Shown in pieces: positions 1 through 40,369 of a DNA stretch of 40,369 nt (its first letter is position 1; each line of letters starts with the position of its first letter). The position numbers and the translations under genes are program-made. The notes below the pieces were generated by a model, which saw nothing but the letters and a program-made list of their open reading frames with translations, was not told the DNA's origin and did no database searches. Source of the stretch: a virus; the IMG/VR virus record IMGVR_UViG_3300046532_002190, positions 1 through 40,369 of that record; one strand, written 5' to 3'.

Positions 1-159
1 TACTATATAACTAATAAGGCTTATATGCAAAGAAAGCAAGGAATTGATTTTTTTTATAGCGATAAATTCTTAGATTTTAAGAAAAAGTGGTTTGAATTCA
101 CTAATTATCAACCTCACAATGGTCAAGCTAGGATACATTACCCAACAAAGAGGGCTAGG
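1..159. repeat. Terminal overlap of the circular contig (left copy)
   Basis: The first 159 bases recur as the last 159 bases (40211-40369), in the same orientation. I find one difference: G at 127 against T at 40337, which changes Ala35 to Ser in the terminase. A repeat of this size at both contig ends is what an assembler leaves on a circular or circularly permuted molecule, so it marks completeness rather than a biological repeat. A genuine short direct terminal repeat cannot be excluded from sequence alone. Confidence 0.93.
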
Positions 160-1377
160 TTCATAGTTGCTGTCTGTGGTCGTAGATGGGGAAAGAGTGT
201 ATGTGCCTCGAAGGAAATAGAGGCTACTCTTAATTGCCCAAAGACTCGTTCATGGGTAGTAGCTCCAACTTATCAAACAGCAGAAAAGGTATTCAGAGAA
301 GTTTGGCATACAATCGTAGCAAATCCTGATCAAACTAAAAACATTGCCACTAGAAGAGCCTCTTACAAAGATATGTACATTGAAACAGAAGCAGGTTCTA
401 CTTTTGAAGCAAAGTCTGCAGATAATCCGAATTCTCTTGTTGGAGAAGGTTTAGATTTACTTATATTAGATGAGGCAGCCAAACAAAAGAAGATAGCTTG
501 GGAGATGTACCTAAGACCTACATTATCTGATAGAAAAGGAAGAGCTATTTTTATTACAACACCAGAGGGATACAATTGGGTATACGATGCTTACCTTAGA
601 GGTCAGAGTGATGCTGAGTGGGTTTCATTTAATAGTCCATCTTGGGAAAATCAATTTGCTTACCCTAAAGGAGAAAAAGATGAAGATATTATTGAAGCTA
701 AAAGGAATATGTCGAGAGAGATATTTGATCAAGAGTATGGTTCGATGTTCACATCATTTGCAGGGAGAGTTTACCCTTTTGATAGGAATCTTGATGTGGG
801 TAAGTTCCCTTATAATCCAAGTTACCCTACTTTTTGCACTATTGATTTTGGTTATAGGATGCCTGCTGTTGCATGGTTTCAAGTATATTCGCTCGAAGGT
901 GTTGAGCATGTAAATATTATTGATGAGTTCATACATGAGAAGAATGTCAAGACAGATCAACTTGCATTATTAGTAAAAAGGAAGCCTTATAAAGTACAGG
1001 CTTATTTTGGAGACCCTGCTGGAAAAGGTGTCCAATCTCAGTCAGGTTTGGGAGATACAGAAATATTTCGTAGATTTGGAATTAGAATTCGCTCAATAAG
1101 AGATAAAGTTAGTACCAATATAATATCAGGTGTCTCTCATGTAAGAAGTTTCGTAGAGAATGCAAATGGAGAGCGATTCCTGCACTTAGATAAAAAATGT
1201 GTTGGATTAGCCACTGACTTTGAAAACTACAGATACCCAGAACATAAAGAGGGGACAAATATAAAACAAGATCCTATGAAAGATGGTTATCATGACCATG
1301 GAATGGATGTAGTTAGATATTTTTTCATTAACAGATTCCCAATTAGAACACAAAAAATGAGGATACACCAAAGATGA
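25..1377 (+). CDS. terL: Terminase large subunit (packaging ATPase and nuclease)
   Basis: This is the motor ATPase that pumps DNA into the prohead and the nuclease that cuts concatemers. The N-terminal ATPase domain has Walker A (GRRWGKS, residues 52-58), Walker B (LLILDE, 145-150, with Asp149 and Glu150) and a coupling motif IFITTPEG (175-182). The C-terminal RNase H-like nuclease shows Asp274 in TIDFGY, Asp330 in YFGDPAGKG and a last acidic cluster DGYHDHGMD (420-428). At 450 residues it is a normal length. AAGG lies five bases before the ATG. The stop overlaps the portal start (ATGA). The small subunit lies just upstream across the circle junction. Confidence 0.96.
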   Translation: MQRKQGIDFFYSDKFLDFKKKWFEFTNYQPHNGQARIHYPTKRARFIVAVCGRRWGKSVCASKEIEATLNCPKTRSWVVAPTYQTAEKVFREVWHTIVANPDQTKNIATRRASYKDMYIETEAGSTFEAKSADNPNSLVGEGLDLLILDEAAKQKKIAWEMYLRPTLSDRKGRAIFITTPEGYNWVYDAYLRGQSDAEWVSFNSPSWENQFAYPKGEKDEDIIEAKRNMSREIFDQEYGSMFTSFAGRVYPFDRNLDVGKFPYNPSYPTFCTIDFGYRMPAVAWFQVYSLEGVEHVNIIDEFIHEKNVKTDQLALLVKRKPYKVQAYFGDPAGKGVQSQSGLGDTEIFRRFGIRIRSIRDKVSTNIISGVSHVRSFVENANGERFLHLDKKCVGLATDFENYRYPEHKEGTNIKQDPMKDGYHDHGMDVVRYFFINRFPIRTQKMRIHQR

Positions 1378-2741
1378 GCTATGCAGAAAACATTATAAGA
1401 CAATCAATTCAGGATTCTAAAATAGATCAGTCTAAAGCTAGAAGAAGATACATAGAAAAATTAATTAATTATTATACAGGCACAAATACAGATGGTTACA
1501 TTGCTCAATATTTTAATGCCAAATCTTATCAAGAAGTTCCTCTCTATACAATAAATATAACTAAGAAGTTTATAGATAAGAAGTCAAGGATATACACCTT
1601 AGCTCCAGAACGAACAATTGGTTCTAAAGCAACTTCCCTTAAATACAATGATGTGACTTCTAAGAAAAATATTAGAATGAAACATGTAGAGAGAATGACA
1701 AACCTCTTAGGTACAATTGCATTATATGTTAATTGGAAGGAAGATGAAGATGGAGGCAATTTAGAATATCTTCCTATTTATTATTTCGATGCATTCTTTG
1801 ACGAAGACCCTTATAACCCATTTGCTATAGTATATCCAATGTTATCAGCTACTAATGATATTTCATTTACAGAAGAACTTAGATATTGTTATTGGGATAG
1901 TAACTATAAGATTATTTATAACGAAGAAGGAGAGATAGAATCAGAATTTAGACATGGACTAGGGAAACTTCCTTTTGTATTTCCTAGAAGTATGGAACAG
2001 ATAGATGATTTTTATGGAGAAGGATCTTCAGATGTATGTGGCGTAAATGAACAAATAAACATCACCTTAACAGAACTTAAACTTGGTCAGAGATTTCAAA
2101 TGTTTGGACAACCATGGGCAAGTGGTGTTTATGATGATGAACCTGTAAGTAGAATGGGTTCAGATACTATTATTAACCTTCCAGTGGATGGTCGTTTTGG
2201 CATTGAGTCTCCCAAGGGTGATATTGCAAAAGTTATCGAGTCAATAAAATTTGAGCTTGAACTACTAGCACAATCCAAGCATATGAATATTACTTTCGAT
2301 AGCAACATGGACAGACCATCTTCTGGTCTTGCTTTAATAATTAAAGATTTTGATAGAATTGAAGATTATAATGATACAGTTGAACAATGGAGAATGTTTG
2401 AACATGAATTATTTAAATTAGAAAAAACAATTCTAAAATTTAACAATATTGAAGTTCCAGGAGAATTACAAGTAGAATTTAAAGAACCTGAGTATCCTAA
2501 GTCAGTTACAGAAAGAATACAACTTTGGAATTGGATGCTAGAAAGAGGTCATGTCACTGATGCTGATATAATGGTTGAGAATAAAAAAGATATATCCATT
2601 GAAGAGGCTAATAAAATCATTGAAAAGAATAATGCTAGTAAACCAGAAGAGGAGAATGTAGATGCCCAACAAGAAAGCGAAAAACAGGAAACAAGCAAGG
2701 AAAAGCAGAAACCTCCTTATAAAAAAGTACAAAAGAAATAA
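1374..2741 (+). CDS. Portal protein
   Basis: It forms the dodecameric ring at the capsid vertex through which DNA passes and on which terminase docks. Its 455 residues resemble SPP1 gp6-like portals: an N-terminal region rich in K/R and Y with the segment PLYTINITKKFIDKKSRIY, a central wing and stem region, and a long helical part (about 285-370) including the stretch beginning DRPSSGLALII. The tail from about 420 is very charged (E/K/Q rich), as in many portals. It starts inside the terL stop codon, so the two are probably translationally coupled. The call rests on position and overall resemblance. Confidence 0.88.
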   Translation: MSYAENIIRQSIQDSKIDQSKARRRYIEKLINYYTGTNTDGYIAQYFNAKSYQEVPLYTINITKKFIDKKSRIYTLAPERTIGSKATSLKYNDVTSKKNIRMKHVERMTNLLGTIALYVNWKEDEDGGNLEYLPIYYFDAFFDEDPYNPFAIVYPMLSATNDISFTEELRYCYWDSNYKIIYNEEGEIESEFRHGLGKLPFVFPRSMEQIDDFYGEGSSDVCGVNEQINITLTELKLGQRFQMFGQPWASGVYDDEPVSRMGSDTIINLPVDGRFGIESPKGDIAKVIESIKFELELLAQSKHMNITFDSNMDRPSSGLALIIKDFDRIEDYNDTVEQWRMFEHELFKLEKTILKFNNIEVPGELQVEFKEPEYPKSVTERIQLWNWMLERGHVTDADIMVENKKDISIEEANKIIEKNNASKPEEENVDAQQESEKQETSKEKQKPPYKKVQKK

Positions 2742-2765
2742 AAGAAAGTCCAATAAGAAGAAATA

Positions 2766-3308
2766 ATGGCAAAATTCACAAATATATATAAAGAAACTAG
2801 AGGAGGATCTCCTCGTAGAGGTAAGCTAAAAAAGAATTGGCGAAATATAAAATCTAAAATATTACGAGAAGAGAAAGCTAAATTTACGAAGCAATTGCAA
2901 ACAGAAATATTTATTATGATGAATCAAAGAGTGTTTGGGAACGAAAAAAGATCAGATAATAATTCTGCTCTACCTGAATGGTCAGGCAATACAAAGGTTT
3001 GGAGATCAATTATGGGTTATCCCATTAGTGGTATTCCAGATAAAAAATTACAAGCAACTGGGAATTTAAAAAAGGGTTTCTTTAAAAGTGATGCTGGTGT
3101 TATTATACAAAATAATCAAATATCTGTTGTTAATAATGCAGAGAATAAAAGAAAACAACCTTATGCAGAATTCTTAAATCAAAAAGGATGGACTAATCTT
3201 GAAATTCCTACTACACTTGATACTAATGGAAGTTTGAGATTAAAGAAAATAGCAAAATTTAAACTTATAGTAAAAAATAGATATGCAATGGAGTTGTATA
3301 AAAAATAA
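2766..3308 (+). CDS. Putative head morphogenesis / head-tail joining protein
   Basis: A 180-residue basic protein between portal and scaffold. The N-terminus is Lys/Arg-rich and likely helical (to about residue 60). The middle contains the pattern KKLQATGNLKKGFF and then PYAEFLNQKG followed by IPTTLD, which recalls the virion morphogenesis family (Mu gpG-like or HK97 gp10-like) where an L..TG.L..S/F motif and a xY...HNxG motif occur. Only a weak purine-rich ribosome site (AAGAAG) precedes the ATG. In this position it may help neck assembly. The family assignment is tentative. Confidence 0.55.
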   Translation: MAKFTNIYKETRGGSPRRGKLKKNWRNIKSKILREEKAKFTKQLQTEIFIMMNQRVFGNEKRSDNNSALPEWSGNTKVWRSIMGYPISGIPDKKLQATGNLKKGFFKSDAGVIIQNNQISVVNNAENKRKQPYAEFLNQKGWTNLEIPTTLDTNGSLRLKKIAKFKLIVKNRYAMELYKK

Positions 3309-3318
3309 GGAGTTCAAT

Positions 3319-3507
3319 ATGAGTGATAATGATCAAATTAAAGATTTGTTGAGACTCTTAATAGATAAGGTAGACTCAAATTCAAAAGAACCATCAGATG
3401 CTATATTAGAGAGCTATGATGATTTAGAGGCTGTTATTCCATCTAATACAATTACTGAGATGGAAGATTTTATGGGTTATAGAATTATACTAATGGGAAT
3501 GACTTAA
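3319..3507 (+). CDS. Small acidic protein of the head operon
   Basis: I place the start at the ATG at 3319 because AAGGAG sits at 3307-3312 with normal spacing. The in-frame ATG at 3283 lies inside the upstream gene and has no such signal. The 62-residue product is acidic, with a helical N-terminal half (DQIKDLLRLLIDKVD). I do not recognise its family. Its place between morphogenesis protein and scaffold suggests a minor role in head assembly. Confidence 0.6.
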   Translation: MSDNDQIKDLLRLLIDKVDSNSKEPSDAILESYDDLEAVIPSNTITEMEDFMGYRIILMGMT

Positions 3508-3564
3508 TTTGCTTTTTATATAAAAGTTATCTAATTTTCGACAACAAAAAAGGAGAATTTTCAT

Positions 3565-4107
3565 ATGTTAGATGGAAATCAAGCTCAGATGAGCGAAGTA
3601 GTTCAGACAGAACAAACCTCAGATTCAGAAGGATCTGCTGATTATAAACAGCTTTACTTAGACGAAGTGAATAATTCAAAGAAACTTCGTAAGAGAGCGC
3701 AAAGTAGTGAAACATTGAATCAAGATTACTTGAAAAATCAAGAAGTTTCTAAATTAAAAGGAATGAAGGATCAGGAAAAATATAAAGAACTTTCTGAGAC
3801 TCTTCAATCTAAACTTGACCAAGTAACTCCCTATAAGGATAAATGGGATACATTTGAAATAAAAAAGAAAGATTCTTTATTAGCAAAGTTGCCAGAGGCT
3901 GATCGTGAGAGAATGTCTACAAAAGATATAGACACTCTTGAATATATTGTATCTAAGATAGATGAAGTTAGACCAAGCAACCCAGTTCCATCTCCAGGTG
4001 TATCAAGAGGTATTGATACTAAGAATTTAGACAACTGGATGAATATGAGTGCTGAGGATAAGAGAAAGCATTGGGATAGCATCAAATCTAAGTATACAAA
4101 AAAATAA
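3565..4107 (+). CDS. Putative scaffold protein
   Basis: A 180-residue, hydrophilic, mostly helical protein directly before the major capsid gene, the usual place of the scaffold that templates procapsid assembly and then leaves. The N-terminus is Gln/Ser/Glu-rich and disordered. Residues 30-100 are coiled-coil-like with many K/E/L. A Pro-rich linker (PSNPVPSPGVSRG) follows, and the C-terminus is basic (MSAEDKRKHWDSIKSKYTKK), as in scaffolds that bind capsid through a basic helix. The ribosome site AAAAGGAG is strong. No protease domain is visible. Confidence 0.75.
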   Translation: MLDGNQAQMSEVVQTEQTSDSEGSADYKQLYLDEVNNSKKLRKRAQSSETLNQDYLKNQEVSKLKGMKDQEKYKELSETLQSKLDQVTPYKDKWDTFEIKKKDSLLAKLPEADRERMSTKDIDTLEYIVSKIDEVRPSNPVPSPGVSRGIDTKNLDNWMNMSAEDKRKHWDSIKSKYTKK

Positions 4108-4142
4108 ACTTAAATTAATTAAAGAAAGAGAGAATTAAAGAT

Positions 4143-5087
4143 ATGGCTTATGCAGCAGAAACAGCAGGTGGTCAATATCAATCAAGCACTGCAAATACTT
4201 CAGTAGAAAATTTAGTACCTGAACTGTGGTCTGATATGATATTTGATTACCTACAAAAAAAGTTAGTATTCAAGAACTTAATACAGGATTATTCTGAATT
4301 AGTTCGTAATAGTGGAGATGTGATACATGTACCTAAATTAAGACCAGGTACTGGCGCACAACAAGCAGACTTAGGTAATGCTAGTTCAGATGATGGTGTA
4401 GTTCTAGCTCCAATAACATGGGATAGAACAAATGAACTAGAAGCAACAATAACTGTTGATCAGCATTGGTATGCATCTAAAATGGTTACTGACCCTGCTA
4501 AAGTTCAAGCACTTCCTGGTATGATGGAAAAATATACAATGTCTATAGCATATGATCTTGCTAATAAGATTGATTTGTATATTGAAGGTGTTTTAGATGC
4601 AGGAGTAACAACTAATGCAACTACTGGAGCAGCTGGTGAATTAGATAGTGGTGCAACACTTGCAAATTTAGCAGCATTATTTGAGGCATTAAGAGGACAG
4701 AATGTAGATCCTATAGGAGATGGATGTGTCTTAGCTGTTAATTATAAGATATTTGGCGCATTATTGAATCCAGGTACTGAAACAGGAAAATATATCTCAC
4801 ATGCAGATGTAGTAGCTGGTGCTAATAACTTAGTATCAGGTTTAGTTCCAACATTATGGGGCGTTCCTGTTATTTCAAGTAATAGTATTGGAACAGGTGC
4901 AGGCGAAGCAGGAGCTTATTTATTACATCCTCAATCGTTTGGATTTGCTTCTTCTATATCTCCAAGAGTAACTTCACAATATGATATTGATTTCTTGTCT
5001 ACTAAGGTTGTAGCAGATTCATTATTTGGTTGTGCAGCTATTAATGAAGAATATAGTGCTAAGTTTATTAATGGAGCAGCTTCATAA
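4143..5087 (+). CDS. Major capsid protein
   Basis: The 314-residue product is the likely HK97-fold capsid subunit. It starts with a Gln/Ser/Thr-rich arm, then VENLVPELWSDMIFDYLQKK, a pattern (P-E-x-W at the start of the N-arm, followed by V-x-V/P strands such as GDVIHVPKL) common to T7-like and P22-like phage coat proteins. The body is rich in Ala, Gly and Val with few Lys, and ends in INEEYSAKFINGAA. It is the last head gene before a strong terminator, fitting high expression. A weak AAAGAGAG stretch precedes the ATG. Confidence 0.88.
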   Translation: MAYAAETAGGQYQSSTANTSVENLVPELWSDMIFDYLQKKLVFKNLIQDYSELVRNSGDVIHVPKLRPGTGAQQADLGNASSDDGVVLAPITWDRTNELEATITVDQHWYASKMVTDPAKVQALPGMMEKYTMSIAYDLANKIDLYIEGVLDAGVTTNATTGAAGELDSGATLANLAALFEALRGQNVDPIGDGCVLAVNYKIFGALLNPGTETGKYISHADVVAGANNLVSGLVPTLWGVPVISSNSIGTGAGEAGAYLLHPQSFGFASSISPRVTSQYDIDFLSTKVVADSLFGCAAINEEYSAKFINGAAS

Positions 5088-5110
5088 ATAAACGATGTTA
5101 ATTAGAACTA

Positions 5111-5139
5111 GAGGGAGGGCTTTTGCCCTCCTTCTTTTT
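5111..5139 (+). terminator. Rho-independent terminator after the capsid gene
   Basis: GGAGGGC (5114-5120), a TTTT loop and GCCCTCC (5125-5131) form a perfect 7-bp GC-rich stem. Three more pairs (5111-5113 with 5132-5134, one G-U) can extend it to 10. Five T residues follow at 5135-5139. It would end the packaging/head transcript, or reduce read-through into the lysis genes. Confidence 0.9.
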
Positions 5140-5167
5140 AGAATGGAAAATATGATACCAAACCAAT

Positions 5168-5617
5168 ATGATAGATGATATAAAAGAAATTACAGAAGAA
5201 GTATTATATAGATTAGATGCTTATAGTGATGATGCTTTAGCTTTAGTAATGAGAACAGGCATGGCAGAATCAGGATATAGAACTCTAAGACAACGAGGTA
5301 GTGGTCCAGCAATTGGTTTTTGGCAAGTAGAATTAGATACAGCTCAAGATACTTTAGACAATTTTGTAGATTATAGAGAAAAGATAAAAAAAAGACTAAT
5401 AGGTTTAGGACTAGGGAACGATTTGGAATTCTCTTTATTATCTAATATAGCCTTACAAGTAGCTTTTTGTAGATTAAAATATATGAGAGATCCAAATCCT
5501 ATCCCAGAATGGACTAATATAGAAGCTCAAGCTAAGTATTGGAAGAAAGTATACAATACAAATCTTGGAGCTGGGACTATTGAACATTTCTTAGAGGCTA
5601 ATAAAAAAGATATGTAA
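5168..5617 (+). CDS. Lysozyme-fold peptidoglycan hydrolase (transglycosylase-like)
   Basis: A 149-residue protein with the hallmarks of the lysozyme/SLT superfamily: a catalytic Glu34 in GMAESGYR, then SGPAIGFWQVE (residues 45-55), equivalent to the GxxQ strand motif of transglycosylases. It would cleave the glycan strand of peptidoglycan. I see no signal peptide, so as an endolysin it would need a holin. It may instead act during entry. It is the first gene after the capsid terminator and precedes several small membrane proteins. The ribosome site is weak. Confidence 0.75.
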   Translation: MIDDIKEITEEVLYRLDAYSDDALALVMRTGMAESGYRTLRQRGSGPAIGFWQVELDTAQDTLDNFVDYREKIKKRLIGLGLGNDLEFSLLSNIALQVAFCRLKYMRDPNPIPEWTNIEAQAKYWKKVYNTNLGAGTIEHFLEANKKDM

Positions 5618-5630
5618 TAAAAGGAGTAGT

Positions 5631-6404
5631 ATGCCTAAAAAAAATCCAGTAAAAAGAGTAGTAGTAACACCAGATAAACACTTTCCACTAGCATATCAAC
5701 CTGCTATAAATGTAGTATGTAAAGCAATCGAATTAGTCAAGCCAGATGCCTATATAGATTTAGGAGATGTAGGAGAATGGCATGGTTCATCTCATTGGCA
5801 ATGGAAAAAGAAAAAAAGACCTCCATTAGAATACCAATTACCATCTATAGAACAAGATATAATAGATGTCAATAAAGGAATGGATCAGATTGATGAGTCT
5901 CTAGATAAGGCTAATGTAAAGACTAAATATATGATTGAAGGTAATCATGATGATTGGATGAATAGATTTACTGAAGAACATCCATATCTAAACTATAAAT
6001 TTAAAGATGTTGTTAAACTAAAAGAGAGGGGCTACTTATTTCAACCAATAGGGAAATATCTAAAAATGGGGAAGCTGTGGTTTTACCATGGTCATCACTT
6101 TTCTTCACTTCATCATACTCGCAACCACCTTATGAGATTAGGGGCAAACATAATGTATGGTCATCATCACGACATCCAGCAGTGCTCAGTAACTCATATG
6201 GATGGTGTGAAGTCAGCCTGGAGTATAGGTTGTCTAAAGGACATGTCGAAAGAACAGAATGCTTGGTTAGGGGGAAGACAACATAATTGGTCACATTCCT
6301 TCGCTATTGTAGATTTCTTTGAAAATGGTTACTTTACAGTGCATGTTATACAAATAATTAATGGAAAAACCTCATTATGGGGTGAATTGATTGATGGCAA
6401 TTAA
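5631..6404 (+). CDS. Calcineurin-like metallophosphoesterase
   Basis: The 257-residue product shows the full dinuclear-metal signature in order: D15-K-H17 (PDKHFP), G45-D46 with VGEWH after it, G104-N-H-D107, H153-G-H-H156 and G177-H-H-H180. Such enzymes hydrolyse phosphomonoesters or diesters. The substrate here is unknown (nucleic acid ends, nucleotides or an RNA are possible). An insertion at 50-75 is Trp/Lys-rich. AAAGGAG precedes the start. It lies between the hydrolase and membrane genes, so it is expressed late, which is unusual for a nucleic-acid repair enzyme. Confidence 0.9.
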   Translation: MPKKNPVKRVVVTPDKHFPLAYQPAINVVCKAIELVKPDAYIDLGDVGEWHGSSHWQWKKKKRPPLEYQLPSIEQDIIDVNKGMDQIDESLDKANVKTKYMIEGNHDDWMNRFTEEHPYLNYKFKDVVKLKERGYLFQPIGKYLKMGKLWFYHGHHFSSLHHTRNHLMRLGANIMYGHHHDIQQCSVTHMDGVKSAWSIGCLKDMSKEQNAWLGGRQHNWSHSFAIVDFFENGYFTVHVIQIINGKTSLWGELIDGN

Positions 6405-6415
6405 CAAAAGGAATA

Positions 6416-6775
6416 ATGGAAACAGAAGCTATAGAAAGTTTGATTGGTCAATATGGTTGGATGGCTATTGTAGGCTTTTTTTTCCTAATAGCTCGAACCA
6501 CTATAGAGTCTCTAATAGAAGCTCTAAAGGTTTTTGTAGGAGATGATCTTAATACTGATGATGTTATAATCTTTGATGGAAGACCTGCTCGTGTGATCAG
6601 AGTGGGTTTATGGAAAACAATTTTATTTGTATATGAAGTGGGTTGCGCTAATAAGAAGCCTTATATAAAAGGTGGAAACAAAGTAGCAATCCAAAATGAT
6701 AAATTAAAAAGTCATTTAATAGAGAAACCTTTACAGATGCTTGACTTGAAAAAGTGGGATAATTGCGATGATTGA
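6416..6775 (+). CDS. Minimal MscS-like membrane protein
   Basis: 119 residues. Residues 10-27 form one hydrophobic helix. A short amphipathic helix (29-40) leads into a beta-rich stretch, VGDDLNTDDVIIF then GRPARVIRVGLWKTILFVYE and NKVAIQNDKLKSHLIEKP (about 41-105). That order (GD.I.., G.V..I.l..T.l...., .iPN..l....I.N) is the beta domain of MscS-type mechanosensitive channels, attached to a single pore-like helix. The C-terminal alpha-beta cage is absent. Its place among lysis genes suggests a membrane-permeabilising or holin-related role, which is inference. AAAGGAATA precedes the ATG. Confidence 0.6.
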   Translation: METEAIESLIGQYGWMAIVGFFFLIARTTIESLIEALKVFVGDDLNTDDVIIFDGRPARVIRVGLWKTILFVYEVGCANKKPYIKGGNKVAIQNDKLKSHLIEKPLQMLDLKKWDNCDD

Positions 6776-6890
6776 TCTGATCGTTTATTTATTAGGATTT
6801 GTATTATTCTTTGCAGGAGGACTTTTATATTTATTAAAACATTGGGAACTATTTGATATATATGATAACGATAATGAAGATTGGGATTAA
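6768..6890 (+). CDS. 40-residue single-helix membrane protein
   Basis: The ATG at 6768 overlaps the end of the MscS-like gene by eight bases. The peptide has a hydrophobic segment (residues 3-23, rich in L, F and V with a GG) followed by an acidic tail of Asp, Glu and Asn (DIYDNDNEDWD). This is a one-helix membrane protein of a size typical for small holins, antiholins or accessory lysis proteins. No family recognised. Confidence 0.6.
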   Translation: MIDLIVYLLGFVLFFAGGLLYLLKHWELFDIYDNDNEDWD

Positions 6891-6894
6891 TTGA

Positions 6895-7080
6895 ATGATA
6901 AACGACACACTAAGAGTTTTAGCCTCAAACCCTAGTATAGGTATAGGAACTAGTTTCTTTTCAACAGCAATAGGCATTTTACAGGTTTTAAATCCTATAT
7001 TAACATTTATATCATTAAGCATAGGTGTTATTATAGGTATAATGACATTATATGCAAAGATTAGAGAATTAATTAAATGA
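6895..7080 (+). CDS. Putative holin (two-helix membrane protein)
   Basis: 61 residues with two likely membrane segments (about 14-30 and 34-53) joined by a short turn with Pro (VLNPIL), and a short positive C-terminus (KIRELIK). Size and topology fit class II holins. It sits between other tiny membrane proteins in the lysis block, starts four bases after the previous stop, and its TGA overlaps the next ATG. Function is inferred from topology and place only. Confidence 0.6.
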   Translation: MINDTLRVLASNPSIGIGTSFFSTAIGILQVLNPILTFISLSIGVIIGIMTLYAKIRELIK

Positions 7081-7334
7081 AAATATTTTTAGCTAAACAA
7101 CTTATTAAAGGTATATCTAAAAAGATAAAAAGAAGTAGAGATAAAAAAGAACTTGAAGGTTTTAGAGATATGGCTATTCAAATTAAGCAGATTGCAAAGG
7201 AACAAGCTAAGCATGGTAGAGACCTGGAGAATCATGATATTGATATAGCTATACTTAAAAAGGATGCTCACCCTAAGAAAGATTTTGTAAAATGTGGTAA
7301 TTGTAAATGTAAAACAAAGGAGAATGAATGTTAG
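7077..7334 (+). CDS. Basic helical protein with a C-terminal cysteine cluster
   Basis: 85 residues, coupled by ATGA to the holin-like gene. The first 75 residues are Lys-rich and mostly helical. The end has CGNCKC and a final Cys, a possible metal-binding or disulphide knuckle. There is no clear membrane helix or lipobox, so a spanin is not supported. I do not recognise a family. A role in lysis timing, or as a soluble partner of the membrane proteins, is only a guess from context. Confidence 0.55.
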   Translation: MKIFLAKQLIKGISKKIKRSRDKKELEGFRDMAIQIKQIAKEQAKHGRDLENHDIDIAILKKDAHPKKDFVKCGNCKCKTKENEC

Positions 7335-7477
7335 AATTATTAACTAATAATTGGCAGGTAGTAACTATATTAATTTTAGTAATTGATAAAGTTGTAGCCT
7401 TGAGTCCCTCAAAGCAAGATGATTTAATATGGTCTAGTGTTAAAGGTCTTATTTACAAACTTACAGGTAAAAAATAA
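7328..7477 (+). CDS. 49-residue holin-like membrane protein
   Basis: Starts at ATG 7328, overlapping the previous stop. Residues 9-25 are hydrophobic (WQVVTILILVIDKVVAL), followed by SPSKQDDLIW and a basic end. The pattern 'membrane helix, V-x-L-S/T-P-S/T-x-x-D-D/N, short amphipathic helix, KK end' is frequent in small phage membrane proteins located just before tail or fibre genes. It may be a second holin or an anchor. Confidence 0.6.
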   Translation: MLELLTNNWQVVTILILVIDKVVALSPSKQDDLIWSSVKGLIYKLTGKK

Positions 7478-8259
7478 AAAAAGGCAAAGCATATAATAAA
7501 AAAGACTTTAAAGATAAAAATAATAATAAAGTATCATTATTAAACGATCAGCCTTTAGATAAGAATTTAAAAAGTCTAAAGGTAGGGGATTCTTTATCTA
7601 GAATTCAACTCTCTAAAGATAAAGTTAAAATTGGAAAATTAGAAGTTGATAGTACTGGCTCTGCTTATTACAATGGTTTGGAAATAGCCACTGGATCCCA
7701 TTTATCTTATTCAGATTCTGATGCTTTAGCTGCAGTTAATGCTACTACTAGTATAACTACTACTTGTGATAGTCCTAATACAGATATAGATGTTAATGTT
7801 GCGAATTTAGAGGATAGATTAGGCGACTTAACCTCTAATACAGTTACAGTAGGAGTAGATTCTGATACTGATGTAAAATTTAATGGTCAAATACAGATAG
7901 GGCAGAGTGCAGGTTGGTTCAATATGCCTACAGTTACTCAAGCCCTTGGCTATATTGTTTGGTGTTGGACAGAAGGTAACAAACAACACATAGTTTTGAC
8001 GAGTGGTGCTAATTTTATTACATTTGATACTTGGCATCCTCCACATAAAGGTAATTATACTTTAAAAGTAACACAACCTGCAAGTGGAGCTGGGGGAACA
8101 ATAAGTACCTGGTCTGCCACTGGTGCAGGTAATAACATAAAATGGGCAGGAGGAGCTGCTCCTGTATTATCAACTGCTAATGATGCTATAGATATTGTTT
8201 CATTCTATTTTGATGGAACAGACTACTTTGGCGTAGCGAGTTTGAACTTTTCATTATGA
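7474..8259 (+). CDS. Fibre-like virion protein, apparent non-standard (AUA) start
   Basis: The frame is open from 7471, and the residues before the first standard start (TTG at 7678) look coding: a Lys/Asn-rich lead, then SLKVGDSLSRIQLSKDKVKIGKLEVDSTG, a phrase typical of phage fibre proteins (VGD...LxxS.D.V.I.G.LEV.G). No ATG, GTG or TTG lies between 7471 and 7678. The best start is ATA at 7474, with AGGT five bases ahead and overlapping the previous stop. The C-terminus (PHKGNYTLKVTQP, IKWAGGAAP, FDGTDYFGVASLNF) is a common fibre ending. It would be 261 residues. Binding of a host receptor is an inference. Confidence 0.7.
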   Translation: MKKGKAYNKKDFKDKNNNKVSLLNDQPLDKNLKSLKVGDSLSRIQLSKDKVKIGKLEVDSTGSAYYNGLEIATGSHLSYSDSDALAAVNATTSITTTCDSPNTDIDVNVANLEDRLGDLTSNTVTVGVDSDTDVKFNGQIQIGQSAGWFNMPTVTQALGYIVWCWTEGNKQHIVLTSGANFITFDTWHPPHKGNYTLKVTQPASGAGGTISTWSATGAGNNIKWAGGAAPVLSTANDAIDIVSFYFDGTDYFGVASLNFSL

Positions 8260-10325
8260 ATAAAGCTGTGAATAGAACAACCACTCAAATATCTAATAAT
8301 AAATATAAAGTTTATACTAAACAATCTCCTATTAATTATAAAAAGTCAGATGGTTCTTATGAAGAAATAGATTTAACATTTCAAGATACAACATCTACTA
8401 TTGGAAATATTTCTTTAATGGACAAAGGTATAATTAGTGTAGGAAAAAGAAAAGGAAATAATCCACATAAAGTAGTTGGTATTAGACCTGATAAGAATCA
8501 ACATTTAGGAACTCAGCAATTAGAATTTAGTTTAGTTAATGTAGAGCTTAATGGAGAAAATCAAGATTTTAATGTTGAGACTGATCTAGAGGTAAAATTA
8601 AAAGCATCTAAAGTTTTTCAATTAGTAAAATTAAACAAGGAATTTAACGATTGTAAAATAGAATTCGATATATATTGCAAAGGACTTGAGCTACAGAATA
8701 TTAAATATGATAGTAATAAAACTATTCGTGATTATGGGTTTAATTTAAATAATGTTGGCGAAGATAATGGTAACTCTATGCTAAATACACATAACAATTA
8801 TACGAATTTAAATAAAGATATTCCATATTTAGATTTCACAGTAGGTAAAATTAATAATGAATTTATAACTATGGGACAATATACTGAATCAGAAGAATTT
8901 GGAAGTTCAGATTTAAGTAATTATAGCATACACGAAGATATGTATACTCATGGTAGCGCTGTTTATTATAAAGATACTATTGTATTTACTATTAATGCAT
9001 ATAATATTTCTAATTTTGAAGAAATAATTTTAAATAATTTATGCAATATGTATAGTCTAGAAGTATTTGATGATGGAGGTTATGGTAAATATCTTACAAA
9101 AGATAATAAAAAAGTAATAGGGTATTATATTAAAGATAACTCATTTGTAGGTTTTATCAATACAGAAGAAATAACGAATCAAATAAAAAATTTATTCCAA
9201 AGAAAAACATTTCAAGATACTTCTTACTTAAATATAACTTTAGAAACTTTTTGCAATGATATTGTAGAAATATTTAATAAAGATTTAACAATAGAAGTAG
9301 ACAATAACTACTATAAAGGGGGTTCATTTCAATTTAAAATAAATAATGAATCTTTCTTTATAAATAAACCAATTGCATTTGATAAAGATTACAATGTATT
9401 GGACTATGACACATATCATACATTAAAAGATAATGGAGATGGGAGTTATAGGTATACTAAAATTTTAAATATCAATTCTGCATTATTACATAATACTGCT
9501 AAATATATTGATGTTAATCTATCGACAATACAATCTGATGCATATTTACCTGTATATAATTCATCATCAGTAAAAAGTACAACAGTATTAACTGCTGCAA
9601 GAAATGCAACATCTTCAACAGGTTTCACAATACAGACAGGTATTGTTGATTTTTCATCAACACATCTTCTATCGATTGGTTCAAGGTTTAATCAAACTTA
9701 TAGTAGTGGTCAATTTGGTAGTTCAGTATCAAGACAATCAAGGTACTATCAAACACATCACGCATTTGATACATCTGTAATAACAGACACAGTAAGTAGC
9801 GCAAAGTATAAAATTAGTGCGTCTTGCGTAGATGACAAAAGTTCTACATCAGCGATTAATCTTATTGCATTAAAATCTACTTATGATGGAACTGATTATG
9901 ATCAAGCTACTGCTAGTGGTCAAGCATTAGAAATGGCAACATGGAATGATTTTGATGGATTTACATCTGATTGGGACTCAGATGATATTACTGAATATTC
10001 ATCTTCAACAAGTATATCAGACACTGCGTCGACACTTACTTATGTTTCACAGGAATTTGTTATGAATGCTGATGCTAAGACAGATATTGAAAATAATAAC
10101 ACTTTTAGTATAACTGCAATAGACCACGACGAGTTTTATCAAAATTCAAATGATTCATCATGGGGTACTTTTCCAAGTGCTACAGCTAACTATGACTATA
10201 GAAGAATTCTTTCTGTTGGACAACCTGATAATACTCTCGAAGCAGATAGACCTTATCTAGAAGTAACAACAACGATAGTGTCTACTCCAGTTGAAAATGC
10301 TACATTTTTTGGAACTAATTTTTAA
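8256..10325 (+). CDS. Virion structural protein, putative fibre or spike
   Basis: 689 residues, coupled by ATGA to the gene before. The N-terminal third is beta-rich with the segment SPINYKKSDGSYEEIDLTFQD. The middle is Asn/Tyr/Asp-rich, and the C-terminal third (from about 430) is Ser/Thr-rich, ending in DYRRILSVGQ, then RPYLEVTTTIV, which resembles the carbohydrate-binding-like beta sandwiches that close with 'RPYLEVTY'. There is no collagen repeat or chaperone domain. The position after the lysis block and before head-tail connectors points to a virion decoration or fibre protein. Confidence 0.6.
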   Translation: MNKAVNRTTTQISNNKYKVYTKQSPINYKKSDGSYEEIDLTFQDTTSTIGNISLMDKGIISVGKRKGNNPHKVVGIRPDKNQHLGTQQLEFSLVNVELNGENQDFNVETDLEVKLKASKVFQLVKLNKEFNDCKIEFDIYCKGLELQNIKYDSNKTIRDYGFNLNNVGEDNGNSMLNTHNNYTNLNKDIPYLDFTVGKINNEFITMGQYTESEEFGSSDLSNYSIHEDMYTHGSAVYYKDTIVFTINAYNISNFEEIILNNLCNMYSLEVFDDGGYGKYLTKDNKKVIGYYIKDNSFVGFINTEEITNQIKNLFQRKTFQDTSYLNITLETFCNDIVEIFNKDLTIEVDNNYYKGGSFQFKINNESFFINKPIAFDKDYNVLDYDTYHTLKDNGDGSYRYTKILNINSALLHNTAKYIDVNLSTIQSDAYLPVYNSSSVKSTTVLTAARNATSSTGFTIQTGIVDFSSTHLLSIGSRFNQTYSSGQFGSSVSRQSRYYQTHHAFDTSVITDTVSSAKYKISASCVDDKSSTSAINLIALKSTYDGTDYDQATASGQALEMATWNDFDGFTSDWDSDDITEYSSSTSISDTASTLTYVSQEFVMNADAKTDIENNNTFSITAIDHDEFYQNSNDSSWGTFPSATANYDYRRILSVGQPDNTLEADRPYLEVTTTIVSTPVENATFFGTNF

Positions 10326-10373
10326 TTTAAAAAGAAATATGTATATTAATAGTACAGAAAAGGACATAATTTT

Positions 10374-11183
10374 ATGAGTTTAGCTGGAAAGAAACTAAAA
10401 GAAAGATATAGTTCCTTGCTAAATCTTAATGTAGAGAATACTACTGGTATTAGTGACCATAGTCTTCATACTATTAAGGATGGCATTGGAACAGAAAGTT
10501 CTCTAGCTGTATCAACAACTAAGGTTTTAGTTACACCTTTATTGAATAGTAGTGCAACTCTTCTTGTTGAAACTGCTAATGGAGAAGATATACTTAGTGT
10601 TGATACTGGTAATAAAAAAGTATTAGTAAATTCTGGACAAAGCGTAGCGAATACTGCAATTAAAACTTTTCAAATGTCTGATGGGAGTCCTCTATTCGCA
10701 GGAACTCATAGTCCAATCAGTGCTTATTCACATAATAGTATGAGTGGATCATCAAGTCCAACGCTTATTAATTTTGGTAGTTCAGCAAATCCAATTGATA
10801 CAGTGACTATAACTAGTAATGCTTATCAGTATCCAAATGTATTATGGAGACCTTCTTCTAATTTAAAATTAGAATCTATGGATTATGCAATCGCATGTAA
10901 TGATGCTAGTACTATTAATATTCATTTAATGCAATATGATATTGTAGCTGGAAGTGGAAGTACTGCAGGAGATTTGTCAAATGGAACATGTATTGCCTTA
11001 ACTGGATCAGGATTAGGTAGTCTATCTCCAGTTACAGTTGGTGATGATAGGATATCAACAGGGTATTGCACTCTCCTATCTACAGATCTACCTGCTGATA
11101 AAGCATATGCTGTATGTATTGAGAATGTTGGTACTACAGGAGATGTAACGATAGTTGTTAATTTACAATATTATATTAAATAA
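10374..11183 (+). CDS. Putative head or tail fibre protein
   Basis: 269 residues, AAAGGA ribosome site. The N-terminus begins MSLAGKKLKERYSSLLNL, then TIKDGIGTESSLAVSTTKVLV and a repeated beta pattern (LLVETANGEDILSVDTGNKKVLV) like the shaft start of many phage fibres. The C-terminal 170 residues form a Ser/Thr/Gly-rich beta domain (YPNVLWRPSSNLKLESMDY ... GDVTIVVNLQYYIK). A virion surface role is likely. The exact location (head fibre or tail) cannot be told from sequence. Confidence 0.55.
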   Translation: MSLAGKKLKERYSSLLNLNVENTTGISDHSLHTIKDGIGTESSLAVSTTKVLVTPLLNSSATLLVETANGEDILSVDTGNKKVLVNSGQSVANTAIKTFQMSDGSPLFAGTHSPISAYSHNSMSGSSSPTLINFGSSANPIDTVTITSNAYQYPNVLWRPSSNLKLESMDYAIACNDASTINIHLMQYDIVAGSGSTAGDLSNGTCIALTGSGLGSLSPVTVGDDRISTGYCTLLSTDLPADKAYAVCIENVGTTGDVTIVVNLQYYIK

Positions 11184-11198
11184 GGAAAGAGGATTTAG

Positions 11199-12737
11199 AT
11201 GGCAAATATAACAAAAAGATTAGTAGCTCCTATAAATGCTAATGAAGTATCAGAGTATAATATGGAGTTTGGATATGAGGCAACTGGAACTGCAGTATTA
11301 GAAGTTAGTAAGACTAGAGCTGCAGGAACTTCTGTACAACCAAAACAAATTTACATTGAGAATATAAGTAAAACTCCAATTGGAATTAATATAAAATTAC
11401 CTAGATATGAAGCTACAGGAGTAGTGACTGCAAATTACGATTATCCAACTTTTATAATAAAGCCTGGGGAATTTATGTTCTTGCCAACATCTGGATTAGT
11501 ATCAAGCAATAGCGAAACTTTTCTTTCAGGTACAGACGAACCAGATTTTGTTCCTACAGCTCAAACAGATTCAGGTGTAAACTTAGGTGCGCATATTACT
11601 CTTACTACTGACCCCCTTCAAATTCAAACTCAAGCTGTAGACGCAGTGACAGCAGATACTCCAACAGAAGCATTTAGAGTTGGAGACTTTATAGAGCTTG
11701 GTTCAGCATTAGCTACAGTGGGTGATTTTAAAGAAGTTTTACAAGTAAAATCAATAGATAGTAGTATTCTTATGACATGCTACAGAGGTTTAAAGGGAAC
11801 AGAAATAGGAGAGAGAGCTGATACTAATTACACTACTGGACATTCAGATGGAGCAAGTATAAAGTTTTCAACATTCAATCATCTTACTGATGTTAATACT
11901 AGTGTAATAACAGGATTAGATGGAAAGTTTACTTGTTCTAGTTTTTTTGGAAGAGGTAGATCTACTAATTTTACAGGTATACTACCAGGAAGTATTACTT
12001 TTAAATTCTACGAGAAAGCATATCAAGAGATGGGATTTACATCTATATCTAAAGGGTCAGAGACTGGATTAACAGCATCAGCAACATATGTCTTTGGTAT
12101 AATATTGGATGGTGGTTCTGCAACTGACATTAGTTTTACAACTGATTCTTCAAATCTACGATTTGGTGGTGCAAATGGAATTATTGCAAAAATGCAAAAT
12201 GCATTAAATAGTAAATTCACAGATGCGACTTCTGCTTTATTTGAAAAGTCTGGAACTATTAATATTATAAATGGAGATTTAAGAATAATATCAAACTCTA
12301 GGAAGACTACTTCCTCTGTTATTCTTTCTGATCAAGCAGTTCCTGGAACGACTTCTTTACTCCATGCTTCTACTAGAGCAGGTAGATTTCCATTAATAGC
12401 AAATGTAAGAGAGACAATTCCTCCTAGGATACCAGACGATAGTATTTATGATCAAGTAACAGGAGATGCTCTTCCAAATAGCAGTAAGTTTGCTACTGAT
12501 GATGGTTTTGGTAATATAAGTGGAGTGGCAACAGGTGTAATTAATTATGATTCAGGTGCATTTAATATAACTGGTCCAGCTAATTCCAGTTTTGTTGTAT
12601 CTTGTGCTATCACTACTCCTCATGCAGGAGCTATAAATTCTAACCATGCATATAAAAAGAATGGCATAAAAAAGATAACAATGAATTGTTTAAATAGAAA
12701 AACTAGAGCTAAAGTTAAAATTAAGGTTTATAGTTAG
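11199..12737 (+). CDS. Virion structural protein of unknown role
   Basis: 512 residues, with GGAAAGAGG upstream. The first 90 residues include LEVSKTRAAGTSVQPKQIYIENIS and IIKPGEFMFLPTSG, a beta sandwich common among proteins found next to connectors in marine phages. Beta-rich segments follow throughout, and the very C-terminus is basic (NRKTRAKVKIKVYS). I recognise it only as a structural type. It could decorate the capsid or form part of the neck. It lies between fibre-like genes and the head-tail connector. Confidence 0.5.
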   Translation: MANITKRLVAPINANEVSEYNMEFGYEATGTAVLEVSKTRAAGTSVQPKQIYIENISKTPIGINIKLPRYEATGVVTANYDYPTFIIKPGEFMFLPTSGLVSSNSETFLSGTDEPDFVPTAQTDSGVNLGAHITLTTDPLQIQTQAVDAVTADTPTEAFRVGDFIELGSALATVGDFKEVLQVKSIDSSILMTCYRGLKGTEIGERADTNYTTGHSDGASIKFSTFNHLTDVNTSVITGLDGKFTCSSFFGRGRSTNFTGILPGSITFKFYEKAYQEMGFTSISKGSETGLTASATYVFGIILDGGSATDISFTTDSSNLRFGGANGIIAKMQNALNSKFTDATSALFEKSGTINIINGDLRIISNSRKTTSSVILSDQAVPGTTSLLHASTRAGRFPLIANVRETIPPRIPDDSIYDQVTGDALPNSSKFATDDGFGNISGVATGVINYDSGAFNITGPANSSFVVSCAITTPHAGAINSNHAYKKNGIKKITMNCLNRKTRAKVKIKVYS

Positions 12738-12745
12738 GAGATAAT

Positions 12746-13705
12746 ATGGCAGCCTCACCAGTATATTGTACAGCAAGAGATGTTAAAGATGTATTCCCTA
12801 ATATGGATAAGTATGATGATAAGATACCTGTTTATGGTTGGGTATCTGATGCACAGGCTAATACATATCAAGCAGGGAATTGTGGAAATATAACAGCATT
12901 ATTCTTAGATGGTAAAAATTTAGGTGCAGCAAAAGCTAGTATAGTATTATGTGTTGGAAATCAAGATTGGTTTTATGATGATGTTAATGATGTTGTGTAT
13001 TATTTTCATTCAAGTATTAACCCAGTTGATTCACTTATAGAATCAGGAGAAGATTATGTTACATTAGTAGCTAGAGTTATGTCTAATGCTAGTAGATTTT
13101 TTGACTCTAGGGTAGATTCAGGTATACCACGAGATATGTTTAAAAATAGAAAAGGTGTTTTTGATTATATGATAGTTAGAACAACTTCTTTATTAGCAGC
13201 TTATTTCTTATCATCTTCAAAAGAACCTGGGAGTGAATTATCAGAAAACTTCTTAAAAGAAGCTAATTTCAATTTAGATCAGATAAATACAGGTCAAAGC
13301 AAATTATCATATCAAGTATCGTCTGATTCATCATCTGGTGTATTAAGAGATGTATCTACTATAGAAGCTACCTCATTAAGAATAGTTGATACGAGAGGTT
13401 CTTATAAAGGTGTATATGATTGTTTAAAAATTATAATAACTACTCCTGGTGTTATTGGAGTTGCTAAATTTGATGTTTATGCAGGCGATAATCAAGGAAT
13501 AAAAACAAATAAAATAGTAGATGGACAGATTATAAGTGGACTCTATCAGTCTATTGGTAGTGGATTGCAAATTAGATTCGCTGGATTAAATGCTGATTCA
13601 GCATCTATAGAAAATGATGAGTGGGAGATGGAGGTCTGGGGAGTTAGAGAATCTATGGATGGATCTCCTGGTTCAAGTAGGAATACACAAATGACAAGAA
13701 CTTAG
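12746..13705 (+). CDS. Putative head-tail connector with C-terminal beta domain
   Basis: 319 residues, with AGGAGAT upstream. Residues 1-180 include CTARDVKDVFPNMDKYDDK at the N-terminus and a helical block about 95-180 (MSNASRFFDSRVDSGIPRDM, then RTTSLLAAYFL), the layout of gp6/gp15-type connector proteins (an alpha bundle that plugs below the portal). The last 120 residues are a separate beta-rich part ending in NDEWEMEVWG. Together with the next gene it would close the head and join the tail. Confidence 0.6.
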   Translation: MAASPVYCTARDVKDVFPNMDKYDDKIPVYGWVSDAQANTYQAGNCGNITALFLDGKNLGAAKASIVLCVGNQDWFYDDVNDVVYYFHSSINPVDSLIESGEDYVTLVARVMSNASRFFDSRVDSGIPRDMFKNRKGVFDYMIVRTTSLLAAYFLSSSKEPGSELSENFLKEANFNLDQINTGQSKLSYQVSSDSSSGVLRDVSTIEATSLRIVDTRGSYKGVYDCLKIIITTPGVIGVAKFDVYAGDNQGIKTNKIVDGQIISGLYQSIGSGLQIRFAGLNADSASIENDEWEMEVWGVRESMDGSPGSSRNTQMTRT

Positions 13706-13738
13706 AAAGTTGTTTATATGAAAGATTTTAACTAAATT

Positions 13739-14188
13739 ATGCCCACAAGTTATACAAATATATGGAACGATAAGATACTTAAAAACCTTAAAAGTTTTTT
13801 AAGAACTGAATTCCAAGCCTCTACACCTGTTTATATAGGAGGGTATAGAAAGGCAGGAAATGAATCTTTGAGATTAGTTCCTATTGAGAGTGTCTTAATA
13901 GACAGAAGTAGTCTCAATAATCTTAGAAGATATTCAGTTGGAGTATATTATTACTATAGTCTCAAGAATGTTCAAGAAAGCTCTTTTATGGAACATGTGT
14001 TGGCTAGAGTTTCTCGAATTGAGAAAGTGTTTAATAACAATTGTGAGATAGAAAAAACAGATGGAAATCATTACTTTGAAGGAATTCTAACTAGTACAAT
14101 TTTAGATGCAGAGTTAATAGATGAGCCAGAAGATTTTTCTGGGTATATAGTTAGATGGAACTTTAATTGTAAAAATTTAGGAATTTAA
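13739..14188 (+). CDS. Putative tail terminator / neck protein
   Basis: 149 residues between connector and major tail protein. The start IWNDKILKNLKSFLRTEF and the strand VGVYYYYS with the closing SGYIVRWNFNCKNLG have the alpha-beta rhythm of tail terminator proteins (lambda gpU-like: N-terminal helix, then strands, final strand with an aromatic). This comes from order and fold impression, not a catalytic motif. The ribosome site is weak. Confidence 0.5.
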   Translation: MPTSYTNIWNDKILKNLKSFLRTEFQASTPVYIGGYRKAGNESLRLVPIESVLIDRSSLNNLRRYSVGVYYYYSLKNVQESSFMEHVLARVSRIEKVFNNNCEIEKTDGNHYFEGILTSTILDAELIDEPEDFSGYIVRWNFNCKNLGI

Positions 14189-14200
14189 ATGGGAGAAAGC

Positions 14201-14422
14201 ATGAAAATAAAATATGTTCAAAAAAGAGGTCTTGAAAGGGTTGAATTAAAAAACTACCCTACAGATATTAAGCAAAAAATAAAAGACCTTCTTAATGGAA
14301 AATCTGTAGCATTAAGCGAAGAAGAATTAATAGATAATAGCTTATCACAATTTTTAAAAGAAGAAATTAAAAAAGAAAAAAATAATCCAAAAAAGGGAGG
14401 AGTAAAAGATGGCACTAAGTAA
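14201..14422 (+). CDS. Small basic/acidic helical protein before the major tail gene
   Basis: I use the ATG at 14201 because GGGAG (14191-14195) lies five bases before it. The upstream in-frame ATG at 14189 directly follows the previous stop and would overlap that site. The 73 residues start KIKYVQKRGLERVELKNYP, have a charged helical middle and a Lys-rich end. Its 3' end overlaps the major tail gene by 14 bases and carries that gene's ribosome site (GGGAGGAG). No family recognised. Confidence 0.55.
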   Translation: MKIKYVQKRGLERVELKNYPTDIKQKIKDLLNGKSVALSEEELIDNSLSQFLKEEIKKEKNNPKKGGVKDGTK

Positions 14423-15533
14423 AAATATATATTCTGGAAAACAATGGAAAGTAGGCATAAAACCTCAAGCAGCATTTGGGACTGCAATAGCAGTATCTGC
14501 TCCTTTTACGCAAATGCCTCTTATGGATGTTTCGCTACCAAGTATTACCTCAATGGAGGGTGGAGGAATGAAAGCTGGAGCTGCAGGCTCAGGAATGCTA
14601 CCTCATGATGGTCATTTTTTTAGAAGTGAAAAAGGTGGAGAAGTGACTTGGAGTTTTGAAATGCCTTGTGAATTAGAATGGGCAGCTCAGATGTTTGGAT
14701 CAGTATTCCAAAATGTTGTTCAAACTGATGTTAGTGATGATACAGTAGCTCCATTTGTTAGTACTACAACTTTAAATAAAGACTCATCTAGACCTGTATG
14801 GGGAACAGTTGCTAGTGGATTACCTGCTTACTACACAATAGCATTTGATAGTGCTAGAGCTGGTGAAGATTTTGTAATGAGTGATGCTATATTAAGAACC
14901 TTAACATTAAGTTGTGACCCATCTTCAAATGAAGGAAGATGTTATTTATCAGGTGAATTTTATAGTTCAAAACCTTTAGCAAGAGAACAAACATTAAGTG
15001 GTGCTTGGACTTATAGAACTCAGTCATATATGTATCCTGATTTTGTAACTAGAACACTAGATGTGGAAGGGGCAGCTCAAGATATATTTCTTAGTACATT
15101 TGAAGTAACAGTAAATAATAATGCTTCTAGATTAGGAATGAATGCTGATGGAAGTGGAGAGTTCTTTAAATGGGGTGTTCCTGAATTAGAAATCACTGGT
15201 AGTATGAGAGTTAAATATGATGCAGAGATTAACACTGGTGCAGCGACTAATCCTATGGATGACTTTCTTGAAGGAACTTCTTCTACTTTAAAGATAAGTA
15301 ATACTACAGCATTTGGCACACCTGCAGTAGCAGGTGAATATAGTATATTAGCTCGTATAATGTATACAGGAACTCCTGAGTTAGATTTATCAAGTGATGA
15401 TGGAGTTTACTTTACTCTTCCATATAAAGTAGTTCAAGAAACATCTGATAGTCAGGGATATATTGCTGCAGATACAGGTGGTGGATCTTTTATCTATACA
15501 GTGGCTAATAGTACTTTAATTGCAAATTGGTAA
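14409..15533 (+). CDS. Major tail (tube) protein
   Basis: 374 residues. The N-terminus, NIYSGKQWKVGIKPQAAFGT, matches tail tube proteins of the type 'G....A.E..FGT..', followed by a beta-rich body with many Gly/Thr (EVTWSFEMPCELEW; LEITGSMRVKYDAE) and a C-terminal beta domain (LPYKVVQETSDSQGYIAADTG). It has a strong ribosome site and lies directly upstream of the frameshifted chaperone pair and the tape measure, where siphoviruses keep this gene. Confidence 0.8.
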   Translation: MALSKNIYSGKQWKVGIKPQAAFGTAIAVSAPFTQMPLMDVSLPSITSMEGGGMKAGAAGSGMLPHDGHFFRSEKGGEVTWSFEMPCELEWAAQMFGSVFQNVVQTDVSDDTVAPFVSTTTLNKDSSRPVWGTVASGLPAYYTIAFDSARAGEDFVMSDAILRTLTLSCDPSSNEGRCYLSGEFYSSKPLAREQTLSGAWTYRTQSYMYPDFVTRTLDVEGAAQDIFLSTFEVTVNNNASRLGMNADGSGEFFKWGVPELEITGSMRVKYDAEINTGAATNPMDDFLEGTSSTLKISNTTAFGTPAVAGEYSILARIMYTGTPELDLSSDDGVYFTLPYKVVQETSDSQGYIAADTGGGSFIYTVANSTLIANW

Positions 15534-15549
15534 ATTAACAGGAGATAAA

Positions 15550-15858
15550 ATGGCAAAAAAAATCGTGGAATTGTCGTCTAAAAGAAAAGTTGAATTGAGA
15601 GAATTAAGTGTGGATGATATGGATCATTGTTCTGATCTTATTAAACTTGAAACATCTGATAATGGACAAACAATTATTAATGGATTAAATAAAGCTCGTA
15701 CTGCTTGGCTTAGAAGAGGTATTGCAGGTGGAGATTTTAAAAATTTCGCAAAGAATACTAACAATTATCCATCTGACTCAGTAATAAAACAATTGTCTGA
15801 TGAAGAGAAGAATGAACTTTCTTTAGCTATACAGGAATATCAAAAGCTGGGGGAATAG
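15550..15858 (+). CDS. Tail assembly chaperone, short form (G-like)
   Basis: I use ATG 15550, preceded by AGGAG (15540-15544), not the in-frame ATG at 15520 inside the tail gene. The 102-residue product (start MAKKIVELSSKRKVELRELS) is charged and helical, as are lambda gpG-type chaperones that coat the tape measure until the tube forms. It ends with TAG at 15856 immediately after G-GGG-GAA, where a fraction of ribosomes is expected to slip back one base to make the longer form. Confidence 0.78.
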   Translation: MAKKIVELSSKRKVELRELSVDDMDHCSDLIKLETSDNGQTIINGLNKARTAWLRRGIAGGDFKNFAKNTNNYPSDSVIKQLSDEEKNELSLAIQEYQKLGE

Positions 15859-16313
15859 ATTCCCTTGCACTATCTATTAATGTTCATTTAGATAATTGGT
15901 GTAAGGGGTGTAATAATCATTCCTTTCCTTATAAAAGTCAGATTCCAATAAGGATAGATAATAAGTATCCTATTTATGAATTTAAAAGTAAAGAAGATGT
16001 TATACATGTTTTAAATCTTCTTTCTAAAGAAATAGACAATAAAAATGCGAAAGGCAATTCTTATGATAAGGCTTATGCTATATCTATACAGTTGCCTTTT
16101 TTTTCATGTCCTAATGTTTTTTTAGAAGATAGTTGCCAAGAAGATATAGGAAGGTTTATATACTCTAAGGAATTTTCTGTTCCTCCATATATAGGAGCGT
16201 ATGGAGATCAACCTAGGAAGTGGATTGAAAAAAGTTTTATAATTAATAGCGCTCTTGAAACAAAGAAATATCAGGAGCAAAAAAAAGCACAACAAAGGAG
16301 TAAAAGTGGCTAA
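15550..16313 (+). CDS. Tail assembly chaperone, frameshifted long form (GT-like)
   Basis: The -1 frame is open from 15816 to the stop at 16311-16313 and has no good start of its own; the only standard start, TTG 16092, is internal. A -1 slip at 15849-15855 would give 102 plus about 152 residues. The second part has a Cys pair and aromatics (WCKGCNNHSFPY), a helical middle and a basic Gln/Lys end (QEQKKAQQRSKSG). In lambda and many siphoviruses the extension links the tape measure to tail tube subunits. It overlaps the tape-measure start by eight bases. Gene order and frame make this a confident case. Confidence 0.8.
15849..15855 (+). promoter_or_regulatory. Probable -1 ribosomal frameshift site
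   Basis: G GGG GAA just before the zero-frame TAG (15856-15858). The P-site codon GGG re-pairs perfectly one base back (15849-15851). The A-site change from GAA to GGA is imperfect, so slippage would mainly be P-site driven next to a stop codon. The -1 frame opens only at 15816, so the slip must lie in 15816-15858, and this is the best slippery run there. Confidence 0.7.
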
Positions 16314-19116
16314 TACTTTAGATGATTTAGAAGAAGCAGGAAACTCGATAAATTTAGATAACGAGCTAAAATCTATAAAAAAGGTAAATCCTGCATTAGC
16401 TAAATATTTAAAATTACAAGAAAAAGCTATAATTGCACTTAAAAAGGTTAGCGCTCAATCTATTGCTAAAATAAATACTCTTAATGCTGAGAACATAGCA
16501 CTAAAAAAAGTAAACACAGCTCTCCAGAGTACTAATAAAGCAAATATATTAACTGCAAAAAGCAGTAGAAATTTACAAGGATCTATTTCTGTAATGAGAT
16601 CAGAAATGCTAATCCTAGCCTTCGCTCTAAATCTAGTTAAAAAAAGTATAGGAGGTGTATTAGAATCATTTGGTGAATTCCAAAACGCACAAAAAAGAGT
16701 TGCTAATGTAATAAGAAGTACAGGTGGAGCTGCAGGAATAACTACAGAAGAAGTTATAGCTTTAGCTGGAGAATACAATAGACTTACTAATGTCTCTGAA
16801 ACTCTAATAACCTCATCCTCTGCATTACTACTTACCTTTACAAATATAGGTAAAGATATATTCCCTATGGCTCAAAAAGCAGTTTTAGATATGACTGCAG
16901 CAATGAATAATGGTAAAATTTCAGTAGAAGGATTAAAAAGTACTAGCATAATGCTTGGAAAAGCATTGAATAATCCAATCAAAGGATTGAATGCTTTATC
17001 TAGGAATGGTGTTAAGTTTTCTAAAACTCAGAAACTTATGATAAGTAGGCTTCTTCTTTTTAATGATTTAGCAGGTGCGCAAGATATAATATTAAAAGAA
17101 GTTAATAAAGAATTCGAGAATAATTCAGATCTTCACGATTACAATCAGACCATAAGAGCTTTATCAGATTCATTTAGTGATTTAGGTGTCCAGATGGGTG
17201 GGTCATTAAGACCTGCTATAGAAAGTATAGCTAAAGCGCTCACTAGTCTTGCTAAAGCATTAAATCCAGCAGATATTTATACATTTATTATAGGTATGAC
17301 AGCATTTGTAGTAGCTGGTAAATTGATGGTAGCACCACTACTAGCAACCATCGCTGGTACTGATACATTAGGGAAATCAATACTATTAAGCGCAAATAGG
17401 TTAAAGTTCTGGGGTAAAACTGCTGATTACGCAGCAATTAGAACAGCGAGGCTAACTAGATCTGTAACACTATTAAAATCTTCAATTGGAATAGGTGCAG
17501 CAGCAAGTGTATTAGCGTTATTAACTATGGGACTAGTTAAATACATGAAAGGTAGTAAGGATGCTAAGGGTGAGACTTCAGACTTCACTAAAAGTTTACA
17601 AGATTTGACTAAGGTTAAGCCAGAGGTATTAAAAGACTTAAATACAGCAGGAGCAGCTAGAGAATTAATTAGGTATAGAGAAGAGATTGAAAAGGTAGAA
17701 TTAAAAATATCAAATCTGGGTAAAACTAATAAAGAATATAACAAACTATTAGATTCAGGTGGTGGCACTGGTAGTGGTACTTTCAGTCTTACTCAGGATG
17801 CTCGTGAATATATTAATACATTACTTGATTTAGAATTTACACATGATCAATTGTTTAATGCATTAACATTTGGAGCTAAGAATGATGCTTCTAAAGCAAT
17901 TAATAATTATTTTGATGGCTATAAAGGAAGAAACATGGCTTCTTTCGAGAAATTCTTAGAGTCACATCAAAGTGGATTTAAAGGCATAAATGATGACATG
18001 CAAAAGAATATTAAATTATTAAAAGATAGAGAAAAAGTAATTCCTAAACCTGGTGGAAGTAATGATGAAGCAGATTGGCATGGTATTGCTCAGAGACAAG
18101 AAAAGGCAACAAAAGCAGCACTATTTTCTTTAAATAAAGAAGAAGAAGGTAGTGAAAAATTAATTAGTATTAAACATCAGTTAATGAATGCTACAAAAGA
18201 TGGGGATCAAGCTACACATGAAAGCCTCATAATGATGCAGGCATATGGAAAAGAGTTAGTTAAATTAGGAATTTTTTCTCAGGATAATATATCAATTACT
18301 GAGGAATTTACAAAGGCTACAAATCTTATTAAGGAAAAATTAAAAGCTAGATATGATGCTGAAGCAGATTTATTAGCAGCTAATAAATTACCAGAGTTAA
18401 GAAAGAAGAATATGGAGGAGTGGGTTGATATGACAACTGAGGCTTTAGAGGGTCTTTTAGAAACATATAAAGGTTACTATAGCGCACAACTAAGTATACA
18501 ACATGAAGCTCAGAACTTAGAGTTAGCAGGTCAATTAACTAATATAGATAAGATGAAGGCTAGTGAAAGAGTTAAGGATAAAGAGAGAGCCAAGATTCAC
18601 AACAAACAAAAGGCATTAAAAATAAAACAACATAATGAAGATATAACATTAAAACAAAAGGAAATTTATGTTGATTTAGGTATGAGTATTGGTAAAATAG
18701 TAACTGCTTATTCAAGATCAGTTGGTGGTATATTTGCAAAATGGTCTCCATTTATTGGAGGTCCAGCAATAGCTAAGGCAGAAGTAGCAATGACTAAAGG
18801 TCAATTATTTGGTCAAATTGCACTAGCAACTGCAGGAGCAGGAGCGCAGGCTAAATCTTTAGATAAGCAAAGAATGGCTTATGGTGGTAGTTTTGTTACA
18901 TCTGGACCTCAAGAATTGATAGTTGGAGATAATCCAGGTGGTAAAGAATTAGTAAATATCACTCCAATTAATACTCCTAACATAGGTGGCAGTCCAGTTG
19001 GAACTAATATTAATATTTCCTTCGAGGGCAATGTTCTTTCTGATGACTTTATTATAAGTGAAGCAATTCCAAAAATTAAAGAAGCTATTAGAAGAGGGGA
19101 AGACATAGGGATTTAA
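16306..19116 (+). CDS. Tape measure protein
   Basis: The start is GTG 16306, five bases after AAAGGAG (16294-16300). An in-frame TTG at 16255 lacks such a site. The 936-residue product sets tail length: long helical, Ala/Lys/Leu-rich segments, hydrophobic stretches near residues 100-115, 325-350 and 400-415, and a C-terminal signature GGSFVTSGPQELIVGDNPGG typical of tape measures. At roughly 1.5 angstrom per residue of helix the tail would be about 140 nm. Coiled-coil runs occur around 690-780. No embedded hydrolase domain is seen. Confidence 0.88.
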   Translation: MANTLDDLEEAGNSINLDNELKSIKKVNPALAKYLKLQEKAIIALKKVSAQSIAKINTLNAENIALKKVNTALQSTNKANILTAKSSRNLQGSISVMRSEMLILAFALNLVKKSIGGVLESFGEFQNAQKRVANVIRSTGGAAGITTEEVIALAGEYNRLTNVSETLITSSSALLLTFTNIGKDIFPMAQKAVLDMTAAMNNGKISVEGLKSTSIMLGKALNNPIKGLNALSRNGVKFSKTQKLMISRLLLFNDLAGAQDIILKEVNKEFENNSDLHDYNQTIRALSDSFSDLGVQMGGSLRPAIESIAKALTSLAKALNPADIYTFIIGMTAFVVAGKLMVAPLLATIAGTDTLGKSILLSANRLKFWGKTADYAAIRTARLTRSVTLLKSSIGIGAAASVLALLTMGLVKYMKGSKDAKGETSDFTKSLQDLTKVKPEVLKDLNTAGAARELIRYREEIEKVELKISNLGKTNKEYNKLLDSGGGTGSGTFSLTQDAREYINTLLDLEFTHDQLFNALTFGAKNDASKAINNYFDGYKGRNMASFEKFLESHQSGFKGINDDMQKNIKLLKDREKVIPKPGGSNDEADWHGIAQRQEKATKAALFSLNKEEEGSEKLISIKHQLMNATKDGDQATHESLIMMQAYGKELVKLGIFSQDNISITEEFTKATNLIKEKLKARYDAEADLLAANKLPELRKKNMEEWVDMTTEALEGLLETYKGYYSAQLSIQHEAQNLELAGQLTNIDKMKASERVKDKERAKIHNKQKALKIKQHNEDITLKQKEIYVDLGMSIGKIVTAYSRSVGGIFAKWSPFIGGPAIAKAEVAMTKGQLFGQIALATAGAGAQAKSLDKQRMAYGGSFVTSGPQELIVGDNPGGKELVNITPINTPNIGGSPVGTNINISFEGNVLSDDFIISEAIPKIKEAIRRGEDIGI

Positions 19117-22100
19117 TGCTTAAAAAGAATAAATATAAATCGTTCTTTAATTCAAGTCTATATGGATTAAATAATTTACATCCAATTGTGATAATAGATT
19201 ATAATCCTGATGCAGATGTATATTCTAAGGATATTGGTGAATATGGTATGAGTCCAGATGATAGAGTCCAAGCATATAAGAATTTTGATAGGAAGTCAAT
19301 ATTCTTATCTACAGACCCAGGTTATAAATTAATTAATTCAGAGTTTAAAAATGAGGTTGGAGTTAATTCTTTTTACTTTGAAGATAGAGATTTAAGTATT
19401 CCATCTATCTCTGAATCATTAGATATAGATGAAAGAAAATTTAAAATATCAGATGTGAGTATTAAATTAAATAACTATCCTATGTATTTAGAGAATAGGA
19501 CTAGTGATTTATTCAAAAATAATAATTTTATTAATAAGTTTGTTAAAATATTCTATGCTCCATCCAATTTGAATTCAATAAAGAATAAAATACATAATTC
19601 TAGCAATTTGGATATATTTAATCCTGATTCTCAAGAATATATAAATTCATATGATGCCCATATTCCTGTTTATACTGGTATAATAAGATCAGTAACTTAC
19701 GACTCTAAATCTATATCATTTAAAGCAGAGGATTACGCAGAGAAGAAATTTCACAAAGAAGTTCCAATAGCTAGAATGAGTAATTTATCTAATTGTGTTG
19801 TAAAGGAAGATCACTTAAAGCCAATACCATTTTCATATGGAGAAGTTAATTATGCTCCTGTCCAAAAATTTACAACTGATAGTCTTAGCAGTAAGGTCTA
19901 TTTGTTATCAGATGATTATCCTAGTATAACTAATACTGAAAGACCTGCAACAGGGTTTGGAGTTAATAGAATGGGAGATTGGATACCATATAGAACTGAG
20001 CCTGCATTATTTATACACAAGGGAGAATATTGTTTCATACCACAGAATTATGAAGCTATTGGTGGACATTATTTAACTACAGGAGTTGATGTTAGTGAAT
20101 CCAATGTATATGATCAAGCAGTTGAATCTGGGAATTATAGTGACTATGGTAATTTAGAGCAATGGTATAATCCTGATGGCAGTATAGGGAGTTCAAATCA
20201 AAATTATCCTTTCATAGGTTGGTATAATAAAAATATAAACACAGACGATATAATTGGTACACCACTTCTAAATTCTACTATGAACAATGAAATACAAGCA
20301 TGGCATGTAAGGCATCCTAGTGATATTAGATTGCTAAACTTTGCTAAAGTAGTTAATAATACAATGGGACTTACAAATAATGGTCATCAATTTTTTCATT
20401 ATATAGGATCTAATGAAAATGTTTATATTAATAATCCTCAAAATGCATATACATTGACAGAACCAGGAGAATTTCCATATCAAGGAGTAGATGCAAATAC
20501 TTGCGCAACAATACCTGATAATAATACTAACCTACAAGACCATTTAAATACCCATGGGCATATTAATGTTACTGACAATACAATGTCAAGCATTCCTATA
20601 GAGAGTGAACTTAGAGATATTAGTACTGAAATATTACATCAATACGCATTAAATGATAATAACCAACAACAATGGAGTTTAAATTTTGTAAACTTACCTT
20701 CATGGAGTCAATTGAAGGATGTTTATAATGATTATATAAATCCTAGTGGTATTGAATCAAGTAATCCAATCCTAGGACTACCTAACTATTATGGATCAGA
20801 GTATGTTGATATGTACAATGAAGAACTACAAGAATTTTTACCAGAATACACATCTCAAATAATGCATCATAATTATGTAGGATATACAAATGGTACAGAT
20901 GCTCTATTGATAGGTCAGGTAGATGATTTTAATTATCCAGATATTGAATTCCCATATGATAGAAGTATTATTTATAGATATGATAAGAAATATAATGGTA
21001 GTAATCAATTAATAAGTATTGGATATCATAGTGATTCATTTGTTACTGCACAAATAAATAATTATAATGTTAGTATGAATCAGCACAATAATGTCTATAA
21101 TAATGAATTTGTTAATTTAAAAGATATTTGGAGTTTTGATGAACACTATAATATGGAAATAACAGGAGCATCAATAATACCTTCAGATGATAATTTTAAT
21201 AAAATCAATTTTTCAGGCACTTGGAATGGAATAAACAATAGACATGGTTGCTTAAATGAAATGAGTAGTGGTGTCAATTTAGGCAATGATTTCTCTTCAG
21301 CTAATATTAATGTTACTGGTCTACCAGGATGTAATATTTTTTCCTCAGAATACTCTAATAATTTAGCTATACTTATAAAAGAAGATATGACTATAACTGT
21401 TGGCTCAAACACTTTTACTTTACTTAAAGACACTTTAATGCCTGTTGTAAATAAAGCAGAGTCTTTATATCAACCTGCTATTAGTTTAGAACTAGGATTT
21501 CCTACTTTTTTAAATTCTGATACATTTTCAACTAAAATTGAGTATAATTACAATGATTATAATGGAGATAATTCATTTACACCTATTTACACTGTAGGAT
21601 CAGATCTTTATAGTGCTATTAATAGTGGTTTTTATGAAGGTAATACTGGAGAATATGCGTTAGATGATACTTCTCCAAATCCAGAAGATTTTTATTGGAG
21701 AGGTTTGTTTTTATCTTGCAGTTATGAACCTTCAAATGTAGAAGGTGTGAATGAAAGAGGATGCTATACTTACTCTACTTATAAAATGGCTGTTAATTAT
21801 GACTTATCTTCGTTCGATCAATACTCTGGAGCTCAGACTGCACATACAGGAGCAGGAGCAACATCTCATTCTGAGAATACTATATTTCCAAGGTTATGTA
21901 TAAGGAGTGGCTCTTTTAATATTGAAGACAGTGAACTACTAGGAGATGATAATGCATTTATGGTAAGTCAAGAGTATGATGATATTTTTGATCTTCTCGG
22001 TGGTGGACTTACGAATACATCAATAGATTGGACTCCTTATACTGTATGCTATACAGAGGGTGGTTGTACGAGTACGATGCCAGGAGGTACAAACTTTATT

Positions 22101-24590
22101 CACCATGTTCTATATAATCAAGACTACACTGGTACTGATTATAGTAATTTTCCATACGATGGAGCAGAATACACTCCACATACTGAAATTATAAATGATT
22201 ATGGAGCTATGAACTCTAGTTTTAATACATTAGCCTCTCAAGATAGTTCGTCTGTTTCAGAAGCATATGGTAATAATTCATTAAGCAATCTTTATTATGG
22301 TAATGCGAATATGAATACAGTAGATGGTACTGCTATCAACACAGGAGATTGCCTTACATATCATCATTGGTGGGATACTCCAAATGCCTGTAATAATCTA
22401 GTAACAACTGTAGGTCTTGATCTTTCTGCTCGAACTAGTTATGATATAAGAGATCATCATGGACACAGAGAGTTGAATTTACAAATACAAAGGTCTACTC
22501 TATTTCAAAGATTAGAATTAACTGATTTTAGTTCTTCTAAGTTGTATTCTAGTTCTAAAGGTAGGTCTGCTATATCAGATCATGAGGATGTATATTACAT
22601 ACAAATGAATGGCACTCCAACTGAGGATACTTATGGTGCAACACATTTCAGCATGGAACATAGAATAGAAGAAATTATGAGAATATGGTTAGCCTCTATA
22701 TATACTTCTACTGCACTCATTTTTTCAGGTACAATGCTATATCAATTAATGACAGGAGATTATAATTTTTACAATCCTGATGGTGAGCTTAAACTAGAAT
22801 GGAAAGATAACCCAGAAGCTATGCAGTTTTATATTGATGCAGATGTGCAGAATAATTCTTTCACTCAAGATGGAATACATAACGACCCTATGTTTGATAT
22901 TGAAATTATAAGCTCACCATTAAGAGTTTCTAATCTTACAGGACAGCCTCTTGAAAAAGCATTTTTTACATACAAGACTGGTAGTATTGTAAGTACTGGA
23001 AGTAATTCTTGGACTCCTTTCAATGGAGGTACAGGTGAGAATACTTTTGATAATATTGGTACTACTACAACTTCCAATCTAACAGATATACAATTTGATT
23101 TAGATCATTTAAATAAAACAGGTCAATTCGTAGATATAAATGGAAATAGTGATGGTTATCAACCAGAAGATACTTTGATTACCTGGACTCATCAAGATTA
23201 TGTAGTAGGTTCAGGGAATACACAAGCTGATGATATATTTCAAGAGCCAATACAGATAAAATTTAGGGATGCAATATCTAGAGTTTATATACCAGGAGTG
23301 GGATATAGATATATACCTACTTTATTTAATTTTGTTACTTGGTTAATAGGTGTTCAATCAAGTCTAGTGTATAATAATTTTCAGAGCATAGTAACAGCTC
23401 CATCCCATGTATTGAAACATCTAGCTATATCAGAAATTGGAATACCTAAAGAATTTGTAGAATTTGAAGAAGTTGTAGAAGGAGATTATTCATATAAAAT
23501 AGCTTTCTCCACTAATAAATTAATAAACTCTAAAAAACTATTAGAGAGTATAGCTACTAATACTCAATCATTTCCTATATTTAGACCATCTGCTAATAAA
23601 TTTATTGTTTCAGATATACTAAATGAATATACTATGGATAATGTAGATTTAGAGATACAATCTAGAGATGTTAGTAAGATAACACTTACTTTTACTCCAC
23701 CTGAAGATATTAAACATAGAGTGCAAGTTAAGTATAATATGGATTACCATGAGGATGAATTAAAGAGTGAAACATCTTATCTTGATATTTCCTCAGAACT
23801 TGTAAACTATGATAATAATTTTTATTCTTTAAGTAATCCAACTGATGCAACATTGGAATTTGACGCTAAGTATTTAAGAGATAAAGTTTCGGCAGAGAGA
23901 TTGAGAGATTTTTTATGTTATAACTCTTGTAATCAACATGCTAAAATGAAAATAGAATTGCCAATTCAATATATAACATTAGAAATTGGTGATATAGTTT
24001 CATTTGATAGTATAATAGATAATTTAAAAATATTAGGAGAAGACTATACTAAGGAAAATATTAGGAATGGTCAAATAATATATCCCTACTTCAAAGTGAT
24101 AAAGACAAGGAAAAAGACAGATAGTGTTATTATTGAAATATACCAATTACACAAATTAAAAAGTGATGCTAGAACATATAATGAATTTAGTCCTAACCAT
24201 CAGGAAGAAATTGATCAGGCAATATATGGATGCACTAATATATTAGCTAATAACTATAGTAATTTAGCAACAGTTGAGGATGGTAGTTGTGAATTTACGC
24301 CATATTGTTATTTTCCTCAAGATGGTGGTGGCTCTATTCAAATTTCAGCTGAGGATTGTGTAGCATTAGGAGGACAAGTAATTACACAAGGTGATGCAAA
24401 TAGTGATGGCAATATAAATATTGTAGATATAATTAGAATGATAGATCATATGATAGGTGGTGTCCAATTAAGTGGACTTAACTACCATCAAGCAGATTTG
24501 GATCATAATGGACTGGTAGACATTATTGATATAATAATTCTATTCGAATATATAAACTGGAATAATTTGGGCAATAATGTCTATCCATAA
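19116..24590 (+). CDS. Giant tail-tip protein with C-terminal dockerin-like module
   Basis: 1824 residues, starting within the last base of the tape-measure stop. Residues 1-240 look like a tail-tip/distal-tail region (LHPIVIIDYNPDAD ... VYTGIIRSVTYDSKSISFKAEDYA). A huge Asn/Asp/Tyr/Ser-rich stretch (about 280-1380) interrupts it. The hub-like part resumes at about 1430-1690 (RPSANKFIVSDIL; QYITLEIGDIVSFDS). The end is distinct: a GCT..A.NY...AT.EDGSC cysteine motif (1705-1725), then two calcium-loop-like repeats, DANSDGNINIVD (1760-1771) and DLDHNGLVDIID (1794-1805), the pattern of type I dockerins. Host adhesion or docking to a carbohydrate-linked partner is inference. Confidence 0.75.
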   Translation: MLKKNKYKSFFNSSLYGLNNLHPIVIIDYNPDADVYSKDIGEYGMSPDDRVQAYKNFDRKSIFLSTDPGYKLINSEFKNEVGVNSFYFEDRDLSIPSISESLDIDERKFKISDVSIKLNNYPMYLENRTSDLFKNNNFINKFVKIFYAPSNLNSIKNKIHNSSNLDIFNPDSQEYINSYDAHIPVYTGIIRSVTYDSKSISFKAEDYAEKKFHKEVPIARMSNLSNCVVKEDHLKPIPFSYGEVNYAPVQKFTTDSLSSKVYLLSDDYPSITNTERPATGFGVNRMGDWIPYRTEPALFIHKGEYCFIPQNYEAIGGHYLTTGVDVSESNVYDQAVESGNYSDYGNLEQWYNPDGSIGSSNQNYPFIGWYNKNINTDDIIGTPLLNSTMNNEIQAWHVRHPSDIRLLNFAKVVNNTMGLTNNGHQFFHYIGSNENVYINNPQNAYTLTEPGEFPYQGVDANTCATIPDNNTNLQDHLNTHGHINVTDNTMSSIPIESELRDISTEILHQYALNDNNQQQWSLNFVNLPSWSQLKDVYNDYINPSGIESSNPILGLPNYYGSEYVDMYNEELQEFLPEYTSQIMHHNYVGYTNGTDALLIGQVDDFNYPDIEFPYDRSIIYRYDKKYNGSNQLISIGYHSDSFVTAQINNYNVSMNQHNNVYNNEFVNLKDIWSFDEHYNMEITGASIIPSDDNFNKINFSGTWNGINNRHGCLNEMSSGVNLGNDFSSANINVTGLPGCNIFSSEYSNNLAILIKEDMTITVGSNTFTLLKDTLMPVVNKAESLYQPAISLELGFPTFLNSDTFSTKIEYNYNDYNGDNSFTPIYTVGSDLYSAINSGFYEGNTGEYALDDTSPNPEDFYWRGLFLSCSYEPSNVEGVNERGCYTYSTYKMAVNYDLSSFDQYSGAQTAHTGAGATSHSENTIFPRLCIRSGSFNIEDSELLGDDNAFMVSQEYDDIFDLLGGGLTNTSIDWTPYTVCYTEGGCTSTMPGGTNFIHHVLYNQDYTGTDYSNFPYDGAEYTPHTEIINDYGAMNSSFNTLASQDSSSVSEAYGNNSLSNLYYGNANMNTVDGTAINTGDCLTYHHWWDTPNACNNLVTTVGLDLSARTSYDIRDHHGHRELNLQIQRSTLFQRLELTDFSSSKLYSSSKGRSAISDHEDVYYIQMNGTPTEDTYGATHFSMEHRIEEIMRIWLASIYTSTALIFSGTMLYQLMTGDYNFYNPDGELKLEWKDNPEAMQFYIDADVQNNSFTQDGIHNDPMFDIEIISSPLRVSNLTGQPLEKAFFTYKTGSIVSTGSNSWTPFNGGTGENTFDNIGTTTTSNLTDIQFDLDHLNKTGQFVDINGNSDGYQPEDTLITWTHQDYVVGSGNTQADDIFQEPIQIKFRDAISRVYIPGVGYRYIPTLFNFVTWLIGVQSSLVYNNFQSIVTAPSHVLKHLAISEIGIPKEFVEFEEVVEGDYSYKIAFSTNKLINSKKLLESIATNTQSFPIFRPSANKFIVSDILNEYTMDNVDLEIQSRDVSKITLTFTPPEDIKHRVQVKYNMDYHEDELKSETSYLDISSELVNYDNNFYSLSNPTDATLEFDAKYLRDKVSAERLRDFLCYNSCNQHAKMKIELPIQYITLEIGDIVSFDSIIDNLKILGEDYTKENIRNGQIIYPYFKVIKTRKKTDSVIIEIYQLHKLKSDARTYNEFSPNHQEEIDQAIYGCTNILANNYSNLATVEDGSCEFTPYCYFPQDGGGSIQISAEDCVALGGQVITQGDANSDGNINIVDIIRMIDHMIGGVQLSGLNYHQADLDHNGLVDIIDIIILFEYINWNNLGNNVYP
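24393..24530 (+). other. Dockerin-like paired EF-hand loops
   Basis: This segment encodes two loops with Asp/Asn at positions 1, 3, 5 and Asp at 12, each followed by a hydrophobic helix (IIRMIDHMIGG; IIILFEYINW). Two such F-hand-like repeats in tandem define type I dockerins, which bind calcium and a cohesin. They sit at the extreme C-terminus of the tail-tip protein after a cysteine motif. Confidence 0.7.
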
Positions 24591-24613
24591 GTGGTTTTTA
24601 TGAAAGGTAAATT

Positions 24614-25396
24614 ATGAAAAAAAATTATATAAAAGAGACTCTATTAAACTTAAAAAGAAATGGATATATTGATCAGTTTGATTCAATAGATTTCTTTGAA
24701 TCTTTTTATGATAACAACTCTCTATCTGTAAATTTAAATAATCAAGTCCCAGTAGCTATTGAAATAGGGTATAATAGTAATATATCTATAGATAGTATAT
24801 CAAGAAAAGGATGGATTACTTCAGCTGGAATAGATAAAGCTCTTATGATAAATATTTCTAAAAATGAGAATGAATTTAAAGATTTGCCAGTAATTTTATT
24901 AAAATATTCTGGATCACAAGAACCTAATATGTTTAAATATGTGAAAATATATAATATGGATAGATCAGTAGCATATTGCAAACCAGTTGATAATAATCCA
25001 GGAATGGCTAGTATTGAATTTGATAATGAAGTTTTTGATTCTAGCGATAGCACTTTTGACTATTCAGATAATCCAATAGCTATTACAAAAGATAAAGATA
25101 AAAGGAATAATTTAATTAAAAATACATCAAATGCAATTTTACAAAAAGAAGTATTTTCCTTTAATAAGTCTATCAATAATGAAGGATTAAAAGCTAGGCA
25201 TATATATACTGATGGTAACCTTTTTAAAGTAGAGGGTAAGAAATATAAGGGTTATTATGATATAGAATCAAATGACAATAAAATTAGTTTCAAGTCATTA
25301 GATGGAAAGAAATTAGAACTTATCCATAAATTAGTAGATAAAGTCATAACAAAAAAATTATTAAGAGAAAGCAAGGTAAAAGATAATGTCAAATGA
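24614..25396 (+). CDS. Minor tail protein of unknown function
   Basis: 260 residues, AAAGG before the ATG. Lys/Asn/Ile/Asp-rich; the N-terminal part (to about 180) alternates strands and charged turns, and the end is helical and basic (LIHKLVDKVITKKLLRESKVK). No recognised motif. It lies between the tail-tip protein and the last late gene, and overlaps the latter by 11 bases, so it is most likely part of the tail tip or its assembly. Confidence 0.5.
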   Translation: MKKNYIKETLLNLKRNGYIDQFDSIDFFESFYDNNSLSVNLNNQVPVAIEIGYNSNISIDSISRKGWITSAGIDKALMINISKNENEFKDLPVILLKYSGSQEPNMFKYVKIYNMDRSVAYCKPVDNNPGMASIEFDNEVFDSSDSTFDYSDNPIAITKDKDKRNNLIKNTSNAILQKEVFSFNKSINNEGLKARHIYTDGNLFKVEGKKYKGYYDIESNDNKISFKSLDGKKLELIHKLVDKVITKKLLRESKVKDNVK

Positions 25397-26870
25397 TAGA
25401 AACTTAGGTAAAAATGGTTTTGTCACTAATGTAATGCCATTGATAGGGTCTGTATATTCAAATGATATAATTGGATATAATACATCTATATCTCATAGTA
25501 ATAGTTACATTAAAGTATACGATTCAATATTAGAAGAAGATGTTATAAAGACTTTCTTTGGTTTAAATCCTAGTGATACTAAGAAATTTAATTTTGCATA
25601 TAGAAATTCTTTAAGTGGTGCAGTACAAGATGATTTAAATATTCCTTATGGATTTAAATGGAGTATGGATTTATTATTTAGAAATAAGAATAGTGATAGA
25701 TTGAAAACATACTCTAATAGTGAGATAATAGATGACTTCTTTACTAATAATGAGCAAGGTTTTAATCACAATTGGTGGGGTAATAGACATAATACTGAAT
25801 GGGATATTATCTCAGATGATGGTGGTGTTATGGATCAATATCTAAGTAGTACTGGTGTACTTGTTTATGATGACTTCCCAGATATTCCATTATCATATTT
25901 TAGTAGATTGAATTGTGTATCATTATTGAATCATAATTTTAATCAATTTAGAGAAGTTGGAGTTACTATAAAAATACTAGCATTTTCTAAGGAAAATAAG
26001 AAATTCTTTGTTCATGAAGTAGGATTAGATGAATTAGACCCTGTGCATGGAAGTATGACTCTTGGGAAATCATCATATATAGATTTATTTAATTCACAAT
26101 CATCTACTAGAAATATTACAAGTATAACCAGAGAAGATAATATGATGAATATTAATAAGAATAGTGGTAGTACTATAACAGCTTGGAGTGAAAATTCTAG
26201 TATGTTATATGATGATGCAATTGTATGTTCACTTAGTGCTATATTTCATCATACTCCTGAAGAAGAAATTCCTACTATTTTAAATAGATATTTAAATATA
26301 GGGAGCATTGGATTTGGTTCTTATTATACAATGCCTGTTGCAGCAGATGTAGGATTTTCAAAATCTATAGAATTTGACAATATAAAATCATCAGAAACAT
26401 TATCAGGGAGAAGTTTATTTAGTATTAAGAATTCAACTCCAGATTTCTTACTTAGTTATAATAGTAGTGTTAATAGCCAAAAAAGAAGATTGATAGATAG
26501 AAAAGGAAGAAGGAGATATAATTTAGAGTTCCAGGGAATATTAGATACTGATCTATTTCCAAGATCAGAATCTGGAGATTATAGTATCCCAACAGATTTT
26601 ACACTAGGAGATAATTTTTCATCGTATACTCATCTTGATAATAGCTTATTTAAAGAGAATAAGATGACTATATATCACGCATTAGTATATGATAGTATGG
26701 GTGGTCAAGTACCATTTATATTTATAGAAAATACTTTAGATTTAAATGCATTTGGATGTATAAGACAGGATAATTTTACTCAATGTATATTAGACTCAGA
26801 TACTATTGAGGTAACAAGTCTCGCACCAAATTTTTATAGTATTAGTTTAGATTTAAGGGAGGTTTGGTAG
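25386..26870 (+). CDS. Minor tail / tail-tip protein
   Basis: 494 residues. Aromatic- and Asn-rich N-terminal region (FNHNWWGNRHNTEWD). The last 120 residues have the pattern KGRRRYNLEFQGIL ... MGGQVPFIFIENT ... FTQCILDSDTIEVTSLAPNFYSISLDLREVW, a small beta domain often ending phage tail-tip proteins, in which a conserved segment contacts the tube. It is the final gene of the late operon and is followed at once by hairpins. Assignment is from context and this C-terminal domain. Confidence 0.6.
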   Translation: MSNDRNLGKNGFVTNVMPLIGSVYSNDIIGYNTSISHSNSYIKVYDSILEEDVIKTFFGLNPSDTKKFNFAYRNSLSGAVQDDLNIPYGFKWSMDLLFRNKNSDRLKTYSNSEIIDDFFTNNEQGFNHNWWGNRHNTEWDIISDDGGVMDQYLSSTGVLVYDDFPDIPLSYFSRLNCVSLLNHNFNQFREVGVTIKILAFSKENKKFFVHEVGLDELDPVHGSMTLGKSSYIDLFNSQSSTRNITSITREDNMMNINKNSGSTITAWSENSSMLYDDAIVCSLSAIFHHTPEEEIPTILNRYLNIGSIGFGSYYTMPVAADVGFSKSIEFDNIKSSETLSGRSLFSIKNSTPDFLLSYNSSVNSQKRRLIDRKGRRRYNLEFQGILDTDLFPRSESGDYSIPTDFTLGDNFSSYTHLDNSLFKENKMTIYHALVYDSMGGQVPFIFIENTLDLNAFGCIRQDNFTQCILDSDTIEVTSLAPNFYSISLDLREVW

Positions 26871-26882
26871 CCCTAACCTCCC
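26857..26882. terminator. Hairpin 1 at the convergence of the two arms
   Basis: GGGAGGTT (26857-26864) and AACCTCCC (26875-26882) form a perfect 8-bp stem with a 10-base loop that contains the stop codon of the last late gene. No T run follows on either strand, so termination strength is uncertain, but the symmetric stem can act in both directions. Confidence 0.6.
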
Positions 26883-26887
26883 CTATA

Positions 26888-26927
26888 GGAGAGCGAGTTA
26901 GTTTTGCGATTTTCTACCTTGCTCTCC
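26888..26927. terminator. Hairpin 2 at the convergence of the two arms
   Basis: GGAGAGCGAG (26888-26897) can pair with CTTGCTCTCC (26918-26927) over 10 bp with one G-U. Together with the hairpin just before it, this is a likely bidirectional end point for the late plus-strand and early minus-strand transcripts. It overlaps the end of the reading frame that follows the interrupted nuclease. Confidence 0.6.
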
Positions 26928-27039
26928 AACCTTTACTACTCTCCTCCTTTGGGTCATATAAATCTTCTAATGGTATTTTATAATACTCTTTCCCATTATC
27001 TTTATACTTATCAATAGGATAATTATAACTGTGTATTAA
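26914..27039 (-). pseudogene. In-frame continuation of the PD-(D/E)XK nuclease after a TAA
   Basis: Reading on in the same frame past the TAA at 27040-27042 gives 41 more sense codons up to a TAG at 26914-26916. They encode a hydrophilic, well-formed sequence (start LIHSYNYPIDKYKDNGKEYY, then KIPLEDLYDPKE). The stretch has no ATG in frame and no ribosome site. It looks like the true C-terminus of the nuclease, cut off by a nonsense change, or made by read-through. Confidence 0.55.
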
Positions 27040-27366
27040 TTATTTTATATAATGATATGGTAATATAGGATTATACTCTAGCCATTTATCGTAAGATTTC
27101 ATATCACATATCTTTAATTTCAATAAATCATAACATCCTTTAACTTCTACTAAGAAACATTTCTTTTGAATTACTATAAAATCAGGTGTATTCCTTATGA
27201 ACTCAGGTATTTTACAGAACTTTTCAACAGTTACATCTTCTCTATGTAAAAGATCGAGTCCATATCTAGTTACTACACAATCTATACTATTGTAATATTC
27301 TAAAGCTATATCCTCTGCTACATTTGACAACCTTCTTTTGCTAAAATCATCTTTATAATTAGCCAT
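27040..27366 (-). CDS. PD-(D/E)XK-type endonuclease, probably truncated
   Basis: 108 residues before the first stop. The motif PD62-x11-E74-V-K76 (TPDFIVIQKKCFLVEVKG) is the active site of the PD-(D/E)XK fold, and Glu19 may be the early acidic residue. Related phage proteins cut branched or foreign DNA, or act as Holliday-junction-type nucleases. The ORF stops soon after an expected strand (NPILPYHYIK), short for the fold, and coding-like sequence continues beyond. GGAG precedes the start (AAAGGAGAAATAG). It is the last gene of the early arm. Confidence 0.7.
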   Translation of the reverse strand: MANYKDDFSKRRLSNVAEDIALEYYNSIDCVVTRYGLDLLHREDVTVEKFCKIPEFIRNTPDFIVIQKKCFLVEVKGCYDLLKLKICDMKSYDKWLEYNPILPYHYIK

Positions 27367-27392
27367 CTATTTCTCCTTTATTTAATATAAGA

Positions 27393-27426
27393 GAGACCTA
27401 ATAATTAGGTCTAATAATCAGGTCTC
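27393..27426. repeat. Nested inverted repeat between ruvC and the nuclease gene
   Basis: AGACCTAAT (27394-27402) and ATTAGGTCT (27404-27412) form a near-perfect palindrome, and a second AGGTCTC (27420-27426) can pair with GAGACCT (27393-27399) instead. The two pairings exclude each other. On the minus strand this lies after the ruvC stop, so it could be an attenuator, a protein-binding site or an RNA processing stem. There is no T run. Confidence 0.5.
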
Positions 27427-27473
27427 CCCTATCTATATGTATTACTAGAATTTCTAAACATTGACATTACAAA

Positions 27474-27962
27474 CTAGTCACACATAATTTCATTACAATA
27501 GTGTGCTATCAATATAGCATCACTTACATTAAAGGTTATTCTTTTTTCAGGAAAATCATACCTACCTTTTGTACTTAGGTCTTCTGATAATTCCTTTAAT
27601 TCCCTTTTTCTTTCTTTTCTAGTTACTCCCTTTTTTATATTAAACCAGCTCATCCATTTATATGGTTCTATATCATGTTGATGTATATCTAGACTAGCTA
27701 TTATACCTTCCCATCTACCATAATTCTGCCCAAAGCTAAAGGTAGATACAACTCCTTGCCCTGGAAAAGAATGAACATGCTCTACCATGCAATAGACCTT
27801 ATCATATTTCTCATATGTTAAGTCCCATACCAAAGTCTGAAAATCATAAGACATTTCTTTTGGGTCTTTCCCACATCTTATGAAATTAATCTGCTCTTTA
27901 TATATAGCAGCTATACCCCCATTCTTACCTGGATCTACACCTATATATAGATTATTATCCAT
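27474..27962 (-). CDS. RuvC-like Holliday junction resolvase
   Basis: 162 residues with the RuvC/RNase H catalytic layout: Asp10 in GVDPGKNGGIA, Glu61 in VEHVHSFPGQG, and Asp148 in VSDAILIAHYC near the end. The segment STFSFGQNYG (73-82) followed by a basic patch (RKERKRELKEL) is typical of phage RuvC. It would cut four-way and branched DNA made by recombination before packaging. It overlaps the helicase gene by eight bases, consistent with one replication operon. Confidence 0.88.
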   Translation of the reverse strand: MDNNLYIGVDPGKNGGIAAIYKEQINFIRCGKDPKEMSYDFQTLVWDLTYEKYDKVYCMVEHVHSFPGQGVVSTFSFGQNYGRWEGIIASLDIHQHDIEPYKWMSWFNIKKGVTRKERKRELKELSEDLSTKGRYDFPEKRITFNVSDAILIAHYCNEIMCD

Positions 27963-29280
27963 TTCTCATCTCCTTTCTACAATCCTCTATTGATTCATAT
28001 ATTCTCGCTCTATCACCCCAATATCCTAGTTTCACAGTACCTGAAACACCATATCGAACCTTAGAACCTATTAACTCTATTATATTTTCTCCATCTTTAC
28101 CATTCATTTTAACTTTATGTTCATAGTATATAAAGAAAACATTCTCTGCTACTTGCTCTATTGCACCACTTTCAGCTAGATCAGATAACTTAGGCTTACC
28201 ATCTCCCCTTGTTTCTATACTACGATTTAATTGAGATAATAATATAGCTGCGCAATTATTGGATTTTACCAACCACTTATAATCATTTATTAATCGTTCT
28301 AACTGTAATCTCCTTTCTAACTTTGAATTCTCTGGTGATATTAATTGTATGTAGTCATCAAATATTACATCAGGCTTAAACTTTTTAACCTCCTTTGATG
28401 ATTCTTCAAATGATGATAGGTTATCAAACATAGCAAACCTATCCTCACTATACTTATTTGCTATAGTATTCTTAACTTCATCTAATCTAGCTGCAGTTTC
28501 TAGGTCATTTATATATCCTCTCCTAACATTCAGATAAGATAATTTCCCTGACTCTAAAACCATCAACTTTTTTAGCATTTCTATATTAGTCATCTCTCTG
28601 TTAAAAACCATAACCTTTAGTCCTTGATCCATACAAGATTTGATAAGATTTAACATCATAGTAGTTTTACCATGACCTGGTCTTCCACCTATTATAGATA
28701 GTTCTCCTCTAGTTATACCACCTGATAGTTTATCAATTTCTTTAAACCCTGTTTTTATTATATTAATACCTGCATCTCTAATACTTTCTAATGTCTTAGT
28801 TAGGTATTGATTTATATCAAACTTCACTCCTGGCTTTAAGTCTATTAATTTACCTATCTCTGTGTGTGCATCATTCATCATACTATAAACATCTTGATTA
28901 GCATAAGCTAGGTCGTTAATTGCAGATGTTTTTATTATTACATTTCTTAATAGATATAGTTCATATATCTTCTTAGAATAATACATGTAATTAACAGAAC
29001 TCATCCCATTACTATAGACTTGACTTATATAATAACTAGTCAATAAAGGGTCTGCACATATAGATGCTTTAGCACTAACTGTAACTAAGTCTATAGGTTC
29101 ATTATCCTTAACCATTTCTTTTATAACTCCAAATAATCTCTTGTTAATATTATTATAAAAGTAATCTCTATGTAAAAAAGGAGAAACTTCATTGTATATA
29201 GAAGGTCTACCTATTAAGTTACCTAGAACTGCTTTTTCTGTATCTTCACAATGAGGAGATACCCTAACATCTTTCTGCAT
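27955..29280 (-). CDS. DnaB-like replicative helicase
   Basis: 441 residues. The N-terminal domain (about 10-110) has the DnaB start CEDTEKAVLGNLI. The RecA-like domain has Walker A GRPGHGKTT (199-207), the catalytic NRE (227-229), Walker B VIFDDYIQLI (305-314), SQLNRSIE (349-356) and the LAESGAIEQ motif (368-376). It unwinds DNA 5' to 3' at the fork as a hexamer. No primase, polymerase or obvious loader gene is present, so it must work with host proteins. It starts inside the methyltransferase end (17-base overlap). Confidence 0.93.
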   Translation of the reverse strand: MQKDVRVSPHCEDTEKAVLGNLIGRPSIYNEVSPFLHRDYFYNNINKRLFGVIKEMVKDNEPIDLVTVSAKASICADPLLTSYYISQVYSNGMSSVNYMYYSKKIYELYLLRNVIIKTSAINDLAYANQDVYSMMNDAHTEIGKLIDLKPGVKFDINQYLTKTLESIRDAGINIIKTGFKEIDKLSGGITRGELSIIGGRPGHGKTTMMLNLIKSCMDQGLKVMVFNREMTNIEMLKKLMVLESGKLSYLNVRRGYINDLETAARLDEVKNTIANKYSEDRFAMFDNLSSFEESSKEVKKFKPDVIFDDYIQLISPENSKLERRLQLERLINDYKWLVKSNNCAAILLSQLNRSIETRGDGKPKLSDLAESGAIEQVAENVFFIYYEHKVKMNGKDGENIIELIGSKVRYGVSGTVKLGYWGDRARIYESIEDCRKEMRNG

Positions 29281-30061
29281 CTAGTACCTCCTTTAGTCTT
29301 TTAAAGATAAGATATGGAATTTGAGGAACTATAGAATTGCCTAATGCGTGGATTCTTTCTTTCCTATTAATCACTTCTTTTCCAACCCTTGAGATTCCTC
29401 TAGGTTCGTGTAGCCAATTGGATAACCCATCATCCACTCTATCCATTCTGGATGTAAATACGCTGTTCGTTTGCTCTGGTATTCCATCTCTGCTACTCGA
29501 CTCACTAAATCGTTCCCTTTCCAATTCGCTGTTTTCCTTCTTGCATTGTAATCTGATGCTACTGGGGTAGGCAACAACCCAGATTCTTTCTCTTTTATGC
29601 CAAGCACCAACTTGCTTTGCAGATATACATTGCCATTCTGCATCATACCCTGCTTCGGCAAGATCTCTAAGTACGATGTTGAGTCCTCTACTAGTGAGAG
29701 CTGCGACATTTTCAATGATTGCGAATCTGGGTCGTAACTCCCTAATAAGCCTGTAATATTCAAACCAAAGACCTGACCTTGTTCCTTCATTTATTCCTGC
29801 TCCTTTCCCTGCTAATGAAATATCTTGACAAGGGAATCCCCCTGTTATAATATCTACATCACCAGATTGTTCTTTTGTTAATGTTTTAATATCCCTGAAT
29901 ATTGGAGCATCAGGGAATCTCTTCTCTAATAGACTTATGCAATATTCATCTATATCGCAGAAGCCTTTAATGTCTAGTTTATTTCCCCAAACCCATTTAG
30001 CAGAGAGGGAGAATCCCCCTATACCACTAAATAAATCTAGTAGTTTGATAGTCTCTTTCAC
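29264..30061 (-). CDS. DNA (cytosine-5) methyltransferase
   Basis: 265 residues. Motif I LLDLFSGIGGF (7-17), motif IV GGFPCQDIS (74-82) with catalytic Cys78, motif VI ENV (117-119), motif VIII variant QVGAWHKRERIW (150-161) and motif X HALGNSIVPQI near the end. It adds a methyl to C5 of cytosine in a short target, probably to escape host restriction. The target-recognition segment between motifs VIII and X (about 165-235) is very short, and the DNA encoding this part also encodes another ORF. It lies just upstream of the helicase. Confidence 0.93.
   Translation of the reverse strand: MKETIKLLDLFSGIGGFSLSAKWVWGNKLDIKGFCDIDEYCISLLEKRFPDAPIFRDIKTLTKEQSGDVDIITGGFPCQDISLAGKGAGINEGTRSGLWFEYYRLIRELRPRFAIIENVAALTSRGLNIVLRDLAEAGYDAEWQCISAKQVGAWHKRERIWVVAYPSSIRLQCKKENSELERERFSESSSRDGIPEQTNSVFTSRMDRVDDGLSNWLHEPRGISRVGKEVINRKERIHALGNSIVPQIPYLIFKRLKEVLDAERC
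29371..29790 (-). CDS. 139-residue ORF nested out of frame inside the methyltransferase gene
   Basis: Entirely inside the methyltransferase gene, same strand, other frame. The ATG at 29790 is preceded by AAAGGAGCAGGAATAA, a very good ribosome site. The product is not random: LPKQGMMQNGN (44-54), GLLPTPVASD (71-80) and HPEWIEWMMGYPIGYTNLE (113-131) match a protein pattern (LPTPxAxD ... NPxFVEWLMGxPxGWTxLE) that I recall in many phage proteins annotated near or as methyltransferases. Codon by codon, this last motif is the same DNA as RVDDGLSNWLHEPRGISRV in the methyltransferase frame. The function is unknown. Confidence 0.6.
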   Translation of the reverse strand: MKEQGQVFGLNITGLLGSYDPDSQSLKMSQLSLVEDSTSYLEILPKQGMMQNGNVYLQSKLVLGIKEKESGLLPTPVASDYNARRKTANWKGNDLVSRVAEMEYQSKRTAYLHPEWIEWMMGYPIGYTNLEESQGLEKK

Positions 30062-30089
30062 TATTATTTCCCTTCTTGTTTACTTTTTA

Positions 30090-30281
30090 TTAATGCCAGT
30101 AACCATATAACTCAAAGAATCTTATTCTACTGATCTTACACATATTCTCTGTTATTATAGCGCCTGTTATTTCAGATTTATTTCCTATATTATTTTCATA
30201 ATATTCTATTATTAACTCGTAATAATGTTTGATAAATAGTTCGTCTGACTTCATATTGTCTAATTTTTCTGATATACTAAT
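30090..30281 (-). CDS. Small protein with possible AUU start
   Basis: The frame contains ATG at 30254 (54 residues, no ribosome site). Nine codons earlier it has ATT at 30281, and GAGGAGG lies at a good distance before that ATT, overlapping the end of the previous gene. I therefore extend it to ATT (63 residues) with reserve. The sequence is aromatic and acidic-rich (KHYYELIIEYYENN) with a Cys at position 39 of the shorter form. Function is not recognised. Confidence 0.5.
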   Translation of the reverse strand: MSISEKLDNMKSDELFIKHYYELIIEYYENNIGNKSEITGAIITENMCKISRIRFFELYGYWH

Positions 30282-30414
30282 CTGTACCTCCTCTCTCTTT
30301 TTCTATGATACCCAATAATATATTATGTCTCTTTGCATCTATCTCTTCTATAAATTTCTTACCATCACTTGTTATATATATTACAGTCAATTCATGACTA
30401 ATTCTTTTTTCCAT
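30277..30414 (-). CDS. 45-residue conserved-looking small protein
   Basis: ATG 30414 with GGAGG upstream (TTTGGAGGAAAT). The peptide has two strands (ELTVIYITSDGKKF) then a charged helix (IEEIDAKRHNILLGIIEKER). The same pattern, 'VxYxTxDGKxFxxxxxAxxHE', is frequent in small phage proteins of unknown function. It overlaps the gene downstream by five bases. Confidence 0.6.
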   Translation of the reverse strand: MEKRISHELTVIYITSDGKKFIEEIDAKRHNILLGIIEKERGGTD

Positions 30415-30432
30415 ATTTCCTCCAAAGGTAGG

Positions 30433-30504
30433 GGGGAGTATTAATACTAGAGTTGAGCAGACCCTAGTGGAAGAAGAAGGTAGAAGACTTCCCTAACACT
30501 CCCC
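30433..30504 (-). ncRNA. Structured intergenic RNA element (72 nt)
   Basis: On the minus strand GGGGAGTGTT and AATACTCCCC pair over 10 bp, with one G-U that is an A-C mismatch on the other strand, so the RNA is probably from the minus strand. Inside are GGAAG/CTTCC and ACTAGGG/CTCTAGT hairpins, giving a three-way junction. It lies between two small genes, ending just before the ribosome site of the 45-residue gene. It is the length of a tRNA, but T-arm and D-arm consensus are missing. Confidence 0.4.
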
Positions 30505-30510
30505 AAATAT

Positions 30511-30687
30511 TTATTCATTTAATTTTAAAATCTTTTCTACTTCTACTATAGTATTTTCTGCTCTAGTCCTAGATATATCATTAGGACAATTATCTACTAT
30601 ATATTTTAAACTTTCTAAACATATTTTCAAAGCCTCTATTGTGTCCCCATATAGATCAGCTGCGCTATTATTTATTTCTTCTGACAT
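30511..30687 (-). CDS. Small helical acidic protein
   Basis: I use ATG 30687, after AAAGGAG. The upstream in-frame ATG at 30711 is inside the previous gene's end. The 58-residue product (start MSEEINNSAADLY) is a likely pair of helices with a conserved-looking acidic end (IVEVEKILKLNE). No domain recognised. Confidence 0.6.
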   Translation of the reverse strand: MSEEINNSAADLYGDTIEALKICLESLKYIVDNCPNDISRTRAENTIVEVEKILKLNE

Positions 30688-30688
30688 T

Positions 30689-30874
30689 TTACTCCTTTCC
30701 AAACCACCCATCTCTGAACTCTTTTAATATTCTTGCTCTTTGTTTAGATGTGTATATTTTGTTTGATTTCTTTTTTCGCCCTTCAACTATAGCTTTCATA
30801 GATCTTTTATATCTAGGTGAACTTGTATCTGAAGCTAAGCCTGATAATAAAACTTTTTTTGTTGGTTTACTCAT
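30689..30874 (-). CDS. Small very basic protein
   Basis: 61 residues with about a third Lys/Arg (GRKKKSNKIYTSKQRARILKEFRDG). AGAAGGAG precedes the ATG, which overlaps the previous stop (ATGA). The charge suggests nucleic-acid binding. No known fold is recognised. It lies in the chain of small early genes between the methyltransferase and SSB genes. Confidence 0.6.
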   Translation of the reverse strand: MSKPTKKVLLSGLASDTSSPRYKRSMKAIVEGRKKKSNKIYTSKQRARILKEFRDGWFGKE

Positions 30875-31086
30875 ATTGCTCCTTCTATATTTAATTTTCT
30901 AAAACCTTTTAATCCAACTTCTCTTTTAGCACAATTGCCACACATAACTAATTTCTCTATCTTATAAGTACTAGAGAGAGCAGGGTGACCATACCAATCA
31001 TAGAACTGCCCTCTCATTTTATATTCTCTACATGTTTCACAAGACCTAGATTCCTTACTATCTCTTGCTATAAACCATTTTCCCAT
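30871..31086 (-). CDS. Four-cysteine zinc-binding protein
   Basis: 71 residues with two CxxC pairs: SCETC (residues 16-19) and MCGNC (49-52), a zinc knuckle or ribbon spacing of 29 residues, plus a basic end. Such small proteins often bind DNA, RNA or host polymerase. The start overlaps the end of an HTH peptide gene upstream, and its TGA overlaps the next ATG. Confidence 0.65.
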   Translation of the reverse strand: MGKWFIARDSKESRSCETCREYKMRGQFYDWYGHPALSSTYKIEKLVMCGNCAKREVGLKGFRKLNIEGAI

Positions 31087-31207
31087 TTAGCCTCTTTTTA
31101 TATCTATAGAATGTTGCTCTAGATATTCCAGAATACTTAATTACTGTTAGAGGTTTTAGTCCTAGTTTATAATGTAAGAAAAATAACAACCTTATTTTTA
31201 GACTCAT
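31058..31207 (-). CDS. Small helix-turn-helix protein
   Basis: 49 residues from ATG 31207. Residues 15-40 (LGLKPLTVIKYSGISRATFYRYKKRL) have the geometry of a homeodomain-like HTH: helix, turn with Gly/Ser, recognition helix SRATFYRYK. It is the kind of domain found in resolvases and small phage regulators. It overlaps the zinc protein gene by 29 bases. It is a candidate regulator of the early arm. Confidence 0.6.
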   Translation of the reverse strand: MSLKIRLLFFLHYKLGLKPLTVIKYSGISRATFYRYKKRLNGKMVYSKR

Positions 31208-31218
31208 CTGCTACCCCC

Positions 31219-31830
31219 TTAAAATGGTATATCATCATGACTATCTTTCAAGTCATCGTTTAAAGGGACATCCCAAACATCGAAACTAATTGCCTTAACA
31301 GATGTTCTAGATTTGCCTTCCTTGTCTGTCCATTGCTCCTCTACAATATAAGCTCTAATTGGCTTACCTATAAGATCACTTGCTTCTAAGACAGGGAATT
31401 GCTTTACTTTTGCTTTTACACCATCTAATTCAACCTCTACTTCTGGACACTCTACACCAACTTTTTCACAGAAACCTAGGTACTTATCATTAGCACCATT
31501 GTTTGCTTCCCATTCATCTGTCTCACCAGGATTTAAGAATAAGAATACTCCTGTTGTTCTAACTTCTCTACCAGCAAACACTTCTCCATTTACAGGATTC
31601 CCATTATCATCGTGGAAAGTTAGATTCTTATTTGCATTAGCCAATTCAAGAGTTAGATTGAAAACCTTAGCCTTATATCTTTTTCTTACATTAACTTCCT
31701 TAATGGAAACTTCTTTAATATAAGCAAAATATACTTGCTTTGGTATCAATTTCTTTCTTCCAGACTCACTTGGATTGTAGAATTGAATACTACCTGTATC
31801 ACTCTTTATAACATCATTTACTGTTGCCAT
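31219..31830 (-). CDS. Single-stranded-DNA-binding-like protein
   Basis: 203 residues, mostly beta, and with an acidic C-terminal tail ending in DDIPF, the peptide that SSB proteins use to recruit replication partners. The long OB-like body (about 20-190) contains KQVYFAYIKEV and YKAKVFNLTLEL. It lies between the annealing protein and the replication genes. Binding of ssDNA is inferred from the tail and the neighbours; the family name is uncertain. Confidence 0.65.
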   Translation of the reverse strand: MATVNDVIKSDTGSIQFYNPSESGRKKLIPKQVYFAYIKEVSIKEVNVRKRYKAKVFNLTLELANANKNLTFHDDNGNPVNGEVFAGREVRTTGVFLFLNPGETDEWEANNGANDKYLGFCEKVGVECPEVEVELDGVKAKVKQFPVLEASDLIGKPIRAYIVEEQWTDKEGKSRTSVKAISFDVWDVPLNDDLKDSHDDIPF

Positions 31831-31831
31831 A

Positions 31832-32491
31832 CTATTTCCCTTCCTTGTTATTATTATGTAATCTCTCTATCTTCGTTTTTACAGCACTAATATTCTCTGA
31901 ATTTATAGTTTGTTCTTCTATGCCTTTTAGAATATCTGTAACCACTTTACTATCTAATCCTTCCATATCTATCTTTATAGACTCTACTTCTTCTTTAGAT
32001 AAAGATATGTCCTTCACACTCTTTTTATAAACATCATCTGCAATATTGCATAGTCTATTTATAGCTCTTTTAAAAGCATTTGTATTAGCACTAGCAACAT
32101 TCTTATCTACATCAACTACATTTTCTGCTACATGTGCAGAGCCTCTCTTAAATTGGACTCGTGCAGCACCCATTGATGAGAATGTTCTAGGTACTCCTGC
32201 ATCAACTACACTTAGAGTACCTCTTACTATTACCCACTCTGCTCCTAGAAATTCTGAATTATCTAATTTCCAAGACCATATAGGATAATGTTCGTTTAAT
32301 TGCTTTCGCATATAAGCCTCATTTACATAATCAAAACCATCTCCCTTTCGCTCTATAAAAGGCTTTGGAGTAGGTTTAGATGATATAAACTCTCTCTTCT
32401 GTTTTATAGCATTTACAATCTTCATATTCTGCTCAAACTTATCTTTCTGTGCATCAATAGATTGCGTAACACTTTGTGCTTCTTTAGACAT
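31832..32491 (-). CDS. Rad52-like single-strand annealing protein
   Basis: 219 residues. The core (about 55-170) reads like the Rad52/22 superfamily: FDYVNEAYMRKQLNEHYPIWSW, then ARVQFKRGSAHVAENVVDVD and SANTNAFKRAINRLCNIADDVYKK, the last a typical basic helical patch. It would anneal complementary strands coated by SSB in recombination-dependent replication. The Cas4-like nuclease is next to it, as exonuclease-annealase pairs usually are. The gene overlaps that nuclease by eight bases. Confidence 0.8.
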   Translation of the reverse strand: MSKEAQSVTQSIDAQKDKFEQNMKIVNAIKQKREFISSKPTPKPFIERKGDGFDYVNEAYMRKQLNEHYPIWSWKLDNSEFLGAEWVIVRGTLSVVDAGVPRTFSSMGAARVQFKRGSAHVAENVVDVDKNVASANTNAFKRAINRLCNIADDVYKKSVKDISLSKEEVESIKIDMEGLDSKVVTDILKGIEEQTINSENISAVKTKIERLHNNNKEGK

Positions 32492-32951
32492 TTAGGTCTC
32501 CTTCACATTGTTGTTTATATTGACAATATCTGCATTCCCAATCCATAACAGGGGATACACCCTTCTTTAAATCTGGCAGACCATTCTTATGTTCTGCTAA
32601 TGTCCTTTTCCAAAAAGAATAGGAAGACATTATTCTATCTTCAGTTACTTCTAAGTATTTTATCATAGATGTATTTTTATTATAGAAAAGTAGATACATT
32701 TTAATCTTGTGATCAGGGTACATATCTTCTAGTGCTAATCCATATGTAGCTAATTGCAACTCTTGATGTATAGATCCAGATGGATCAGCCTTTCTACCAA
32801 ACTTCATTTTATAAGACCAATCATTTATAGTTTTAATATCAAACAGATGCACTTCCTTATCATCTGTAACTATCGCCAAATCTAGATAACCTCTAACATT
32901 TAAATCATCTATTTGAATTTCTTTTTCTACTAAAACTTCCTTAATAATCAT
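32484..32951 (-). CDS. Cas4/RecB-like nuclease, C-terminal half
   Basis: I use ATG 32951, 155 residues. It has the PD-(D/E)XK core: Asp24 in VRGYLDLAIV, D38-I-K40 in HLFDIKTI, a later QELQLATYGL (Gln/Tyr motif), and three cysteines C140, C143 and C149 (CRYCQYKQQC) that in Cas4/AddB enzymes bind a 4Fe-4S cluster together with an N-terminal cysteine. That cysteine is on a separate ORF at 33288-33560. The start overlaps the small ORF between the halves by 11 bases and lacks a clear ribosome site. Confidence 0.8.
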   Translation of the reverse strand: MIIKEVLVEKEIQIDDLNVRGYLDLAIVTDDKEVHLFDIKTINDWSYKMKFGRKADPSGSIHQELQLATYGLALEDMYPDHKIKMYLLFYNKNTSMIKYLEVTEDRIMSSYSFWKRTLAEHKNGLPDLKKGVSPVMDWECRYCQYKQQCEGDLNV

Positions 32952-33180
32952 AAATATCATCTTCATCTGGGTCAACAGGGCAAACAATGTCAGATTCCAT
33001 TCCTTTAAAAGACACTGAGTCTGTAACTAGGTTATTCTGAAAATCTACCCAAACCTGTACATAGAAAGGTTCTACATACCAACCATTACTCTTTGCAACT
33101 TTACTCCAGAAAACTCTCGTTTCCTCTATAGTTTTTATAACATTTTCTGTTAATTCATACTCACTATCTTCTTCGCTCAT
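32941..33180 (-). CDS. Small acidic protein inserted between the nuclease halves
   Basis: 79 residues with AGGAG before the ATG (AATAGGAGCAATATG). The core FWSKVAKSNGWYVEPFYVQVWVDFQ and then DSVSFKGMESDIVC recalls a widespread small phage protein of unknown function (GWY.EPF.VQVWVD...DSVSF.GM). The tail is acidic (DPDEDDIYDY). It is complete and lies just where the nuclease is split, so it is probably an inserted gene rather than part of the enzyme. Confidence 0.65.
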   Translation of the reverse strand: MSEEDSEYELTENVIKTIEETRVFWSKVAKSNGWYVEPFYVQVWVDFQNNLVTDSVSFKGMESDIVCPVDPDEDDIYDY

Positions 33181-33206
33181 ATTGCTCCTATTCTTAATTA
33201 AACTAT

Positions 33207-33232
33207 TAAACTATTTCCTAAGAAATAGTTTA
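33207..33232. repeat. Perfect 11-bp inverted repeat (hairpin)
   Basis: TAAACTATTTC (33207-33217) and GAAATAGTTTA (33222-33232) are perfect complements with a 4-base loop. It lies between the N-terminal nuclease ORF and the inserted small gene. No T run follows on the minus strand, so it may be an operator, mRNA stabiliser or attenuator. Confidence 0.6.
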
Positions 33233-33259
33233 TAGTAGTAGTTACTTATAAGTCTTATA

Positions 33260-33280
33260 TAGTATAGTAGTTATATAGTA
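33260..33280 (-). repeat. 21-bp sequence shared with the terS-terL gap
   Basis: The reverse complement of 33260-33280 is identical to 40192-40212, just before terL. Both lie in tacta/tata repeats and could be convergent low complexity, but an exact match of 21 bases in two intergenic sites of opposite orientation merits note. Confidence 0.5.
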
Positions 33281-33301
33281 TATAGGACTACTCATTTTCA
33301 A
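33272..33301 (-). promoter_or_regulatory. Putative promoter inside the split nuclease region
   Basis: On the minus strand TTGAAA (33301-33296), an 18-base spacer and TATATA (33277-33272) resemble a sigma70 promoter. It would drive the inserted small gene and the downstream nuclease half, annealase and SSB. The downstream sequence is a tacta/tata low-complexity stretch that makes the call uncertain. Confidence 0.4.
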
Positions 33302-33560
33302 ATTCTTGGATTACAGCATTCTGGATGTCAGTATGTATCAAATCCCCTAATCGAAATATTCTCATTGTCTTCTGGTTTGGTTTATCTGTGGGTGTGAGTC
33401 TCAGTATGGTCTCATAGTAGATCTTCCTTGCACACATACCTGTAGATGATGCTCTATATCTCTTAATATCATCGACTTTGTCTTTGTCTAGTTCTTTCCT
33501 TCTAGTCTCAGACTTCTTAGCCAGGTAGTTGCTATATAAATTTTCAATATCAAACTTCAT
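33288..33560 (-). CDS. Cas4/RecB-like nuclease, N-terminal half
   Basis: 90 residues with a GGGAG ribosome site. RASSTGMCARKIYYE (37-51) has the Cys43 that opens the iron-sulphur cluster of Cas4-type enzymes, and LGDLIHTDIQNAV (71-83) carries the His of the first PD-(D/E)XK motif. The frame ends at NAVIQEFENE with TAG, where the family normally goes on into a strand matching the start of the ORF at 32951. Without the other half it lacks the catalytic Asp and Lys. Confidence 0.78.
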   Translation of the reverse strand: MKFDIENLYSNYLAKKSETRRKELDKDKVDDIKRYRASSTGMCARKIYYETILRLTPTDKPNQKTMRIFRLGDLIHTDIQNAVIQEFENE

Positions 33561-33780
33561 TTAATCTCCCAAGATTTGTATTTTAAATTAAGCATAATAT
33601 TTGATTTAAACAATGAAATAATTTATATTTATAAAATAAATCAATTGAGACTATGTTGAGACATCAATTTATATGCTTCTATTTATAACGAAAATTTTTA
33701 AAAAAATTACAGAAAAAAAGTAGAGAACTAATATTAGCAGTAAAAGTTCTCTACAATTTTCTATTTTCTACTTACTTTAC
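33561..33780. promoter_or_regulatory. Intergenic region with repeat operator-like sites and promoter candidates
   Basis: About 220 bases without a gene. TTGAGAC occurs twice (33645-33651 and 33656-33662), 11 bp apart, one helical turn, flanked by the inverted ATTGA/TCAAT. Very AT-rich DNA towards 33560 could hold a minus-strand promoter for the nuclease half. A terminator lies at the other end (33713-33754). Confidence 0.45.
33713..33754 (-). terminator. Rho-independent terminator on the minus strand
   Basis: Read on the minus strand: GTAGAGAACT, a 15-base loop, AGTTCTCTAC (perfect 10-bp stem, 33754-33745 with 33729-33720), then seven T residues (33719-33713). It lies after the zinc-ribbon protein gene (33781-34323) and would end the first early transcript. 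Confidence 0.85.
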
Positions 33781-34323
33781 TTAGTAACTAAGGAGTAGAT
33801 CAGATCGTGACACTTCCTTATTACAAGTCCACTTGGTATCACAATTATTACAATACCATTCTTCAGAATCAACCCAATCATCTGTATTTTCAATATCTAC
33901 ATCTGTACATACAGGACATTGGTCATTCTCCCAATCTCTACCATCTGCACCTATAGCATTTTTCCATAGATTCTCTGCTATAGCCTTAGCCTTATCTCTC
34001 TGTTTCGTCATAAAGTCTAGCTTCTTATTAGCAGATTCCAAGTCTTGCTCTATTTTTTCATATAAAGAAACACGAGAAACAGAAGTTTCAGTTACTTGTT
34101 TAATGTATATACCTATTTCTCTAGCATCTTCTAACCTAAGACCTCCACCATAAGTACATTTCTTTCCTTCTACTGGTTTTCTTGCTTTATATGATAGTCT
34201 CCATCTACTACCATATTCTTTCATTCTTTTATTTAAGTCCTTAATCTTATCTCTATTCTTGTCTGTATTAGGCACTCTTAATAGACAATTGAAATTAGGT
34301 GACTCTTCTTTATTGTTCGACAT
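33781..34323 (-). CDS. Coiled-coil protein with C-terminal zinc ribbon
   Basis: 180 residues. The N-terminal half is basic with a patch GKKCTYGGGLRLEDAREIGIYIK. A coiled coil spans about 85-118 (YEKIEQDLESANKKLDFMTK), and the C-terminus is a zinc ribbon with C136-P-V-C139 and C158-N-N-C161. A role in nucleic acid binding is likely. No specific family recognised. It ends just before a strong terminator. Confidence 0.65.
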   Translation of the reverse strand: MSNNKEESPNFNCLLRVPNTDKNRDKIKDLNKRMKEYGSRWRLSYKARKPVEGKKCTYGGGLRLEDAREIGIYIKQVTETSVSRVSLYEKIEQDLESANKKLDFMTKQRDKAKAIAENLWKNAIGADGRDWENDQCPVCTDVDIENTDDWVDSEEWYCNNCDTKWTCNKEVSRSDLLLSY

Positions 34324-34645
34324 AGTATTGCTTACCCCCTATATTGATAATTAACATTGTAGTAAGGTTTATCATTCTGTAATTACCTTTATTCATATCG
34401 AAAACTGTTAGATATGAATTATAATTATTAGATCGTGATTTACCTGTGCCTTTTATTCCTTTCTTAACTCCTACTCTGCAATTCATATTCCTCACAGAGC
34501 CATCTTTCTTTATAAAAACACAACTAAATATCTTATTCTTCTTACTATAGATCAGATTACTTAGTTTTGTACTATGAACTTTTTCTGCCTTAGGTAGCTC
34601 TCCACCTAATAACCTTACTACTTCTATTAGTTCCTTATTCTTCAT
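34310..34645 (-). CDS. Conserved small phage protein (KKDGSxRxMN motif)
   Basis: I start at ATG 34645, with GGGAGGAG upstream and an ATGA overlap with the previous stop; an ATG at 34660 is less suited. 111 residues. The core CVFIKKDGSVRNMNCRVGVKK then YLTVFDMNKGNYRMINLTTM is a beta-barrel-like pattern seen in many phage and bacterial small proteins (VxFxKKDGSxRxMxxRxGV). It is likely a small SH3-like fold. The function is unknown. Confidence 0.7.
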   Translation of the reverse strand: MKNKELIEVVRLLGGELPKAEKVHSTKLSNLIYSKKNKIFSCVFIKKDGSVRNMNCRVGVKKGIKGTGKSRSNNYNSYLTVFDMNKGNYRMINLTTMLIINIGGKQYYVEQ

Positions 34646-34827
34646 TTTTTCTCCTCCCATTTTCTCCTAGGTATTAATTCTCTTTTAGCAAGAACTCTAT
34701 CTAACTCTTGAATTATATAACATGCTTCTTCTTTGAATTGGTGTAAGTCTAAGTCTATGTCTTTAGACATTTCTCTGATCTTACCTAATGCTATGTGTGA
34801 ATATACATATTTGATTTTATCAACCAT
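34642..34827 (-). CDS. Small helical protein
   Basis: 61 residues, mainly helical (ALGKIREMSKDIDLDLHQFKEEACYIIQELDRVLAKRE) with a basic end that also carries the next gene's ribosome site. It overlaps the next gene by four bases (ATGA). No family recognised. Confidence 0.6.
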   Translation of the reverse strand: MVDKIKYVYSHIALGKIREMSKDIDLDLHQFKEEACYIIQELDRVLAKRELIPRRKWEEKK

Positions 34828-35089
34828 TATTTATCCTTATCATACAGAAGGGTACAGTCCACTCACCATTGCCCAAGTCTACTACTGCCTTAGTTCTATT
34901 TATTTTAATTATAGTTCCATCTTCTGTTATACCATTACTATCTACAAAAACATTATCTCCTACTTTTAGTTTAAATTTCATTTGAAATCCAACCTGTTGC
35001 CTCCTGGCTTTAATATATTTTGCGATAGACTTTAATTCTCTATCATCTTCTATCTTGAATATTAAGTCCTTTATTTGCTCTAACATCAT
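34820..35089 (-). CDS. Small protein with SH3/KOW-like C-terminal domain
   Basis: 89 residues. An N-terminal helical region (to about 36) is followed by KLKVGDNVFVDSNG, then GTIIKINRTKAVVDL and WTVPFCMI, a short barrel of the type 'F.VGD.V.F...G....G.V..I.....V....W.VP...' frequent in phage and plasmid genomes. ACTATGATG follows AGGAGAC, so either ATG may start it. It probably binds nucleic acid. Confidence 0.65.
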   Translation of the reverse strand: MMLEQIKDLIFKIEDDRELKSIAKYIKARRQQVGFQMKFKLKVGDNVFVDSNGITEDGTIIKINRTKAVVDLGNGEWTVPFCMIRINNG

Positions 35090-35127
35090 AGTGTCTCCTT
35101 GTTTATTTTAAAAATCTTTCATTACAG

Positions 35128-35183
35128 AGAATAGCTTGGAGTTGAACCAAGATAGAATAAATTCTATGCTACCTGCCTATTCT
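35128..35183 (-). ncRNA. tRNA-like three-way junction lacking a D-arm
   Basis: On the minus strand: AGAATAG (7 nt) pairs with CTATTCT at the end; between them are a hairpin ATAGAA-TTTA-TTCTAT and a perfect T-arm-like hairpin CTTGG-TTCAACT-CCAAG, whose loop matches TTCRANN of tRNA. There is no room for a D-arm (56 nt in total), and the middle hairpin has a 4-base loop, so it is not a normal tRNA. It could be a degenerate tRNA or a structured RNA mimicking one. Confidence 0.4.
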
Positions 35184-35201
35184 TTTCCCAATAGGTAATA
35201 A

Positions 35202-35285
35202 CTATTTACCATTAATTAGTGCTACAAATAATACAATAACACTAATAGCTAGTGTAATTACCTGGAAGGTTGAGTACTCATACAC
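35202..35285 (-). CDS. 27-residue membrane peptide
   Basis: GTG at 35285 overlaps the end of the previous gene. The peptide has a polar start (YEYSTFQ) and a hydrophobic helix of about 16 residues (VITLAISVIVLFVALI), ending NGK. A tiny single-helix protein just before a structured RNA. No strong ribosome site, so the call is moderate. Confidence 0.4.
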   Translation of the reverse strand: MYEYSTFQVITLAISVIVLFVALINGK

Positions 35286-35544
35286 CTACACTTTTCTGCT
35301 TGATACAATATAAGGTAATATCTTTTATATATGTATCTCCCATATCCCAACTACCAAAGGTTGCAGCTGATTTAGCAGCAACAAACCATCTGGCATAAGG
35401 ATTAGTAGTCTCATTACCAGGGGATTGATACTTCTTTAAGACTCTATACTCTATCTCTCCAAACATAGGGTTGTTACCCTTCCATACCTCATATGGATTG
35501 TCTAGTTTTCGTGTTTTACCACAGAGGTTTTTTTCTTTAGGCAT
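35278..35544 (-). CDS. Conserved small phage protein (NPYEVW/NPYARWF)
   Basis: 88 residues with the pattern CGKTRKLDNPYEVWKG ... YRVLKKYQ ... NPYARWFVAAKS ... MGDTYIKDI, which I recognise as a widespread small protein in environmental phage genomes, without known function. AAGGAG precedes the ATG. Position in a string of early genes suggests host takeover or DNA metabolism. Confidence 0.7.
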   Translation of the reverse strand: MPKEKNLCGKTRKLDNPYEVWKGNNPMFGEIEYRVLKKYQSPGNETTNPYARWFVAAKSAATFGSWDMGDTYIKDITLYCIKQKSVGV

Positions 35545-35561
35545 TTAAGACTCCTTTCTTT

Positions 35562-35795
35562 TTATATTACAGGGAATTGATACTTTCTATTTGATGAGAA
35601 CAGAGATCCAGCGTTATTACCCTCATCATCCATAGAAGGATATAACCAAGACCCATCATCAAGTCCTATGCATACAGGTCTGTCAGTCCAACCTATATCA
35701 TTCGCTTCTTCCTCTGACATATACTCTACTTTTATTATCTTCCTACCTTCTAGAGCCTTGGCTCTTTTATTCCATCTATCTTCTACTTCACTCAT
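35562..35795 (-). CDS. Conserved small phage protein (DDGSWLYPSMDDEGNNAG)
   Basis: 77 residues: an N-terminal helix, ALEGRKIIKVEYMSEEEAND, WTDRPVCIGLDDGSWLYPS and DDEGNNAG. This pattern is common in small phage proteins of the form LxGR.I..V.Y.t..Ea...GW..RP..i.LDDG....PS.DDEGN. It starts in the stop of the gene upstream (ATGA). No known function. Confidence 0.7.
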   Translation of the reverse strand: MSEVEDRWNKRAKALEGRKIIKVEYMSEEEANDIGWTDRPVCIGLDDGSWLYPSMDDEGNNAGSLFSSNRKYQFPVI

Positions 35796-36001
35796 TTACT
35801 CTCCTTTTCTATTGATTTTAATATATCTTCTAGTTCTTCTCCTTCATATATTCTATAATATATAGAGTCAAAATCATCTTCTGCTGTAGGATAATCACTC
35901 CAATCAAACAGCTTGTATAGTTCATATGCTATATTTTTAAGTTTGCCCTCATCTGCATATTCGCAGTTTTCTGCTTCGTGCCATAAGTCTATTTCATTCA
36001 T
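35792..36001 (-). CDS. Small acidic protein
   Basis: 69 residues, with about one quarter Asp/Glu and several Tyr/Trp (DLWHEAENCEYADEGKL; LFDWSDYPTAEDDFD). It overlaps both neighbours by four bases. An acidic DNA-mimic or inhibitor role is possible but unsupported. Confidence 0.55.
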   Translation of the reverse strand: MNEIDLWHEAENCEYADEGKLKNIAYELYKLFDWSDYPTAEDDFDSIYYRIYEGEELEDILKSIEKESK

Positions 36002-36603
36002 TTAACTACCTCTACTATCTGTGTTGTTTTATTACCTATTGTATAACACATCATACAATCTTTGCACTTCTGGTGACAATTTACCTGTTCACTTTTCTCT
36101 GTGACATTATTAAATACCTTATCAAACTGATCTGGCACTTTGTCCATTACAGAATTAATCTTTGGATTAGAGTATATCAAGATCAGATTACTTGGCTTTC
36201 CTAATAATTTCAAGCCACTATAGACTAAATTCTTTCTCTTAGTCCATAGTGAAAATGTTGTATTTGGGAAGTTTCTACATATTCTTAGTATATTTATCAT
36301 ATGTACTCTGTTTATAAGCTCTCCATGACTATGGAATCTGGCAGCCTTGGATAATATACCAAATCCTCTATATAGAATATCATCTTGGCTAAGGGTATCT
36401 TCTGATAACATCTTACTATTTAACTCAAACTTAGGTACACAATTCTTTCTGAATGTCCCAAGCATAGAGTGACTATAACACATTTTACATATAGTCTCTG
36501 TTGATTTCATCTTATTACAGAAATCATTACTTAAAGTATTAGTATTTAGGCTTGGTATAGACTCTAACTTTCCAGAGCCTACACTCCATCTGCTATTGCT
36601 CAT
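35998..36603 (-). CDS. GP88-like cysteine-rich protein
   Basis: 201 residues with GSGKLESIPSLNT at the start, a Cys set C29, C39, C42 and C55, a mid region RFHSHGELINRVHMINIL, the phrase FSLWTKRKNLVYSG and NLILIYSN, and a C-terminal cluster C176-x3-C180-x2-C183-x2-C186. This is the pattern of the 'gene product 88' family described in mycobacteriophages and other phages. Metal or iron-sulphur binding is likely. The reaction is unknown to me. Confidence 0.75.
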   Translation of the reverse strand: MSNSRWSVGSGKLESIPSLNTNTLSNDFCNKMKSTETICKMCYSHSMLGTFRKNCVPKFELNSKMLSEDTLSQDDILYRGFGILSKAARFHSHGELINRVHMINILRICRNFPNTTFSLWTKRKNLVYSGLKLLGKPSNLILIYSNPKINSVMDKVPDQFDKVFNNVTEKSEQVNCHQKCKDCMMCYTIGNKTTQIVEVVK

Positions 36604-36619
36604 CTATTCTCCTTTTATT

Positions 36620-36961
36620 TTAATTGAAATATGTCTGTATATCAGCCTCTTTAAACAGAAGGTCAAATGAAAAATGTTCAACATCATCACCAGAGTCAAA
36701 TGCCTCTATGAAATCCACTACTTCATCTATTTCGTGAGGTATAACATATAGTTCTATAATTTTCTTATCTACATCATTGATCAGAGTAATAAGTTTTGGC
36801 TGTACATTTATCCTGTAATCATCAGTATACCATTTTTCTCTATCTAGTTTATCACTAATAGCAAGTGCAATAGGGCAGCTAAAACTACAACCCTCTACTC
36901 CAGAGTATATATTATCTTCAGTAACTTCTATTGGAATCCTTCTGTATTCTTTATTTTTCAT
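36620..36961 (-). CDS. Conserved small phage protein (SCPIALAI motif)
   Basis: I use ATG 36961 after GGAAAGGGG; an ATG at 36979 overlaps the previous gene. 113 residues. IPIEVTEDNIYSGVEGCSFSCPIALAI and FIEAFDSGDDVEHFSFDL are typical of a common small phage family that begins with a beta strand, a 'CPIALAL' helix and ends with 'F...FD.G..V.PF.F.L'. Function unknown. Confidence 0.65.
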   Translation of the reverse strand: MKNKEYRRIPIEVTEDNIYSGVEGCSFSCPIALAISDKLDREKWYTDDYRINVQPKLITLINDVDKKIIELYVIPHEIDEVVDFIEAFDSGDDVEHFSFDLLFKEADIQTYFN

Positions 36962-37388
36962 CGAAAAACCCCTTTCCACCAGAGTCTAGGAAATCATCCT
37001 GTTTTACTTCCCCATTCTGTACTTGATATGAACCTGAGAAATTCATACCTGGCTCATTATAGTTTAATAGAAAACTTAACTTCTTAAATAACTTAGACAC
37101 TCTATTTATAAATGTAATAGGTGGAGACCAAGCAGAATCGAAGTCATAACAGGCTAATCCATCATCTTCTTCATAATGTAGGTTTGCCTGTATATCCCAC
37201 TTAGTACCCCAAGCGTCACAAGCAGAGTCTGAATTCCATTTACCTTTTATAGGTAAAAAGTTCTTCATAGATAAGTCGCTCTTCATATCTATATCATTCT
37301 CATTATACTCTTTGCCTTTATCTATAAACTTAGATAATTCCTTTGTGTCTCCTTTTACATAGAGACTATTATAGCACCAATTTGGCAT
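36951..37388 (-). CDS. YubB-like ferredoxin-fold protein
   Basis: 145 residues starting MPNWCYNSLYVKGDTKELSKFI, the usual opening of YubB/Api92-type proteins (MPNWC.N.L.v.G....l..F), and continuing with WGTKWDI and FDSAWSPP, also family-typical ('W.. .W.t.W', 'T.WSPP'). It is probably a ferredoxin-like fold with unknown role, common on plasmids and phages. It overlaps the next gene by 11 bases. Confidence 0.75.
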   Translation of the reverse strand: MPNWCYNSLYVKGDTKELSKFIDKGKEYNENDIDMKSDLSMKNFLPIKGKWNSDSACDAWGTKWDIQANLHYEEDDGLACYDFDSAWSPPITFINRVSKLFKKLSFLLNYNEPGMNFSGSYQVQNGEVKQDDFLDSGGKGFFDEK

Positions 37389-37419
37389 CTATATATCCTA
37401 CCTTTCTGTTGTTATTTTA

Positions 37420-37848
37420 CTATGAATATTTTATTATTTCCTGTATTCTCTTAACTACTCTAGGATCAGAGCCACCTATGCTCCAGGAGTGTTCACCCTC
37501 TGTTAATATTTCACCTTCATCTTCTCCACAATAGTTTATACCTATCTTATAATCATAGATAGCAGCCACTAACCCATCTGAGAATTCTATCTGCCACTCA
37601 TAGTCTGATTTTATATCATCGAAACATAAACTTGGCTTACCAAACTTCTGTATTATTGAGTTATAATCTGCTATGAGGTCACCTTTTTTATGGGTATTAT
37701 TAATATCTATGAATCTGTCATTATGAGTTATAAAGCACATTGTGCTGATAGTCTCTGTTATAACAGACTTGAAAGGTTCTGATATATTAGGGTCTCTACT
37801 TATATCTCCTAATATACTTCTAATACTATCTTCTTGTTGATTATCCAT
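37420..37848 (-). CDS. Conserved small phage protein (EWQIEFSDGLVAAIYDYK)
   Basis: 142 residues. The C-terminal half contains FGKPSLCFDDIKSDYEWQ, then FSDGLVAAIYDYKIGINYCGEDEG and SWSIGG. The pattern 'FG.P.....K....W...F.DG..atIYdyK.....g.....WhIGG' is widespread in phage genomes without a known function. Start after AAGGAGACAGAG. Confidence 0.65.
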   Translation of the reverse strand: MDNQQEDSIRSILGDISRDPNISEPFKSVITETISTMCFITHNDRFIDINNTHKKGDLIADYNSIIQKFGKPSLCFDDIKSDYEWQIEFSDGLVAAIYDYKIGINYCGEDEGEILTEGEHSWSIGGSDPRVVKRIQEIIKYS

Positions 37849-37884
37849 CTCTGTCTCCTTGTTTTAGTTTTCTATTATAAGTTG

Positions 37885-37939
37885 AGGATAGAGTAGAATC
37901 GAACTACTCTAAATACCATATATCCTTTTACCTGATCCT
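37885..37939 (-). ncRNA. Hairpin with T-arm-like loop in an early intergenic gap
   Basis: On the minus strand TAGAGTAG-TTCGATT-CTACTCTA is a perfect 8-bp hairpin, whose loop matches the tRNA T-loop TTCGATT. It is flanked by AGGA/TCCT and by AGGAT at a distance that copies the layout of the element at 35128-35183. A canonical tRNA cannot be folded: the 5' half is too short and the acceptor is only partly paired. Confidence 0.35.
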
Positions 37940-38024
37940 ATGCACCTTGTATAAATTTTAACAGCTTATACATTATCTGGAATGCCAGAAGCATTAGAGC
38001 ATATTCTATTATTGTTGTATTCAT
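37938..38024 (-). CDS. 28-residue membrane peptide
   Basis: ATG 38024 overlaps the stop of the gene upstream (ATGA), so it may be translated by coupling. MNTTIIEYALMLLAFQIMYKLL is a single amphipathic-to-hydrophobic helix, ending KFIQGA. Like the peptide at 35202-35285 it precedes a T-arm-like structure. Confidence 0.45.
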   Translation of the reverse strand: MNTTIIEYALMLLAFQIMYKLLKFIQGA

Positions 38025-38236
38025 TTCTGTGGTTTATAGACTTCGCTATTTTTCTGTTTACAATCGTGGTCTGGTAGATGTCTACTTGGTACTTCTCTGC
38101 ACATATCGCCATAACCAGGTTTATATGGCTTTACTTTTACTTTATATCCACAAACTTCGCAGATAATAGTATCTTTCTTTTTAATTGTCTGTACTTCTCG
38201 GTATAGGTTGCCAGCTATCTTCTTATATGTTTTCAT
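38021..38236 (-). CDS. Small zinc-finger-like protein
   Basis: 71 residues with CEVCG (26-30), then HLPDHDC at about 53-59: two Cys, one or two His and a Cys spaced as in a small zinc finger (C-x2-C ... H-x3-H-x-C). The rest is Lys-rich. Nucleic acid or ubiquitin-like binding cannot be decided. No known phage homologue by name. Confidence 0.6.
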   Translation of the reverse strand: MKTYKKIAGNLYREVQTIKKKDTIICEVCGYKVKVKPYKPGYGDMCREVPSRHLPDHDCKQKNSEVYKPQK

Positions 38237-38455
38237 CTATCTCCTTATGCTATGGTTATTTATAACTGTTAGTGAGTTTTTACTAATATCTACTATATTA
38301 TAGAATTTTTTTGTGGTGAGTTTTACTCTGATCTTCTTATTACCTATTACATACTTATAATTTCTATTGAACTTATAGCCAGAATGATGTAATACTCTGT
38401 CTATTAATAATCTACATTCGGAACTTGGTACTGCCTGGATCCTAGATGTTACCAT
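38237..38455 (-). CDS. Small basic protein
   Basis: 72 residues, Arg/Lys-rich (SSECRLLIDRVLHHSGYKFNRNYKYVIGNKKIRVKL) with an alpha-beta impression. It ends next to the gene downstream. Not recognised. Confidence 0.55.
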   Translation of the reverse strand: MVTSRIQAVPSSECRLLIDRVLHHSGYKFNRNYKYVIGNKKIRVKLTTKKFYNIVDISKNSLTVINNHSIRR

Positions 38456-38466
38456 ATATTCCCTTT

Positions 38467-38625
38467 CTATTTTGAGTTATCTGTTGCTTTACTTTTCATT
38501 TCGTTATATAATTCTAGTGATAATTGTTTATCATCGTATAATAAATCTAACAGCACTACTGATCCTTCTACTCCAAAATTTCTTATAGATACTTCTAAAT
38601 ATTCTAATTGTTTTGCATCTAACAT
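38467..38625 (-). CDS. 52-residue helical protein
   Basis: ATG 38625 preceded by AGAGGT. Two predicted helices (LDAKQLEYLEVSI; EGSVVLLDLLYDDKQLSLELYNEMKSK). The sequence is acidic with Leu. No family recognised. Confidence 0.55.
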   Translation of the reverse strand: MLDAKQLEYLEVSIRNFGVEGSVVLLDLLYDDKQLSLELYNEMKSKATDNSK

Positions 38626-38650
38626 TTTATACCTCTCTATTTATATTAAA

Positions 38651-38760
38651 AATCTATTCCTGGTAGCCCAGGTGATCAGTGAAATCGTGATTTTTAGACG
38701 ACAAAGTAGGCATAGATTATCGTAATATCTATACCTACTGGGTTACTCTATGATTAGATT
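38651..38760. ncRNA. Structured intergenic region after the first early gene
   Basis: A long stem (38706-38717 with 38727-38738; 12 bp, one wobble on the minus strand) is followed on that strand by TTTGT. A second hairpin is CCTGG-tagc-CCAGG (38659-38672 on the plus strand). AATCTA (38651-38656) pairs with TAGATT (38755-38760) to close the region. An alternative pairing GTAGCCCAG/CTGGGTTAC (38663-38671 with 38738-38746) favours the plus strand. It may terminate the leading early gene or be a riboregulator. Confidence 0.45.
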
Positions 38761-38762
38761 AT

Positions 38763-39263
38763 TTACTTAGGATTTTTATATCGCATAGCAACATTATTTG
38801 AATAAGTTCGTTCTATTCCATCGCCATCGATAGCCGAGAACATAGCTTTTCCATTTAGTCTAGCCAATTTATCCATAGTTCCATTACGAACCATCTTTTC
38901 GCAATATTCTAGATAGCCCTTATCGTTAGCTATCATGTTTTCGGTTCGGTTAGATTTTTTTCGACTTCCTTTGATTACATTTTGAGTAGTCAATATTTCT
39001 AGTAGTTCGTCGAATTCACTAGTACTTAAACAAACTTTGTAACCTTCTAGCGATGTGTTTTCTATTTTGAATACAATTCCTAAAGGAGCTAGACTAGATA
39101 TTCTTATATCCTTTAGATGCAATTTTGCAATATTATTGATAGTGTCAACTTTAGAAAAAATAGTATTATCTACTAATTTAATCTTCTCTAATAATTCAAG
39201 TTCTACTTCATTAATTATAGGCGTTTTTGGTTCTACTACTATATCCTGGTTTTCTGTTTTCAT
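38763..39263 (-). CDS. First gene of the early arm, unknown function
   Basis: 166 residues, with AGGAGAG before the ATG. Lys/Glu/Ile-rich, with helical parts (VELELLEKIKLVDNTIFSKVDTI) and a middle resembling beta strands (PLGIVFKIENTSLEGYKVCL). The C-terminal part is basic (KGSRKKSNRTENMIANDKG). As the gene next to the divergent promoter region it may be the most strongly early-expressed product. I do not recognise it. Confidence 0.55.
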   Translation of the reverse strand: MKTENQDIVVEPKTPIINEVELELLEKIKLVDNTIFSKVDTINNIAKLHLKDIRISSLAPLGIVFKIENTSLEGYKVCLSTSEFDELLEILTTQNVIKGSRKKSNRTENMIANDKGYLEYCEKMVRNGTMDKLARLNGKAMFSAIDGDGIERTYSNNVAMRYKNPK

Positions 39264-39480
39264 CGTAACTCTCCTAATTTAATATTCTCTATTAATTTGG
39301 GTTTCGGCTCTCGTGCCTTTGCCCTACCCTATAACTTACGCTGCTAGGGGGGTAAAAACCAGGCAAGTCACTTGGCAGATAGCTCGACATAGAATGGTTA
39401 AAAAAGAGCGTTATATTTTGGCTATTTTTAGCATTTTGAAAAAAACTTGAATCTATCGTGAAAATGTTTTATATTATTAT
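39264..39480. promoter_or_regulatory. Divergent intergenic region with GC-rich island
   Basis: 217 bases without a gene between the early arm and terS. The middle (about 39300-39390) is clearly richer in G and C than the rest of the genome. It contains GGC-tctcgt-GCC, the pairing CCCTA/TAGGG and the dyad CAAGT-c-ACTTG (39364-39374). It must hold the early minus-strand promoter and may contain the packaging or replication start; nothing in the sequence settles which. Confidence 0.6.
39447..39475 (+). promoter_or_regulatory. Putative promoter giving leaderless terS mRNA
   Basis: TTGAAT (39447-39452), a 17-base spacer and TATATT (39470-39475) resemble -35 and -10 boxes. The terS ATG is at 39481, five bases after the -10 box, so transcription would start at or next to the A of the ATG. 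No ribosome site is present in front of this ATG. Confidence 0.45.
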
Positions 39481-40149
39481 ATGAATATAGTTAAACATAA
39501 TCCTACTATGGCACTAGCAATTGAGCTTTATGCTTCTGATCCTTCTATTTCTTTAAAGTCTATATCAGTTAAGTGTGGAGTTAATAGAAAAACTGTACAA
39601 AAGTGGATGGGTAACCCTGACTTTTTAGAGTGTTTGTATAAAAGATATATGGAAATATCTGGAGTAGAATTACCTGCTGTTATTCAGGCTACAATTGAAG
39701 AAGCGAAGAGAGGAAATGTTCAAGCAGCTAGGTTAGTTTTAGAGCATTTTGGTAAATTAGAGAATAGAATTAAGATCCAAGTAGAGAGTAATTTTGAAAA
39801 GTTTATGAAAGTTGATTCAGACGAAGTAGACTTCACAGATATAACTGATGAAGACTCTGCTATGTTTGACAAGGTAGCAGAACATTTAGTCACAAAGGAT
39901 GTAGAGTTACCTGAGAGAGATAGTTCTAATGATTCTCCTAGGAAAAGAGAGTCAAGTGAGAAGTCTAGGATACAAGTAGCTAGGTTTTCTCAGATCAAGA
40001 AAGAAAAAGAGGCAGATGCACAACATTCTGCTTATGAAATTAGAAAAAGAGCTAACAAAGTTAAATTAGACTTGCTTCCACCTGGTAGACATAGTCAAAC
40101 CACTAGAGATGAGTGGATGGAGAAGTTAATTTTACTAGAAAGTGAATAA
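39481..40149 (+). CDS. terS: Terminase small subunit (HTH DNA-binding)
   Basis: 222 residues. The N-terminal 20-50 region (SLKSISVKCGVNRKTVQKWMGNPDF) is a helix-turn-helix of the kind in phBC6A51-type small terminases. AAIVLEHFGK-like text follows (VQAARLVLEHFGKLENRIKIQV, about 80-100), which in these proteins forms the oligomerisation region. The C-terminal half is charged and Arg/Lys-rich. It would recognise the packaging site and feed DNA to the large subunit, whose gene follows after 85 bases. The start lacks a ribosome site; a leaderless mRNA is suggested. Confidence 0.8.
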   Translation: MNIVKHNPTMALAIELYASDPSISLKSISVKCGVNRKTVQKWMGNPDFLECLYKRYMEISGVELPAVIQATIEEAKRGNVQAARLVLEHFGKLENRIKIQVESNFEKFMKVDSDEVDFTDITDEDSAMFDKVAEHLVTKDVELPERDSSNDSPRKRESSEKSRIQVARFSQIKKEKEADAQHSAYEIRKRANKVKLDLLPPGRHSQTTRDEWMEKLILLESE

Positions 40150-40191
40150 CTTTTTCTTTTTTGTTATACTTTTTTCTTTTTTCTTATATAC

Positions 40192-40212
40192 TACTATATA
40201 ACTACTATACTA
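40192..40212 (+). repeat. 21-bp sequence shared with the nuclease region
   Basis: Part of a tacta/tata low-complexity stretch in the 85-base gap between terS and terL (40150-40234). It matches the reverse complement of 33260-33280 exactly. The gap also holds T-rich DNA (about 40151-40184) and the terL ribosome site AAGG. Confidence 0.5.
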
Positions 40213-40369
40213 CTATATAACTAATAAGGCTTATATGCAAAGAAAGCAAGGAATTGATTTTTTTTATAGCGATAAATTCTTAGATTTTAAGAAAAAGTGG
40301 TTTGAATTCACTAATTATCAACCTCACAATGGTCAATCTAGGATACATTACCCAACAAAGAGGGCTAGG
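40211..40369. repeat. Terminal overlap of the circular contig (right copy)
   Basis: Same sequence as 1-159, with T instead of G at 40337. It includes the first 135 bases of a second terL start (40235-40369), which is only the wrapped copy of the gene at 25 and not a second gene. Confidence 0.93.

Follow-up and report, generated by a model that had tools for sequence, protein, structure and literature searches.

A phage C5-cytosine methyltransferase very likely composed of two polypeptides encoded in overlapping frames

In the bacterial methyltransferase M.EcoHK31I, the gene of the large polypeptide (309 aa) also contains, in a different frame, the coding sequence of the small one (176 aa), a rare layout. 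PMC3404938 assigns motifs I-VIII and X of this two-polypeptide enzyme (YGGCCR) to the large polypeptide and motif IX to the small one, with a predicted target-recognition domain also in the large polypeptide; it further cites Lee, Kam and Shaw 1995, whose title claims that both polypeptides are needed in vitro. The other natural split is that of M.AquI (CYCGRG). For this enzyme, PMC3404938 puts motifs IX and X together in the small subunit.

The locus described here lies in the window, i.e. the whole analysed stretch of 40,369 nucleotides from the viral record IMGVR_UViG_3300046532_002190. It resembles M.EcoHK31I (compared by published description) in having a nested second ORF (hereafter beta), in the presence of motif IX in the small polypeptide, and in the presence of motifs I-VIII and X in the large one. 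It differs in being a phage gene with smaller subunits and no recognised adjacent restriction enzyme, as well as in the location of the conserved block beside motif IX, which is in beta, while M.EcoHK31I has its predicted target-recognition domain in the large polypeptide. Like M.AquI, the locus encodes a C5-methyltransferase split into two subunits; unlike M.AquI, it has motif X in the enclosing ORF (alpha), beyond the stop codon of beta. The M.AquI split corresponds to the tandem forms found in actinophages (RemusLoopin, Obama12; see below). The best reading makes the locus a new member of the M.EcoHK31I-type nested two-subunit layout. This layout itself is already known; the new points are its family-wide conservation and the missing annotation of beta. 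In the limited open literature that was searched, no previous account of phage methyltransferases with a nested beta gene was found, a negative result that does not prove that none exists. The two ORFs and their landmarks are:

29264..30061, minus strand: alpha, the C5-cytosine methyltransferase ORF (265 codons, GTG start)
29822..29842, minus strand: motif IV of alpha, GGFPCQD, with the catalytic cysteine
29800..29806, minus strand: AAAGGAG, a Shine-Dalgarno-like element 9 nt 5' of the beta ATG
29371..29790, minus strand: beta, the nested ORF (139 codons, ATG to TGA), in the +1 frame of the methyltransferase gene
29551..29580, minus strand: conserved block GLLPTPVASD of beta, just past motif VIII of alpha
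29401..29454, minus strand: motif IX of beta, HPEWIEWMMGYPIGYTNL; the same bases in the alpha frame read RMDRVDDGLSNWLHEP (an echo)
29375..29467, minus strand: alpha residues 199-229, predicted to be disordered (pLDDT < 50), opposite motif IX of beta
29321..29347, minus strand: motif X of alpha, ALGNSIVPQ, downstream of the beta stop
27955-29280: DnaB-like replicative helicase gene (PF03796, 6e-47)

The beta ORF is contained wholly within alpha, in a different frame of the same strand. A preliminary description of this DNA had pointed to the 139-codon ORF, to a good ribosome site before it and to its motifs GLLPTPVASD and HPEWIEWMMGYPIGYTNL; all of these were recovered, the coordinates exactly. 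The coding-strand context of the start is GGGAAAGGAGCAGGAATAA followed directly by ATG, and the predicted product begins with MKEQGQ and would, as a free protein, have a size of ~16 kDa. The AAAGGAG element of beta also encodes part of the conserved alpha stretch GKGAG, a dual use that may favour the origin of internal starts at this place. The end of the alpha gene overlaps the start of the helicase gene by 17 bases (29264-29280).

Alpha matches PF00145 at 5.1e-40 (138 bits versus a curated cut-off of 22) over profile positions 2-236 of 324, and contains motifs I-VIII and X without motif IX. At the sequence level its match to M.HhaI spans only residues 12-179. The AF2 model of alpha (pLDDT 84; rows from annotated records were left out of the alignments for structure prediction) has a VIA Z of 25-26 to M.HhaI and superposes on it end to end (10-327), aligning only ~202-218 of the 327 residues. 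The locus thus shares with M.HhaI and PF00145 the fold of alpha, motifs I-VIII and X, and a similar motif IX (LHPEWIEWMMGYP in beta, LHPRECARVMGYP in M.HhaI). Unlike the locus, M.HhaI is a single chain with motif IX in frame.

Beta also has a conserved block upstream of motif IX. Searches of Pfam and NCBIfam profiles gave no match for beta, and a PDB sequence search gave chance hits only. A profile comparison with ordinary C5-methyltransferases gave a weak hit, at motif IX only (E 0.024); since no profile match to ordinary C5-methyltransferases was obtained outside this motif, a target-recognition role of beta is one that we infer. Beta has a profile match to motif IX of Mycobacterium phage Shauna1 (2.7e-9), and phrog_1008 (annotated as DNA methyltransferase) matched both beta (7e-16) and the C-terminal half of the RemusLoopin protein (2.7e-43), uniting beta with the second genes of the actinophage tandem forms. 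The predicted structure of beta alone has a pLDDT of 62, with only the motif IX part at ~85. Such a low-confidence fold fits a requirement for an obligate partner and is not proof of one.

The nested ORF is a true overlapping gene, as the preliminary description had proposed; shuffles, synonymous constraint and homologues all support this. As a null model, the synonymous codons of the methyltransferase gene were permuted with the protein kept identical. In 20,000 permutations of the window gene, a +1 ORF of at least 139 codons never appeared (maximum 133, mean 55 codons), and the motif IX core arose in 4% of them. Extended to 96 genes, the same procedure found a +1 ORF longer than in shuffles at p<=0.01 in 71 of them, and a +2 ORF longer than in shuffles in none (0/96); 80 of the 96 had the strict motif IX pattern in +1, versus 1.8 expected from shuffles. 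Ordinary single-chain C5-methyltransferases from bacterial genomes, subjected to the same shuffles, showed neither a +1 motif IX nor an excess of +1 ORF length, and the nested genes in the same control sample stood out from them.

Synonymous variation in the methyltransferase frame was depressed within the overlap, in agreement with the same proposal. Among the three closest sequences, fourfold-site differences in the alpha frame were 12/23 outside and 4/36 inside the overlap for the window versus L093 (Fisher p = 9e-4), 12/23 and 4/34 for the window versus L092 (p = 2e-3), and 14/31 and 3/44 for L093 versus L092 (p = 1.5e-4), three tests that share branches and are not independent. Across the family (~1,700 more distant pairs, which are not independent either and are roughly aligned in the variable region), synonymous divergence is ~0.5-0.6 before the overlap. 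It dips to ~0.25-0.4 over alpha residues 109-145, reaches ~0.12 over 217-232 and is back at 0.5-0.7 past motif X. Both dips coincide with blocks that are conserved in the nested protein.

The same bases read in both frames opposite motif IX are not equally constrained. Entropy of the motif IX block at beta codon positions 1, 2 and 3 is 0.47, 0.58 and 1.13, a coding-frame pattern, and identity is 71% in the beta reading versus 56% in the alpha reading. Because of this codon-phase signature and the higher identity of beta, the alpha consensus RVADGVPxRVDR is mostly a shadow of the beta WVEWLMGFPxGWTD. The original suggestion that both frames look selected therefore stands where the overlap faces motifs V-VIII of alpha and fails over RVDDGLSNWLHEPRGISRV, where codon-phase entropy, pairwise identity and structure prediction point to selection mainly on the nested frame, with the alpha reading largely an echo. 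The reverse possibility, that the nested frame is itself a relic without expression or merely reflects conserved alpha residues, draws on the fact that part of the beta similarity lies opposite the strongly conserved motifs V-VIII. It appears scarcely tenable, as shuffles that leave the alpha protein intact abolish the nested ORF and its motif, synonymous sites show constraint, codon phase within the motif IX block favours beta, and the ordinary C5-methyltransferase controls have no +1 motif IX.

Homologues of the nested frame were detected in 203 phage records, 27 plasmid records, at least 439 viral-contig stretches and 342 genome stretches. Cultured phages with a nested pair include Bacteroides phage BF1-TP2 and Vibrio phage ZQ26. 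Two samples were compared, one of 95 viral loci chosen by the methyltransferase (alpha) alone and another of 80 bacterial-genome loci chosen by the beta motif. All 95 viral loci (95/95) have a long +1 ORF (>=105 codons). Most of them have the strict motif IX pattern in +1, none has it in +2, and one (L155) has it in the alpha frame; eight loci that missed the strict pattern have, when read by eye, a variant motif IX in +1. Among the beta-selected genome loci, the motif is +1 to alpha in 77 of the 80, and the remaining three look like genes that are broken or carry a single indel. The homologues are thus real, and nearly all of them overlap a methyltransferase gene in the +1 phase, in line with the early proposal of a true overlap. 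A free-standing beta was also considered and is ruled out in the genome sample, where an alpha-type catalytic domain adjoins in 80/80 loci.

Two other arrangements of the same module exist. In Shauna1 gp67 an in-frame fusion makes it part of a single chain that also has motifs I-VIII and X; this protein belongs to the same catalytic-domain clade and has the LLPTPxAxD and PEWMMGWPxGW blocks, its single frame with motifs I-VIII and X setting it apart from the window. In actinophage tandem forms, the second methylase genes (RemusLoopin gp35, Obama12 gp79, Jamun gp40, Camerico gp39) carry the LLPTPxAxD block together with motifs IX and X. In the catalytic-domain tree, nested, tandem and fused forms group in a single clade (100/99) that excludes the 21 ordinary Dcm-type enzymes, with the fused and tandem forms side by side. 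Such fused homologues lend good support to alpha and beta being components of a single enzyme. A mosaic arrangement is seen in L155:1501-2553, which has motifs IX and X in the alpha frame (its PF00145 match extends over 2-322 of 324, against 2-236 for the window alpha) and the upstream block of beta (SGMMQNGIVYRLPPLV...LLPTPLASA) still in +1; judged by its sequence, it looks like an intermediate or a recent frame change.

With the observed frames, motif split, constraint, family-wide +1 phase and fused and tandem homologues as its direct basis, the locus very likely encodes one C5-cytosine methyltransferase in the form of two polypeptides from overlapping frames, alpha as the catalytic domain and beta as the small domain, for which we infer a heterodimer. 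Alpha would bind S-adenosylmethionine and perform catalysis (motifs I-VIII and X), and beta would bring in motif IX as part of the small domain and, probably, target recognition. Their association would produce the active enzyme, both being required, with beta docking at the position of the small domain of single-chain enzymes (M.HhaI) and touching the DNA major groove. A small protein from the same gene might also be an inhibitor or regulator outside the active enzyme. We regard this as very improbable and reject it because the motif IX of beta is the one that alpha is without, i.e. the enzyme's own missing motif, and in Shauna1 gp67 the module is joined in one chain to motifs I-VIII and X. 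Between the partner and the inhibitor offered at the outset, it is the partner, as a subunit, that holds.

Judging from the sequence around its start, beta is likely made by internal initiation in the +1 frame, at its own ATG behind the Shine-Dalgarno-like site. In 119/119 relatives some start codon precedes the conserved block, and in 89/119 one of these has a Shine-Dalgarno-like site, the latter a weak figure given several starts per gene and a background of 9% per start codon. Ribosomal frameshifting from alpha, yielding an alpha-beta fusion, would be in keeping with the invariable +1 position of beta, with the known fused homologues and with some relatives that have no good Shine-Dalgarno site and start codon near the usual position (a strong internal start near the window position is absent from some). 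It is nevertheless improbable: in the window an ATG follows AAAGGAG at a distance of 9 nt, in the closest relatives a TTG preceded by AAAGGAG occupies almost the same position, and a fusion in the nested form would be without motif X unless the frame shifted back. Since no restriction enzyme was recognised beside the methyltransferase gene, a self-protecting role is likely, in which an orphan modification enzyme would protect the phage DNA against restriction by the host.

The public records examined usually annotate just one of the two frames. For example, only alpha is annotated in the nested phage records L001, L002, L004, L005 and L320. In L007 (Virus Rctr197k, 1727-2519), the beta-frame ORF is recorded as a conserved hypothetical protein and the alpha methyltransferase frame is missed; in L003, the annotation covers only the end of beta. 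Cloning a recoded version of the annotated gene, or using the annotated protein alone, would for this reason probably give a dead enzyme, with motif IX judged missing. We consider it likely that nesting is the standard layout of this whole phage and bacterial C5-methyltransferase clade, with nested, tandem and fused forms interconverting, and that many annotated single orphan methyltransferases would be inactive if cloned without the hidden beta. Two interleaved frames encoding two domains of one enzyme, conserved in very distant phages and bacteria, represent an unusually clean case of dual coding, and the fused and split relatives allow the origin of such overlaps to be tested.

Two further observations concern individual relatives. 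The annotated starts of the second methylase look too short in L318:1088-1250 (Obama12) and L006:1884-2196, where an open conserved frame (PTSGMTRSG and similar) extends far upstream. In L009:1229-1945, the methyltransferase is broken before motif IV by an insert of ~470 bases resembling an HNH-type endonuclease (CEEC...HHNDYNKP...CQKCHHKWH), possibly an intron or homing element.
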